From NCBI RefSeq assembly GCF_001570745.1, contig NZ_BCSG01000016.1, forward strand, positions 1 through 55,922: DNA of 55,922 nucleotides, read 5' to 3'. The notes beneath the pieces are model-generated. The model searched no databases and was not told where the DNA came from. It was given only the letters and a program-made list of their open reading frames with translations. This document shows, one piece after another, positions 1-55,922 of the stretch. This stretch comes from Alicyclobacillus mali NBRC 102425 (GTDB taxonomy: Bacteria > Bacillota > Bacilli > Alicyclobacillales > Alicyclobacillaceae). How positions within the stretch are numbered: the first letter of the stretch is position 1; the number at the start of each line of letters is the position of its first letter. The position numbers and the translations under genes were made by a program.

Positions 1-1
1 T

Positions 2-178
2 ACCCTGATGGAAACTCAGTGCGGATTGTTCGACCACACACTCACCCCGCGCTTCAAGATAAACATTCACCATCGCGAACGCACCTTGGTGTTGTGGCGA
101 CTTCGCGATTCCTTCGCCATTTCTTTGTGCACGAACGAATGCCTCAGTGCCATCATGATACGGTACGCCAGGGGGTAA
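2..178 (+). CDS. 3' end of a possible ComK-family competence regulator (partial)
   Basis: An open frame enters from the left edge and ends at a TAA, giving 58 residues. ComK is the transcription activator of competence genes in Bacilli. The visible tail has TQCGLFDH, then RFKINIHHRERTLVLWR, ending near IMIRYARG. This follows the C-terminal half of Bacillus ComK as I remember it: a QCGW..H motif, then FK, then a beta strand with T.V, then an Arg near the end. The frame stops well before the usual ComK C-terminus, as in short ComK homologues of other genera. It converges on dabA. The match is from memory and the gene is cut by the window edge, so the family call is tentative; coding status rests on the uninterrupted frame. 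Confidence 0.42.
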   Translation, partial: TLMETQCGLFDHTLTPRFKINIHHRERTLVLWRLRDSFAISLCTNECLSAIMIRYARG

Positions 179-237
179 CGCAATGGGCGCTTACCCCCAG
201 ACGTGACAACCGAGTGACAAACCGCCACGTGTCCAAG

Positions 238-2781
238 TCACCCCTGGGCATTTCGGAGGACTTCCGTAGCAGACCACCATTTCTTCGATTGCGTATCCCG
301 CACCCAAAGCCGCAGCCAGCCGTTCTGCACCTTTTGCCGAAAGTCGGCATGGTCTCGGAGCAGGAGGGCCGCATGCGCCACAGGCACCTCCATTACCACC
401 GTCAGCCGCAGCGGACGGTGGTACAGGTGGCCATCGTCGGCCGCAATCGACTGCCATGGAAGTCCCGGCAGCAGATCGCTCGCGTTTCCGTTCATCACGC
501 CGACGCCGGCGGTGACCGTCTGCAGGACCTTGTTGCCTCCCCCGTGAACGTGCGGCGCCACCGCCGAGGCGTAATACTGCAAATTAATCCACTGCGCCAC
601 GGTCACGGGACCCGACACAATCGCGCGGAGGTAGGCCCCGTCGGGATCGCACCGCCAGTCGTAGTCGTGCGCGAACACCTGGCCGCGGAGGCGCTCATCG
701 AGGTCGGGCAGGCGGCCAACCCAAAAGGCGCGGTTGCGCGCCAGCCCCCACTCCGGCCGGATCTCGCTCCAATCGCAGGCGCGGCGAACGACCTCTCGCT
801 GATCCGGACGCCCCTCTGCGCCGGGAAGTTGCTCGAGGCGCTCGGCGGCCGCGCACGCCCCGGCTCGGCGCAAGTTCGTATCGAGCTGCTGCCACAATCG
901 CTCGGTTTGCGCAGGCATCTTTGGCACCTCGACCCACTCGATCTCGTCCGTCGTGGTGATGTGCACCGCCGCGAGAAACACCGTCTCGTCCGGAATGTGG
1001 AGGCCGTGCTGGTCGCGAAGCAAGCGCCTGACGTCGGCTCGATTCAGCGCCATGGCGAGCAGTCGCGCGTTGTGCCGCCCCGATTGTCCGCCACACGCTC
1101 CGCATTCGAACGCCGCCCGATGGGGCTGATTCTCCACCCGCGCTTCGTGGCCGCAGACAACGACCATGCGAGCGAACTCTGTCAGACCAATCGAGCGAAA
1201 CAAGTCGGCGGCCGCGGACGCGAACAGCTGCGCCGTCCCACCAAGCGCCGAATTCCGCGGATCCGCGGACCGATGCGCTTCACCGGCGAGTTCCCACCGC
1301 GTCTGCACGAGCGGCAGGGAATCACGCAAGAGGCCGCGAAGACGGGCCGACGCGCGCGGGACCGACTGGACAAGCGCGTGCAGCGCGAGGTATCCGCCCG
1401 AGAGCTCCGGCAAAGCGAGGGATGCCACACTCGCCTGTTTCAGCTTCTTGAACGAAAGCCCCACCGCTCGCAGAGCACCTGTGACGCGGAGGCGGCGATC
1501 ATAGGCGCTCGGCTCCATCGCTCGCTCCCGCATGTCGGCCACAGGCGTCACGATGGCCGGACAACTCGGGTGCGCATACGCGCTGTCCAAGGGTTGCGTC
1601 CGCACTGGGAGATTGAAAAAGCCTGCGCAGCCGTAGGTCGCGTACGGGCCGAGCGCCTCGAGATGGCGACGCAGTCGCTCCGAGCGCACGTCGATGCAGA
1701 ACAGCAACTGGGCGTCGGCTTCCTGCGTGCGGCTGGGCGCGGCGCCGGATCGCACGAGCTGCGCGTCCAGCGTCTGTTCCCAGGCCTCAAGCCACACAGC
1801 GTACCGATCGGCGGTCATGTATCGGTGCACGGCGAGGACGAGATCGTCTGCCAGCTCTCCTTCGACGTCCGCGACGTGCGCAGCCGCCTGAGCCAGACCG
1901 GTCCAATCGGGATGAGGCGCGAAGACGCCATCAGGCCCTGCAACAGCCCACTCGATGAGGATGCGCAGCGCGAGATACTCCCGCATCAGGCGGCCTTGGC
2001 CGCCCTCCTCCCGATCCCGATAACGCAGCGCGCCCACAAAGCCAGGCATGCGCAGGTGGTGCACACGAAAGTAGTCCGCCGCGAAGCGCGGCGCTGCGCG
2101 GAACCGGTCGAGCCCAAACGCGAGCACCTCGTCGGGGTCTCGCGGCAGCTCCTCCACGCGCCGCCGCTCGGCCTTGCTGAGGGCTGGATCGCGCATGAGA
2201 AGCGCACGGGCGGCCGCGAAAAGGCCCTCATCCCGTCCTGGCATGGCCCACGCCGACTGCCCCCGGTCCAGATACAGACGCAGGTAACGCGACGTGAGCG
2301 CATCGACGCGCGTCCTCGCCTCGTCGGACGGCAGCGGAAAGCGAAGCGCATCGTGGGGCAGGTCCACGCGCGCGGCCGTCCGCGCAGCGAGCGCCGCCGC
2401 TTCGGCGGAGATAGGAAGCTCGGCCTGCTCCAGCGTCAGGCGGGGCTGGATACGCGCAAATGCCGCGCGCAGCGTCGCTGGCACGTAGTGGTCCAGATAT
2501 TGATCCATTCGATCCTGGAGCGCGTTTGGATCAATCTCGCCGCGGGACTTTGCGTCCTGCAGCAGGCGCCAGGACGGGTAAAGCCGCACCCCACCGAGCG
2601 CCTGCAATCTCCGCATCGCCTCCAGGAAGGACAAGTGTTCCAGTGCCGGCCAGGGATGCCGGGCAATCCACACCGAGAGGGGCCACTGAACGGCGGTCAC
2701 ATCGAGCGCCATCTCGGCGGCGGCTGCGGCGGATGTCGGAGTCCACGGAGCGTAGGGCATGGCCAGGGTGGACGAGATCAC
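238..2781 (-). CDS. dabA: DabA, inorganic-carbon transporter subunit (DUF2309)
   Basis: DabA is the carbonic-anhydrase-like cytoplasmic subunit of the DAB pump, which traps CO2 as bicarbonate using the ion gradient through DabB. The protein has 847 residues, normal for the family. The zinc-site residues are present: C362 and D364 in CIDVRSE, H545 in VCGHEAR and C560 in ECGACGG. The His-Cys spacing of 15 equals that of the characterised enzyme (H524/C539). I chose the GTG at 2781 because AAAGGAGG lies 10 nt upstream and the codon overlaps the dabB stop as GTGA. A much longer in-frame extension to 3012 would run through dabB and has no support. Translational coupling with dabB is likely. No terminator is obvious downstream. 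Confidence 0.92.
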   Translation of the reverse strand: MISSTLAMPYAPWTPTSAAAAAEMALDVTAVQWPLSVWIARHPWPALEHLSFLEAMRRLQALGGVRLYPSWRLLQDAKSRGEIDPNALQDRMDQYLDHYVPATLRAAFARIQPRLTLEQAELPISAEAAALAARTAARVDLPHDALRFPLPSDEARTRVDALTSRYLRLYLDRGQSAWAMPGRDEGLFAAARALLMRDPALSKAERRRVEELPRDPDEVLAFGLDRFRAAPRFAADYFRVHHLRMPGFVGALRYRDREEGGQGRLMREYLALRILIEWAVAGPDGVFAPHPDWTGLAQAAAHVADVEGELADDLVLAVHRYMTADRYAVWLEAWEQTLDAQLVRSGAAPSRTQEADAQLLFCIDVRSERLRRHLEALGPYATYGCAGFFNLPVRTQPLDSAYAHPSCPAIVTPVADMRERAMEPSAYDRRLRVTGALRAVGLSFKKLKQASVASLALPELSGGYLALHALVQSVPRASARLRGLLRDSLPLVQTRWELAGEAHRSADPRNSALGGTAQLFASAAADLFRSIGLTEFARMVVVCGHEARVENQPHRAAFECGACGGQSGRHNARLLAMALNRADVRRLLRDQHGLHIPDETVFLAAVHITTTDEIEWVEVPKMPAQTERLWQQLDTNLRRAGACAAAERLEQLPGAEGRPDQREVVRRACDWSEIRPEWGLARNRAFWVGRLPDLDERLRGQVFAHDYDWRCDPDGAYLRAIVSGPVTVAQWINLQYYASAVAPHVHGGGNKVLQTVTAGVGVMNGNASDLLPGLPWQSIAADDGHLYHRPLRLTVVMEVPVAHAALLLRDHADFRQKVQNGWLRLWVRDTQSKKWWSATEVLRNAQG

Positions 2782-4079
2782 GAAAGCATCGCCTCCTTTG
2801 CGAGCGTTTCGAGCGCGGCGGGTTGCGCCTCGGCAGCGTGCGGGCTCGGATCGCCCATGTGCGCGAGCCACGCGTATGCGCGCAGGGAGCACGGGTGGCG
2901 AGGATGTCTGCGCAGCCATGTGAGGAGCGCAGCGTGAAGCGCGATGAGTCCCGCCGCCACAGCGGCAAGCCACGCATTCCCTGATCCCGGCGTCCCCAGG
3001 AGAACCGCCCACGCGCGGATCAGCTCGTCACGGAGTGCCAAGGCAAGCGCGCCCGCGAACAGCGCGATCGCAGCGCCGAGCCACCGCCCAGCGCGTAGGG
3101 ACGTGGCCGCCGCAAGGGCGACCGCACACCCTGCGCCGAGCAACAAACCAGACAAAAGGCTCAACCCGTCTGCCGGACGAGGGAAGGCATAAACGAGGAA
3201 GAACGCCGCTCCGACGAGTTGTGCCCACGGAAAACGAGGTGATAGCACCTGCGCCTTGACCAGAACCTCGTCGGGGCGTGGCACGGCCGAGCCGGATCGC
3301 AAGAACAGCGTTGCCTTGAAGACCCCGTGCAGCACCAGATGGACCATGGCGACGGCATATGCCCCCACGGCGCACTCCGTCAGCATGAGCCCCATTTGTG
3401 CCATCGTGGACGCGACGAGCTGACGCTTGTAATCCGCGTGAATCATGAGGATCCCTGTGCCGATGGCGATGCTGACCCACGCCGCAGCCATGAGCAGCGC
3501 GCGAGGGATGATCCCCCCCGTCGCGAGAACCGGCGCAAATTTGGCGAGCAGCAGGCCACCAGCGTTCACCACGCCTGCGTGCATCAGCGCCGACACCGGC
3601 GTCGGCGTAATGGCCGAGTCAAGCAACCAACGCATGAATGGCGCATTACCAGCTTGTGCGAGCGCAACCACCGCAAGGACGAGACTCGCGAGAATCGCCA
3701 CGTGAGGACGTTGTGCCAGCGCCGCGACGCCCGCGTGGAGCGAGATTCGGCCGGAGGACTTCACGCACAAAAGCGATATCAGGGCGATACCGCCCATGCT
3801 TCGCAGAAGCCTCACGAAGACTGTGCGGACGACGCGCCGCACCGCACGGCTGCCTCGCTGCAGCGAGATGAGCCGCACGATCCCGACATCCATCCCTATC
3901 CAACAGACGGCGAAGACAATCGCGTTGTCGACCATCCAGCTTGCGCTCGCGCAGAACAGCGTCCAGGTCATCCACGCGAAGTAGCGGCCGTATCGCTCGC
4001 TCCCTGCCAGGTGGCGCATCGCAAACGCCTCGACCCCGAGTCCCAGCGCGGCGATGTAGGCAGACACGGCCCAGCCCAA
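2778..4079 (-). CDS. dabB: DabB, NuoL/MrpA-like membrane subunit, 5' end irregular
   Basis: This is a proton-conducting antiporter-like subunit (proton_antipo_M type) that energises DabA. It is strongly hydrophobic, with VVALAQAGNAPFMRWLLDS and ALMHAGVVNAGG resembling the conserved Lys/His helices of NuoL-like subunits. The first usual start is a TTG at 4079 (433 aa), but no Shine-Dalgarno precedes it. The same frame stays open to 4190 and encodes another membrane helix (VGLLLGGLALVAFISLAGL) before meeting a stop, with no ATG, GTG or TTG. Family members have one more N-terminal helix, and only 76 bases separate this point from the previous gene. I infer 5' truncation, a frameshift or a non-standard start. 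It is coupled to dabA by a 4-base overlap. Confidence 0.72.
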   Translation of the reverse strand: MGWAVSAYIAALGLGVEAFAMRHLAGSERYGRYFAWMTWTLFCASASWMVDNAIVFAVCWIGMDVGIVRLISLQRGSRAVRRVVRTVFVRLLRSMGGIALISLLCVKSSGRISLHAGVAALAQRPHVAILASLVLAVVALAQAGNAPFMRWLLDSAITPTPVSALMHAGVVNAGGLLLAKFAPVLATGGIIPRALLMAAAWVSIAIGTGILMIHADYKRQLVASTMAQMGLMLTECAVGAYAVAMVHLVLHGVFKATLFLRSGSAVPRPDEVLVKAQVLSPRFPWAQLVGAAFFLVYAFPRPADGLSLLSGLLLGAGCAVALAAATSLRAGRWLGAAIALFAGALALALRDELIRAWAVLLGTPGSGNAWLAAVAAGLIALHAALLTWLRRHPRHPCSLRAYAWLAHMGDPSPHAAEAQPAALETLAKEAMLS

Positions 4080-4266
4080 CCGTGCGTCGCGATAGGGCTC
4101 GCCAGACGTGAAGACGAGACCCGCAAGCGAGATGAACGCGACGAGTGCGAGCCCACCTAGCAGCAGCCCGACGCACCGATCCAGATAGGTTCAATTGCCT
4201 GACACGTGCTGTTCGATGAACTGTACGCCGCCATCCACACGGATATGACCGCGAGATGGAGGCATT

Positions 4267-4689
4267 TCACAAGTCTCGCCCGGCGTCCACGATATCGCGT
4301 CCGCCCTCGAACTCACCGGACTCGAGCTTCCGCTCAAGGTCCGAATGCAACCGAAACACCATGATCCGTTCGCCCGTGCGCGTGCTGAGATCCGTGAAGA
4401 AGCTTTTCACTTCTTCTCCTGTGATCCGGCGAATGATCACCTTCAGATCCTCAACCCCAGACTCCACCAAGCTGGTGCGAGTCCGCTTCACCGACAGCAT
4501 GCCCTCATAGGTCTCGCAGAGCGCGTACTCCGCGGACGAGAGAATGCCATGCAGCGAAACGATGATCATATCCCGCAGGATATCCGTCTTAACCGAGACC
4601 GAGCCGCGCCCGAGATAGTCCTTTTCCCACTTCGTCAGGGCGTTCGAGATGTCAGCCTCGATGCAGCCTTTCAGCTTGGATGCCGCCAT
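4267..4689 (-). CDS. DUF2294 family protein (YbcI-like)
   Basis: This is a small soluble protein of 140 residues whose biochemical role is unknown to me. The start is MAASKLKGCIEADISNAL at 4689, with GGGAGAG just upstream; an in-frame extension to 4887 has no ribosome site. The sequence has the DUF2294 pattern: an N-terminal helix, then KTDILRDMIIVSLHGILS, then a long charged helix, then VIIRRITGEEVKSFFTDLST near the end. In Bacillus subtilis a DUF2294 protein (YbcI) is encoded with the DabA/DabB homologues YbcC/NdhF. The gene here sits just upstream of dabB on the same strand, which supports a shared role in carbon uptake. That functional link is inference. Confidence 0.78.
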   Translation of the reverse strand: MAASKLKGCIEADISNALTKWEKDYLGRGSVSVKTDILRDMIIVSLHGILSSAEYALCETYEGMLSVKRTRTSLVESGVEDLKVIIRRITGEEVKSFFTDLSTRTGERIMVFRLHSDLERKLESGEFEGGRDIVDAGRDL

Positions 4690-4786
4690 GTCTCTCTCCC
4701 TCGATCCGCGATCGCTGCACGGTCTCGCGCTGGACATCAGAGAGTATTGTATCAAGGAAAACCGCATGGCGACAAGAGGAACATGG

Positions 4787-4814
4787 AAAAGGGGGCCCGG
4801 CTGGTGTCGGGCCC
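4787..4814 (-). terminator. Rho-independent terminator of the aldehyde dehydrogenase gene
   Basis: On the minus strand a perfect 7-bp stem, GGGCCCG/CGGGCCC with an 8-nt loop, is followed by CC and a T-run. It starts about 30 bases after the dehydrogenase stop codon and separates that gene from the DUF2294-dab group. Confidence 0.8.
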
Positions 4815-4844
4815 GCGCGTAGTATGAAGAATCGTCGGCGAAGG

Positions 4845-6302
4845 TCAGATGGGATACTGGCGCCGATCCCGCTGAATCGAGATCCATTTCAGCGTCGTAA
4901 ACTCATCGATGCCCCACTGGCCGTTGTATCGGCCGACGCCTGAAGCTTTTTCACCGCCAAACGCCACAAGTGGCTCATCGTTCACGGTTCCATCATTCAC
5001 GTGAAACATCCCTGTCTCCACCTGCATTGCGACACGAAGGCCGCGCTCAATGTCACGCGTGATGACCGCGCCCGTCAGCCCATAGTCGCTGTCGTTCGCC
5101 ACCCGCACGGCTTCTTGCTCATTCGCGACAGGCATCACCGCCACAACGGGGCCAAACATCTCGTCTTTCGCACACGCCATCTCTGGCCGAACGTCGGCCA
5201 GTACGACCGGCCCCACAACGTTTCCGTACACAGGTCCCCGATAAGCGACCCGCGCCCCCTGCTCGACGCTCGCATCGACGACGGCCAGCAGCCGCTCGAC
5301 CTGGCGGCGGTTGATGAGCGGCCCGATGACCGTCTCAGGATCTCGAGGATCGCCCATCTTCAGCTTCGACACCCGTTCGACAAATTTCCCGAGAAATTGT
5401 TCATACACATCTTTCACGACGATCACGCGATTGGCACACATGCAGATCTGGCCCTGATGCGTGAAGCGGCTGAATATCGCCGCATCGACAGCAAGGTCGA
5501 GATCGGCATCATCAAGCACGATGAGCGCGCTGTTTCCGCCCAACTCCAGCGTCACTCGCTTCAGATGTCGGCCCGCCACCTCGGCGATGTGGCGCCCCAC
5601 AGCGGTGGAGCCGGTGAACGAGATGATTCGCGGAATTGGGTGTTCCAGAAATGCGTCGCCAATCTCCGCGACATCGGCCACCACCACGTTGACAAGCCCC
5701 TTCGGCACGCCGGCTTCTTCGAACACCTGCGCCAGCAGTGTGCCGCCCGTGATGGCGGCCTCCTCGTGCGGCTTCAGCACGACACCGTTGCCGCACGCCA
5801 CTGCGGGCGCCAGGGCGCGCATCGACAAACACATGGGAAAATTGAAAGGACTTAAGATGCCCACCACCCCGGCGGGCAGGCGGAGCAGGCGATTTTCTTT
5901 TCCGGGGATGGTCGCCGGGAGCAACCGCCCCTCCATGCGCAGAGGATACGTCGCCGCCTCGCGCAAGAAGTTCTTCACCAGTTCGAACTCGATGGCCGCC
6001 TTGATGAAGGTTCCTCCGATCTCGTCGGCGACAAGCGAGATGACGTCATCCCGATATCCCTCCCAAATTCGGAGAGCTCGCTCCATGACAGCCTGCCGTT
6101 CGAACGGATTCACGCGCGCCCATTGCTTCTGCGCAACCTCGGCAGCACGGTACGCCTCGTCGATATCCTCCACCGTGGCCAGTCGGATTTCCGCCACCGT
6201 CGAACCGTCGTACGGATTCCGATTGCGGTGAACGCGGGCGCTGCGCCCGTCGCGCCACTCGCCAGCGATGTATTGACGTGATAGCTTCGTGAGATCGAAC
6301 AT
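4845..6302 (-). CDS. NAD(P)-dependent aldehyde dehydrogenase
   Basis: It oxidises an aldehyde to the carboxylic acid. The 485-residue length is typical of the ALDH superfamily. The sequence shows GVVGILSPFNFP (cofactor-binding strand), FTGSTAVGRHI (coenzyme loop), LELGGNSALIV (general-base Glu) and GQICMCANRV, where the first Cys fits the catalytic position. Overall it is closest in feel to the YfmT/vanillin-benzaldehyde dehydrogenase group, but the substrate cannot be read from sequence. The ATG at 6302 is preceded by GGAGG with good spacing, so the longer open frame to 6347 is not used. It is a single-gene unit with its own terminator, and a cre-like element lies 55-70 bases upstream, suggesting CcpA control. 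Confidence 0.9.
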   Translation of the reverse strand: MFDLTKLSRQYIAGEWRDGRSARVHRNRNPYDGSTVAEIRLATVEDIDEAYRAAEVAQKQWARVNPFERQAVMERALRIWEGYRDDVISLVADEIGGTFIKAAIEFELVKNFLREAATYPLRMEGRLLPATIPGKENRLLRLPAGVVGILSPFNFPMCLSMRALAPAVACGNGVVLKPHEEAAITGGTLLAQVFEEAGVPKGLVNVVVADVAEIGDAFLEHPIPRIISFTGSTAVGRHIAEVAGRHLKRVTLELGGNSALIVLDDADLDLAVDAAIFSRFTHQGQICMCANRVIVVKDVYEQFLGKFVERVSKLKMGDPRDPETVIGPLINRRQVERLLAVVDASVEQGARVAYRGPVYGNVVGPVVLADVRPEMACAKDEMFGPVVAVMPVANEQEAVRVANDSDYGLTGAVITRDIERGLRVAMQVETGMFHVNDGTVNDEPLVAFGGEKASGVGRYNGQWGIDEFTTLKWISIQRDRRQYPI

Positions 6303-6356
6303 GTGGACCTCCGTTTCCCGCCGTTGCAAGCACGGCGATGACTTCAAAGGTCATGC

Positions 6357-6370
6357 TACAAGCGCTTTCA
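6357..6370 (-). promoter_or_regulatory. cre-like site (CcpA) upstream of aldehyde dehydrogenase
   Basis: The minus strand reads TGAAAGCGCTTGTA. Against the cre consensus TGWAARCGYTWNCW it differs at one position only. The site overlaps a TTGAAA that could serve as the -35 box. CcpA binding would therefore make the dehydrogenase glucose-repressed. This is inference from a short motif. Confidence 0.5.
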
Positions 6371-6467
6371 AAGCAGGGCAAGCAGTCCTTTCCTCCATGC
6401 GGAACACCGTCCGCCTGACACGATGCATGGCGCACGAGAGGTTCAATCAAACTGGCCTTCAATCAAA

Positions 6468-6504
6468 TTCGCCGGCCCGCCCCTTGAGGGACGGAACCGG
6501 CGAA
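6468..6504 (-). terminator. Terminator downstream of tmRNA
   Basis: On the minus strand a long stem, TTCGCCGG...CCGGCGAA, encloses an inner CCGTCCC/GGGCGGG-like helix and is followed by TTTG. It lies about 30 bases past the CCA end of tmRNA, consistent with termination of the ssrA precursor. Confidence 0.6.
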
Positions 6505-6535
6505 CGGTGTCCTCATATTCCTTTGAACCCATGCA

Positions 6536-6906
6536 TGGTGGAGGCGACGGGAATCGAACCCGCGTCCGAAGACCTCGCTACATGTACATCTACGGGCGTA
6601 GACCGTCTACTCAAGTCCCTGCGACCCGCGGACGATCACGCTGGTGCACAGGCTAGTTCGCTATCGTCTCACGGCGTCCCCGCGAACGAGGGAGGCCGCC
6701 AGCCTGCTTAGATGACGTTACGCGACGCGCGCAGGCGACGCATCACGCAACGGTCTCGCTGGATTAGGCAGCGAGAGCGAGCTTGTTTTGAGTGGTAAAG
6801 CGATTCGCTTTGCCAGTTAAATTTAGACCTGCGTGCATAACGTGGTCGCAGCCCCACGGCCCGCCGTACATGCTCGAACAGTCCCCGTCGAATCCAAAAC
6901 GCCCCC
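6536..6906 (-). ncRNA. ssrA: tmRNA (transfer-messenger RNA)
   Basis: tmRNA rescues stalled ribosomes and adds a degradation tag. The 5' end reads GGGGGCGTTTTGGATTCGAC, the classic tmRNA start, and the 3' end carries the T-arm GGTTCGATTCCCG followed by CGCCTCCACCA. The 5' GGGGGCG pairs with 3' CGCCTCC over seven base pairs (one G-U), fixing both ends, and CCA is encoded. The length is about 371 nt. A tag reading frame lies in the middle. Its protein partner SmpB is encoded directly upstream on the same strand, and RNase R two genes up, which is the usual Firmicute arrangement. It has its own sigma-A-type promoter. Confidence 0.97.
6764..6814 (-). other. ssrA: tmRNA tag-peptide reading frame
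   Basis: The resume frame encodes GKANRFTTQNKLALAA followed by TAA, added after a tRNA-charged alanine. The LALAA end is the standard ClpXP/ClpAP-type degron; the Bacillus tag is GKTNSFNQNVALAA. The middle here differs and is two residues longer. Confidence 0.92.
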
Positions 6907-6970
6907 GCGTTTTGGCGACAGCCGTCCGGCATGTCTTCAGCGAATCGCTTATCGTTCAACAGCACACTTT

Positions 6971-6998
6971 ATTATACTCCACTTTGAATACAGATCAA
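6971..6998 (-). promoter_or_regulatory. Sigma-A promoter of ssrA
   Basis: The minus strand has TTGATC, 16 bases, then TATAAT. The -10 box is consensus. It lies about 65 bases before the mature tmRNA 5' end, leaving a short leader for RNase P to remove. Confidence 0.72.
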
Positions 6999-7060
6999 CC
7001 CATTTCCACAAACAACCTGACCCGCCCCCTGCCCCGATTTCTCGAGCGATACGAGCGAGG

Positions 7061-7534
7061 TCACTCCCCGCGCATGCGCGCTCGCAGTGCGCGCTGAATT
7101 TCGCGGTTTGCATCGCGCTCCTTGGCAGCTTCGCGCTTGTCATACAGCTTCTTTCCTTTCGCGAGCGCCAACTCCACCTTGGCCCACCCATCTTTGATGT
7201 AAACTTTGGTAGGCACGAGGGTGACCCCTCGCTGCCTGACCGCACCATAAAGATGATTGATCTCCTTCTTGTGCAGCAGGCACTTGCGGGGCCGGAGCGG
7301 ATCATGGTTAAACCGGTTCCCCTGCTCATAGGGCGCGATATGCATGTTGTAGATGTACACTTCCCCTTCGTCCACGCGCGCGTATGCGTCCCGCAGGCTT
7401 ACGGATCCCTTGCGGATGGACTTGATCTCCGTGCCCGTCAGCACGAGACCTGCCTCGTACGTCTCTTCGATGAAGTAATCGTGGTACGCCTTCCGATTCT
7501 GCGCAATCAATCGAGTTCCCTGCGATCTCGCCAT
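7061..7534 (-). CDS. smpB: SsrA-binding protein SmpB
   Basis: SmpB binds the tRNA-like part of tmRNA and brings it to stalled ribosomes. The 157 residues match the family length. Hallmarks are [32 protein letters not shown], the [17 protein letters not shown] strand and [14 protein letters not shown] in the C-terminal tail that enters the mRNA channel. The start ATG follows GGAGTGACGTGAG. It lies between rnr (85 bases upstream) and ssrA, the conserved arrangement for ribosome rescue and decay of the tagged mRNA. Confidence 0.97.
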
Positions 7535-7619
7535 CTCACGTCACTCCGATGCTCCATCGGGCGCGCGATACGCCGCCGTGCGCGGGCCCTGCCATCTGCC
7601 ACACGGCGGCACATTCGCA

Positions 7620-10382
7620 TCACCGTTTCCGCTTGCTGCGCGAACCGCGCCCACCCGATTTGCCTGTCTCCTTTTTTCGCTTCGCGGGAGATCGCTCCCC
7701 CGCGCGGGCCTGCCGCGGCTTACCCTCGCTCCCGCCTCGGCCGCTGCGCTCGCCCGCCTCGCGGGCAGGCCATGTTCGATAGCCTCCCCGCCGCGTGGGC
7801 GTCGCGCCAGGGCCGCCCCGTATCCCCCGGCCGTCTTCTGCCGGACCTGACTCCGGCGCCGCACGCCGGCCGCGCTTCTGCGGCCCCTTTCGAGAGCGCG
7901 GATCTGGATACTCCTCGTCCCAAGCGTCGTATGGCAGATCACCGGTCAGCATGTCGCCTGGCACGGATGATGCTTCGTCTTCGCCGTCATCCCAGTCGGA
8001 CAGGCGAACGCCCGCGCTCGCGCCCGCACTTCGCTCCCGCCGCACGCGATGGCGCTTGTCGTCCCGCTCGCGGCGGCCACCGGCCCGGGAAGCAGCCTCG
8101 CGCCGCCGGCGCTCGGTTACTCGCCGCTCCTTCGGTGTCAGGTCCTCATCATACACGATCGCGCCTGGGCCTTCACCTCCGACGTACGTCGCTTCGCGAA
8201 GATGTTCGACGAGCCCAAAGTCGATCCGCAGGTCCTCTTTGGCCGCCCGTATCACCACGACGCGGACGGGATCGCCAATCCGGAAGACGCGCCGCGTGCG
8301 CTCGCCGATGAGGGCCATCTGGCGCTCGTGGAGCACGTAGTAATCGTCTGACAGCTCACTGATGTGGATGAGTCCCTCAATGCCATTGTCAAGCTGCACA
8401 AACAGGCCGAACGGAACCACACCCGAAATGACGCCGTCAAACTCCTCGTCGATGTGCTCCTGCATATATTCGACCATCTTCAGCTGATCGACTTCGCGCT
8501 CGGCGTCCTGGGCGATTCGCTCGCGCTCGCTCGACTGACGGCTTGCATCGGCGACAAACTCGCGCAGTTGCGCCTCACGTTCCGGAGACAGCGATCCGCG
8601 CGTCAGCACCTCGCGGATGATGCGATGGATGGCCAAGTCCGGATACCGGCGGATGGGCGATGTGAAGTGCGTGTAGTACTCCGCCGCGAGGCCAAAGTGC
8701 CCCGTGCATTCCGGGCGGTATTTCGCCTGCTGCATCGACCGCAACATGACCATCGCGATCATCCGCGCCTCGCGCTTGCCCTCGACCTCGTTCAACACTT
8801 CCTGAAGCGCGCGCGGATGAATCTTGCCGCCAGCGGTCCCCTTCACGCGATATCCGAAGTTGTGCAGAAACAGATTCAAATGAATGATCTTGTCCGGATC
8901 CGGATCGTCATGTACGCGGTAGATGAACGGCGCGCCGAGCCAGTGAAAGTGCTCGGCCACGGTTTCGTTGGCGGCGAGCATGAACTCCTCGATGATCCGC
9001 TCCGCGATGGATCGCGGGCGCGGTTCAATGGACGTGGGCTCGCCGAGATCGTTCACGCGCACCTTGATCTCGGCGAAGTCAAAGTCGATGGCCCCGCGCC
9101 TCATCCGCTTCTCTCGTAAAATGAGGGCCAGCTCCCGCATCAACTCGAACATGGACACGAGCGGCGCATACCTCGCTCGCAGCTCCGCGTCTTCGTCCTC
9201 CAGGATCTTGCGCACGTCGTTGTACGTCATGCGTTCCGCCGTGCGAATCACACTGGGCACAATTTCATGGGAGACGATGCGCCCCTGCCCGTCGATCTCC
9301 ATGACGCACGACATCGTGAGGCGATCCACTTGCGGGTTGAGCGAGCAGATGTTGTTCGACAGGCGCTGAGGCAACATGGGGATGACGCGATCTACCAAGT
9401 ACACGCTTGTCCCGCGCCGGAAGGCCTCTCTGTCGAGCGGGCTGTTCTCCTTGACGTAGTAGCCCACATCCGCAATGTGTACGCCGAGCTCGTAGTGTCC
9501 GCTGGGCAGGCGCTTCACATGCACCGCGTCGTCCAGGTCCTTGGCGTCGTCACCGTCGATGGTCACGATGATCTCGCTGCGAAAGTCCTTCCGCCGGGCG
9601 ATCTCGGCCGGATCGATCTCCAGCGGAATCCGCTCCGCGTTCGCGAGTACGTCCTCTGGAAACACCTCCGGCAGGTTGTACTTTCGCACGATGGCCAGGA
9701 TGTCCACGCCCGGCTCGTCCGGATAGCCGAGGACCTCCACCACGCGCCCCACGGGGCCGTGTGTGGCTGTCGGATAGGAGGTGATCTCAACCACCACCAC
9801 CTGTCCGTCGTGCGCATTCCCCACCGCATCCCTTGGCACAAAGACGTCCTCGGGAAACCGCTTGTCGAGCGGCGAAACGAACGCGTGGTGCGTGTACATC
9901 GCAATCTGCCCCACGATGCGGTCGTTCCCGCGCTCCAAAATCTTGACGATTTCTCCCTCGCGGTGGGCCTGCGCCCCCTTGCCGCGCTCGTCGCGCAGTC
10001 GCACGAGCACTCGGTCTCCGCTCATGGCGCCATTCAAAGCGGACTGGGGAATATAGATGTCGGCCTCGGCCTCGTTTTCGGGAATGACGAAGCCATACCC
10101 CCGTGCCTTGAGCTGAAGCCTGCCGGCGATGAAGTTCATCTGCTCCGGCAGCGCGTAACGGTTATTCTTGGTGCGAACGAGATCTCCTGCGTCCTCCAGC
10201 TCGTTCAGAAGGCGGACAAATGTACGAAAGTCCGCCGCGCTCTCCACGCCGAGCCGCTCACACAGTTCCTGCACCGTGCTCGGCCTGTAATCCTCGGAGC
10301 GCATGTATTCAAGTAATCGCTCTTTCCACAAGAAGGCTTCACTCCATCGTCCATCGGCCAGGTTCAGCGGAATCTGCCGCAT
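7620..10382 (-). CDS. rnr: Ribonuclease R with a long basic C-terminal tail
   Basis: RNase R is a processive 3'-5' exonuclease that degrades structured RNA and the mRNA released by tmRNA. Domains in order are an N-terminal winged-helix-like part (about 1-60), cold-shock domains (GYGFVIPENEAEADIYIP), the RNB catalytic core with DGDDAKDLDDAV metal-binding Asp residues, and an S1 domain (GVISGVVPFGLFVQLDNGIE). After the S1 domain comes a tail of about 195 residues, rich in Arg, Lys, Gly and acidic patches, longer than in Bacillus RNase R. The ATG at 10382 has no clear ribosome site. An in-frame TTG 17 codons downstream has GGAG before it, but family alignment favours the longer N-terminus. Confidence 0.95.
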   Translation of the reverse strand: MRQIPLNLADGRWSEAFLWKERLLEYMRSEDYRPSTVQELCERLGVESAADFRTFVRLLNELEDAGDLVRTKNNRYALPEQMNFIAGRLQLKARGYGFVIPENEAEADIYIPQSALNGAMSGDRVLVRLRDERGKGAQAHREGEIVKILERGNDRIVGQIAMYTHHAFVSPLDKRFPEDVFVPRDAVGNAHDGQVVVVEITSYPTATHGPVGRVVEVLGYPDEPGVDILAIVRKYNLPEVFPEDVLANAERIPLEIDPAEIARRKDFRSEIIVTIDGDDAKDLDDAVHVKRLPSGHYELGVHIADVGYYVKENSPLDREAFRRGTSVYLVDRVIPMLPQRLSNNICSLNPQVDRLTMSCVMEIDGQGRIVSHEIVPSVIRTAERMTYNDVRKILEDEDAELRARYAPLVSMFELMRELALILREKRMRRGAIDFDFAEIKVRVNDLGEPTSIEPRPRSIAERIIEEFMLAANETVAEHFHWLGAPFIYRVHDDPDPDKIIHLNLFLHNFGYRVKGTAGGKIHPRALQEVLNEVEGKREARMIAMVMLRSMQQAKYRPECTGHFGLAAEYYTHFTSPIRRYPDLAIHRIIREVLTRGSLSPEREAQLREFVADASRQSSERERIAQDAEREVDQLKMVEYMQEHIDEEFDGVISGVVPFGLFVQLDNGIEGLIHISELSDDYYVLHERQMALIGERTRRVFRIGDPVRVVVIRAAKEDLRIDFGLVEHLREATYVGGEGPGAIVYDEDLTPKERRVTERRRREAASRAGGRRERDDKRHRVRRERSAGASAGVRLSDWDDGEDEASSVPGDMLTGDLPYDAWDEEYPDPRSRKGPQKRGRRAAPESGPAEDGRGIRGGPGATPTRRGGYRTWPAREAGERSGRGGSEGKPRQARAGERSPAKRKKETGKSGGRGSRSKRKR

Positions 10383-10468
10383 GCGTTGGTACTAGTATGA
10401 ACCCAAACGGACGAGATCGCCACAAAAGGAAGAAGAAATTTGCATCGCGCGGCAGACGAGAGCTGACC

Positions 10469-11668
10469 TCAGACCTCCTTGTGGGTTGGCCGCTTGTGAA
10501 GAAAGAGCGAACACAGCACGAGCCCAGCGGCCAGTGCGACGAGGAGCCAGAACGAGCCCGCAAAGTTCCCGGTCGCGTCCTTGATGGCGCCGGCGAGGAT
10601 TGGCACGAAGCCGGATATGATGTAGCCGCCGCCCTGCATCATGGCTGTCCAGCGACTCGCATCGTCTCCGCTTTTGGTCTCATCCAGCGGCAGAATGAGC
10701 AAGATGGGAAACAGTCCCCCGAGCCCGACGCCGAGCAGCGCGTCGGCCAACCAAGAGCTCCACGCGGGAAGAGGGAGAGCGCAGACGACGAGGCCCACGA
10801 GCGTCAAGGACGCCGATGCGACAAGCCAAGGCGCACGGTTCCTCGTGCGGCTCATGGCCATCGGAACGAGAAGGCTCGCAAACATCTGAATGAGCGCAAA
10901 CACGGTGAGTACCACGCCCGCGCCGCTGGCCGAGTAGCCAGCCTCCTCGGCGCGCGGGGCGAGCCATGTCGTCGTCGAGTAGTAGATGCCCGATTGCAGG
11001 CCGAACGCGGCGAGCAACAGCCACGCCCTGCCCGTGCGCCAAGGCGATGGCGATGCAGATTCAAGCTGCCCGCCAGCGTTCAACCCGCTGGCTTCGCGCT
11101 CGTCGTCCCCCGGCGCCGCGCGGAGCACCGGCCACCACCCGATGAGCCCGAACACCGCAAGAACGGTCCACATGCCGAGCGACGCCTGCCACGACCCGAG
11201 CCCGCGCGCCAGTGGAATGGACAGCGCGGCGCTCGCCAAGGCACCGAGGCCAATGCCGACGGAGTACAGGCCGATCACGGCAGGCGCGCGCCGGCCAAAG
11301 TGATGTTTGATAAACCCCGAGAGGAGCGGCCCGCAGATGGCGATTCCCACGCCGGCCGCAAACGCGGATGCCAAGAGAAGCCACGACGCGTGGGCGAAAA
11401 AGCGCACGAGCGTTGCCAGGCCGACGAGTCCCACACACGCAAAGACGGCCCGATTCATGCCCATTCTGGCTCCCACTCCGCCCGTGAGCGGCGCGAAGAC
11501 GCCCATGCAAAACACGGGAATGGACGTGAGCAGGCTGACCTCGGCAGCGTTCATGTGCAGCGAACGCTGGATGGTGAGCACGAGTGGCCCGATGGACGTG
11601 ATGGGCGGCCTGAGATCGAGTGACACAACGAACACCGCGATGGCCAAGAGCCAGAGCGCCTTCCCCAT
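10469..11668 (-). CDS. MFS transporter, CynX/NimT-like (YycB type)
   Basis: This is a 399-residue, twelve-helix major facilitator protein. LDLRPPITSIGPLV in the first helix and LLTSIPVFCMGVFAPLTGGVGARMG in the 2-3 loop are typical of the cyanate/nitroimidazole group, which exports or imports small organic anions or drugs; the substrate is not readable. Two ATGs lie six bases apart; I chose the second because AAGGGGG is adjacent to the first and well spaced for the second. The gene sits between secG and rnr, where many Bacilli have the carboxylesterase gene yvaK. A terminator after secG separates it from the glycolytic operon. Confidence 0.85.
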   Translation of the reverse strand: MGKALWLLAIAVFVVSLDLRPPITSIGPLVLTIQRSLHMNAAEVSLLTSIPVFCMGVFAPLTGGVGARMGMNRAVFACVGLVGLATLVRFFAHASWLLLASAFAAGVGIAICGPLLSGFIKHHFGRRAPAVIGLYSVGIGLGALASAALSIPLARGLGSWQASLGMWTVLAVFGLIGWWPVLRAAPGDDEREASGLNAGGQLESASPSPWRTGRAWLLLAAFGLQSGIYYSTTTWLAPRAEEAGYSASGAGVVLTVFALIQMFASLLVPMAMSRTRNRAPWLVASASLTLVGLVVCALPLPAWSSWLADALLGVGLGGLFPILLILPLDETKSGDDASRWTAMMQGGGYIISGFVPILAGAIKDATGNFAGSFWLLVALAAGLVLCSLFLHKRPTHKEV

Positions 11669-11698
11669 CCCCATCCCCCTTTTCTCTACGCCAAGCGC

Positions 11699-11730
11699 AA
11701 AAAAGGAGCCCTTCTGCAGGGCAGAAGAGC
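11699..11730 (-). terminator. Terminator of the pgk-secG operon
   Basis: The minus strand has a 10-bp stem, GCTCTTCTGC/GCAGAAGGGC with a 3-nt loop, then TCC and six Ts, starting about 30 bases after the secG stop. Confidence 0.85.
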
Positions 11731-11758
11731 ACCTGATCTTCGCGTCATCGTCGTGTCT

Positions 11759-12001
11759 CTAGTGCACGTTGTAGTGGTACATCACCGCGATGAGCCCCGT
11801 CACCAGGAACAAGAGTATGGCGAGCACCACGGTCACGCGGGCCAGCAGGGAATCCATCCCTTTTGGGCGGCGGTTGGAAAACTGGTTGGCGCCGCCCGTG
11901 ATGACGCCCGACAGGCCCGCGCTTCTCCCCGACTGGAGCAGGATGACAAGCACGAGCAAGGCACAGAGCGCCACGAGGGCAATCTTGGCCGCCAGCATCA
12001 T
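11759..12001 (-). CDS. secG: SecG, protein-export membrane subunit
   Basis: SecG is the small subunit of the SecYEG translocon. The 80-residue protein begins MMLAAKIALVALCALLVLVI, a first membrane helix, followed by the conserved cytoplasmic loop with LLQSGRSAGLSGVITGG and a second helix (LLARVTVVLAILLFLVTGLI). The start at 12001 has GGAGGTG eight bases upstream; the eight extra in-frame codons to 12025 would overlap that ribosome site. It is the last gene of the glycolytic operon, a placement conserved in Bacilli. Confidence 0.95.
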   Translation of the reverse strand: MMLAAKIALVALCALLVLVILLQSGRSAGLSGVITGGANQFSNRRPKGMDSLLARVTVVLAILLFLVTGLIAVMYHYNVH

Positions 12002-12051
12002 GGTCTTGTCACCTCCGCTCCCCAAATCCCAAACTTAGTCTAGCACGGCTG

Positions 12052-14923
<2,872 letters not shown>

Positions 14924-14927
<4 letters not shown>

Positions 14928-15694
14928 GCGAGCACCCCCCGGATGGCTTCCGCCATGGCCGCGAACGATGCGGGGTCCAGGCTGGCGCCGCCGACCAATG
15001 CGCCGTCGAGATCGGACTCCTGGACGAAAGACGCCACATTCTCAGGCTTCACGCTGCCGCCGTACAGGATGCGAAGACCCTCTGCAGCCTGGTCCGACCA
15101 GGTCTCCGCCACGGCCGCGCGAATCGCCCGCGCCACTTCCTGCGCGTCCCCAGGCGTGGCCGTCTTGCCGGACCCGATGGCCCAGACAGGCTCGTACGCG
15201 ACGATCGCACTCGCCACCTCGTCCGCGCTGAGACCGTCAAGACCCTGAAGCACCTGGCCCGTGACCACTTCTTTGGTCACCCCATCCTCTTTCTGCGACG
15301 AGTTCTCTCCGACACACAGGACAGGCGTCATGCCATTGACCACGATGGCCTTCACCTTTTGGTTGATGAACTGATCCGACTCGCCGAACAGCATCCGGCG
15401 CTCTGAGTGTCCAGCCAGGACGAATTTCGTCCCGAACTCAGCAAGCATACCCGGGGCAATCTCGCCTGTATATGCACCTTCCTTTTCTGGAAACACATTC
15501 TGGGCGCCCAGGTGCACATGCGCCGGCAACATCACGCGCAGGACGTGCAGACACGTGTACGGCGCGCAAATCGCGTACTCGATCCGGCTGTCGAGCTTCT
15601 GCGACTGCTGCCCGAGAGCCTCTGCGAAAGCCCGGGCCTCCGCCACCGTCTTGTACATCTTCCAGTTGCCCATGAGAAGGGGCGTCCTCGCCAT
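14924..15694 (-). CDS. tpiA: Triosephosphate isomerase
   Basis: TpiA interconverts dihydroxyacetone phosphate and glyceraldehyde 3-phosphate. The 256-residue TIM barrel has GNWKMYKT with the catalytic Lys, [14 protein letters not shown] with the catalytic His, [16 protein letters not shown] with the catalytic Glu and loop 6, and [23 protein letters not shown] near the end. GAGGAGGT precedes the ATG by seven bases. It lies 13 bases after pgk and overlaps gpmI by four bases. It would receive the triose phosphate released by fucose breakdown encoded later in the window. Confidence 0.98.
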
Positions 15695-15707
15695 TCAAAA
15701 GACCTCC

Positions 15708-16895
15708 TCACTTATCTTCAATCGCGGCCACACCGGGCAGCGTCCTGCCCTCAAGAAACTCCAGCGACGCGCCGCCGCCCGTGGAGACGTGGGTCATCTT
15801 GTCAGCCACGCCCGCCTGTTCCACGGCAGCCACCGAGTCGCCGCCGCCCACAATGGTAATCGCGTCCGCCTCCGCCATGGCCTGCGCGATGGCAAACGTC
15901 CCCTTCGCGAACGCGGGCATCTCAAACACGCCCATGGGCCCATTCCAGATGACCGTCTTCGCGCCGAGGATCTCGTTTCGGAACATCTCCACGCTCGCCG
16001 GGCCGATGTCGAGCGCCATTTCGTCCGGCTGGAGCTCGCTCACGAGCCGCACCGTATGCTCCGCGTCCGGCGCAAACGCCTTGGCCGCCACCACGTCCAC
16101 GGGCAGCAGGAACTTGCGGTTCGACTGGCTGGCGAGATCGAGCAGATGGCGCGCTGTGTCCTTGGCGTCCTCCTCCACGAGCGACTTCGCCATGTCGTGG
16201 CCCTGAACCGCGAGGAACGTGTTTGCCATGCCGCCGCCAATGATGAGCGCGTCCACCTTGGGCAGCAGGTTCTCAATCACCTTGATTTTGTCCGACACCT
16301 TGGCGCCCCCGATGATCGCGACGAACGGCCGCTCCGGATTCGCGAGCGCCCTGCCCATGATCCCGACTTCCTTCTCCATGAGGAAGCCCGCCACGCAAGG
16401 CAGATACTGCGCGATCCCGGCCGTGGACGCGTGCGCGCGATGCGCGGATCCGAACGCGTCGTTCACGAAGACGTCGCCGAGATCGGCCAGTTGTCGGGCC
16501 AACTCCGGGTCGTTCTTCTCCTCACCGGGATAGAAGCGGACGTTCTCCAGGAGCAGAATGTCGCCGTCCGCAAGCGCCGACACCGCCTTCGTCGCCTCTG
16601 AACCGACGGCCTCCGGGCAAAACGCCACGCGCTTCTGCGGAAGAAGCGAAGCGAGGTGATCCGCCACCGGGCGAAGAGAATACTTCGGATTCGGCTCGCC
16701 CTTCGGGCGCCCGAGGTGGCTCATGAGAATCACGCGAGCGCCGCGATCCGACAGATATGTGATGGTCGGCAACGCCGCGCGAATTCGCGTGTCATCCGTG
16801 ATATGGCGCTCGTCGTCCATCGGCACGTTGAAATCCACGCGCACGAGCGCGCGCTTGCCCTGCCACGCCACATCTTCCACGGTCTTTTTCGGCAC
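15708..16895 (-). CDS. pgk: Phosphoglycerate kinase
   Basis: Pgk transfers phosphate from 1,3-bisphosphoglycerate to ADP. The 395-residue protein starts at a GTG ([19 protein letters not shown]) with GGGAGGA seven bases upstream; the open frame runs on to 17510 but that part overlaps comER on the other strand and is not coding. [28 protein letters not shown], the [19 protein letters not shown] nucleotide region and [13 protein letters not shown] are all present. It is the first gene of this operon; the usual upstream gapA/cggR pair is not here, so gapA must lie elsewhere. Confidence 0.97.
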
Positions 16896-16948
16896 AAAAA
16901 TCCTCCCATCTCCAAGCGTCTTCTGATCTCGGGTGCTGTTCCGCTTGT

Positions 16949-16977
16949 ATTGTACCAGACCCTCCCGCGCGCGTCTA
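16949..16977 (-). promoter_or_regulatory. Promoter of the pgk-tpiA-gpmI-eno-secG operon
   Basis: The minus strand has TAGACG, 17 bases, TACAAT, about 55 bases before the pgk start codon. The -35 box matches four of six positions and the -10 box five of six. It lies in the divergent gap with comER. Confidence 0.55.
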
Positions 16978-17036
16978 AAGGGGCGCAGAGAGACATATAC
17001 ATGGCAAGAGCGAGATCGCATCGGGGGTGGCCCACC

Positions 17037-17837
17037 ATGACCATCGGCATCATCGGGACCGGACACATGGGCGGCATGCTCGCCGCCTTGCTCGCAGACA
17101 CCTCGAGCGAGCGCATCCTCGTGTTCAATCGGACGCCGGAAAAAGCCGCCCTCGTGGCTGAACGTCACCCTCACATCGCGGTTGCCAGAGATGTCTGCGA
17201 CATCGCCGAGGCCTGTGACACGGTCATCATCTGCACGCGCGCGGCGGACGGTGAGCAGGTGATCCGCCACATCGGCCCGCTGCTGTCGCCGACCACCCTC
17301 CTGCTGACCACCATTTCGACGGCCCATCTTGCCTCTTGGCAGCAGTTCACCCCCGCCATCCCGGTCAAAATGGTGCCGAGCCTCACGCAGTGGGTGAAGT
17401 CGGGCGTCATCCTCGTCATCTATCCAGAAAACGCGGACAGAGGCATCAAGCGGAGAGTCGAAGATCTCCTCGGTCCCATCGGCCAGCCGTTTCCCATCGC
17501 TGACGAGCAAGTGCGTGTCGCGTCGGATCTCACGAGTTGCGGACCCGCCTTTTGGGCGCGACTATGTCTCGCGTGGACGAACGCCGCGGCCGCCACGGGA
17601 GCACTGAGTCACGAAGAGGCAGCGAAACTCGTCCGCGAGACGGCCATCGGGTTTGCCCGCCTGCTCGAGGCTGGCTGGTCCTTCGACGAGATTTTGGACG
17701 CCGTCTGCGTGCCGGGCGGCGTGACGCAAGCAGGACTCGAAGCCTTCACCGGCGTGGAGGCTGTGTTCACCAATCTCCACCGGCTCACCGCTCACTTTGC
17801 GCGCGGCCATATGCCGGAGGCGCCGCGTGGCGGCTGA
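17037..17837 (+). CDS. comER: ComER, pyrroline-5-carboxylate-reductase-like protein
   Basis: The 266-residue protein has an N-terminal Rossmann fold ([20 protein letters not shown]) and the P5C-reductase C-terminal helical domain ([20 protein letters not shown]; ending [15 protein letters not shown]). In Bacillus this family member, encoded near competence genes, affects sporulation and biofilm entry rather than proline synthesis. I chose the second ATG because GGGGGTGG sits at ribosome-site distance; an ATG 12 codons upstream has poor context. It is divergent from pgk and directly upstream of a phosphorelay-type histidine kinase. ProC itself is the alternative call, but position and divergence favour ComER. 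Confidence 0.82.
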
Positions 17838-17892
17838 AGTCCCCGGTGCAGAGATCGGCCAGGCCCCTACTAACTCGAATTTTTAGAAGCTT

Positions 17893-17953
17893 TGTCGAAA
17901 GGGCGTGAACTGGAATACATCGTCTTGTGCGCCGCTCGCCCGAGTCGCATAAT
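17893..17953 (+). promoter_or_regulatory. Promoter and Spo0A-like box upstream of the histidine kinase
   Basis: TTGTGC and CATAAT are separated by 17 bases (17925-17930 and 17948-17953). About 30 bases upstream of the -35 box lies TTTGTCGAAAG (17891-17901), containing the 0A box TGTCGAA. If the promoter is real, the kinase cannot start at the GTG at 17927. A seven-base motif occurs by chance several times in a region this size. Confidence 0.4.
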
Positions 17954-17980
17954 GGTTACAAGTGTAGAAATTTGTTTGCT

Positions 17981-19264
17981 ATGCCGTCGAAGGTGGTTGT
18001 AACATTGGGCTCTGCATACGCACCCATGGCTTCGAACGACAACGAGTTCCGCAGGCCTGATGAGGTCTCGGGCGACACGCATCCGCCCCGCCTCAGGCCG
18101 CCGCACCTCCTTGTGCGCCCGAGCGCGCGCGAGCTGTCCTTCTTCGAATTTGTGCGCGATCTCGCCGTCACCCATCCCGACCCCGCCCCCTTTCTCTGCC
18201 TCGTGCTGGACACCGAAGGCTGTGTCATGACCAGTGCAGCGCACGGCAAATGGGAGACGGATGAAGTAGCCGCCTGCCTGGATGCCGCTTCGCGCGAAAT
18301 CTCCGCTGCTGCGGCGCACGAGATACGCAGATCGCCTCGGGCGGAAGGCGGGGCAGCGGCCGTCGCCCTTGTGCGCGTGGATCGTTGGCTCACAGCGTTG
18401 ACCAGACTGCCCATCGCCGTTGGACGAGCACGCCATCTCGCAGTCGTCCGCAGCGCCGCGGACGAGGACCCTTGCAACCTCGGGCGCCTTGCGCTTCACC
18501 TCACCCACGCTGCGACCCAGGCGTGGACAACCTGTGAGCGAACGATTGTACAGAGAAGTCAATCTGTCATTGCACGCGTGCGAAAGAAATTGCAGGAATT
18601 CGAGAAAGTGTCCGCATTGGCCCAATTGTGCGCCGGCATCGCGCACGAGATTCGCAATCCGCTCACCACGGCGCGCGGATTCCTGCAGCTCTTTGCCGAG
18701 CGCTGCGACGAGAAGGATCGCGCCTACCTCGAACTCACCATCAGCGAGCTGGACCGCATTCGCGAACTGCTGGAGGACTTCATGGGCCTGTGCCGACCGG
18801 ACCGCGAGGAGGCGGCCGAGATCGACATGGCCGAGATTGCGAGATCCGTCCATCGGTTTCTCCTACCCGAGGCCAGCCTGTTCGATATTGCGCTCGAACT
18901 GCAAGTCCCCAATCACCCCATCCTGGCCGCCGTTCGTCCCGCACAGATCAAACAGGTCCTCATTAATCTGGTACAGAATGCGCTTCAGGCGTGTCGAGGC
19001 CAGGCACACGCCGCGGTGAGCCTCGCCGTCGCCGACACGGAAGACCGCGTCGTGGTACACGTGGTGGACAACGGCTGCGGGATCGAACACATGGACCGGA
19101 TCTTTCGGCCGTTTTACACCACGAAGTCCACCGGCACGGGGCTTGGGCTGTTCGTTTGCAAGCACATCGTCGAGTCGCACGGCGGGTCCATCTCCGTCCG
19201 ATCTCAGGTCGGCGCAGGGACCACGGTCACTGTGGAGATCCCGAAATGCGCGCGGCGCGCGTAG
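17981..19264 (+). CDS. Cytoplasmic sensor histidine kinase (sporulation-kinase type)
   Basis: It probably autophosphorylates and feeds a phosphorelay. There is no membrane segment in 427 residues. The N-terminal 190 residues form a poorly conserved GAF/PAS-like sensor region, then comes a coiled helix (RKKLQEFEKVSALAQLCAG), the H-box AGIAHEIRNPLTTARGFLQL, the N-box INLVQNALQA, VVDNGCGI and FYTTKSTGTGLGLFV. The HEIRNPLT...GF.QL form is that of the Bacillus Kin and NtrB-like groups. No response regulator is adjacent, as expected for phosphorelay kinases. The start is uncertain: ATG at 17981 or 18026, neither with a strong ribosome site. It abuts pepF tail to tail without a gap. Confidence 0.85.
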   Translation: MPSKVVVTLGSAYAPMASNDNEFRRPDEVSGDTHPPRLRPPHLLVRPSARELSFFEFVRDLAVTHPDPAPFLCLVLDTEGCVMTSAAHGKWETDEVAACLDAASREISAAAAHEIRRSPRAEGGAAAVALVRVDRWLTALTRLPIAVGRARHLAVVRSAADEDPCNLGRLALHLTHAATQAWTTCERTIVQRSQSVIARVRKKLQEFEKVSALAQLCAGIAHEIRNPLTTARGFLQLFAERCDEKDRAYLELTISELDRIRELLEDFMGLCRPDREEAAEIDMAEIARSVHRFLLPEASLFDIALELQVPNHPILAAVRPAQIKQVLINLVQNALQACRGQAHAAVSLAVADTEDRVVVHVVDNGCGIEHMDRIFRPFYTTKSTGTGLGLFVCKHIVESHGGSISVRSQVGAGTTVTVEIPKCARRA

Positions 19265-21094
19265 TCAGCGCGCCGCCAGAAGATCGGCCAGTTCCGCCGT
19301 CAACCGCTTAAATCGCTCAAGCGCCTGGTGCACCGGCGCCTCACTCGTCATGTCCACCCCAGCCAACCGAAGCAGCTCGATGGACGTGTTGGAGCTGCCC
19401 CCCGAAAGAAACTGCAGGTACCGCGCCACCGCATCGCCGCCCTCGCGCCGGATTTTTTCCACCAGGGCGAGCGCCGCCGAAATCCCGGTCGCGTATTTGT
19501 ACACGTAAAACGCGGAATAGAAGTGTGGTATGCGCATCCAGCCGTGCGCGATGTCGTCGTCCACCGTCACTGCGGGCGCGTAGTAGGCTCGATTCAACTC
19601 GTAAAACGTCTCGTCCAGCCAGTCCGCCGTGATGGCGCCACCCGACTCGATGCGCTCGTGCGTGCCCTTCTCGAATTCCGCATAGAGCGTCTGCGCGACG
19701 AGCGTGGTTCGAATCGTCTCCACCTGGCGGTTGAGCAGGTACGCGCGCCGGAGCGGGTCCTCTTCTCGCCCGAGCAGGTGATCGTACAAAATCGCCTCGT
19801 TGACCGTGGACGCGACCTCGGCCACGAAGATGGTGTAATCGCTGTAGATGTACGGCTGCGTCTTGCGCGAAAAATAACTGTGCATGGAATGGCCAAGCTC
19901 GTGCGCCAGCGTGAACATGTCCTGCACGGAATCCGTGTAGTTGAGAAGGATGTACGGATGCGTGCCATACGTGCCCCACGAGTACCCGCCCGAGCGCTTA
20001 CCGCGCGTCTCGTACACGTCCACCCAGCGCCCGTAAAGCCCCTCGCGCGCGGCGCTCGCGTACGCCTCGCCGAACACCTCGACAGCTCGAAGCACGGTCT
20101 CGCGCGCCTCCGCGTAGGGGACCTTCCAGTCGATCTCGCCGACGAGCGGCACGTACAAATCCCACATATGCAGTTCGTCGAGCCCGAGCGCGCGCTTGCG
20201 CAGCGCGAGATACGACTGGAGCGCCGGCACGGACTCCCGCACGGCGCCAATCAGGTTTTCGTACACCGAGCGCGGGATGCGATCCCCGTCGAGCGCCGCG
20301 TCGAGTGCGGACGGGTACCTCCTCACGCGCGCACTGACTGCATTCCGCTTCACACTTGCCGCGTACAGCGCCGCTATGGTGTTGCGATGCTTTTTGTACG
20401 TGTCGTACACCGCGTGGAACGCCCGCTCCCGGACGCCGCGATCGCGCCGCTCCAACAGCTCGTGATACAGCGCGTGCGTCACCTGCACGTCTTCCCCGTT
20501 CTCGTCGCGGATGACCGGGAAGACCGTGTCCGCGTTGTTGTACATCTCGAAGATCTCGGACGGGGCGTGCAGCACCTCGCTGAACTGCGCCAAAAGCTCC
20601 TCCTGCGCCGGGGTGAGGACGTGATCGCGCTGGCGAAGCGTTTCCTCCAAGAAGAAGCGGTACAGGCCGAGCCCCTCGACTGTTTTGAGCCAGCCTTCCA
20701 CCTGTTCCTGCGCGAGCTGAACGAGTTCCGGGTAGAAAAACGACGTCGTCGCCTGGATTTCGGCGGCGAGCCGCTGGGCCTCCGCGAAGAGCGCCTGCCG
20801 CCAGCTCTCCGTCGCATCCTCGTCGAGCTTCATCTTGGCGTAGACGAAGAGCTTCGCGAGGATCTGGCCAAGTTCATCGTGCGCCTGCAGCGCCTGGAGA
20901 AGCGTCTCACCGGAGGTGTTCAACCGCCCGCGAAACTGAACGAACGCTTCCGCCAGCGCGCGAACGCGATGAGCATCCTCGCGCCACGCCTCTTGATCCG
21001 GGTAGATGTCTTCAAGGTTCCAGCGAAACTCGGGGTCAATTTCCTGTCTCGTCTTGCCGCGCACGTCGCGCGCCCAGATCACCTGTAATGCCAC
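19265..21094 (-). CDS. pepF: Oligoendopeptidase F (M3B zinc metallopeptidase)
   Basis: It is a cytoplasmic peptidase that cleaves oligopeptides. The 609-residue protein has the M3 signature LAHELGHSMHSYF at about residue 398, with the third zinc ligand Glu downstream in FVAEVASTVNE, and the conserved end IPHFYSAFYVYKYATGISAA. The start is the GTG that begins VALQVIWARDVRG, placed seven bases after AAGGAGG; an in-frame GTG two codons earlier is too close to that site. It follows the PyNP-CDA gene by two bases, so the two are almost certainly co-transcribed. PepF paralogues in Bacillus can interfere with peptide signalling when overproduced. Confidence 0.93.
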   Translation of the reverse strand: MALQVIWARDVRGKTRQEIDPEFRWNLEDIYPDQEAWREDAHRVRALAEAFVQFRGRLNTSGETLLQALQAHDELGQILAKLFVYAKMKLDEDATESWRQALFAEAQRLAAEIQATTSFFYPELVQLAQEQVEGWLKTVEGLGLYRFFLEETLRQRDHVLTPAQEELLAQFSEVLHAPSEIFEMYNNADTVFPVIRDENGEDVQVTHALYHELLERRDRGVRERAFHAVYDTYKKHRNTIAALYAASVKRNAVSARVRRYPSALDAALDGDRIPRSVYENLIGAVRESVPALQSYLALRKRALGLDELHMWDLYVPLVGEIDWKVPYAEARETVLRAVEVFGEAYASAAREGLYGRWVDVYETRGKRSGGYSWGTYGTHPYILLNYTDSVQDMFTLAHELGHSMHSYFSRKTQPYIYSDYTIFVAEVASTVNEAILYDHLLGREEDPLRRAYLLNRQVETIRTTLVAQTLYAEFEKGTHERIESGGAITADWLDETFYELNRAYYAPAVTVDDDIAHGWMRIPHFYSAFYVYKYATGISAALALVEKIRREGGDAVARYLQFLSGGSSNTSIELLRLAGVDMTSEAPVHQALERFKRLTAELADLLAAR

Positions 21095-21096
21095 CT

Positions 21097-22845
21097 TCAC
21101 GCCTCCTTGTCTTGCCGCCTGACGTTCGCCATCTGCGCGTCCGTGAACGCGCCCGGGAGAAGCTGGCCGACGGTGGTCTCCACCACATCGCCCCGGAGAT
21201 TCCCGAGGTAGACCGGTGTGTCGGGTGCACAGAATTCGGCCAACACCTGCCGGCACGCGCCGCAGGGAGAGACCGGCTCCGGGCTGTCTGCGATGACGGC
21301 CACCGCGCGAATCTCGGGCTTCGTCCCCGGCACACCTTCGGCGACGGCGCGAAACACCGCGGACCGCTCCGCGCAGTTGGTGAGCCCATACGACGCATTT
21401 TCGACATTGGCGCCCGTCGTCATGCGCCCGTCCGCAAGCTCAAGCGCCGCGCCCACGGCGAAGCCGGAGTACGGCACGTACGCGCGATTGCGCGCTTCGC
21501 GAGCGGCTTCCATCAGATGGGTGTAGGGCTCGTCCTCGCTCCGGTCGATCCGGGCGAAAATGAGCGGCGGCGCCTCGACGGGATCGTCCGAAATCTCCAC
21601 GACCGCCTCCAGCTCCCGCATGCAGCGGAGGGCGTCCTCCTCCGTGCGCGCGTGCACGGTGAACATGGGCCGATGGGTCTGGACGCGATCGCCCACCTTG
21701 GCGTGCAACACGATCCCGACGGACGGATCGATGGCCGCATCCTTCGTCTCCCGGCCCGCGCCAAGCCGCATCGCCGCAATCCCGAACGCAAGCGCGGGCA
21801 GCTTGGCGACAAAACCGGCCTTCTTCGGCAGATAGGGCATTTGGACCGGGGCCTGCGGGAGGCGGCTCGGATCGTCGACCACGGCCGGATCGCCCCCCTG
21901 CGCCGCAATCCAGCGCCTGAGCGTCTCGAGCGCCCGGCCCTCGGCGACCGACTGGCGCAACATGCGCCGCGCCTCCTCGCGCGTGGCGGCCACGCCCGCC
22001 AGTACCGTCATCTCCTCCGCCAGGGCGAGCGCGATCTCGGCGAGATCGAACGGCCCCTCGCCGGACAAAACGCGGATGGCCTCGGCCACCTCAAGCGCGT
22101 TCCCGATGGCGCACCCGAGCGGCTGATCCATGTTGCTGAGGACGGCGACCGTCCGCCTGCCCGCCGCCTCGCCGATCTCGACCATCAGCCGCGCGAGCCT
22201 GCGCGCGTCCGAGCGCGACTTCATGAATGCGCCATCGCCCACCTTCACGTCGAGCACGATGGCGTCGGCGCCGCCCGCCAGCTTCTTGCTCATCACGGAA
22301 CTCGCGATGAGGGGCAACGACTCCACGGTCCCCGTGACGTCCCGAAGCGCATACAGCTTCTTGTCCGCCGGCGCCAGATCCGCTGTCTGTCCGCCCAGCG
22401 CGATGCCCACCTGCCTCACCTGCGCCACGAGCTCTGCCACGCTCAAATCCGTGCGGAACCCCGGGATGGACTCCAGCTTGTCGATGGTCCCTCCCGTGTG
22501 GCCAAGCCCCCGCCCGGACATCTTGATGACCGGCACGCCGATGGACGCGACGAGGGGCAGCACGACGAGCGTCGCCTTGTCTCCCACGCCTCCGGTGCTG
22601 TGCTTGTCGACCTTCACACCCGGAATGCCCGAGAGATCCAGCCGATCCCCTGAATCGGCCAAAAGCCGCGTGAGCACGAGCGTTTCCTCGCGAGTCATGC
22701 CTCGCCATACCACCGCCATGAGAAAGGCGCTCATCTGGTAGTCCGGGATGTCCCCCTTCACATATCCCTCGACCAGAAACCGAAGCTCCTCCTCGGTCAA
22801 CACCTCGCCTCTCCGCTTCTTGTCGATCACGTCCACCGCTCGCAT
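21097..22845 (-). CDS. Fused pyrimidine-nucleoside phosphorylase and cytidine deaminase
   Basis: One 582-residue frame carries two pyrimidine-salvage enzymes. Residues 1 to about 435 are PyNP/DeoA-type: MRAVDVIDKKRRGEVL start, KHSTGGVGDKATLVVLPL, the SGRGLGHTGGTIDKLE motif, DVKVGDGAFMKS and the C-terminal HAKVGDRVQTHRP lipoyl-like domain. Residues from about 440 are a full cytidine deaminase: YVPYSGFAVGAAL, NVENASYGLTNCAERSAVF with the first zinc Cys and catalytic Glu, and PCGACRQVLAEF with the other two zinc Cys residues. The deaminase would make uridine from cytidine and the phosphorylase would cleave it to uracil. In Bacillus pdp and cdd are separate genes. I see no stop or frameshift at the junction. 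GAGGGTGG precedes the ATG. Confidence 0.93.
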   Translation of the reverse strand: MRAVDVIDKKRRGEVLTEEELRFLVEGYVKGDIPDYQMSAFLMAVVWRGMTREETLVLTRLLADSGDRLDLSGIPGVKVDKHSTGGVGDKATLVVLPLVASIGVPVIKMSGRGLGHTGGTIDKLESIPGFRTDLSVAELVAQVRQVGIALGGQTADLAPADKKLYALRDVTGTVESLPLIASSVMSKKLAGGADAIVLDVKVGDGAFMKSRSDARRLARLMVEIGEAAGRRTVAVLSNMDQPLGCAIGNALEVAEAIRVLSGEGPFDLAEIALALAEEMTVLAGVAATREEARRMLRQSVAEGRALETLRRWIAAQGGDPAVVDDPSRLPQAPVQMPYLPKKAGFVAKLPALAFGIAAMRLGAGRETKDAAIDPSVGIVLHAKVGDRVQTHRPMFTVHARTEEDALRCMRELEAVVEISDDPVEAPPLIFARIDRSEDEPYTHLMEAAREARNRAYVPYSGFAVGAALELADGRMTTGANVENASYGLTNCAERSAVFRAVAEGVPGTKPEIRAVAVIADSPEPVSPCGACRQVLAEFCAPDTPVYLGNLRGDVVETTVGQLLPGAFTDAQMANVRRQDKEA

Positions 22846-23008
22846 GCAAAGCCACCCTCTCGTCTCGAGCTCTTCGCGTCCATCGTACCACAGCGCCGAA
22901 GCGGCTGTGCGACGCCCCTTCACGGATGGGACAGACTCCAGTAAAGTGGTACGTGGCAGATTTGCGCGCGATTCTCGGCTCAGCCGGAAATGGAGACGAA
23001 CCATCGTG

Positions 23009-24325
23009 ATGGGACGAAAGCTCACGCTGTACAGCTTCGCATACCGGGGACTGTCCTCGTTTCTCACCTTCGCCAACAGCGCCATCGCCGCGCGGTACTT
23101 GCCGACGGCGAGCCGCGGCGAGTTTCAACTCTCCACGACCGTGGCCACCCTGGGTCAGTCGTTCTCGGGCGGATACACCAATTATTTTTCCTACGCGCTG
23201 CCCCGCAGGCCGCACGACAAGGCGCAGATTGTGCAGATGGGGAACTTTGTGATGTATCTGTTCAGCATCGCCGTCTGGCTGTGCGCCCTCGCCGCCATTT
23301 GGATCTGGCACCCGCCCCTGTCTATCGCCTACGCCATGGTCGGCATTCCGTTCACGTTTCTGTTCGGATACGGCTCAAAGCTTCTCAACTCGCTCGGGGA
23401 GATCTCGTGGCTGAACCGCGTGAACATCGCGCAGGCCGTGGCTTTTCTCGCCCTGTACCTCGCCTTCATCGCGTCCCACTGGCACATGGCTCCCGAGCCC
23501 CGTCTCCTGTGGACGTTTCGCATTTGGCTCATCTCCTGGGCCGTTTGCGTCGCGTTGACCCTCGCCGTCACGTATCAGAAGCTCGGATTCGGAGAGACAC
23601 TCAAGTGTCGATTCCACCGGACAGAATGGAGGGGGCTCTACCGGTACGGCACCGCTTCTTCGCTCGCCATCGTCACCGGGTACGTCAATTATCGGACGGA
23701 CTTCTGGATGCTCGCGCTGATGCACAGCGCCACCACGCTCTCCATCTACGGCGTGGCAGTCGCAGCGGCGGAAATCCTCAACACCCTCACGCAAACCATC
23801 GCGACGATGGTCTTTCACCGCGTGACGGCGGCGAGCGTGGACGACGCCGGGGCCATCACGGAAAGCGCCTCGCGGCAGACCCTCGTGACATCCACATTCG
23901 CCGCCTGCGCCCTGGCGCTGGGAATGCCACTCATCGTGCTCGTGTACAGCTGGCACAAGTACGGCGGAAGCCTCGGGCCGTTCTACGTGCTCCTGCCGGG
24001 CCTCGTGCTCAAAGCCACGGCCAACGTCATCGCGCAGTACTTCACCAACGCGCTCGGCCGCCCCACAGCGCTCACCTGGGTCAACCTGGCCGTGATCGCC
24101 GCGAACGGCCTCATGTGTCTCGGCCTGATTCCACTCGCTGGCATGTACGGCGCATCCATCGCCTCGACGCTCTCCTACGTGCTGGAACTGGCCCTGTACA
24201 TCACCTGGTATCGGCGGGCTTCCGGGCGCGACAGCAAGGCGCTCTGGCGCGTGACGCGCGGCGATCTCGCCCCGTACCTCGATCTCGTTCACAAAGTCCG
24301 CGCGCGCTTGGCCCGGACGGCATGA
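23009..24325 (+). CDS. Polysaccharide-flippase-like membrane protein (MATE/MOP superfamily)
   Basis: The 438-residue protein has about twelve membrane helices. The N-terminus LYSFAYRGLSSFLTFANSAI followed by AARYLPTASRGEFQLSTTVA is the Wzx/MVF-type pattern in which the first helix pair precedes a conserved Gly-Glu/Arg loop. ALGRPTALTWVNLAVIAANG and GASIASTLSYVLELALYITW near the end are typical of flippases that move lipid-linked sugars. No glycosyltransferases are adjacent, so the substrate is unknown. The start ATG follows GGAG with 10-base spacing (a GTG directly before it is an alternative). It is divergent from the PyNP-CDA gene, and its stop codon touches the mntH terminator. Confidence 0.82.
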   Translation: MGRKLTLYSFAYRGLSSFLTFANSAIAARYLPTASRGEFQLSTTVATLGQSFSGGYTNYFSYALPRRPHDKAQIVQMGNFVMYLFSIAVWLCALAAIWIWHPPLSIAYAMVGIPFTFLFGYGSKLLNSLGEISWLNRVNIAQAVAFLALYLAFIASHWHMAPEPRLLWTFRIWLISWAVCVALTLAVTYQKLGFGETLKCRFHRTEWRGLYRYGTASSLAIVTGYVNYRTDFWMLALMHSATTLSIYGVAVAAAEILNTLTQTIATMVFHRVTAASVDDAGAITESASRQTLVTSTFAACALALGMPLIVLVYSWHKYGGSLGPFYVLLPGLVLKATANVIAQYFTNALGRPTALTWVNLAVIAANGLMCLGLIPLAGMYGASIASTLSYVLELALYITWYRRASGRDSKALWRVTRGDLAPYLDLVHKVRARLARTA

Positions 24326-24346
24326 AAAAAGCCCGGCAGCCCGGGC
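24325..24346 (-). terminator. Terminator of mntH
   Basis: On the minus strand the stem GCCCGG/CCGGGC with a GCTG loop is followed by six Ts, 12 bases past the mntH stop. The plus strand has no T-run, so it is probably one-directional. Confidence 0.82.
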
Positions 24347-24358
24347 CGATGCGCGACA

Positions 24359-25657
24359 TCAAAAGCTGCCGCCGAAGGACAGATAGAGCAGAAGCATGTT
24401 CAGCGCGACGATCACGGCCGCACAGAAGCTCGCCACCCAGGTGGTCAGCCGCCGGTTCACCAGACGGCCCATGATGTCCGGACGGCGCGTGAAGTAGATG
24501 AGCGCCACGACGGGCATCGGCAGGACGATACTCAGCACCACTTGGCTCAGCACGAGCGTCTCCGTCGGATTGATGCCAAGCGCCACGATGATGACCGTCG
24601 GGATCATCGTGATGACGCGGCGAAGCCAAAGCGGAATGGTGAAGCCGACGAACCCCTGCATGATGACCTGCCCTGCCATCGTACCGACGGCAGAACTTGA
24701 GAAGCCGGAGGCCAGCAGTGAGATGAGAAACACCGCTGCGCTCGCCGGGCCAAGGAGCGGCGTCAGGGTTTTGTAAGCGGTCGAGATGTCCGCAATCCCC
24801 GTGTGACCCGTGTTGTGAAACACCGATGCGGCCATGAACATCATCGACAAATTGACAAGGCCCGCGAGTGACATGGCGATGGCGACCTCTTTCGCGCTGA
24901 AACGCGCGATTTTGACCTTATCCTCTTCGTCCCGCGGCTGAATTCGGTTCTGCGTCAAGCTCGAATGCAAGTACACCACGTGCGGCATGACCGTGGCGCC
25001 GATGACGCCCACCGCGAGCAGCACCGCCGCCTGGTTGCCGAGCCACGGCACCACGCTGTGATACGCCACCTCGCCCCAGTTCGGCTTGGAAAAGGCCGTT
25101 TCAACCACGTAGCACAGCGCGATGATCAGGACGAACGCCGTGATGAATTTCTCGAGCGGCCGGAATCCCAAACGATCCAAGGTAAGAATGAGATACGTCA
25201 CCACGCCCGTGACGAGCGTGCCCCATAGCATAGGGATGTGAAGCAGCAGGTTCAAGCCCACGGTTGCACCCAAGAATTCCGCGATATCGGTGGCCATGGC
25301 CGCAACTTCGGAGAATGCCCACATCACATAGGTCAGCCATTGGGGAAAATGATCTCGGCACATCTCGGGCAAACTCTTGCCAGTGGCGATGCCTAGTTTT
25401 GCGGACAGATGCTGAATGAGCATCGCCATGAGATTCGCGAGCACCACCACCCACAGCAGTCGATAGCCAAACTGCGAACCGCTCTGAATGTTTGTGGCGT
25501 AATTGCCAGGGTCGATGTACGCGACGCAGGCGACAAACGCCGGGCCAAGGAATGGCAGCAACGCGCGCAGCCCTCTGCGGCGGTGATCCAGCGCGGCTCT
25601 GGCCGCCCGCACAGCCTTCGAGTCAGACGTCTGCAAGCTCGTGGTCGTCACACTCAC
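24359..25657 (-). CDS. mntH: MntH, Nramp-family manganese/proton symporter
   Basis: It imports Mn2+ (and possibly Fe2+) with protons. The 432-residue protein shows the Nramp helix-1 metal motif as AYIDPGNYATNI, the transport signature region in SEVAAMATDIAEFLGATVGL, and the helix-6 metal motif GATVMPHVVYLHSSL. The GTG start follows GAGGGGGG with seven bases between. It is monocistronic, with a terminator downstream and a promoter carrying an MntR-like operator upstream, which supports manganese rather than another metal. Confidence 0.95.
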   Translation of the reverse strand: MSVTTTSLQTSDSKAVRAARAALDHRRRGLRALLPFLGPAFVACVAYIDPGNYATNIQSGSQFGYRLLWVVVLANLMAMLIQHLSAKLGIATGKSLPEMCRDHFPQWLTYVMWAFSEVAAMATDIAEFLGATVGLNLLLHIPMLWGTLVTGVVTYLILTLDRLGFRPLEKFITAFVLIIALCYVVETAFSKPNWGEVAYHSVVPWLGNQAAVLLAVGVIGATVMPHVVYLHSSLTQNRIQPRDEEDKVKIARFSAKEVAIAMSLAGLVNLSMMFMAASVFHNTGHTGIADISTAYKTLTPLLGPASAAVFLISLLASGFSSSAVGTMAGQVIMQGFVGFTIPLWLRRVITMIPTVIIVALGINPTETLVLSQVVLSIVLPMPVVALIYFTRRPDIMGRLVNRRLTTWVASFCAAVIVALNMLLLYLSFGGSF

Positions 25658-25726
25658 CTCATCGCCCCCCTCTGCCGGGCAGTTCCCTGTCTTTGGACCC
25701 CAGGCACGAGTTGTATTCGGGTAAGA

Positions 25727-25784
25727 TTTTTAGCCCAAGGAAACTTTCTGAGCCTATTATACGCCGAACAGCGCAATTTGTGAC
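25727..25784 (-). promoter_or_regulatory. mntH promoter with MntR-like operator
   Basis: The minus strand has GTCACA, 17 bases, TATAAT (-10 at 25756-25761). Immediately downstream, at the expected transcription start, the plus strand reads TTTTTAGCCCAAGGAAACTT (25727-25746). The Bacillus MntR box is close to TTTGCCTTAAGGAAACT, so the right half is identical and the left half is near. Mn2+-bound MntR would block initiation here. Confidence 0.62.
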
Positions 25785-25870
25785 CTGCACATTTGGCCAA
25801 AGAAAAAATTTTTGGTCGCGGGAAAATGGACCATGCGGAGCGCAGGGGTTTCAGTGGAAGTCAGGAAAGC

Positions 25871-25943
25871 CTCCTACTGAGCGGGCAGGAGGGGGCAACT
25901 TGCCCCCGCACAAGACCGTGCGGGAGGCCCCGCACGCGGCTGT
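25871..25943 (-). mobile_element. Group II intron 3'-end-like relic (domain V/VI-like hairpins)
   Basis: On the minus strand, TTTCACGACAGCCGCGTGCG leads into a stem-loop (AGCCGCGTGCGGG...CCCGCACGGTC), followed by GCGGGGGCAAGTTGCCCCC and CTCCTGCCCG. This order (AGCCG...CGGT hairpin, then a G-rich stem ending near CTACCCG-like sequence) is that of domains V and VI at group II intron 3' ends. The normal GAAA loop is replaced and the lower stem is imperfect. No reverse-transcriptase reading frame remains upstream on this strand. I regard it as a decayed fragment; a plain structured repeat is the alternative. Confidence 0.33.
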
Positions 25944-26212
25944 CGTGAAACGAGACGATCCGAGCAATCGACATCGTTCATGGATTCCTCCCTGTGCGTA
26001 GCGTTCAGCACCGTGCTACCGCAGTCAGCATAGCATACCTGCCGACTGATCCAGTCACTCTCGCAAATCGTCTAGGGCCTGCCCAGTGAGAGAAGGAGTT
26101 AACAAAGGGGAACCGACGCCACCTCACACACAAAAGAAAGCCGCCCCGTCACCGCTCGTGCGAACGGATATGGGACAGCCTCCAAAGACCGAAAGACGTA
26201 AGTTTCACCTCG
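25944..26212 (+). other. Intergenic stretch without a recognisable gene
   Basis: Between the intron-like relic and the fumarase stop codon I see no coding frame with a ribosome site and no clear terminator for fumarase. Part of it (up to about 26090) could belong to the same relic, since it is continuous with it and has no other content. Confidence 0.5.
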
Positions 26213-27739
26213 TTACACGAACACGGGATCCTTGAGGTCCTCAAGCTTGACCATGGACTCCTCGGCGACTTCCTTGTGCAGGCTGTTTCCATGGGCATCC
26301 ATCGTAACGATGGCCGGGAAGTTGTCCACCTCGAGATGCCACATGGCCTCAGGGATACCGAACTGCTCGATGAAGTCCACGCCTTTCACCTTCGTCACGC
26401 AGCGTGCGTAGAACTGTGCCGCGCCGCCGATGGCATTCAGGTACACGGCGCCTGACTTCTTGAGGCCCTGCAACGTCTTCTCGCCCATACCTCCTTTGCC
26501 CATCACGGCGCGTATCCCGAACTTCTCGATGATGTCGGCCTGGTAAGGCTCCTCGCGCGAACTCGTGGTCGGACCCGCGGCCTTCACGTGCCATTCGCCG
26601 TTCTCGTCCTTGAGCATGACCGGACCACAGTGATACAGGATACCGCCGCGGAGATCCACCGGCGAGTCGTGATGCATGAGATACTTGTGGAGCTCGTCGC
26701 GGCCCGTGTGGATCTCGCCCCGAATGAGCACCACGTCGCCCACCTTCAGCTTGCGAATCTGTTCCTCACTGATGGGCGCCTGGAGGACAATCGCGTTGTC
26801 TGTCGAAAAAGCCTGTTGCGGGCGCTCGAGCTGGCCCTCGCCGTCCTTGTACAGCCAGCGCTGGATTTCGCCCGTCTCCGGATCCAGAACGACGCCGAGG
26901 CGCCGGAACGCCCAGCAGTTATAGGCCACGGACACAAAGAAGCTCGCGGGAATCCGATTGCGCACGCCAATCTTGCATCCAAGCAGCGTCACCCGACCAC
27001 CGAATCCCATGGTGCCGATGTCGAGCTGATTCGCCTTCTCCATGATGTACTGCTCGAGCTCCGCGAGCTGCGGATTCGGATTGACATCGTCCAGCGGCCG
27101 GAACAACTGCTCCTTCGCCGCCTCGTAGCCGCTCGTCCGGTCGCCGCCGATGCAAACGCCGATGAACCCCGCACTGCAGCCCTGCCCCTGAGCCTGGTAA
27201 ACCGCGTGCAGGATGCACTTGCGGACGCCGTCGAGATCGCGCCCCGCACGGCCGAGGCCGGGAAGCTCGGTGGGGAGCGCGTACTGGATGTTCTTGTTCT
27301 CGCAGCCCCCGCCCTTGAGAATCAGTTTTACCTCGACCTCGTCTTTCTCCCACTGATGGAAATGCACGATGGGCGTGCCCTCGCCGAGATTGTCGCCGGT
27401 GTTCTTGCCGGTCAGCGGATCGACCGAGTTCGGCCGCAACTTGCCGAGCCGTGTCGCTTCGGCCACGGCCTTCCGAATCTCTTTCTCGAACTCGATTTGG
27501 TTGAAACCGACCGGGCAATGGACGATGAAGGTCGGCATGCCCGTGTCCTGGCAGATGGGCTGCACGTCCTCCTCTGCGGAGACGATGTTGTCGACGATGG
27601 TGTTCAGGGCGATGGATGCGCGGCTGCCCAACTCCTCCTGAAGCTGCGCGCGCTTGATGGCCCGTCGCACGTCGGGCGGCAAATTCGTGGAAGTCTCCGT
27701 GATGAGTTCCAGTAGACTGTCAAACGCTTTCGTCGCCAC
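26213..27739 (-). CDS. fumA: Fumarate hydratase, class I (iron-sulfur)
   Basis: This TCA-cycle enzyme interconverts fumarate and malate. The 508-residue protein has both class I domains in one chain: an N-terminal part with three likely [4Fe-4S] ligands (ICQDTGMP, QGCSAGFIGVCIGGDR, LLGCKIGVRNRIPASF) and a C-terminal swivelling beta domain (VLIRGEIHTGRDELHKYLM, GPTTSSREEPYQADIIEKFG, GKGGMGEKTLQGLKKSGAVY). The GTG start has AAAGGGG upstream. A TATACT box about 45 bases before the start is a candidate -10. It is a single gene between a relic region and lysA. Class I is oxygen-sensitive, unlike the class II FumC of most aerobic Bacilli; tartrate dehydratase is an unlikely alternative. Confidence 0.9.
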   Translation of the reverse strand: MATKAFDSLLELITETSTNLPPDVRRAIKRAQLQEELGSRASIALNTIVDNIVSAEEDVQPICQDTGMPTFIVHCPVGFNQIEFEKEIRKAVAEATRLGKLRPNSVDPLTGKNTGDNLGEGTPIVHFHQWEKDEVEVKLILKGGGCENKNIQYALPTELPGLGRAGRDLDGVRKCILHAVYQAQGQGCSAGFIGVCIGGDRTSGYEAAKEQLFRPLDDVNPNPQLAELEQYIMEKANQLDIGTMGFGGRVTLLGCKIGVRNRIPASFFVSVAYNCWAFRRLGVVLDPETGEIQRWLYKDGEGQLERPQQAFSTDNAIVLQAPISEEQIRKLKVGDVVLIRGEIHTGRDELHKYLMHHDSPVDLRGGILYHCGPVMLKDENGEWHVKAAGPTTSSREEPYQADIIEKFGIRAVMGKGGMGEKTLQGLKKSGAVYLNAIGGAAQFYARCVTKVKGVDFIEQFGIPEAMWHLEVDNFPAIVTMDAHGNSLHKEVAEESMVKLEDLKDPVFV

Positions 27740-27843
27740 TTGCCACTACCCCTTTCACAGCACGTGCCTGGTGGCTCTCTTTCAGTATATCACTTGCCGC
27801 CCAAGAAGCCGGAATCGCAGACCGTCACAGCCGCACGCCCACG

Positions 27844-27868
27844 AAAAAGGGGCCTCCATCCAGGCCCC
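27844..27868 (-). terminator. Terminator of lysA
   Basis: On the minus strand GGGGCCT/AGGCCCC with a 6-nt loop is followed by TTTTT. The stem begins at the base directly after the lysA stop codon. Confidence 0.85.
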
Positions 27869-29200
27869 TCATCGAAGCGGCACATCGAGGCGCGCCACGT
27901 CCGCCCACGTCTCTCGCCGTGCCACGAGGCGCGCCTCGCCATCCCGGCAAAACACCACAGCGGGCTTGGGAATGCGATTGTAGTGGCTCGCCATCGCATA
28001 CGTGTATGCGCCTGTTGCAAGGACGGCGAGGATGTCTCCCGGCTCCGGGTCCGGCAGCGGGAGATCCCAGATGAGCATGTCGCCACTCTCGCAGCACTTC
28101 CCCGCCACCGACCACGGGCGATCCGGCCGATCCGCCGCGCGGTTCGCGTAACACGCGTGGTACTTCGCACCATAGAGCGCCAAGCGCGGGTTGTCCGTCA
28201 TCCCCCCGTCGATGGCGACGTAATTCCGCACACCTGGGATGACCTTTCGGCTGCCCACGCGATACAGCGTCACGCCCGCGGGCCCGACGATACTCCGACC
28301 TGGCTCAATCCACAAGACGGGCACGTCCATGCCGCGATCGGCAAAGGCCGCCTTCGCGGCGCGGATCACGCCGCGGACGAGATCGGCCACCGGCGGGGCG
28401 TCCTCATCGGTGTACGGGATGCCAAATCCGCCGCCCAGGTTGAGCACGGAAAAGGGCAGGCCGAACCTGCGCAGGCCGTCTTCGTACACGCTCGCCATCC
28501 GGTGCGCGAGCAGGCGAAATCCCTCCACATCGAAGATCTGGGATCCGATGTGCGCATGGACGCCGATGACCCGTGCGCGTTCCACCTCTTTGAGCCGCGA
28601 AAACGCCTCCGCCACCTGGTGGCTGGCGAGATCGAAGCCGAACTTGGAATCCTGCTGCCCTGTGGAGATGTAGTCGTGCGTATGCGCTTCGACTCCTGGC
28701 GCCACCCGCACCAGGACGTCCACCGTGCGCCCGGCCTTTTGAAGGATGTCGGCCAGGAGGTCGATCTCGTCAAAGTTGTCCACGATCACGGCCCCGATGC
28801 CGCCCGCCACCGCGTACTGGAGTTCCTCCGGGGTCTTGTTGTTGCCATGCATGTGGAGCTTGCTCGCCGGCACGCCCGCCGCGAGCGCGGTGTACAACTC
28901 GCCGCCGGACACCACGTCGATGCCCAGATCCTCCTCGTGCGCGAGTTGGCACATGGCCACGGTGCAGAACGCCTTGCTGGCGTATGAAATCTGATAGGGC
29001 ACGCCTTCCTCTTGGAAGACGCGATGAAACGCACGGATGGTATCGCGAATCAGCCCCTCGTCATAAGCGATGAGCGGCGTGCCGAACTGTGCAACGAGAT
29101 CGACGGCGCTCACCCCGCCAATGAGAAGATGACCCGCTTCGTCTCGCGGAAAAGGGGCGTTCACCCTCGGCCTCACGTCCAACAGGTGCTCTGATTTCAC
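27869..29200 (-). CDS. lysA: Diaminopimelate decarboxylase
   Basis: LysA is the last enzyme of lysine synthesis, converting meso-diaminopimelate to lysine with PLP. The 443-residue protein has the PLP Lys in QISYASKAFCTVAM, the alanine-racemase-type barrel motifs HMHGNNKTPEEL and GVHAHIGSQIFD, the phosphate loop NLGGGFGIPYT, EPGRSIVGPAG, and the dimer-contributed CESGDMLIWD and TGAYTYAMAS. The GTG start follows TAGGAG with eight bases between; 27 further in-frame codons to 29281 lack a site and cover the promoter. It is monocistronic with its own terminator. An inverted repeat sits at the predicted transcription start. Confidence 0.95.
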   Translation of the reverse strand: MKSEHLLDVRPRVNAPFPRDEAGHLLIGGVSAVDLVAQFGTPLIAYDEGLIRDTIRAFHRVFQEEGVPYQISYASKAFCTVAMCQLAHEEDLGIDVVSGGELYTALAAGVPASKLHMHGNNKTPEELQYAVAGGIGAVIVDNFDEIDLLADILQKAGRTVDVLVRVAPGVEAHTHDYISTGQQDSKFGFDLASHQVAEAFSRLKEVERARVIGVHAHIGSQIFDVEGFRLLAHRMASVYEDGLRRFGLPFSVLNLGGGFGIPYTDEDAPPVADLVRGVIRAAKAAFADRGMDVPVLWIEPGRSIVGPAGVTLYRVGSRKVIPGVRNYVAIDGGMTDNPRLALYGAKYHACYANRAADRPDRPWSVAGKCCESGDMLIWDLPLPDPEPGDILAVLATGAYTYAMASHYNRIPKPAVVFCRDGEARLVARRETWADVARLDVPLR

Positions 29201-29261
29201 TCTGTCCACTCCTATCGTCTCTCTCTTCACGACGTGTGGCAACCCGAACTGTGTACAGGAC

Positions 29262-29312
29262 CTGAATAAAGATTCAGACACAAGTATATACGTGCTCCAG
29301 CGAGGTGGGCAA
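29262..29312 (-). promoter_or_regulatory. lysA promoter with inverted repeat at +1
   Basis: The minus strand has TTGCCC, 18 bases, TATACT (-10 at 29283-29288). Just downstream is the perfect 6-base inverted repeat CTGAAT-CTTT-ATTCAG (29262-29277, minus-strand sense), covering the expected start of transcription. It could be an operator or a 5' hairpin. I see no lysine riboswitch or T-box features in the short leader. Confidence 0.5.
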
Positions 29313-29394
29313 CGGCAAATTGCGGCGAGACGGCACGCATAGCGCGCTGCAGGTCAGAACATGCTAGCCGCAGATTCAGTTTGGAGGTGAGACC

Positions 29395-29604
29395 GTGCGC
29401 TGGAATCCTGTGGACTGGATAGCCTGGGCGCTCGTCGTCATTGGCGGCATCAACTGGGGCCTGATTGGATTTGCCAACTACAACCTCGTGGGCGCCATCT
29501 TCGGCGCAACCTGGCTCTCGCAGTTCGTGTACGCGCTCGTCGGACTCGGCGCCCTATGGCAACTGGTGGCCGTCCTGGTGAAGAGTCAGGCTGTGAGAAC
29601 TTGA
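29395..29604 (+). CDS. DUF378 family small membrane protein (YuzA-like)
   Basis: This 69-residue protein has two membrane helices: WIAWALVVIGGINWGLIGF and FVYALVGLGALWQLVAVLV, separated by NYNLVGAIFGATWLS. The INWGLIG...NLV pattern is diagnostic for DUF378. The function is unknown. The GTG start has TTGGAGGTG seven bases upstream, which is a strong site. It is a single gene, divergent from lysA, ending in a hairpin shared with the convergent MFS gene. Confidence 0.85.
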   Translation: MRWNPVDWIAWALVVIGGINWGLIGFANYNLVGAIFGATWLSQFVYALVGLGALWQLVAVLVKSQAVRT

Positions 29605-29624
29605 AGGTGTGCCGCGAAATGAGA

Positions 29625-29660
29625 AGAAGCCCTGGAACCCGACGAGGAACCAGGGCTTCT
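29625..29660. terminator. Bidirectional terminator between DUF378 and MFS genes
   Basis: An 11-bp inverted repeat, AGAAGCCCTGG/CCAGGGCTTCT with a 14-nt loop, lies between two converging genes. The plus strand continues with TCCATTTAT and the minus strand with TCTCATTTC, so tails are modest on both sides. Confidence 0.65.
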
Positions 29661-29689
29661 CCATTTATCACCAAGGGACTTCCATGAGC

Positions 29690-31084
29690 TCAGCGTCCGA
29701 CGCGCAGGCGACGTTCGGACAAGGGAGATGCATTTTCTATTTCGGCGTCCTCTCCGACGCTCGCCGCGTTCAGCGTGAGACCGCGCGTCTCGGGCGCCAG
29801 GAAGAGGCAGATCAAGAATCCGCCGAAGGTCACGAGCGCCCCCACCAACATGGTTGGGCCCACACCGTACCGGGCCAAGGCCCATGGCAAAAGGTACGTG
29901 CCTGCCACGGCTCCCAACCGGCTGATGCAGGTCGTCACACCAACCGCTGTACCGCGCACCTCGGTGGGAAACAACTCGTTTGGGGCGAGCCATTCCATGA
30001 TGTTCGGCCCGCCGGAAAACAGCGCGTACAGCAAAAAGCCGAGGCCAATGACCCAGAGCGGCCCTTTCGGGAACAGCCCGAGGAGCAACATGCCGATGGT
30101 CATGACAGCGAACGAGCCAATCATCGTCGCCCTGCGCCCGAGGCGATTCAGAAGCCAGAGCGCGGGTACGCAGCCCACGATGAACAGCACGCTGATGATC
30201 GCCGAACCGTACCCGGACGATCCGCGGAGCACGTGGTAGTCGTCAAGCAGCGTCGGGCCAAACGTCAACATCGCGAAAAGCGGCGCGACCGCGGCCGTGA
30301 AGAAGCCGCCGACGTACAGCGTGCGCTTCCAGTACGTGCGATTGAACAGTGTCAGGTAACTGGTGCGCGTGCGCTTCTCGTCCGGCACCGCGATGTGCTT
30401 GAGGCTCGCACCCGGCCCATAGATGTTGCGAAGCACCTTCAGCGCTTCGCGCGCCCGGCCCTGCTGCAGAAGCCAACGCGGAGACTCGGGCGTGCCAAGC
30501 CTCAAAATCACGAGCACCACGCCAGGCACCGCGCTCGACGCCAACATGTACCGCCAGGCGTCCGGCCCAATGGGCAGAAGCCACTGTCCCACCAGATATG
30601 CGACCGTGGAACCCACGTACCACGCGATGACCGTCACGCCGAGCATCATGCCCCGGTGTTTGCGCGGCGCGAACTCGGTCAAAAGCGACGTTGCGATGGG
30701 ATAATCCGCGCCGACCGCGATGCCGAGCACGACGCGCAAGGCGAAGAGTTCCCAGGCGCTGTGTACAAAGAACTGCAAAATCGAGGCCACGATGAGCAGC
30801 ACGAAATCAATGGTGTACATGAGCTGGCGCCCAAATCGATCCGTCACGTACCCAAGCAGTCCGCCGATGAAGATGCCAATGAGTGCCGATGCCCCAATCA
30901 GGCCACTCCACATGGCGTCGAGGTGCAATTCAGGCGTCAACTGCGTGAGCGCCACGGCGACGATGCTCAGGATGTACCCGTCGAGAAACGGCCCACCAGA
31001 CGAATAGATGGTGAGCTTCAGGTGAAAAGGACTCCACTTCGCGTCTTCGACCGGATTGGCCGGCCTTGTCGCTTGCAGTTCCAT
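29690..31084 (-). CDS. MFS transporter, metabolite/sugar:H+ symporter type
   Basis: The 464-residue, twelve-helix protein belongs to the sugar-porter/metabolite-proton-symporter side of the MFS. Visible motifs are GGLLGYVTDRFGRQLMY (helix 2-3 signature), RVVLGIAVGADYPIATSLLT with the acidic helix-4 motif shared by phosphate and niacin porters, ESPRWLLQQGRAREAL at the central loop and NELFPTEVRGTAVG (ELFPT..R) in the second half. The substrate cannot be read. GAGGGGGG precedes the ATG by five bases. The long leader carries a c-di-AMP-type riboswitch, which points toward osmotic or ionic homeostasis. It converges on DUF378 and shares a hairpin with it. Confidence 0.86.
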   Translation of the reverse strand: MELQATRPANPVEDAKWSPFHLKLTIYSSGGPFLDGYILSIVAVALTQLTPELHLDAMWSGLIGASALIGIFIGGLLGYVTDRFGRQLMYTIDFVLLIVASILQFFVHSAWELFALRVVLGIAVGADYPIATSLLTEFAPRKHRGMMLGVTVIAWYVGSTVAYLVGQWLLPIGPDAWRYMLASSAVPGVVLVILRLGTPESPRWLLQQGRAREALKVLRNIYGPGASLKHIAVPDEKRTRTSYLTLFNRTYWKRTLYVGGFFTAAVAPLFAMLTFGPTLLDDYHVLRGSSGYGSAIISVLFIVGCVPALWLLNRLGRRATMIGSFAVMTIGMLLLGLFPKGPLWVIGLGFLLYALFSGGPNIMEWLAPNELFPTEVRGTAVGVTTCISRLGAVAGTYLLPWALARYGVGPTMLVGALVTFGGFLICLFLAPETRGLTLNAASVGEDAEIENASPLSERRLRVGR

Positions 31085-31250
31085 GGTTTCCCCCCTCAAG
31101 GTATGGCGATCTCGACTGCGCGCCTGCGTAATAACGCACACGAAGTCGCGATATCGCACGAGGGGGATCCGCAGATGAGGTAGACCAACGAGGCTCACCG
31201 GTGGGAAAAGCGAGGCGAAGAAAGCGGCGATACATGGCATCGTCCCCTTT

Positions 31251-31366
31251 CCGTGCGCTTACGAGGTTAGCTGACGGGTTAGGGCGGAAAGGCGCCCCAC
31301 GACCAAAGTCGTTTCACCCCGAGAGTTGGGTCACCCGTTTCCTCCGCAGGAGGAATTCAGCGCTGC
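31251..31366 (-). promoter_or_regulatory. c-di-AMP riboswitch (ydaO/yuaA type)
   Basis: On the minus strand the 3' block reads AACCCGTCAGCTAACCTCGT followed by AAGCGCACGG, practically the same as the end of the Bacillus ydaO aptamer (GAACCCGUCAGCUAACCUCG, then UAAGCGU). Upstream are GGGTGACCCA, CGGGGTGAAACGAC and a GGGCGCCTTTCCGCCC helix, in the order seen in ydaO RNAs. The closing stem P1 pairs GCGCT near 31360 with AGCGC near 31258. The class senses c-di-AMP and usually switches off K+/osmolyte uptake or wall hydrolase genes. Here the next downstream gene with a credible start is the MFS transporter, about 165 bases on. I did not identify a clean expression-platform terminator. Confidence 0.85.
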
Positions 31367-31432
31367 CGCTTGTATCGCAATGCGAAACCTGATGTACATG
31401 TTACGATACACGAAACTTGAGGTGAACGCAAG

Positions 31433-31546
31433 ATGAAAGTCAATCTTTGGACACCCGCCGCGGGCGGCCGTCGCGAGGCCACCCAGCGCGGCGCCATGCG
31501 TCAGGCCGATGTCGGATTCTTGATAGCCGTGAGCACCGCCTCATAA
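31433..31546 (+). CDS. Possible 37-residue small protein
   Basis: An ATG with GAGGTG eight bases upstream opens a short frame, MKVNLWTPAAGGRREATQRG..., ending at TAA inside the antisense 3' end of the prsA-like gene. I recognise no family. The good ribosome site is the only support. It lies just upstream of, and divergent from, the riboswitch leader. A chance frame in GC-rich DNA is quite possible. Confidence 0.2.
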   Translation: MKVNLWTPAAGGRREATQRGAMRQADVGFLIAVSTAS

Positions 31547-32451
31547 GACGGATCGAGAATTCGAATGTCCGCCGACTTCGCGAGCTGTGCCACGAGTTTC
31601 GTCTCGCTCTCGGCATTCTGCTGCTTGATGGCCTGGATGATCTGCGACCGAACGGCCGACAGCGGCTCCACGTGCTGCGGCGTAATGGCCTGGCACTGCA
31701 CGATTTCGTATCCGCCCTGCACCTTGACCGGCCCGCTCACCGCGCCGGCCTTGAGCGCGAACGCCGTGGACGCGATGGAAGGCTGATCGGCCTTCAGCTC
31801 ATCCAGGCTGAACGTGCCGAGCAGACCGCCCTTCGCGCGAGTGGCCGCGTCGGTCGACATGGATTTCGCCACAGACGCAAATGGGGTCCCGGACTGGACT
31901 GCCGCAAGGGCCTTCTCCGCATCCGCCTGCGTCTTCACCTCGATGACGGCGATCTTGCGCGTTTCCGGTACTGTGAACATCGACTGGTTCTGCTTGTAGT
32001 ACGACGCAATCTGCTTGTCCGTCACCTGAACCTGCGCCTCGGCGAGCTTGGTCGCGAGAATGTTGTCGCGAATTTGGCTCAGAAACTGCGCCTTGGTCAT
32101 GTGGTTCTGCGCCAGGAGCGAATTCAACTGCGCGTCGGACGTGATGCCGTTCTGCATCTCGATGGCCGTCAGTTGCTGATTGATCTCCGCATTCGTCGCC
32201 GTGATGTGCTGTTTGGCCGCGGTCTGCTCAATGAGGGCATTGGCGATGAGCTCCTCCAGCATCGCCGATCCGGCGTAAGCCTCCGATTGCTGCGCGAGCT
32301 CCTGCCTCGTGATGGCGGTCTTGCCCACCATCGCCACCACCGAGCCGCCCCCATGCGCCGCATACGTGCCAAACCAGACGCCGCCCACGATCAGCGCGCC
32401 CGCGGCTGCGCCGACGATTCCGGAAATCCACCGTTCCTTCTTCAATTCCAT
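31501..32451 (-). CDS. prsA: PrsA/SurA-like peptidyl-prolyl isomerase (parvulin), membrane-anchored
   Basis: This is an extracytoplasmic foldase of 316 residues that helps secreted proteins fold. An N-terminal membrane helix follows a short basic start (MELKKERWISGIVGAAAGA); no lipobox Cys is present, unlike Bacillus PrsA, so it is a helix anchor. A SurA_N-like region (ITRQELAQQSEAYAGSAMLE, with LIANALIEQTAAKQHI) precedes the parvulin domain, which shows TPFASVAKSMSTDAATRAKG, GGLLGTFSLDEL and VSGPVKVQGGYEIVQC. The acidic pH outside a thermoacidophile may make this chaperone important. It lies about 40 bases after the acyl-CoA ligase and may be co-transcribed. Confidence 0.88.
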   Translation of the reverse strand: MELKKERWISGIVGAAAGALIVGGVWFGTYAAHGGGSVVAMVGKTAITRQELAQQSEAYAGSAMLEELIANALIEQTAAKQHITATNAEINQQLTAIEMQNGITSDAQLNSLLAQNHMTKAQFLSQIRDNILATKLAEAQVQVTDKQIASYYKQNQSMFTVPETRKIAVIEVKTQADAEKALAAVQSGTPFASVAKSMSTDAATRAKGGLLGTFSLDELKADQPSIASTAFALKAGAVSGPVKVQGGYEIVQCQAITPQHVEPLSAVRSQIIQAIKQQNAESETKLVAQLAKSADIRILDPSYEAVLTAIKNPTSA

Positions 32452-32492
32452 CCTCCTTCAGTCTTTCCGCACCCTGGGCTGCACATCCCAGT

Positions 32493-34022
32493 TCAAGCAA
32501 GCCTATCACGCGGCTCCAGGTTGCGCAACACGTGCTTCTGCACCTTGCCCGTGGCATTGACCGGCAGGGAACCCGCAATGACAATCTGCGACGGCCGTTT
32601 GGGCTTGGCGAGGTGGGCCGCGCAGAACGACTCCAGCTCGGCGCGCAGCGCGTCCGCATCGACGCCGTCTGGCTCCTCCGGTACCACCCACGCCACGGCC
32701 CGTTCCCCGTAAAGCGGATCCGGAAGTCCCACCACGGCCGATCTCGCCACCGCCTCGTGCGCGTTCAGCACGTCCTCGATCTCCCGCGGGGAAATCTTCT
32801 CCCCCGCCCGATTGATCATCTCCTTCGCGCGCCCGGTGATGTACACGTACCCATCCTCATCCATATAGCCGAGATCGCCCGTGTAAATCCATCCCGGGCC
32901 ATAGCCGTAATCCGGCGCCGGCTCCATGCCCACATAGTGATGGATGACGTTGTCCCCTCGGATGGCAATTTCACCGAGCTCGTACGGCGCGACCGGCTTG
33001 CGCTCCGCGTCGACGATGACTAGCGACATCCCCACTGGCTTCCCGACCGATCCCGGCTTGCGCGTGCCCGGAGGCAGCGGGTTGGTGCAGATCTGCCCGG
33101 CCGCCTCCGTCATGCCGTACGCCTCGATGACCGGAACCCCAAACGCCGCTTCAATTCGCGCGGCTACCGCCGGTGTGAGCGGCGCGGAGGCGGATCGCAG
33201 AAAGCGGAGCGTTCCGAGCGCCTCTTTCGGCGCCTGCCTTTTGGCGACAATGGACAAAATCGTCGGGACGCACGAGACCCATGTCACACCGTGGCAGTGA
33301 ATATCGTCCCAGAACAAGGAGGCATGGAACTTGTCGCGCATGACGATCCGCCCGCCCGACACGATGGTCGACAGGAGGACAATCACCTGGCCATTGATGT
33401 GGAAGAGTGGCAGGATGCAGTAGGCCACATCCGCGGCCGTCAGCGCATGGCTCTGAATGACGTTTTGCACGGCAGCCCACAGGTGTCCATGCGTCAAGAG
33501 CACGCCTTTGGGCTCACCCGTGGTGCCGGAGGTGAACATGAGCACGGCTGGCTGCTGTTCAGAGGTACCTTGCCGCGCTTCGAGTGCATATCCGGAGGAG
33601 CGTTGCCAGATTTGAACCACCTGGCCTCGCTCGGCGTCCATCTCGACAGACGGCCCGCAATGAAATAGGTGCCCGCGAAGCACCTCGCCCCACCGTTCAC
33701 CAGCCGAAGGCGCCACGATACCGTGATCCGCCCGGTAGCGCGCCAGGGCTCGCTCAAATTCGCCCGCCGGCATGTCGCTGTTGGCCGGCACGCAAACCGC
33801 ACCGTGTTCCAGGCACGCGAGATAACTGACGACAAACGCGTACGAATTGGGCAGCGCCACCATCACGCGATGCCCCGGGCGCACGCCAGCGGCGGAGAGC
33901 TGTTCGCGAAGCTCCTGAACGTGTGCGCGGACCTCGCCGCACGTGTACCAGCGGCCGTCCCAGACGACGGATCGCGCAGAGTCAGCGAGCGCGCGCGCGA
34001 ACGCGATTTGCAGACGGGACAT
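32493..34022 (-). CDS. AMP-forming acyl-CoA synthetase/ligase
   Basis: It activates a carboxylic acid as an acyl-AMP and then thioester. The 509-residue ANL-family protein has the P-loop LMFTSGTTGEPKGVLLTHGH, EAYGMTEAAGQICTNPLPPG, the hinge IYTGDLGYMDEDGYVYITGR, and the catalytic Lys in LPVNATGKVQKHVLRN. The acyl substrate is not readable; it resembles FadD/MatB/MenE-like enzymes in length. The ATG follows GAGGTG with six bases between, so the 49 extra in-frame codons to 34169 are excluded. It lies 52 bases downstream of an acyltransferase-3 gene on the same strand, so a combined role in acyl transfer is possible but unproven. Confidence 0.88.
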   Translation of the reverse strand: MSRLQIAFARALADSARSVVWDGRWYTCGEVRAHVQELREQLSAAGVRPGHRVMVALPNSYAFVVSYLACLEHGAVCVPANSDMPAGEFERALARYRADHGIVAPSAGERWGEVLRGHLFHCGPSVEMDAERGQVVQIWQRSSGYALEARQGTSEQQPAVLMFTSGTTGEPKGVLLTHGHLWAAVQNVIQSHALTAADVAYCILPLFHINGQVIVLLSTIVSGGRIVMRDKFHASLFWDDIHCHGVTWVSCVPTILSIVAKRQAPKEALGTLRFLRSASAPLTPAVAARIEAAFGVPVIEAYGMTEAAGQICTNPLPPGTRKPGSVGKPVGMSLVIVDAERKPVAPYELGEIAIRGDNVIHHYVGMEPAPDYGYGPGWIYTGDLGYMDEDGYVYITGRAKEMINRAGEKISPREIEDVLNAHEAVARSAVVGLPDPLYGERAVAWVVPEEPDGVDADALRAELESFCAAHLAKPKRPSQIVIAGSLPVNATGKVQKHVLRNLEPRDRLA

Positions 34023-34074
34023 GAGAAACACCTCGATTTCGAGATTGGAATTCGCGTGTCCACGGGAGCCCATC

Positions 34075-35271
34075 TCATCCCGCCGCACTGGACGCAGCTT
34101 TGCGCGCCGGGGACTTTGGCAGGCCCGCCTTTTCGCCGACGATGTATCCGACGAACCGAATCTTTCCAATGAAGTACGCGGCGACGCCGGAGGACATGTA
34201 CGTCAACGCAATCCAGATGGGCAGCATCGCGTACTGGACGGCAAGCGAAGTGTGAATCTGGTCTGCCAACAGTTCGACGAAGCGAAGTGCAATGGGATGA
34301 ATGAGAAAGATGCCGAAGCTCACGCCGCCAAAGAAGCGGATGACGCGACTCGCGCGCGGCATGCGCCCCTTGGCACGCCGCGCTTGCCAGCCCAGTCCAA
34401 TGCGCCAGAGCAAGAGCGCCACGGCCAAGCTGTAGGGCACCATGACAGGCTGCAGCGTGTCGACAATCTGTCCTCCTGTGAGATGGAACACATCTCGGTT
34501 GAGAAAATAGATGCCAATGAGGACGCACCACATGCCGCACCACGCCCACAACAGCGCGCGCGCATGGGCCATGGCCCAGTTTTTGAGGCGCGGGTAGTAA
34601 ATGGCGAACAATGCGCCCGCGATGAACCAGAACTCATATGTGAAGATGTCGCGATCCCGATATCGCACGAGGATGCGCAGCCAGGCAGGCAGCTGATACA
34701 CGTTCACGAACTGCAGCGAAGCCTGATTCCAGATTAGAATGCCAATCTCAAGGAAAAAGGCAACGACTACAATCGCCCGATGATGCCGCTCGGAGCGCTT
34801 GAGCCAACGCACCATGAGCGGAAATACGACGTATAGCTGCATGGACACGAGAAGAAAATACAGGAAATATTGATTCGCGGTGGCCAGACTCGTGAGGAAG
34901 GTGTGGACGAGATACGGCCAGGTCCACTCGAATCCCTTGAGAAACGTCCCTTGAAACAGAATGTAAATGGCCGTCCACGCGATGTACGGAATGGCGATAA
35001 GCAAAAACCGCTTCTTCCAAAAGGACGTGGCTGTAAATGGGCGATCGTAATAGGTGTAAAAGAGAACGAGGCCGGTGATGAACATGAACGCTTCGCGCGT
35101 GAAGTGGAACGTCATCATCAGAATGCCAGAGGACACATCCATCCAAGACCCGTCCGGCGTGCGGACGTTGAAACTCGACAGGACGTGTACGCAGATGACA
35201 CCTAGGATGATGCAGGCCCGCATCAGGTCGACCTCGTAGAGATGTGGCTTCTTCGCCTGGGCCTGGCTCAC
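34075..35271 (-). CDS. Acyltransferase 3 family membrane protein
   Basis: The 398-residue protein has about ten membrane helices and the usual acyltransferase-3 layout: EVDLMRACIILGVICVHVL at the first helix with the conserved Arg and His, MMTFHFTREAFMFITGLVLF, and SFGIFLIHPIALRFVELLAD near the end. Proteins of this family move acetyl or other acyl groups onto envelope sugars or lipids. There is no SGNH domain. The GTG start has GAGGAGGGG five bases upstream. It is divergent from an exported SGNH hydrolase and is followed by an acyl-CoA ligase. Confidence 0.88.
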   Translation of the reverse strand: MSQAQAKKPHLYEVDLMRACIILGVICVHVLSSFNVRTPDGSWMDVSSGILMMTFHFTREAFMFITGLVLFYTYYDRPFTATSFWKKRFLLIAIPYIAWTAIYILFQGTFLKGFEWTWPYLVHTFLTSLATANQYFLYFLLVSMQLYVVFPLMVRWLKRSERHHRAIVVVAFFLEIGILIWNQASLQFVNVYQLPAWLRILVRYRDRDIFTYEFWFIAGALFAIYYPRLKNWAMAHARALLWAWCGMWCVLIGIYFLNRDVFHLTGGQIVDTLQPVMVPYSLAVALLLWRIGLGWQARRAKGRMPRASRVIRFFGGVSFGIFLIHPIALRFVELLADQIHTSLAVQYAMLPIWIALTYMSSGVAAYFIGKIRFVGYIVGEKAGLPKSPARKAASSAAG

Positions 35272-35541
35272 CTGAACCCCTCCTCACTTGCACTTGAACA
35301 CGGCATAGCTTACGGGAGCGAGCTTGAAGCTTCGTTGAAAAACATCAAAAGTTTATCAAAGACTCAATGCCACCTTAACACGCTTTCGACATCGTTGCCA
35401 AAGGCGGATGTCACCATGGTGCGGCAAGATGGGTGTGAAGTCATCGGGGTCTGGACGAGATCGACGAAAAACTACGATTTTAAGGGCGATTTGAGATGAA
35501 AATGACAAGATGAAGGAAAAGACATCCTGGGGGTCGTGGCG

Positions 35542-36489
35542 ATGAAACGGCGCTGGCAAATGGCGTTCTTGACATTTGCTCTTGTCGCAAGCGCGCTGTG
35601 GATACCGGCGTCGCTTACGGCGCGGGCAGCGGAAGGCGGAACATCTGGACCATCCGTCCAACCGGGGTACTCCGCATCTGCGGACGCAGGGTCCACATCC
35701 ATGCACGCCTCGGCGGGATCCGGTGTGGCGCCGAATCCGCTCCACGGGCCGGGAAATCTAACGGGAAGCGAAGAAAGCTCCGGCTCGAACGGAGCGGCCA
35801 ACGCGCCAAACGCGCCTGCGCAGGAACGCGTGGTGCGCGTGCTCATTATCGGCTCGTCTGTCGCACGCGGCTGGAAAGATCCCAAGGGTGGAGGCTACTT
35901 GCACCGGACGTTCTCGGCCCTCTCTACGCTGACGCCCATCACATATGACGTGATCGACAAGGCCGAGCCGGGCAAGGGCGTGCTCAGCATTCGAAATACG
36001 TACGTGAAGTGGCTGGAAACGTACCAGCCGCAGATTGTCTGCATCGCGTGGGGCGGCCTGGATGACTTGTATCAGCACACGCCGTTTCGCGTGTACGACG
36101 AACAGGTGCGGTGGCAGATTCAAGAGGCGCTTGACCATCGCGCCATGGTCATGCTCGTGACGACGCCGGTGTCCAAGGCGTCGTACACCACATACCGGGT
36201 GGCGCAACAGGCGCTCATGGAGAGCGAGATCCAGGTGGCGGACAGCTTCCACAACCCGAACGTGTACGTCTTCAACGTGTTTGACCAGATGAAGGCGTAT
36301 CTTCAGGCTCACCACGAGAGCATCCAGCCGCTGATGCACGACAGCTGGCATCCCAATGCGAGAGGCCATGCGCTCGCGGCAGAGCTTTTGGTGAAGGACA
36401 TCCTGGGAAAATTCCCTGTAACGGCACCCGTATTCAAGGCAGAACCGTCCTCGTCGGCCGACCGCGCTAGGCAGGAATCGGCATCGTAA
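35542..36489 (+). CDS. Exported SGNH/GDSL-type hydrolase
   Basis: The 315-residue protein begins with a signal peptide (MKRRWQMAFLTFALVASALW, cleavage likely after TARA) followed by a Ser/Gly/Ala-rich linker of about 60 residues. The SGNH core has block I VLIIGSSVARGW with the nucleophile Ser and block V DSWHPNARGHALAA with Asp and His. Block III reads WGGLDDLY, where the usual oxyanion Asn is replaced by Asp. Members deacetylate or hydrolyse esters, often on wall sugars. GGGGG lies eight bases before the ATG; a GTG two codons earlier is less likely. A terminator follows. It is a paralogue of the lipoprotein encoded next. Confidence 0.85.
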   Translation: MKRRWQMAFLTFALVASALWIPASLTARAAEGGTSGPSVQPGYSASADAGSTSMHASAGSGVAPNPLHGPGNLTGSEESSGSNGAANAPNAPAQERVVRVLIIGSSVARGWKDPKGGGYLHRTFSALSTLTPITYDVIDKAEPGKGVLSIRNTYVKWLETYQPQIVCIAWGGLDDLYQHTPFRVYDEQVRWQIQEALDHRAMVMLVTTPVSKASYTTYRVAQQALMESEIQVADSFHNPNVYVFNVFDQMKAYLQAHHESIQPLMHDSWHPNARGHALAAELLVKDILGKFPVTAPVFKAEPSSSADRARQESAS

Positions 36490-36503
36490 CGGGCTTGAAG
36501 AAC

Positions 36504-36529
36504 AAGCGCCTGACGCGGGCGCTTTTTTC
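36504..36529 (+). terminator. Terminator of the first SGNH gene
   Basis: AAGCGCC/GGCGCTT stem with a 7-base loop and six Ts, 15 bases after the stop codon. Confidence 0.85.
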
Positions 36530-36718
36530 TTTGGCAGTCATCCCTGCGGCGAATCAACGCTCGGCCTGAATGGATTGACCCTCTCCCTGCGACAGGCCAT
36601 TCACATCTGCGGCGACAATGCGGAATCCACTCCGGACTGAGGATTGAACGCGACCATTTCCAGTGGCGAAAAACGGTATAATAAAGGACACAACGCCACA
36701 CGAAATGAGGTTCGCGGC

Positions 36719-37513
36719 ATGGCCAAGAATATGAGAAGGCATCGCTTCGCGGCGTGGCTCGGCACATGCGCCGTGGTCTGTGCGGTCAGCGCCTGCGGGA
36801 CAAACGCGGCCGACAGCGCGCCCACAGCACCCGAGGGCGCGCAGTCGGCGGCGCGACAGACGAGTCCCTATCCGCTCTTTTCTCACCCGCCCGCGCAGCC
36901 GATCGTCGCCATGGGTGTCGGCGGCTCCGTCGCGCACGGATGGGATGACCAGACAGGCGGCGGCTATCTCGTTCGGGCGTTTCAAGCGTTGACGAAAGCG
37001 GGTCCTATCTCGTTTCAGTTCATCAACAAGTCCATCGAAGGATACGGCCCCACGCAGATGGCGGCCAAGTATCCCGAATTTCTTCGCGAGGTCCATCCTC
37101 AGGTGGTCGTCATCTCGTGGGGCATGTTGGATGACATCGCCAACAAGACGCCCATCTCCGCATTCGAACAGGCCGTTCAGTCTGAAGTTCAACAGGCCCT
37201 CGCCGCGCACGCGGACGTGATCGTCGTGACGCCGCCGCCCACAGGCGCATCGTATGGCCACGACCAGACCTCGGAGAGCCAACTCGTGGCCGACGAAATT
37301 CGGGTGGCAAAGCAATTCAAAACGCCGGACGTGATTGTCGTGGATCTCTTTAACCAGATGAAGCGCTACCTCGCCGCTCATCACCAGTCGATTCAGATGT
37401 ACAGCGCGGACGACTGGCATCCGAACACACAGGGCCACGCGCTGGCGGGATGGCTTTTGGCACAGGACCTGCAAGGGACGCTGGTGCCTGCCTCGAGCCC
37501 CAAACCGAGCTGA
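36719..37513 (+). CDS. SGNH-type hydrolase lipoprotein
   Basis: The 264-residue protein starts MAKNMRRHRFAAWLGTCAVV and has a lipobox VSAC ending at Cys26, so it is probably lipid-anchored outside the membrane. The SGNH core parallels the preceding gene: block I VAMGVGGSVAHGW, block III SWGMLDDI with Asp in place of Asn, and block V DDWHPNTQGHALAG. The two proteins are clearly paralogues from a tandem duplication, separated by a terminator and about 190 bases. GAGG precedes the ATG. A TATAAT at 36677-36682 is a likely -10, without a good -35 box. The substrate is unknown; acetylated envelope polysaccharide is a reasonable guess given the neighbouring acyltransferases. Confidence 0.83.
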   Translation: MAKNMRRHRFAAWLGTCAVVCAVSACGTNAADSAPTAPEGAQSAARQTSPYPLFSHPPAQPIVAMGVGGSVAHGWDDQTGGGYLVRAFQALTKAGPISFQFINKSIEGYGPTQMAAKYPEFLREVHPQVVVISWGMLDDIANKTPISAFEQAVQSEVQQALAAHADVIVVTPPPTGASYGHDQTSESQLVADEIRVAKQFKTPDVIVVDLFNQMKRYLAAHHQSIQMYSADDWHPNTQGHALAGWLLAQDLQGTLVPASSPKPS

Positions 37514-37550
37514 AGTGGTGTGGCGCCCGAATGTGGCCCATCCGCCGCAC

Positions 37551-38618
37551 TCACGCCTCGTCGCACTCCCACACGTCGGGCAGCGGAATCCCGTAGCCAT
37601 CGGACAACTCGACGAGATCGGCCCACACCTCGTCGGAGATGGGAATGCCCCGGCGGCTGCGCGCAACTCGCTCCCGATGCCGCCGTTCGCCAGGTACAGA
37701 AACGGACGGCGCGCCTTTCGCAAGCGGCGCATCATGAATCTCCCCGACGAGTGACGCGATGCGCTGCAGGAACTCCTCCTGGCCCACAAAGAAATCCGGA
37801 TGTAGCGCCAGATAAAAGAAACCGTTGCCTCGGGGCTTGCCATCGTCGGCGAACATGAAGCCCACGTCCTTGGCCACCTGTGCGCCGGCGAGGACTCCGG
37901 CCAGTACTTCCACCATGAGCGCCAGGGCATAGCCCTTGGCGCCGCCTATCGGGAGAAGTGCCCCTGTCAGCGCGCGCTGAGGATCACTCGTCGGCGCGCC
38001 GTCTTCGTCGACCGCGACGCCTTCGGGAAGCGGTTCGCCCCGCCGGGCACGTTCGATCACGGCGCCGCGCGAGATGGCGCTCGTCGACAGGTCGATGGAC
38101 AGCGGATAATCAAGCGGCGTCGGCGCCGCGAATGCGATGGGGTTTGTGCCAATGACGGGCTTGCGGCCCCCCGGCGGCGCCAGCGCGGGATGCGTATTGG
38201 CGCAGCAAACCCCCATCATTCCGTACAACGTCGCCCACTCGGCATACAGGAACAGCGCGCCACAATGGTTGGCCCGGCGCACGGCCACTGCGCCTAAGCC
38301 TGTCTCGCGGGCCAATTCCACCGCGTACGCCGCCGCCTCTTTGGCGCTCACGAAGCCAAGCGCGTGGTCCCCGTCCAGCACGGCCGTGACAGGTCCGGTG
38401 CGCGTCCACATAAGATGCGGCTTCGCATTGATTTTGCCACTTTTCAACCCATGCAAATACCACGGCAAGCGCATGACGCCGTGGCTCGAAATCCCTCGGA
38501 GATCCGATTCGACAAGCGCGGTGGCGGACCAATCCGCGTCGCGCTTCGCCACACCTGCGGCGGCAAAGCAGGCGCGCGCAAAAGCGTGCAGCGACGCGGG
38601 CGCGACGAGCCTCTGCAA
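37551..38618 (-). CDS. Malate/L-lactate dehydrogenase family oxidoreductase (Ldh_2)
   Basis: The 355-residue protein belongs to the NAD(P)-dependent type 2 family (malate, sulfolactate, ureidoglycolate dehydrogenases). Visible motifs are ESDLRGISSHGVMRLPWYL with the catalytic His, GLGAVAVRRANHCGALFLYAE..., MGVCCANTHPALAPPGG, GTNPIAFAAPTP and GGAKGYALALMVEVLAGVL. The C-terminal part has the expected HPDFFVGQEEFLQRIASLV. I chose the TTG at 38618, which follows GGGAGTGGGAAGAGG; upstream in-frame codons overlap the preceding acyltransferase gene. The substrate is not readable. Its placement directly after an O-acyltransferase gene is odd and may be an independent unit. Confidence 0.83.
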   Translation of the reverse strand: MQRLVAPASLHAFARACFAAAGVAKRDADWSATALVESDLRGISSHGVMRLPWYLHGLKSGKINAKPHLMWTRTGPVTAVLDGDHALGFVSAKEAAAYAVELARETGLGAVAVRRANHCGALFLYAEWATLYGMMGVCCANTHPALAPPGGRKPVIGTNPIAFAAPTPLDYPLSIDLSTSAISRGAVIERARRGEPLPEGVAVDEDGAPTSDPQRALTGALLPIGGAKGYALALMVEVLAGVLAGAQVAKDVGFMFADDGKPRGNGFFYLALHPDFFVGQEEFLQRIASLVGEIHDAPLAKGAPSVSVPGERRHRERVARSRRGIPISDEVWADLVELSDGYGIPLPDVWECDEA

Positions 38619-38646
38619 CCTCTTCCCACTCCCCAACGTCTCCGCG

Positions 38647-40545
38647 TCATTGCTCCACCGCCTGCGCCACCAGCTTGGCGTACACCATCGCACCGGTCGG
38701 ATTCAGGTGAACACCGTCCGGCCAAAAATATTCCGGATGCCCGGCGCTCGCTTGATACCAGTTGACGAGCACCACATGCGGATAGCTCGCGGCAACCTGA
38801 GCAAGCGTCTGATTGACCGCGTTCTGCCACGGGCGCGGCACGCGCGTGTTGACCAGGATAATTTTCTGGACAGGCCCGAGCGATTGGAGCAGGGAGACGA
38901 GCTGTTGTTTGCTGAAGGGCCCATTGGTGCCGAGTTCGAGGATGACGATGTGGCCCAATTCTCCTTTCGCCTTCAGGGCCTGAACCACCTGCGGCGCCTG
39001 ATACATCTGGCGCCCGACCTGCCCGTCGCACACAATGCCGGGCAGGAGCTTCTCCAGATCCGCCTCCACGTCGATCATGACCGAGTCCCCAATCGCCGTC
39101 ACGCCGACACCTGACGCCTTCTTCGGCTTGGGGTCCGCAATCGTGCGCACAGCCCCGGTCCGTGGCGTGGCGGATGCCTGGGTTGGATGAGGCCCGGTTG
39201 GCGAACCGTTCCTAGTCTCTCCACCACCCGGGGCCGCATGCGCGTCACGCGCCGAGGGGGTTTGGCTCGATCCGGCCGCAGTCACCGGTTTCGCGTGCAC
39301 CTTGCCAAGCGAGGCCACCACAGGATACGCCGTCATGCCTGCGCAGAACAGAATCGCGATCCCGGCCACGACGCCCGTTCCATACATCATGCGGCGCCGC
39401 CCGCTGCGAACGCGTCTCGTGCGGTACACATCTCGAACGGCGCTGCTCTCCGCGCGCCGGCGCTTGCCCAGGCGCCGAATGGGCTCTTCGACGATCCGCC
39501 AGGAAAGTGCTGCAATCACCACCGCCAGCGCCACCTGCCACGCCGCGCGAATCAGGCTGAAGTCGTTCGCGTCGATGAGCGGCGTCGTCAGGGCGATGAT
39601 GGGAAAGTGCCAAAGGTAAATGCCATACGATCGCACGCCAATCCAGCGCCACGGCTGGGATCCGAAGGCGCGGCCGAGCAGCGTGCTGGGATGCGCCAGA
39701 CAGGCTACCAACCCTGCGGTGGCGATCGAGAGAATCACCAGGCCGCCGCGATACAAGAACGGCTCGTACTCGTTCGTCTGCCAGATCATCCAGAGGATCG
39801 ACAAGAGACTCAAGAGGCCGACGAGATCGAGAAGCAGGCGGCGCCGAGGCGCGAGCGGGCGATTGAACGCGCTCGACGGCCACACGAACGCGAGCATTGC
39901 GCCGATGAGCAATCCGAACGCGCGCGTGTCCGTTCCATCGTAGACGCGCGTCGGGTCCATGCCCGGTTGATACAGCACCGCCATCCATACCGCCGAGGCG
40001 AGGGCAAGCCCGCCGGTGAAGGCGAGGATCCGCCCGCGCCGCTTCAAAAGCTTGAGCGCGAACAGGAGCAGGAGCGGCCAGATGAGGTAGAACTGCTCCT
40101 CCACGGCAAGCGACCAGAGATGCCCGAGCGGCGTCTGTCGCCCAAAACTTTGGAAGTAGGAGACCTTGTGAAAGATGAACCACCAATTGCTCACGTAGAA
40201 GAACGACGCCACGGCGTCCTGAAAAAACTGCACAAATTGCGCGCGATCCGCCAGGTATACCCAGATCATGACGGCGACGAGCATCACCACGAGCGCGGGT
40301 AAGAGCCGCCTCGCGCGCCGCAGCCAAAACTGCTTGAAATCAATGCGGCCGGTGTCACGCCACTCCGACACGAGGAGATCTGTGATCAGATAGCCGGAGA
40401 GCACGAAGAAGACCTGAACGCCGAGCAGTCCTCCGGGAGCTCCGCCCCAATTGACGTGATACGCGATCACGGCGAGCACCGCAAGCGCTCGCAATCCGTC
40501 CAGTCCTGGCATGTACCGGCCATGCCCGCCCATCGGCTTTGGCAT
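38647..40545 (-). CDS. OatA-like O-acetyltransferase (acyltransferase 3 plus SGNH domain)
   Basis: The 632-residue protein has an N-terminal membrane acyltransferase-3 domain (MPGLDGLRALAVLAVIAYHV, VQVFFVLSGYLITDLLV, PLGHLWSLAVEEQFYLIWPL, RSYGIYLWHFPIIALTTPLI), a low-complexity linker and a C-terminal extracellular SGNH domain from about residue 475 (GVTAIGDSVMIDVEADLEKL; LELGTNGPFS; PDGVHLNPTGAMVYA). This is the layout of OatA and related enzymes that O-acetylate peptidoglycan or secondary wall polymers. Here block III keeps Asn, unlike the two small SGNH proteins nearby. GGGAGGAG precedes the ATG. A TATAAT box lies at 40595-40600 upstream. Confidence 0.92.
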   Translation of the reverse strand: MPKPMGGHGRYMPGLDGLRALAVLAVIAYHVNWGGAPGGLLGVQVFFVLSGYLITDLLVSEWRDTGRIDFKQFWLRRARRLLPALVVMLVAVMIWVYLADRAQFVQFFQDAVASFFYVSNWWFIFHKVSYFQSFGRQTPLGHLWSLAVEEQFYLIWPLLLLFALKLLKRRGRILAFTGGLALASAVWMAVLYQPGMDPTRVYDGTDTRAFGLLIGAMLAFVWPSSAFNRPLAPRRRLLLDLVGLLSLLSILWMIWQTNEYEPFLYRGGLVILSIATAGLVACLAHPSTLLGRAFGSQPWRWIGVRSYGIYLWHFPIIALTTPLIDANDFSLIRAAWQVALAVVIAALSWRIVEEPIRRLGKRRRAESSAVRDVYRTRRVRSGRRRMMYGTGVVAGIAILFCAGMTAYPVVASLGKVHAKPVTAAGSSQTPSARDAHAAPGGGETRNGSPTGPHPTQASATPRTGAVRTIADPKPKKASGVGVTAIGDSVMIDVEADLEKLLPGIVCDGQVGRQMYQAPQVVQALKAKGELGHIVILELGTNGPFSKQQLVSLLQSLGPVQKIILVNTRVPRPWQNAVNQTLAQVAASYPHVVLVNWYQASAGHPEYFWPDGVHLNPTGAMVYAKLVAQAVEQ

Positions 40546-40705
40546 TGTCTGTAACTCCTCCCGTCGGCGCAATCCGTGTCGAAATTCCCCGTTTCGATTA
40601 TATCTAGGTGACGATGCAACTGGGCGTTGTGTTTCATGGAAATTTGCCGATGCACTTGCGCCGCACCAAAGAGGCGTGATCGACGGGATTCGACACGGAG
40701 CGCGA

Positions 40706-41056
40706 TCATCCCTTGGGCCGGAAGAAGACCGCCGTCAGGAAGGCAAACACGATGGCCGAGGAAATGCCCGCGCTCGTGAGCTCGAAGATGCCCGTGATGA
40801 CGCCGACAAGCCCGTGCGCCTTGCCCTCGGCGATGGCACCCTGGACGAGCGCGTTACCAAACGAGGTGATGGGCACCGTCGCGCCCGCGCCCGCGAAGCG
40901 CACGACGGGATCGTACAGGCCGAGTCCGCCGAGCACGGCGCCAGCCACCACAAGGATGGAGACCACCTGCGCGGGCTGAAGGCGAAAGGCGTCCATCAGC
41001 AACTGGCCGAGGAGACAGATGGCGCCGCCGACGAGGAACGCCCACAGGTAGGTCAT
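40706..41056 (-). CDS. spoVAE: Stage V sporulation protein AE (SpoVAEb type)
   Basis: The 116-residue membrane protein is part of the SpoVA channel that moves dipicolinic acid into the forespore and out on germination. It shows GGAICLLGQLLMDAF, LQPAQVVSILVVAGAVLGGLG, and the AGAGATVPITSFGNALVQGA motif shared with SpoVAC. Its start overlaps the spoVAD stop by four bases (ATGA), so it is translationally coupled. It is the last gene of the operon. No strong terminator is visible before the next gene, the OatA-like protein on the same strand about 160 bases on. Confidence 0.95.
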   Translation of the reverse strand: MTYLWAFLVGGAICLLGQLLMDAFRLQPAQVVSILVVAGAVLGGLGLYDPVVRFAGAGATVPITSFGNALVQGAIAEGKAHGLVGVITGIFELTSAGISSAIVFAFLTAVFFRPKG

Positions 41057-42099
41057 GGCGTACTCCCCCCTGCTTCACAAGCCGCGCTCGGCCACTCCAT
41101 GGCGACGGCGTGCGCGATGCACGGAATGGTCTCCTTCTGCTGATACGAGATGGGGGATAAGAGCGCCCCGGTTGCCACTACCAGCACGCGGCGCAGTTCG
41201 CCTTGCCGGAGTCTGCGCTGCACGTGGCCGTACGCGACGGACGCCGAGCACCCGCACCCGCTGCCTCCCGCCAGCACCTCCGGCAAGTCGCCGTAGATGA
41301 GAACGCCCGCGTCGTGGTACCGATCCTGCGGGATGTTCACGCGGTGCTCCACCATGAGGTCGCGGAGGATGCGGGAGCCGACGCGGCCGAGATCGCCTGT
41401 GAGGACGAGATCGTAGTAATCGTGCGGCAAATCGAAGTCCCGGAAGTGGCTGACAAGCGTGTCGAGCGCAGCAGGGGCCATGGCGGCGCCCATGTTGAAG
41501 GGGTCCGACAGGCCCATGTCCACGACCCGGCCGACGGTGGCCCGCGTGACGACCGGATGTTCACCCTTCCCGTCGTTCGGCGCGACGATGGCGGCCGCCC
41601 CGGCCGTCACCGTCCACTGCGCGGTGGGGGGCTTCTGCGCGCCGTACTCGGTCGGATACCGGTAGTGCTTCTCCGCGGCGGCGTTGTGGCTGACGGTGGC
41701 CGCGAGAACGTAGCGGGCGGAGCCGGTGTTCACGAGCAGCGACGCGAGGGCGAGACCCTCCATGGACGTGGAACACGCGCCAAAGATCCCGAGATAGGGC
41801 ATGGCGAGCGTCCGCGCGGCGAACGAGGACGAGATGATCTGATTCATCAAGTCGCCCGCGATGAAAAACGAGATGGCGTCTTTCGTGAGGCCCGCCTTCT
41901 CGATGGCCTTCTGACACGCCTCGTCCAAGAGCGTGCGCTCGGCCTGCTCCCAGCTCTTCTGTTCCATGCGGATGTCCGCGTGCAGCAGATCGAAGTCGTC
42001 GGCGAGCGGCCCCTTCGCTTCTGTCGGCCCGCCAATGGCCGCCGTCGACAGGAGCATCGGTCGGTGCTCAAACTCCCAGCTCTGATGTCCCCTGAGCAT
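41053..42099 (-). CDS. spoVAD: Stage V sporulation protein AD
   Basis: SpoVAD is the peripheral, thiolase-fold subunit that binds dipicolinic acid. The 348-residue protein has AKGPLADDFDLLHADIRMEQ, SWEQAERTLLDEACQKAI, the thiolase-like LGIFGACSTSMEGLALAS and the C-terminal LAGGSGCGCSASV motif. The length is normal. It begins three bases after the spoVAC stop and overlaps spoVAE. Its role requires SpoVAC and SpoVAE, which flank it here in the usual order. Confidence 0.97.
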   Translation of the reverse strand: MLRGHQSWEFEHRPMLLSTAAIGGPTEAKGPLADDFDLLHADIRMEQKSWEQAERTLLDEACQKAIEKAGLTKDAISFFIAGDLMNQIISSSFAARTLAMPYLGIFGACSTSMEGLALASLLVNTGSARYVLAATVSHNAAAEKHYRYPTEYGAQKPPTAQWTVTAGAAAIVAPNDGKGEHPVVTRATVGRVVDMGLSDPFNMGAAMAPAALDTLVSHFRDFDLPHDYYDLVLTGDLGRVGSRILRDLMVEHRVNIPQDRYHDAGVLIYGDLPEVLAGGSGCGCSASVAYGHVQRRLRQGELRRVLVVATGALLSPISYQQKETIPCIAHAVAMEWPSAACEAGGSTP

Positions 42100-42102
42100 G
42101 CT

Positions 42103-42576
42103 CTACCTCCCTGGCGCAACGAGCGTGTGAAGCAGTCCGATGAAAAAGGCCGCCACGACGCCCCAGACGATCACGGCCCCGGCCAGCTTGAACATGTTGG
42201 CCCCCACGCCGAGCACCCATCCCTCGCTCCTCGATTCGAGGGCAGCCGAGGCCATCGCGTTGGCAAACCCCGTCACCGGGATGGCCGTGCCCGCGCCTGT
42301 GAACCGCGCGATTTTGTCGAACACGCCGAGCCCCGTGAGCAGACAGGTGAGCGCGATGAGCACCGCGACGGTCGGATTGCCCGCGTCTTTGCGGCTGAAG
42401 CCGCACACGTGTACGAAAAAATCGCTCACCGCTTGGCCCAGCACACAGACCAACCCGCCTGCGACAAACGCGATAGCGAGGTTTCTCGCCATGGGGCGAG
42501 CCGGTTCACGCGCCGACGCGAACGCCTGATACGCCTGCATCACGGGCGTCGCCTTCTTCAGCTGTGCCTTCGGCAT
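42103..42576 (-). CDS. spoVAC: Stage V sporulation protein AC
   Basis: SpoVAC is the mechanosensitive-channel-like membrane subunit for dipicolinic acid passage. The 157-residue protein has about four membrane helices: NLAIAFVAGGLVCVLGQAVS, TVAVLIALTCLLTGLGVFDK, the conserved AGAGTAIPVTGFANAMASAA, and AGAVIVWGVVAAFFIGLLHT. The AGAGT.IP.TGFAN motif is diagnostic. It lies 13 bases after the DUF421 gene, so the operon reads DUF1657-DUF421-spoVAC-spoVAD-spoVAE. Confidence 0.96.
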   Translation of the reverse strand: MPKAQLKKATPVMQAYQAFASAREPARPMARNLAIAFVAGGLVCVLGQAVSDFFVHVCGFSRKDAGNPTVAVLIALTCLLTGLGVFDKIARFTGAGTAIPVTGFANAMASAALESRSEGWVLGVGANMFKLAGAVIVWGVVAAFFIGLLHTLVAPGR

Positions 42577-42589
42577 CCCGCGTCCCTCC

Positions 42590-43450
42590 CTAATGCCGCA
42601 AGTACGGCTCCGTCTGGTTCAGCACGGACTCTATTCGTTTCGCCATGGCGGCATAGTCCCGCTTGGCCCCCTCATCCTCCGTGGCAAGCGCGTACAGTTC
42701 CAGATCCGCTTGCGCCTTCTTCAGCAGGATGTGCGTCAGCTCGCGTGCCTTCGGTTCGGGCACCTGAATCCGGTCGTCGTACAGATCCACGTACAATTCT
42801 CCGGCCGCGTTCACCTGCGCCAGATACACGTTCTCCACCGCCACGCCGAGCTTGTCCAATTCTCCTTTCAGCCATCTGCGGTTGAAACCGATGGTGGCGA
42901 GCCCTTCGTCCATGATCTTCCCGTCCATGATCACGACCTGAGGCTGCGACTCGGCCGGCACCTTGAGCCCGAGGCGCTTCGGCGTCACCGGCTCCGCCTC
43001 CGGCTTCAACATGACGTTGACCGAACCGTTCGACTCCATGATGGCGAACTCCACGTCGGCCACCTGGAATACGTTCTTGGCCCGCAGATGCTCCAACAGT
43101 TCGTCCGTCGACATGCGTTCCTTGCGCAGGTTGTCCTCGAGGATCTTCCCGTTCTGAATGAGCACCCGCGCCTTGCCCTCGAGGATGTCGCGCGCCTTTT
43201 TGCTTTTGAGCGCGATGAAGCTGAGCAAAATCGGCAGCGCCGTGTACACGGCCATGGGCAACAACCCATGATACAGAGGCGCCTGCAACTGATCCGGGAT
43301 GATGGCCGCCATATCGCCGATGGCGATCCCGACGATGTACTCAAAGAACGTGATCTGCGAAAGCTGTCGCTTGCCGATGAGCTTCGCAAACAGAAACATC
43401 GCAGCAAACGCGATGAGCGATCGGATCACGATGGTCAGCCATTCCGCCAC
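42590..43450 (-). CDS. DUF421 (YetF-like) membrane protein
   Basis: The 286-residue protein has three N-terminal membrane helices (AEWLTIVIRSLIAFAAMFLF, FFEYIVGIAIGDMAAIIP, GLLPMAVYTALPILLSFIAL) and two copies of the soluble DUF421 fold: GKARVLIQNGKILEDNLRKE..MSTDELLEHLR and QVVIMDGKIMDEGLATIGFN. This is the YetF/YdfS family, linked to spore heat resistance when carried in spoVA2mob operons. A C-terminal extension (AKADLELYALATEDEGAKRD-like) resembles DUF1657, as seen in spoVA2mob YetF proteins. The GTG start follows GGAGGTGAGCGG. It sits between DUF1657 and spoVAC. Confidence 0.9.
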   Translation of the reverse strand: MAEWLTIVIRSLIAFAAMFLFAKLIGKRQLSQITFFEYIVGIAIGDMAAIIPDQLQAPLYHGLLPMAVYTALPILLSFIALKSKKARDILEGKARVLIQNGKILEDNLRKERMSTDELLEHLRAKNVFQVADVEFAIMESNGSVNVMLKPEAEPVTPKRLGLKVPAESQPQVVIMDGKIMDEGLATIGFNRRWLKGELDKLGVAVENVYLAQVNAAGELYVDLYDDRIQVPEPKARELTHILLKKAQADLELYALATEDEGAKRDYAAMAKRIESVLNQTEPYLRH

Positions 43451-43510
43451 CCGCTCACCTCCACCGACGTGAAGCGAGCCAGGGAGCACGCTCCCTGGCG
43501 CCAGCGAGGA

Positions 43511-43717
43511 TTAGAACCCCTTGTACTGAGGCTCCTCTTGCTCCATCTCGGCGACCCGAGCCTGCAGTTGCTGCACCACCTGCTGTGTCTGCTGAGCCGC
43601 TTGTGTGTACAACTGCTTGGCCTGCTGATTGTCGGTCGCGAGCGCAAACGATTCGAGGTTCGCCTGCGCGCTCTTCAGGTTCGCGAGCGTCGTCTTCACC
43701 TGCTGCGCGACGGTCAC
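43511..43717 (-). CDS. DUF1657 family small protein
   Basis: The 68-residue helical protein begins MTVAQQVKTTLANLKSAQAN and has ALATDNQQAKQLYTQAAQQT and QVVQQLQARVAEMEQEE; Gln-rich amphipathic helices of this kind define DUF1657. The function is unknown, but the family is found almost only in spore formers and sits in spoVA2mob operons. The GTG start at 43717 has GGGGGTGAG upstream; in-frame codons to 43774 are unlikely. It is the first gene of the five-gene operon, divergent from lutA. I could not place a confident sporulation-sigma promoter in the gap. Confidence 0.88.
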   Translation of the reverse strand: MTVAQQVKTTLANLKSAQANLESFALATDNQQAKQLYTQAAQQTQQVVQQLQARVAEMEQEEPQYKGF

Positions 43718-43829
43718 AGGTCTCACCCCCAATCTGGACCGTAATGTCTCCGATCGATGGCAGCGCATATACATCGATGAAGTTGGAAATCCCGGGAAGA
43801 CTCCGAAATGTGACTTTCTATTTCTTTTC

Positions 43830-43860
43830 GTTTATTTATTTCTGTTTATTTTGCTATAAT
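43830..43860 (+). promoter_or_regulatory. Promoter of lutABC with GTTTATTT direct repeats
   Basis: A consensus TATAAT lies at 43855-43860. Upstream, GTTTATTT occurs twice with a 14-base period (43830 and 43844), covering the -35 region, which has no good TTGACA match. The AT-rich block stands out from its surroundings. The repeats may be a regulator site; they resemble TGTTT repeats upstream of the fucose operon. Confidence 0.5.
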
Positions 43861-43906
43861 CGACGGTGCGACGAAATTTGCCGCGGCCATCGGTGCGCGC
43901 CGCCCC

Positions 43907-43919
43907 TGTAAGCGTTACA
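43907..43919 (+). promoter_or_regulatory. cre-like palindrome in the lut leader
   Basis: TGTAAGCGTTACA is a near-perfect palindrome with the CG core and flanks of a cre site, about 47 bases downstream of the -10 box. CcpA bound here could act as a roadblock to transcription. Confidence 0.45.
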
Positions 43920-43983
43920 CTGAAGACATGAACTTATGCACAGTGACCCATCTCCTCCGGTCGCGGTCATGGAGGTCTGCGCC

Positions 43984-44730
43984 ATGAAAGTCAGCCTGTT
44001 TGTCACCTGCATCGTCGACGCCGCTTTCCCGCGCGTCGGCATCGCCACCACGCGCCTCCTCGAGGCGAGCGGCTGCGAGGTCGATTTCCCCATCGGCCAG
44101 ACCTGCTGCGGCCAGCCTGCCTTCAACAGCGGCTACGCCGACGAGGCCCGCCACGTCGCGCGCACGCTGCTCGAGGCGTTTGCCGACGCCGACGCGGTCG
44201 TGAGCCCGTCGGGATCGTGCGTCGGCATGATTCGGCACTACTACCCAAGCCTCTTCGCGGGCGATCCGGCCTTGGCTCAGGCAGCACAACGCCTCGCGGA
44301 CAAGACCTATGAACTCTCGCAGTTTCTCGTCCGCCGCCTGGAAAAGGTCGACTTCGGCGGCCGCTTCCCGCATCGCGTCACGTTCCATCCCTCGTGTCAC
44401 GGTTCCCGCCTCCTCGGCGTCCGCGACGAACCCCTCGAACTCCTGCGCCACGTGCGGGATCTGGAGCTCGTCGATCTTCCCTACGCCCGCGACTGCTGCG
44501 GCTTCGGCGGCACGTTTTCGGTAAAAATGAGCGAAATTTCAAGCTCCATGGCAGCAGAGAAGGCGGAGAACGTCGTCGCGAGCGGCGCCGAGGTGCTCGT
44601 ATCCACCGACATGGGCTGCCTCATGAACATCGGCGGCACCCTCTCCCGCCGCGGCGCCCGCGTTCGCGTCATGCATCTCGCCGAGCTTTTGGCGGAAGCC
44701 GCAGGTCTGACCGAGGAGGTGACCGCATGA
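43984..44730 (+). CDS. lutA: LutA, lactate utilization iron-sulfur protein
   Basis: LutA, with LutB and LutC, oxidises L-lactate to pyruvate. The 248-residue protein has two CCG domains (DUF224) with QTCCGQPAFNSGYADEARH and DCCGFGGTFSVKMSEIS, which bind iron-sulfur clusters. The start ATG at MKVSLFVTCIVDAAFP follows GGAGG with eight bases between; upstream in-frame codons are excluded. It overlaps lutB by four bases (ATGA). Homologues in Bacillus are needed for growth on lactate and for biofilms. Confidence 0.95.
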   Translation: MKVSLFVTCIVDAAFPRVGIATTRLLEASGCEVDFPIGQTCCGQPAFNSGYADEARHVARTLLEAFADADAVVSPSGSCVGMIRHYYPSLFAGDPALAQAAQRLADKTYELSQFLVRRLEKVDFGGRFPHRVTFHPSCHGSRLLGVRDEPLELLRHVRDLELVDLPYARDCCGFGGTFSVKMSEISSSMAAEKAENVVASGAEVLVSTDMGCLMNIGGTLSRRGARVRVMHLAELLAEAAGLTEEVTA

Positions 44731-46145
44731 ACACCAAGTCATCGGTTCGAGACCGCGCCAAAGTCGCCCTCGGCGACGACTTCCTGCGCGGCGCCGTTCA
44801 CTTCACGACCGACCGGCTGCGCAACCGCAAGCAGGCCGTGACCGAAGACTTCGGCCACTGGGAAGCCTGGCGGGATCGCGGCGAGGCCATTCGCCGGCAC
44901 ACCATCGAACATCTCGATTTCTACCTCGCGCAATTCGCGGACAACCTCGAGCGGCTCGGCGCCCACGTCCACTTCTGCGCCGACGCGCGCGAGGCGCTGG
45001 ACGTGGTGACAGATATCGTGCACACCAAGGCCGCGCGCCGCGTGGTCAAGTCGAAGTCGATGGTGACCGAGGAGATTCATCTGAACCATCACCTCGAAGA
45101 GCTCGGCGTCGAAGTGGTGGAAACCGATCTCGGCGAATACATCGTGCAGCTCGCGGGCGAAACCCCGTCGCACATCATCATTCCGGCCATTCACAAGACC
45201 CGCGAGCAGATCAAGGCGCTGTTCGAGGCCGACGGCGGCGAGAACCTCACCACGGAGACGCGCGATCTCGTCGCGTTCGCCCGCCGCCGCCTGCGCGAGA
45301 TGTACCTCACGGCCGACATTGGCATCACCGGCTGCAACTTCGCCATCGCCGACACAGGCTCGATTGCCCTGTTCACCAACGAGGGCAACGCCGATCTCGT
45401 CGCCAACCTGCCGAAGACGCACATCGTCTTCATGGGCATGGAGCGCATCCTCCCGACACTCGCCGATCTCGAGGTGTTCGCGCACCTCTTGCCGAAGAGC
45501 GCGACCGGGCAGAACACCATCACCTACCTATCGCTCATCACCGGCCCGCGCCGCGCGGGCGATGGCGACGGCCCCGAAGAGATGCACGTGGTCATCCTCG
45601 ACAACGGCCGCTCGCGCCAACTTGGCGATCCCGACTTTCAAGCGGTGCTCCACTGCATCCGCTGCGGGGCTTGCCTGAACGTCTGCCCGGTCTATCGACA
45701 GATTGGCGGCCACGCGTACGGATCGGTCTATCCCGGGCCCATTGGCGCCGTGCTCTCCCCGCTGCTCGAAGGCGGAGAGGCATATCAGGACCTGCCGTAC
45801 GCCTCGAGCCTGTGCGGCGCCTGCTATGAGGCGTGCCCGGTCAAGATCCCCCTTCACGACATGCTCGTCAAGGAGCGCCAGCAGTTCGTCGCCAAGACCG
45901 GCGGCAAAACGGGCGAAAAGGCGGCATTCGCGGCGTACCGCGTCACGTTTGCGGATCATCGGCGCTATCTCGGTGCCATCCGCCTTGCGAGGCGCCTGCA
46001 GGGTGGTTTCGCGAAGGGCGGCGTCATTCGCGCGAAGATTGGCCCGCTCGCGGGCTGGACGGATCGGCGCGATTTCCCCGCGCTCGGCCAGCAGACGTTT
46101 CGCGAGTGGTGGATGGAGAGGAAGCGAGGTACGAGGCGTGGATAA
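44727..46145 (+). CDS. lutB: LutB, lactate utilization iron-sulfur protein
   Basis: The 472-residue electron-transfer subunit has an N-terminal LutB/LldF domain (VVKSKSMVTEEIHLNHHLEE, ITGCNFAIADTGSIALFTNE) and two ferredoxin-type [4Fe-4S] motifs, CIRCGACLNVCPVYR and CGACYEACPVKIP. The length fits. The ATG overlaps the lutA stop, and GAGGAGGTGA just upstream is the ribosome site. It overlaps lutC by eight bases, so all three genes are translationally coupled. Confidence 0.96.
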   Translation: MNTKSSVRDRAKVALGDDFLRGAVHFTTDRLRNRKQAVTEDFGHWEAWRDRGEAIRRHTIEHLDFYLAQFADNLERLGAHVHFCADAREALDVVTDIVHTKAARRVVKSKSMVTEEIHLNHHLEELGVEVVETDLGEYIVQLAGETPSHIIIPAIHKTREQIKALFEADGGENLTTETRDLVAFARRRLREMYLTADIGITGCNFAIADTGSIALFTNEGNADLVANLPKTHIVFMGMERILPTLADLEVFAHLLPKSATGQNTITYLSLITGPRRAGDGDGPEEMHVVILDNGRSRQLGDPDFQAVLHCIRCGACLNVCPVYRQIGGHAYGSVYPGPIGAVLSPLLEGGEAYQDLPYASSLCGACYEACPVKIPLHDMLVKERQQFVAKTGGKTGEKAAFAAYRVTFADHRRYLGAIRLARRLQGGFAKGGVIRAKIGPLAGWTDRRDFPALGQQTFREWWMERKRGTRRG

Positions 46146-46812
46146 GACGGCGTTTTTGGCGAACATTGCGTCGCGGCTCGGAAGACCCCCCGGGTCGGCA
46201 CCCGGCCGCCGCGACGCCATTGGCGTGCCGGACTTCTGGGCGCATCGTAGGACGAGCCACGAGGAGCGCGTGGCGACGTTCTGCGCCCGGTTCCAGGCGC
46301 TTGCGGGCGAGATCGTGCGGTGCGATAGTGAGGCGGCCCTGCTCGCGGCGCTCGACGAAGCACTCAAAGCGCTCAACCCCCCATCCGTCGGCGCCTGGGG
46401 CAAACACGCCCCTTGGCCCGTGAACGTGGAAAAGGTCCTGGAGAAATGGGGGGCGCGGCGCTTTGGCGAGCAGCCGGTGCTGGACATCGACGTTGGCATC
46501 ACGGGCGCGAGCTTCGGCGTCGCGGATACGGGAACCATCGTGCTGGCATGTGGCGACGCCGCAGGCCGCACCGTGCACCAGGTCCCGCTCGTGCACCTCG
46601 TGGTGATGCGGGAGAGCCAGGTAGTGCAGAGCCTCGGCGACGCCATGGCCCGCCTGCGAGAAGTCGCGCCAATCGGGCACCTCCCCGCTTATGTGCACTT
46701 CATCAGCGGCCCGAGCCGCTCGTCCGACATCGAGAACGATCAAACCATCGGCGTGCACGGCCCCGCCCGCGTGATATGCTTTTTGCTGCAGGACAGCGCA
46801 GACGGCCCGTGA
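46138..46812 (+). CDS. lutC: LutC, lactate utilization protein
   Basis: The 224-residue LutC/YkgG family protein has VLDIDVGITGASFGVADTGT and VPLVHLVVMRESQVVQSLGD, the paired segments that define DUF162. The end is HFISGPSRSSDIENDQTIGV and HGP, the family hallmark. The GTG start lies inside the end of lutB with GAGGT upstream. It completes the lutABC operon. It converges on the fucose operon, and the only hairpin between them has its T-run on the other strand. Confidence 0.94.
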   Translation: MDKTAFLANIASRLGRPPGSAPGRRDAIGVPDFWAHRRTSHEERVATFCARFQALAGEIVRCDSEAALLAALDEALKALNPPSVGAWGKHAPWPVNVEKVLEKWGARRFGEQPVLDIDVGITGASFGVADTGTIVLACGDAAGRTVHQVPLVHLVVMRESQVVQSLGDAMARLREVAPIGHLPAYVHFISGPSRSSDIENDQTIGVHGPARVICFLLQDSADGP

Positions 46813-46846
46813 TGGGCGTGCCGCACGCCTGGCTCGTCACGCGCGC

Positions 46847-46885
46847 AAAAAGGGCGTCCCTCGTACCACCCGTACGCGGGACGCC
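46847..46885 (-). terminator. Terminator of the fucose operon
   Basis: On the minus strand GGCGTCCC/GGGACGCC encloses an inner GTAC stem, giving a near-continuous helix of about 14 bp, followed by five Ts. It starts seven bases after the deoR-type stop codon. No comparable signal lies between the eight upstream genes. Confidence 0.87.
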
Positions 46886-46891
46886 GTTGCC

Positions 46892-47674
46892 TCAGTCTTT
46901 TTCCGCCCTCACGACCTTTACACCCACCGCTTCAAACCGCCGCACGTCCTCGTCCGACGTGTCGACATCCGTGATGAGCACGTCGATCTCGTCCACATCG
47001 CCGACCTTGGTGAAGTCGCGCACCTGGATCTTGCTGTGATCGGCGAGCAGAATCAAGGTGTCCGCAATCTCGGCCATTTTTCGCTTGACCCGGGCCTGGA
47101 GCGCGTTGGACTCGGTGAATCCGTGATCGACGTGCACCCCTTTGCAGGACAGGAACGCCTTATTCACGTGAAACCGCTCAATGGTTTCTTCCGCCATCGG
47201 CCCCACATACGACAACGAGCTCGCACGGAGAATTCCACCCGTGGAAATCACTTCGATTTTGTCCTTCGAGGCGAGTTCCAATGCGATTTTCAATGAATTC
47301 GTCAGCACCGTGAGTGGCACGTTGGGCAGCGCATTGGCCACGTGCAGCGCCGTGCTGCTGGCGTCCAGGATAATGCTGTCGCCCGGTTCCACATATGTGA
47401 GAGCGATTCTCGCGATGGCCATCTTCTCCGGCACATGCTCCGACTCGCGCACCAGGTACGAAGTCTCTGCAGGCGTGTCGTCGTCAACGCGAACTGCGCC
47501 GCCGTGACTGCGGCGCAGTTTGCCCTCCATCTCGAGAATGTGCAGGTCTCGCCGCACGGTCTCCTCGGTCACGGAGAACATGCGGCTGAGCTCTTTGACG
47601 CGGATACTACCGCGTTCGTTCAGGTGTTGGAGAATCGCTCGCTGTCTTTCAGCTGGGAGCATTGGCACGGTCAC
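46892..47674 (-). CDS. DeoR/GlpR-family transcriptional regulator
   Basis: This is probably the repressor of the fucose operon, responding to a phosphorylated sugar. The 260-residue protein has the DeoR winged helix RQRAILQHLNERGSIRVKEL followed by SVTEETVRRDLHILEMEGKL and RRSHGGAV, then a sugar-phosphate-sensing domain (IILDASSTALHVANALP; VLTNSLKIALELASK; STGGILRASSLSYVGPMAE). The start may be the GTG at 47674 or, with better ribosome spacing after GAGGAAG, the GTG two codons downstream. It is the last gene of the operon, nine bases after fucU, and is GC-richer than the genes before it, so it may have a different history. Confidence 0.9.
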   Translation of the reverse strand: MTVPMLPAERQRAILQHLNERGSIRVKELSRMFSVTEETVRRDLHILEMEGKLRRSHGGAVRVDDDTPAETSYLVRESEHVPEKMAIARIALTYVEPGDSIILDASSTALHVANALPNVPLTVLTNSLKIALELASKDKIEVISTGGILRASSLSYVGPMAEETIERFHVNKAFLSCKGVHVDHGFTESNALQARVKRKMAEIADTLILLADHSKIQVRDFTKVGDVDEIDVLITDVDTSDEDVRRFEAVGVKVVRAEKD

Positions 47675-47683
47675 TTCCTCTGC

Positions 47684-48121
47684 TTATACCTCAATGAGGA
47701 CTCCCTTTTTGATAATTACGTTGGCATACAAGCCGGTGTCGGCGGTTCGAATAATTGCATAAGCTTTTCCTGATCTTTCATAGAATGCGTCTCGCGGCAG
47801 CTCTTCAATTCGCGGCTCACCCTGGTAGTATTCTCCCAATAGAGAGATAATCATCTCACGCACCGGGGTAGGGAGCTGACCATCCCTGTCCTCCTTCCTC
47901 ATCACTGCACTGTTGATGGGGCTATAATCGTCCAGCGGAAAAATCTTTAGTATATAGCCTAAAAGTTTAGGAACAGATGCGTGTCCCGTATCGATTACCT
48001 TGGACCCCCTAGTATGTGCCGGGAAATTGGCGTCACATATCACCAACTCATCCCCGTGCCCCATGCAATGGAGCACATAAACTATTTCTGACGTCAATGC
48101 TGCTGGGACACCTTTTAGCAC
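47684..48121 (-). CDS. fucU: FucU/RbsD-family sugar mutarotase (L-fucose mutarotase)
   Basis: It interconverts alpha and beta anomers of L-fucose so that FucI gets its preferred form. The 145-residue protein has GHGDELVICDANFPAHTRGS with the conserved His and Asp, and ends YAIIRTADTGLYANVIIKKG, with the pattern of FucU rather than RbsD. The GTG start has GCGAGG eight bases upstream. It lies between fucA and the regulator gene. RbsD (ribose pyranase) is the alternative, but neighbouring FucI and FucA favour fucose. Confidence 0.87.
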   Translation of the reverse strand: MLKGVPAALTSEIVYVLHCMGHGDELVICDANFPAHTRGSKVIDTGHASVPKLLGYILKIFPLDDYSPINSAVMRKEDRDGQLPTPVREMIISLLGEYYQGEPRIEELPRDAFYERSGKAYAIIRTADTGLYANVIIKKGVLIEV

Positions 48122-48147
48122 ATGTCATACCTCGCTTCAAAACAGTT

Positions 48148-48813
48148 TTACTGGGCCAATCTTTGGTTCCTATATCTCTCGACTTCCAAATTTCGTACTT
48201 CCAAAATTTCTTCCTCAGATAACTCATGCACCTTCGTGTGAGTAGCGAGCGCGGTTAAATAAATTTTACATGCCTGCTCTATGATTTGCGTTCGGTAATA
48301 CGCCTGTAGTACAGTGCTTCCTGTCACCACTAGACCATGGTTTTGCAGAATCAATGAACAGCCATTGGACTTCACAAGTGCCGATGCAACCGCTTCTCCA
48401 AACTGTTCTGTTGTCGGCAACATGTATCGAAGCAGTTCCGTCTTACCCACCAATGCAGCTTGGTCCGGAAACAAAATGGGCAACCGATCACCTACCGTGG
48501 ACAGAGCGATACAGTACGTAGGGTGTGTGTGTAGAACAACATTTATTTCTGGGTTCGTCCTATAAATCGCTATATGCATTGAGGTTTCGGAACTGGGACG
48601 GGACACTGCACTTAGACCGTACTCGCCTGTTTCAAGGTTCACCTTTACGAAATCATCCGGCACCAAGGAGCCGAACGAAGATCCTGATGCGGTTATGGCC
48701 ATGGTTTCGCGGTCAAGTCGAATACTTGCATTGCCTCCCGGCCCGTGCACAAATCCGCTATTCGCTAGAGCTCTGAGTGCCGTACACAAAGTATCCATAT
48801 TCTTGTCAGCCAT
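48148..48813 (-). CDS. fucA: L-fuculose-1-phosphate aldolase (class II aldolase/adducin family)
   Basis: It splits L-fuculose 1-phosphate into dihydroxyacetone phosphate and L-lactaldehyde using zinc. The 221-residue protein shows GNASIRLDRETMAITASG (phosphate loop), SSETSMHIAIYRTNP with the catalytic Glu, VVLHTHPTYCIAL with two zinc His residues and LQNHGLVVTGSTVLQAYY with the third. AraD/RhaD-like relatives are possible but context gives fucose. The ATG follows GAGGGG at short spacing and overlaps the kinase stop by eight bases. No lactaldehyde reductase or dehydrogenase gene is in the operon. Confidence 0.9.
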   Translation of the reverse strand: MADKNMDTLCTALRALANSGFVHGPGGNASIRLDRETMAITASGSSFGSLVPDDFVKVNLETGEYGLSAVSRPSSETSMHIAIYRTNPEINVVLHTHPTYCIALSTVGDRLPILFPDQAALVGKTELLRYMLPTTEQFGEAVASALVKSNGCSLILQNHGLVVTGSTVLQAYYRTQIIEQACKIYLTALATHTKVHELSEEEILEVRNLEVERYRNQRLAQ

Positions 48814-50263
48814 GATACCCCTCGATTCGACGTCTATTTGACTTATATCGAGCGTAAATGTCTTCCCAAATCTGCGTTTCTAGAAGAGATGGCTCGACAA
48901 CCTCCAATTCTTCAACACTGGATGCGAGCGCCCGAACGTCTGATACATCGAGTAGCCCATTCGCAACCATCTGAACCAGTGCATTTCCCACAACGCTCGC
49001 CTCAACCGGGCCCCTGACCACGAGGAATCCGGTCGCATCCGCGATCATCTGTGCTAACAGTCGATTCCTTGCCCCCCCACCCATAAGTCTTATACATTTC
49101 GGCGTTACCCCTGTAAGTCCCACCAGCTCATTAATAGTGTCCTTATAGGCCATCACTAGGGATTCTAAAAATGATCTGTACAAAACAGGTAGTTCATCAG
49201 GAAGCGCTAGCCCCAGTTCTCTCGCATGCTGCCGCAGTGCAGATATCATGCTACTTGGTGAAAAGAAACAGGGATCTGTAATGTCAAAGAGAAACTTAAA
49301 TTTATCGGACAGAGCTGCCTTCTGTATGATGCCATCCACCGTTGCGCGGGTTATCGACATCTCTGAAAACAGCCGTTCCATAATCCACATCCCGGGGAGA
49401 TTTTTCAAGAAATCAGTTCCCCAAAACCCGCTTTCGTTCGACCACTTGGTGTTCATTGCTGCTTCAGAAAGTACAGGCCGACTCAGGGTCGTTCCCACGA
49501 TCGACCAAGTTCCTGAACAAATGAATAGTTCCTGGCACACAGGCCCCAAACAGAACGTCGCCGCTTGCGTATCATGTTCGAGCCCCGAAATCACTTTAAT
49601 ACCAGTTTGCTGCTCGGGTATAGTTAGTTCACCTAAGACAGAGCCGGGCGTTACGATGTCCGGTAATATCAAATTTCCGATGCCCAACTCGCTCACCAAG
49701 GCTTCGTCCCACTCGCCACTATGCTGATTGTAAAGTTGAGTAGTGCTCACAATCGAACGTTCGGCTGCCCAACTTCCGCACAGCTTGTTTGCTACTATAC
49801 CAGCGATAAAAAGGATTCTGCCCTCAATCTCCTCATCATTATGAAGCATTCTCACAAGTTGCGTCGAAGTATTAATCCCATTAATGGGCACTCCTGTTCT
49901 TTTATAGACCACAAACTCTGGCACTTTCCTTCGAATATGCTGTGCGTATTCTTCGTTTTTGGGGTCCCTATAGCAAGAAACCACCCCCGAAAATTCACCG
50001 CCAACTGTAAATACGCCAAAGTCGACTCCCCAACTATCGATAGCCACTGATATCACATTTGGTATGTCAAGTGCCTTCCTTAGCCCCAGTAAGGTGGAAT
50101 CGATAATCCAATTCAAGTTCCACGCCACCGAGCTGCTTGTCACAACTGGTCCATTGGAAAAACGATAAATCTCAGATAGATACAGGTTCCTACCGTTAAA
50201 GCTAACCCGATAAACTCTGCCACTCGTGGCCCCCAGATCAACCGCAACCACGTTGTAGTCCAT
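48806..50263 (-). CDS. FGGY-family carbohydrate kinase (L-fuculokinase/rhamnulokinase type)
   Basis: It should phosphorylate L-fuculose to the 1-phosphate used by FucA. The 485-residue protein has the ATPase fold start VVAVDLGATSGRVYRVSFNG, IDSWGVDFGVFTVGGEFSGV, SGLEHDTQAATFCLGP, ICSGTWSIVGTTLSRP, and the C-terminal FGGY-type motif CIRLMGGGARNRLLAQMIAD. The DLGA(T/S)SGRV start is the RhaB form of the family, not the E. coli FucK form; Firmicute fucose operons often use this type. It lies 37 bases after fucI and overlaps fucA. Confidence 0.9.
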   Translation of the reverse strand: MDYNVVAVDLGATSGRVYRVSFNGRNLYLSEIYRFSNGPVVTSSSVAWNLNWIIDSTLLGLRKALDIPNVISVAIDSWGVDFGVFTVGGEFSGVVSCYRDPKNEEYAQHIRRKVPEFVVYKRTGVPINGINTSTQLVRMLHNDEEIEGRILFIAGIVANKLCGSWAAERSIVSTTQLYNQHSGEWDEALVSELGIGNLILPDIVTPGSVLGELTIPEQQTGIKVISGLEHDTQAATFCLGPVCQELFICSGTWSIVGTTLSRPVLSEAAMNTKWSNESGFWGTDFLKNLPGMWIMERLFSEMSITRATVDGIIQKAALSDKFKFLFDITDPCFFSPSSMISALRQHARELGLALPDELPVLYRSFLESLVMAYKDTINELVGLTGVTPKCIRLMGGGARNRLLAQMIADATGFLVVRGPVEASVVGNALVQMVANGLLDVSDVRALASSVEELEVVEPSLLETQIWEDIYARYKSNRRRIEGYHG

Positions 50264-50300
50264 AGTCTTCCATACCCCTTGTTCCGTTCAGGCGGCTTCC

Positions 50301-52064
50301 TCACGCGTACAGCGGACCAAATGCAGCACAGGCCCGGAAGTCAGCCCCGACGCTGTCGTCATGACCAAACTGTGTCCAAACTCTCGGCCGGAAAATTCTC
50401 GAACTCTCGACGTTGTGCATGGGCACTGGAATTCTCAACATCGACGCTAAGGTGATGAGTTCCGGCCCGATATGGCCATAGCAAATCGCGCAATGATTGC
50501 TTCCCCAGTTGTCCATAACTGTATATACCGACTCGAATGCACCTCTTCCAGTTAACCTCGGAACAAACCAAGTGCTTGGCCACGTCGGATTGGTTCGTTC
50601 GTCTATAACTCGGCTTACCTCCGGCGGGAGATCAATTGTGTAACCCTCTGCTAATTGAAGCACGGGGCCTACTCCACGAACTTTATTGAGCCGTATGATG
50701 GTTACCGGCATCCCACCTTTTGTTACATACCTGCAAGAAAATCCACCATTCTTGAAATAGTCATAGGCGGGGCACCACGTCACAGACTCTAGGCAGGATT
50801 CGATGTCCTGCACCGTCATCTCCCAAAACGGCTTTATGAACGGGTTACCATCTCGAGTCGCAGCGCCAGTGCCGTCCAGCGCAGCTGGCCCGGAATTAAT
50901 CAGATGTAAAAATCCATTTTCCGATAAGCCGGTAGGCTTCCATCCCGTTACCCTATGAATACTTTGTGGACTCCAGTATGTTCGAACATCTGCAAATATT
51001 TGAGCAGTTCCAGTGAGTAAATGTCCGAACAGCATGGATATCGCATTTAACGAATCATTCTCCGTCGCGACAATGTAAGGACGTCTGGGTCCATTCCAGT
51101 CAAAGGACGAACATAGGATACTTTCCATAAAATCACTAATCGGAAAGTGGTCACTCCAAGACCTTTGCCCCTGAAACCCCGCCGCGATAGCCGCATGACC
51201 GAACGACTCTTCTGGGTAGCCCAGTTGTTTGAGTTTATCGTTACCTTCTATCAAATCCCTCATGATGAGGGCCATTTTCACAACAAACTCCCAGTCCCTG
51301 TCCTTCTGAGCTTTACTACGTCGCTCCGCGGGCGGATTCCGGTCCTCTCCCTCCTTGCAATATTTCTGTACCCACCTTAGTGCTCTCTTGAACTCATCGG
51401 GATCGAAAATCCCCCGTTCGATTCGTCTCACAAACTCCGTCATATCCACATACTCGACTCTCATGCCTAAATAATCGCTGAAGAAGGACTCATCGATTAG
51501 GCATCCCGCGATACCCATTGATACATATCCGACGGACAGGTATGACCTGTCCTTCATAGCCACCACGGATATTGCGGCCTTAGCAAATTGGATTAGCTTT
51601 TTCTGTACGTCGTTCGGTATAGTCACATCATTCACATCTTGCACATCCGATCCGTATATTGCGAAGACCGGAATACCTAGTGTCGACAGTGCAGAAACTG
51701 CGGCGGATAAGTAAACAGCTCCAGGGCGCTCTGTACCATTAAAGCCCCATATTGCTTGCGGAACTGTTCTATCTCTAAAAATTGTCTCCAGCGGATAACA
51801 CCAAGATGGAGTCACCGTGATTACAGCAGCTACACCCTCAGAAGCAAACCACTTGTCGGCGCGTATAGCTTCAGCAGCTCCGCCAATGCAAAATTCAGGA
51901 ACGAGGCATTCTACGGCGTTACCATCTGGCTTCCGTACATACGTCTGGAGTAGTTCTGCTACACGACGAGCCATTTGCAAAGTAATGGTCTCAAGAGATT
52001 CCCTAATACCTCCGAAGCGACCATCGACAACTGGTCGTATACCGATCTTCAAGTTATATTCCAT
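50301..52064 (-). CDS. fucI: L-fucose isomerase
   Basis: It converts L-fucose to L-fuculose with Mn2+. The 587 residues are close to the E. coli enzyme (591). The start [20 protein letters not shown] is diagnostic, followed by [20 protein letters not shown], the metal-binding Glu and Asp in [18 protein letters not shown] and [11 protein letters not shown], and the C-terminal [19 protein letters not shown] with the third ligand His. AGGGAGGG precedes the ATG at 52064; 16 further in-frame codons are excluded. It is the first catabolic gene after the transporter genes. L-arabinose-type isomerases do not share these motifs, so the call is firm. Confidence 0.95.
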
Positions 52065-52118
52065 TCTGAACCCTCCCTGTTGTGGGCACAGGACGAATAC
52101 CTGTGCCCACACGGATGC

Positions 52119-53156
52119 TCAACCCTTATACCCCGGGATATACTGACTGATTGCCTTAATAGCTGCCGGAGTATTTACATTTTGAGTGGTAACGAGCATA
52201 TAAGGAGTATCAATCTGCTTGGGAACATGTTGCCCGTGCTTAATTGCTACAAGTTCTTCCACAGCTTCGTATCCCATTTCGTACGGATACTGAAGAATTG
52301 CAGCATTGATTAATCCTGATTTAATGTCACCGACTTCCCCCATGTCGGCGTCAAATCCAGCTACGAACACCTTACCTTTCAGCCCCATCGCTTGTACTGC
52401 ATTCGCAATGCCAAGGACAGACCTATCATTTGCCCCGAACATTAGGTTAATGTTCGGATGAGCGTGTAAAAACGTCTCTGCTTCTGCTTCAGAGGTCGTG
52501 ATACTGTTGTTGCCCAGCTGCATACCGACATATTTGATCCCGGGGTATTTTTTCATACCCAATTGCCATCCCTCAGGACGCTGTATGCCGGTACTAGACT
52601 CTTGATTAAAATCGATAATCGCATACTGTCCTTTGCCATGTACCTTCTGAGCGGCGTACTCAGCAAGTGCTTCTGCTGCAGAAATATTGTTAGTCGCCAG
52701 GAAACAGTCAGAAACGTTAGGGCTAACACCAGAGTCTACGGTGACTACTGGTATGCCTTCTTTCTCAGCATGTTCAACCGGCCCGACAAGGGCTGACGGA
52801 TTTTGAGCTGCCAGAATAACGCCATCGACATGTGCAGTGACCGCGTTGTTGAACATCGACAACTGTGTTGTTAAATCTGTTTCAGTGGCGGGCGCCTCAA
52901 AGGTTACCGTGACCCCGTATTTCTTCGCTGCGTCGTCTGCTCCCTGTTTCACAGCCAGCCAGTACGGCGAATCGTTGGATTTCGTAATTAATTCGAAAGT
53001 GTAGTGCTTAGTCGAAGCTGCTACAGGGACATTTGGCACATTCGTTGCAGTGTGAGATACATCGGTGCCACAGCCCACCGCTAACATTGCTGCTACACCT
53101 ACAGCGCCACTCAAGCATCCTTTTTTGTGCAGTGTTGATTTTGTTTTTCTCATCAT
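52119..53156 (-). CDS. Sugar ABC transporter substrate-binding lipoprotein
   Basis: The 345-residue protein is a periplasmic-binding-protein-like type 1 (RbsB family) sugar receptor. The N-terminus has a basic start, hydrophobic core and lipobox AVGC (LSGAVGVAAMLAVGCGTD), so it is anchored by lipid. The core shows SNDSPYWLAVKQGADDAAKK, VDGVILAAQNPSALVGPVEH, NLMFGANDRSVLGIANAVQA and VFVAGFDADMGEVGDIKSGL, all of the ribose/galactose-receptor pattern. L-fucose is the likely ligand from context. The start is the first ATG of a double ATG, seven bases after AGAGGGG. It lies 54 bases before fucI. Confidence 0.9.
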   Translation of the reverse strand: MMRKTKSTLHKKGCLSGAVGVAAMLAVGCGTDVSHTATNVPNVPVAASTKHYTFELITKSNDSPYWLAVKQGADDAAKKYGVTVTFEAPATETDLTTQLSMFNNAVTAHVDGVILAAQNPSALVGPVEHAEKEGIPVVTVDSGVSPNVSDCFLATNNISAAEALAEYAAQKVHGKGQYAIIDFNQESSTGIQRPEGWQLGMKKYPGIKYVGMQLGNNSITTSEAEAETFLHAHPNINLMFGANDRSVLGIANAVQAMGLKGKVFVAGFDADMGEVGDIKSGLINAAILQYPYEMGYEAVEELVAIKHGQHVPKQIDTPYMLVTTQNVNTPAAIKAISQYIPGYKG

Positions 53157-53198
53157 CTCATCGCCCCTCTTCACAACTCTTTTATTGATCAAGCGGGG

Positions 53199-54206
53199 TT
53201 AGGCGTTCATACCAGCCGACCTCCGCCTGAATCCATCAATGAAGACAGCCAAGACTACAACGATGCCTAGCAGGACGCTCTGCCAATAAGACGAGATGCC
53301 CACCAATTGTGATCCATTCGCAAGTACAGCCATCAATAGGGCACCTATCATGCTCCCCCAAACGGTCCCTTCGCCACCAAAAAGGCTAGCTCCCCCAATT
53401 ACGACAGCAGCAATCGAATTCAATTGATAGTTAGTTCCCATATCCGGCATTGCGGAGTTTACCCATGCTAACATGACGATGCCACCAACCGCGGACAATA
53501 CACCACTCAAAATGTAAACGAAGATGATATGGCGATTTACTTGCATACCCGAAAGTCTAGCAGCAAGCGGATTACTACCGACAGCGTAGGTACATCTACC
53601 GAACTTCGTCTTGCTTAAGACGAAATGAAAAGCGATCGCAAGAACAATCATCAACAGAGCAATGTTCGGCACAATTTTCAAAACCCCACCATTACCAAAG
53701 TTGTAAACGGATTGAGGTATGCCAAATACCGGCTGACCATTTGGAATGATTAGGGCAATTCCAGCATCTATACTCATTGTTCCTAATGTAGCGATAAAAG
53801 GAGGGATCTTTGCAAGCGTAATCAACAGACCGTTTACGAAACCGGTCGCTGCCCCAATTAATAGACCTGCAACCATCGATATCCATATAGGGTAATGATG
53901 TTCAAGAAGCAAGCCGGTCATAATCCCCACCAAATCGATTACAGAGCCTTGCGACATGTCAATGCCGGCTGTGATAATGACAAAAGCTTGGCCTATCGAG
54001 AGTATTCCCACAACCGCCACTTGTTGAAGTATTTGAAATATATTAGAAAAAGTGAGGAACGACTTCGATAGAACTGAGAAAACAACTACTAATGCGATTA
54101 ATCCCCCGAAGACAAGCGAGGCATTTAGCGCGCTCCGCAACGACATCCTGAAGCGTGTAGAGCCCATCTTATTCTCAGTAGTAGATGCAGATACCAAGTG
54201 TCCCAC
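53199..54206 (-). CDS. Sugar ABC transporter permease (RbsC family)
   Basis: The 335-residue membrane protein has about eight to ten helices and the RbsC signature region GIDMSQGSVIDLVGIMTGLL, FVNGLLITLAKIPPFIATLG and IAAVVIGGASLFGGEGTVWGS, where the EAA-like loop contacts the ATPase. Only one permease gene is present, so it should act as a homodimer. The GTG start has GAGGTGATAAAAC upstream. It lies 35 bases after the ATPase and 42 before the receptor. Confidence 0.93.
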   Translation of the reverse strand: MGHLVSASTTENKMGSTRFRMSLRSALNASLVFGGLIALVVVFSVLSKSFLTFSNIFQILQQVAVVGILSIGQAFVIITAGIDMSQGSVIDLVGIMTGLLLEHHYPIWISMVAGLLIGAATGFVNGLLITLAKIPPFIATLGTMSIDAGIALIIPNGQPVFGIPQSVYNFGNGGVLKIVPNIALLMIVLAIAFHFVLSKTKFGRCTYAVGSNPLAARLSGMQVNRHIIFVYILSGVLSAVGGIVMLAWVNSAMPDMGTNYQLNSIAAVVIGGASLFGGEGTVWGSMIGALLMAVLANGSQLVGISSYWQSVLLGIVVVLAVFIDGFRRRSAGMNA

Positions 54207-54241
54207 GTTTTATCACCTCTATAACTCCGAGATGTACTTAC

Positions 54242-55720
54242 TCATTGCCCTTGGGCCAATAACAACTCCGCTTCGGTAACACCCTTCGCAAATTCTCGTG
54301 TAATCTTCCCATGTGCCATGGTAACAATTCGGTCGCATAAACCAATAAGCTCTGGATTATACGACGATACGACAATCACTGCATTACCTTCATCAGCGAG
54401 TTTATTAATCGTTCTATAGATCTCGGATTTCGACACAACGTCTATACCCTTGGTTGGCTCGTCAAGAAGAAATATCCTAGCATTCGTAGGTATCCATTTT
54501 GCAATGGCTACTTTTTGCTGATTGCCTCCACTCAACGTCCAGACACGCTGATTGATAGATACACACCTTACCTTGGTAACCTCGGACATTTGTTCAGCAA
54601 CGCTTCGTTCGGCGTTATCATCCACAATTCCGACGAACGAACTCGTACTACCAAGAAGGAGACTCGGAAGATTGAGATTAAATTTTACCGACATTTGGAG
54701 GTTCAAGCCATCCACGCGCCTGTCTTCCGTCACAAGAGCCAACCCAAGGCGTATTCCGTCTCTAGGTGAACGAATGCGGACACGCTGCCCGTCGACGTAC
54801 ATCTCTCCGTACTCGCTTTTGTCAGCTCCAAATATCATCCGAAGTAGCTCTGACCTCCCGGACCCAACCAGTCCCGAAATGCCAACAATCTCTCCATAAC
54901 GGACTTCTAGAGAAATCGGCCCAACACTTCGTCCACCAAAATCGACGAGCTTCAGAGCAACTTCTTTCCTGGGTTTGTTTGATCTTACGGGATAAAACTC
55001 CCCAATTGTGTGGCCAACCATGAGTTCTGCAAGACGGCGTTCATCCAGTTCACTCACCAGGCCTGTATATACCACCTTCCCGTCACGAAGAACCGTGCAT
55101 CGGTCTGCTATCTCAAAAATCTCCTCCATGTGATGGCTGATAAATATGATGGTAAGTCCATCTTCTTTCATTGCCTTAATCACCCGAAACAGAGCCTGGG
55201 TTTCTGACAGCGTAAGCGATGCGGTTGGTTCGTCCAAGATAATTATTCTAGGATTCCTATGCATAACCTTAGCAATTTCACAAACTTGCTGTTTACTTAC
55301 ATTTAATCTGTCAACACGTATCCGAGGATTAATCTGTACTCCAAGCCTTTTGAGTTCCGCCTCCGCCTCTTTCACTGTCCGACGGTCATCTAAAAACCCC
55401 AACCGAGAACTCGGTTCAACACCAAACAGAATATTTTGGGCGACCGTTAGGTGGGGGAATAGACTCAACTCTTGGTATACAATTCCTATACCAACCCTCT
55501 CCGAGTCGCGCGGGTTCAATATTGCAACCTCGCGCCCATCAATGAGTATTAAACCCTCATCAGCCGTGTAAGCTCCGGAAAGAATTTTCATGAGCGTGCT
55601 CTTCCCGGCTCCGTTTTGTCCAACCAGAGCGTGTACCTCTCCTGGATAGGCAACAAAGGAGACATCATCGAGCACCTTGGTAGCGGCAAACGCTTTTGAT
55701 ATACCACGTAATTCCAGCAA
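54242..55720 (-). CDS. Sugar ABC transporter ATP-binding protein (RbsA/MglA family)
   Basis: The 492-residue protein contains two ABC domains, normal for monosaccharide importers of the CUT2 family. The first has VGQNGAGKSTLMKILSGAYT (Walker A), LNVSKQQVCEIAKVMHR in place of a canonical LSGGQ, and RIIILDEPTASLT (Walker B). The second has GISGLVGSGRSELLRMIFGA (degenerate Walker A), WTLSGGNQQKVAIAKW and RIFLLDEPTKGID. The TTG start is supported by GAGGTGAGGGG and the absence of an alternative nearby. It is the first gene of the fucose operon, just after the promoter and cre site. Confidence 0.94.
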   Translation of the reverse strand: MLELRGISKAFAATKVLDDVSFVAYPGEVHALVGQNGAGKSTLMKILSGAYTADEGLILIDGREVAILNPRDSERVGIGIVYQELSLFPHLTVAQNILFGVEPSSRLGFLDDRRTVKEAEAELKRLGVQINPRIRVDRLNVSKQQVCEIAKVMHRNPRIIILDEPTASLTLSETQALFRVIKAMKEDGLTIIFISHHMEEIFEIADRCTVLRDGKVVYTGLVSELDERRLAELMVGHTIGEFYPVRSNKPRKEVALKLVDFGGRSVGPISLEVRYGEIVGISGLVGSGRSELLRMIFGADKSEYGEMYVDGQRVRIRSPRDGIRLGLALVTEDRRVDGLNLQMSVKFNLNLPSLLLGSTSSFVGIVDDNAERSVAEQMSEVTKVRCVSINQRVWTLSGGNQQKVAIAKWIPTNARIFLLDEPTKGIDVVSKSEIYRTINKLADEGNAVIVVSSYNPELIGLCDRIVTMAHGKITREFAKGVTEAELLLAQGQ

Positions 55721-55740
55721 ATCGAACCCCTCACCTCAGT

Positions 55741-55791
55741 TGAAATCGCTTTCTAGGCCCTATTTTAGTACACGCGGACCGCATTTATCAA
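55741..55791 (-). promoter_or_regulatory. Fucose operon promoter with cre site at +1
   Basis: The minus strand has TTGATA (55786-55791), 18 bases, TAAAAT (55762-55767). The predicted start falls beside TGAAATCGCTTTCT (plus strand, 55741-55754), which matches the cre consensus at 13 of 14 positions. CcpA would compete with initiation here, a usual arrangement for a secondary-sugar operon. Confidence 0.65.
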
Positions 55792-55792
55792 T

Positions 55793-55831
55793 TGTTTTTG
55801 TTGTTTTTTATCTGTTTATATATGTTTTATT
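55793..55831 (-). repeat. Four phased TGTTT repeats upstream of the fucose promoter
   Basis: TGTTT begins at 55793, 55802, 55813 and 55823, spacing 9, 11 and 10 bases, i.e. about one helical turn. The block starts directly upstream of the -35 box. DeoR-family repressors often bind short direct repeats of this kind, and the operon ends with a DeoR-type gene. The assignment is inference. Confidence 0.5.
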
Positions 55832-55849
55832 TTTGCTTATGTAGTCGCC

Positions 55850-55922
55850 TCAGCATGTCTTCACCTCTTCCTGCGCCACGGCGCTCTTGATCCGCTTCAG
55901 CACCTTCATCACGTTGTTTTCG
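55850..55922 (-). CDS. C-terminal end of an unidentified protein (partial)
   Basis: A GC-rich minus-strand frame enters from the right edge and ends at TGA after ENNVMKVLKRIKSAVAQEEV and KTC. The pattern is helical and basic, as in many C-termini, but 23 residues do not allow a family call. The return to GC-rich sequence at about 55845 marks the right boundary of the AT-rich fucose block. Confidence 0.4.
   Translation of the reverse strand, partial: ENNVMKVLKRIKSAVAQEEVKTC

Follow-up and report, generated by a model that had tools for sequence, protein, structure and literature searches.

In the 55,922-nucleotide stretch of Alicyclobacillus mali NBRC 102425 DNA analyzed here (the window), an MFS transporter gene lies behind a c-di-AMP riboswitch whose predicted pseudoknot takes in the Shine-Dalgarno sequence of a leader open reading frame (ORF), and we lean modestly toward reading this arrangement as a c-di-AMP OFF switch that acts through the leader ORF.

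A cmscan search of the whole window returned two matches above the gathering score, a tmRNA and an RF00379 element on the minus strand at positions 31372–31240. The latter scores 81.5 bits against a gathering score of 38 (E = 1.9e-17) and covers model positions 1–134 of 134, with neither end cut off. The initial annotation, made from the letters alone, had proposed a ydaO/yuaA-class riboswitch here, and the covariance model confirms it at full length; the closing stem at either end and the AACCCGTCAGCTAACCTCGT block are present as described. The span given at that time, 31085–31366, does reach from near the 5′ end of the aptamer to the base preceding the MFS start codon at 31084, but the gap to that codon, counted from the end of the aptamer match at 31240, is 155 nt rather than 165. 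The same aptamer, also at full length, precedes B. subtilis kimA/ydaO, and the A. mali genome itself carries four RF00379 elements and encodes two diadenylate-cyclase domains. On sequence grounds, we regard the c-di-AMP riboswitch aptamer as real, and it presumably binds its ligand at this locus.

The gene behind the riboswitch (29690–31084, minus strand) encodes a predicted MFS transporter of 464 amino acids that starts with the ATG at 31084 and is preceded by its own Shine-Dalgarno sequence, GAGGGGGG, at 31090–31097. A longer version starting at 31240 (516 amino acids) was rejected, as stops break the frame between the aptamer and the MFS gene in several close homologues, and this upstream extension looks accidental. 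By family and predicted fold, the protein is sugar-porter-like: it matches Pfam Sugar_tr at 213 bits, and its predicted structure (mean pLDDT 78.3) matches the generic sugar-porter-like folds of XylE, SV2A, STP10, and GLUT3 in Foldseek. It scores below the curated cut-offs of the TIGR00879 sugar porter (170.2 of 237.8 bits), TIGR00887 phosphate:H+ symporter (88.5 of 610 bits), and ProP (31 of 544 bits) models, and under the cut-off for each of the best 25 of 35 matched NCBIfam models. A QQ..N sequence in the seventh helix is a sugar-binding motif, and inspection of the alignments by eye shows that the seventh helix of this protein does not have it. Protein families, the sequences of solved structures, the predicted structure, and Foldseek gave no assignment of substrate. 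The initial annotation had suggested an osmolyte, ion-coupled, or phosphate-like uptake system; an osmolyte importer would be a reading drawn from c-di-AMP biology only, and none of the three types is either favored or disfavored by our comparisons.

The placement of the riboswitch in front of this gene is borne out by its conservation in related bacteria. The 20 scanned loci include 18 close homologues (L035–L052, 68–100% identical), of which 17 have RF00379 upstream; no RF00379 match was found upstream of the two distant homologues (L053 and L054, 33–36% identity). The 17 loci represent all 15 Alicyclobacillus genus genomes plus G018 and G020, from two further genera of the family. None of seven related MFS genes (57–69% identical; L052, L101, L102, and L185–L188) has an RNA-family match at E values up to 0.1; L052 is counted in both sets, being the sole noncarrier among the 18, and L186 is interrupted by stops. 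At the level of E = 1e-120, a match to the MFS protein occurs in 21 of 41 family genomes. Because 17 of the 18 close homologues carry RF00379 and the distant and related genes do not, the pairing of riboswitch and MFS gene is, as judged by sequence comparison, a kept, orthologous arrangement; orthologues do not count as independent observations. In G020, a cobalamin riboswitch (102.6 bits) is located downstream of the MFS gene, at 3050–3235 of L050.

Within the window aptamer, a loop strand (CCUUUCCG, 31285–31292, minus strand) is complementary over eight pairs to positions 31246–31253 in the aptamer tail. The 3′ strand of the predicted pseudoknot, CGGAAAGG, overlaps the Shine-Dalgarno sequence of the leader ORF, GGAAAGGGG, the two together occupying 31244–31253. 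Among the 17 MFS aptamers, 97.0% of cells at the eight pairs are standard-paired, as compared with 90.7% in shuffles (0 of 500 as high), and versions of the pairing slid along the sequence reach at most 69.1%. Native loops and tails also fit one another better than swapped partners do, with energies of −15.13 versus −13.63 (sd 0.40) in the 17 MFS aptamers. Of the 85 other RF00379 elements in the genus, 48 entered the same test and gave −10.84 versus −7.56 (sd 0.37); the remaining 37 were left out because the motif used did not fit them. One pair shows compensatory change (A-U, C-G, and U-A) and five pairs never vary in the 17 sequences; two of five covariation measures are not above shuffles, as 495 of 500 shuffles reach the observed value for pairs changed on both sides and 198 of 500 reach that for further pair types. 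The crystallized ydaO/yuaA riboswitch contains a pseudoknot, and its sequence, as given in the accessible text of that report, displays by eye a loop–tail complementarity similar to that of the window aptamer (PMC5393176). The aptamer tail is also a good Shine-Dalgarno sequence, and directly behind it an ORF of at least 100 codons begins in 39 of the 85 other elements, a rule that overlooked a few cases such as L134 and L149. In the subset that was translated, these long ORFs resemble, by eye, secreted NlpC/P60- or LysM-type proteins.

The MFS leaders place a much-repeated arrangement behind this tail. In 16 of the 17, the aptamer is followed by a linker of 150–336 nt, and in all 16 of these long leaders, a start codon occupies a nearly identical position (ATG in 15, TTG in L048). 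An ATG located 5–12 nt behind the Shine-Dalgarno sequence and opening at least 20 codons is found in 15 of the 16, versus 0.85 of 16 expected from shuffled linkers. As far as the anatomy goes, the Shine-Dalgarno sequence of this upstream ORF (uORF) falls within presumed ligand-controlled structure in every one of the 16. The ORF runs for 46–48 codons in clade A, 28 in clade B, 24 in clade C and L046, 26 in clade D, and 20 in clade E. The window, in clade A, is an exception to these lengths: its ORF (ATG at 31235; 30930–31235, minus strand) has 101 codons, as compared with 46 in the three closest relatives. Its linker is one base shorter than theirs, at about position 31121, and the ORF therefore passes the usual stop and overruns the MFS start; the missing base is either a natural difference or an assembly error. 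In L036–L038, 11 nt lie between the end of the ORF and the MFS start; the ORF overlaps the MFS gene by one base in L039 and is separated from it by 116–266 nt in clades B–E. At the remaining locus, L040 of Alicyclobacillus fructus, the linker is 4 nt long and the GTG start codon of the MFS gene itself sits at the leader-ORF start position; going by its sequence, this is a natural version of the system without the relay.

The reading frame of the leader ORF shows conservation, with 52 amino-acid changes versus 63.5 expected (p = 0.006, from seven of nine listed pairs, two overlapping pairs having been left out), and the other two frames give no such signal (p = 0.46 and 0.48). A third-position excess is seen in clade A but is absent from clades C and D. 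The peptide is poorly conserved across clades, the motif ADPP being common to clades A and B, and that of L036, the sole MFS leader peptide searched, has no Pfam or NCBIfam match. Pro-Pro dipeptides occur in 12 of the 16 leader peptides versus 4.8 expected, a suggestive excess that is clade-dependent and tied to C-richness.

The initial annotation had left the mode of control open and had overlooked a concrete candidate, namely a pseudoknot tail that serves as the Shine-Dalgarno sequence of a short leader ORF. In our proposal, c-di-AMP binding would stabilize the aptamer pseudoknot, whose 3′ strand is the ribosome-binding site of the leader ORF, and initiation there would cease; without ligand, the pseudoknot would open and the leader ORF would be translated. 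This step rests on the anatomy of the leader. Translation of the leader ORF would in turn permit MFS expression, which we infer would fall as c-di-AMP binds. The route from leader ORF to transporter may differ between clades. In clade A, coupling or reinitiation seems most likely because, in four of five members, the stop of the ORF falls 11 nt short of the MFS start or the two share one base, and in five of five the ORF crosses the strand that may pair with the MFS ribosome-binding site; in the window itself, ribosomes on the longer ORF would overrun the MFS start. That strand, CCCCCUC (31160–31166, minus strand), lies inside the uORF, is invariant in all five clade A sequences, and is paired with the complementary MFS Shine-Dalgarno sequence in the predicted minimum-energy fold. 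Freeing the uORF raises the modeled accessibility of the MFS Shine-Dalgarno sequence in the window from 0.13 to 0.75, a rise that partly follows from forcing the uORF open, and by 0.11 or less in 5 of 16 loci. In folds without ribosomes, accessibility is not below that of shuffled-upstream controls (rank 14 of 40 for the window; only L050 falls below all 40). We therefore call the clade A pairing plausible, as shuffled upstream sequence hides the G-rich Shine-Dalgarno sequence about equally well. Sequestration of the MFS Shine-Dalgarno sequence by the uORF was rejected as a general rule, with no consistent pairing of this kind in clades B–E.

For clades B–E, the long gap to the MFS gene together with a C-rich, G-poor leader ORF makes it more likely that translating ribosomes would shield the leader RNA from Rho. 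The corresponding stretch of the window, directly behind the aptamer (31160–31239, minus strand), is likewise C-rich and G-poor and is a possible Rho-loading region, with (C−G)/80 = 0.20. A value of at least 0.12 in the first 80 nt behind the aptamer is found in 16 of 16 MFS leaders versus 5 of 85 other RF00379 elements, and the mean is 0.185 in the former versus −0.028 in the latter. The C excess beats shuffles of the linker itself at p ≤ 0.05 in just 4 of the 16. It is ordinary for its own locus in L041, L042, L043, and L051, where 6.0–14.5% of sense-strand windows are as high; in the remaining 12 loci, 2.6% or fewer are. Rho itself is found over its cut-off in all 15 genus genomes, that of A. 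mali included. Leader composition favors, without proving, Rho-dependent polarity relieved by translation as the route in clades B–E.

Several other explanations can be set against control through the leader ORF. The leader ORF might be incidental, with the riboswitch acting across the 155-nt linker to expose or hide the ribosome-binding site of the MFS gene; we consider this unlikely. In clade A, pairing of CCCCCUC with GAGGGGGG would indeed span the linker, and L040 demonstrates that direct control is possible in the lineage. Such plain translational control nevertheless does not explain why all 16 long leaders keep a start codon at nearly the same position or why, outside the window, ORF length hardly varies within a clade, and in clades B–E, it finds no consistent pairing between Shine-Dalgarno sequence and uORF. 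A little more doubtful is a competition between hairpins in clade A. There, the aptamer tail could pair within the pseudoknot or, alternatively, form a hairpin with downstream sequence; this hairpin might be a weak terminator or might mask the Shine-Dalgarno sequence of the leader ORF, and c-di-AMP could then even switch the gene ON. The hairpin in question, GGAAAG...CUUUCU (31219–31252, minus strand), is confined to clade A, starts in the aptamer tail, includes the leader-ORF Shine-Dalgarno sequence and start, and shares its GGAAAG strand with the pseudoknot, which it would exclude. It is kept at all five clade A loci, at −17.0 kcal/mol in L035–L038, the window among them, and −16.4 kcal/mol in L039, and a permissive detector, which reports terminator-like hairpins in 10 of 17 MFS loci, makes such a call in L035–L039. 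The stricter detector is silent at these five loci, however, no U-run follows the hairpin in the window, and the other 12 of 17 loci have a comparable tail hairpin of −9.1 kcal/mol or weaker, or none. Its CUUUCU arm lies a few codons inside the leader ORF, in conserved coding sequence, so the hairpin may be incidental; it could also be an anti-pseudoknot element or a weak terminator. Because such a competitor would hide the leader Shine-Dalgarno sequence in the absence of ligand, we are less sure of the direction of control in clade A than in clades B–E.

That an intrinsic terminator located further along the linker controls transcription strikes us as improbable, even though this mode is known for the class from the accessible text of a published account (PMC9960051) and 19 of the 85 other elements in the genus have a terminator called within 320 nt, in at least one case inside a gene. 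The stricter detector calls a terminator in L047 and L051 and in none of the other 14 of 16 long MFS leaders, and an intrinsic terminator was rejected as a general platform, with none shared between clades under either detector. In the window, the initial annotation's statement that there is no clear terminator holds: the stricter rule calls no hairpin with U-run between aptamer and MFS gene, and the consensus scan lists a single weak hairpin in the gap (31242–31228, six pairs, three of them G-C). We give similarly little credence to the idea that the short ORF is the real target of the riboswitch and encodes a functional small protein, with a separate promoter in the spacer driving the MFS gene. 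The length of the spacer in clades B–E (116–266 nt) would allow it, and promoter-like hits to a sigma-70 consensus fall in the linkers of L048 and L051; the same consensus, applied also to the region ahead of the aptamer, gave few hits overall and was uninformative. Against this, 14 of 16 linkers have no promoter hit, clade A has almost no spacer, the peptides are scarcely alike between clades, the L036 peptide matches neither Pfam nor NCBIfam, and A. fructus has no such ORF yet retains both riboswitch and MFS gene.

Control through a leader ORF can also be considered for other c-di-AMP riboswitches in the genus. Among the five C-rich elements outside the MFS loci, three (L112, L132, and L133) have a short ORF behind the tail Shine-Dalgarno sequence and, at a distance, a transporter gene. 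That of L112, which shares a contig with the Alicyclobacillus suci MFS locus, encodes a ProV-type ATPase (450 bits, over the TIGR01186 cut-off), and those of L132 and L133 encode NCS1-type permeases, the former by Pfam PF02133 and the latter by likeness of its start. The remaining two are L110, with an 8-codon ORF behind the tail Shine-Dalgarno sequence, and L144, with a long one. We tentatively raise the possibility that Alicyclobacillaceae share a c-di-AMP importer circuit, in which the pseudoknot would hide the Shine-Dalgarno sequence of a C-rich, often Pro-Pro-containing leader peptide, c-di-AMP would let Rho reach the untranslated leader and so repress the MFS gene (and, in single lineages, genes for ProV/OpuA-type and NCS1-type transporters), and Pro-Pro pausing would provide a second input.

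Further riboswitch loci of the genus show arrangements of their own. A strong c-di-AMP riboswitch lies upstream of an rplS-like gene at L001 (G000:C12:8847-8979), and the two are separated by an ORF of ≈60 codons (...ELIEMVMKPELTQYARDLEIQHALKRMERG...) unmatched in Pfam and NCBIfam, a terminator called at +221, and a stretch that looks by eye like a promoter; the riboswitch may control this short ORF rather than the rplS-like gene. Similar leaders, L118–L131, have a terminator call in 11 of 14 loci. L106–L108 contain paired c-di-AMP riboswitches whose starts are 352–500 nt apart, the first leading into an ORF of 61–62 codons (MQMQEWIDLGRVSELVGSELLYDAD...) and the second into a strongly called terminator, beyond which lies a gene whose product is by eye universal stress protein-like. 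Behind the tail Shine-Dalgarno sequences of L109, L110, L113, and L114 are ORFs of 8–12 codons ending in Pro-Pro-stop, and in L113 and L114, the Pro codons fall in the 5′ arm of a called terminator.

Individual parts of the proposed mechanism have precedents, for which we cite the accessible portions of the respective reports. The B. subtilis kimA/ydaO riboswitch uses a terminator, whereas the MFS leaders have none conserved and their tail Shine-Dalgarno sequence starts a leader ORF (PMC9960051). The C. glutamicum nlpC riboswitch likely acts on translation, through a suggested pseudoknot that blocks the ribosome-binding site; there, in contrast to the MFS leaders, the blocked site is that of the regulated gene itself, and the portion cited describes no leader ORF (PMC9960051). 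A review, in the part available, names ydaO among riboswitches able to block a ribosome-binding site by interdomain docking (PMC10907184). Relays through a uORF are described for other riboswitch classes. In the M. tuberculosis pe20 M-box, a translational platform directly controls a small upstream ORF together with Rho-dependent termination; this is an experimental result for a Mg2+ aptamer in another bacterium, whereas we infer the relay in Alicyclobacillus (PMC12810186). In the M. tuberculosis ppe2 B12 riboswitch, the ligand-bound fold partly masks the Shine-Dalgarno sequence of a uORF whose translation is required for the next gene, with overlapping stop and start codons; that aptamer binds B12, and the downstream gene, unlike the MFS gene, has no obvious Shine-Dalgarno sequence (PMC11260477). 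Among the papers listed in our literature searches, which cover subscription literature thinly and do not establish absence from print, no title or abstract opening showed a c-di-AMP riboswitch that has a leader ORF or that precedes an MFS gene. Riboswitch–uORF relays of other classes and c-di-AMP switches that likely act on translation are already known, and the combination of such a relay with c-di-AMP was not met among the papers listed.

The leader-ORF model offers a testable answer to how c-di-AMP riboswitches that have no terminator can act, with A. fructus as a natural variant that dispenses with the relay. It would extend riboswitch–uORF relays from the B12 and Mg2+ switches of mycobacteria to a second-messenger switch in Firmicutes, and the circuit reading, if true, would describe a c-di-AMP riboswitch working through a leader peptide and Rho. 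The conserved pairing also adds an uncharacterized MFS transporter, present throughout the genus, to the likely c-di-AMP regulon.
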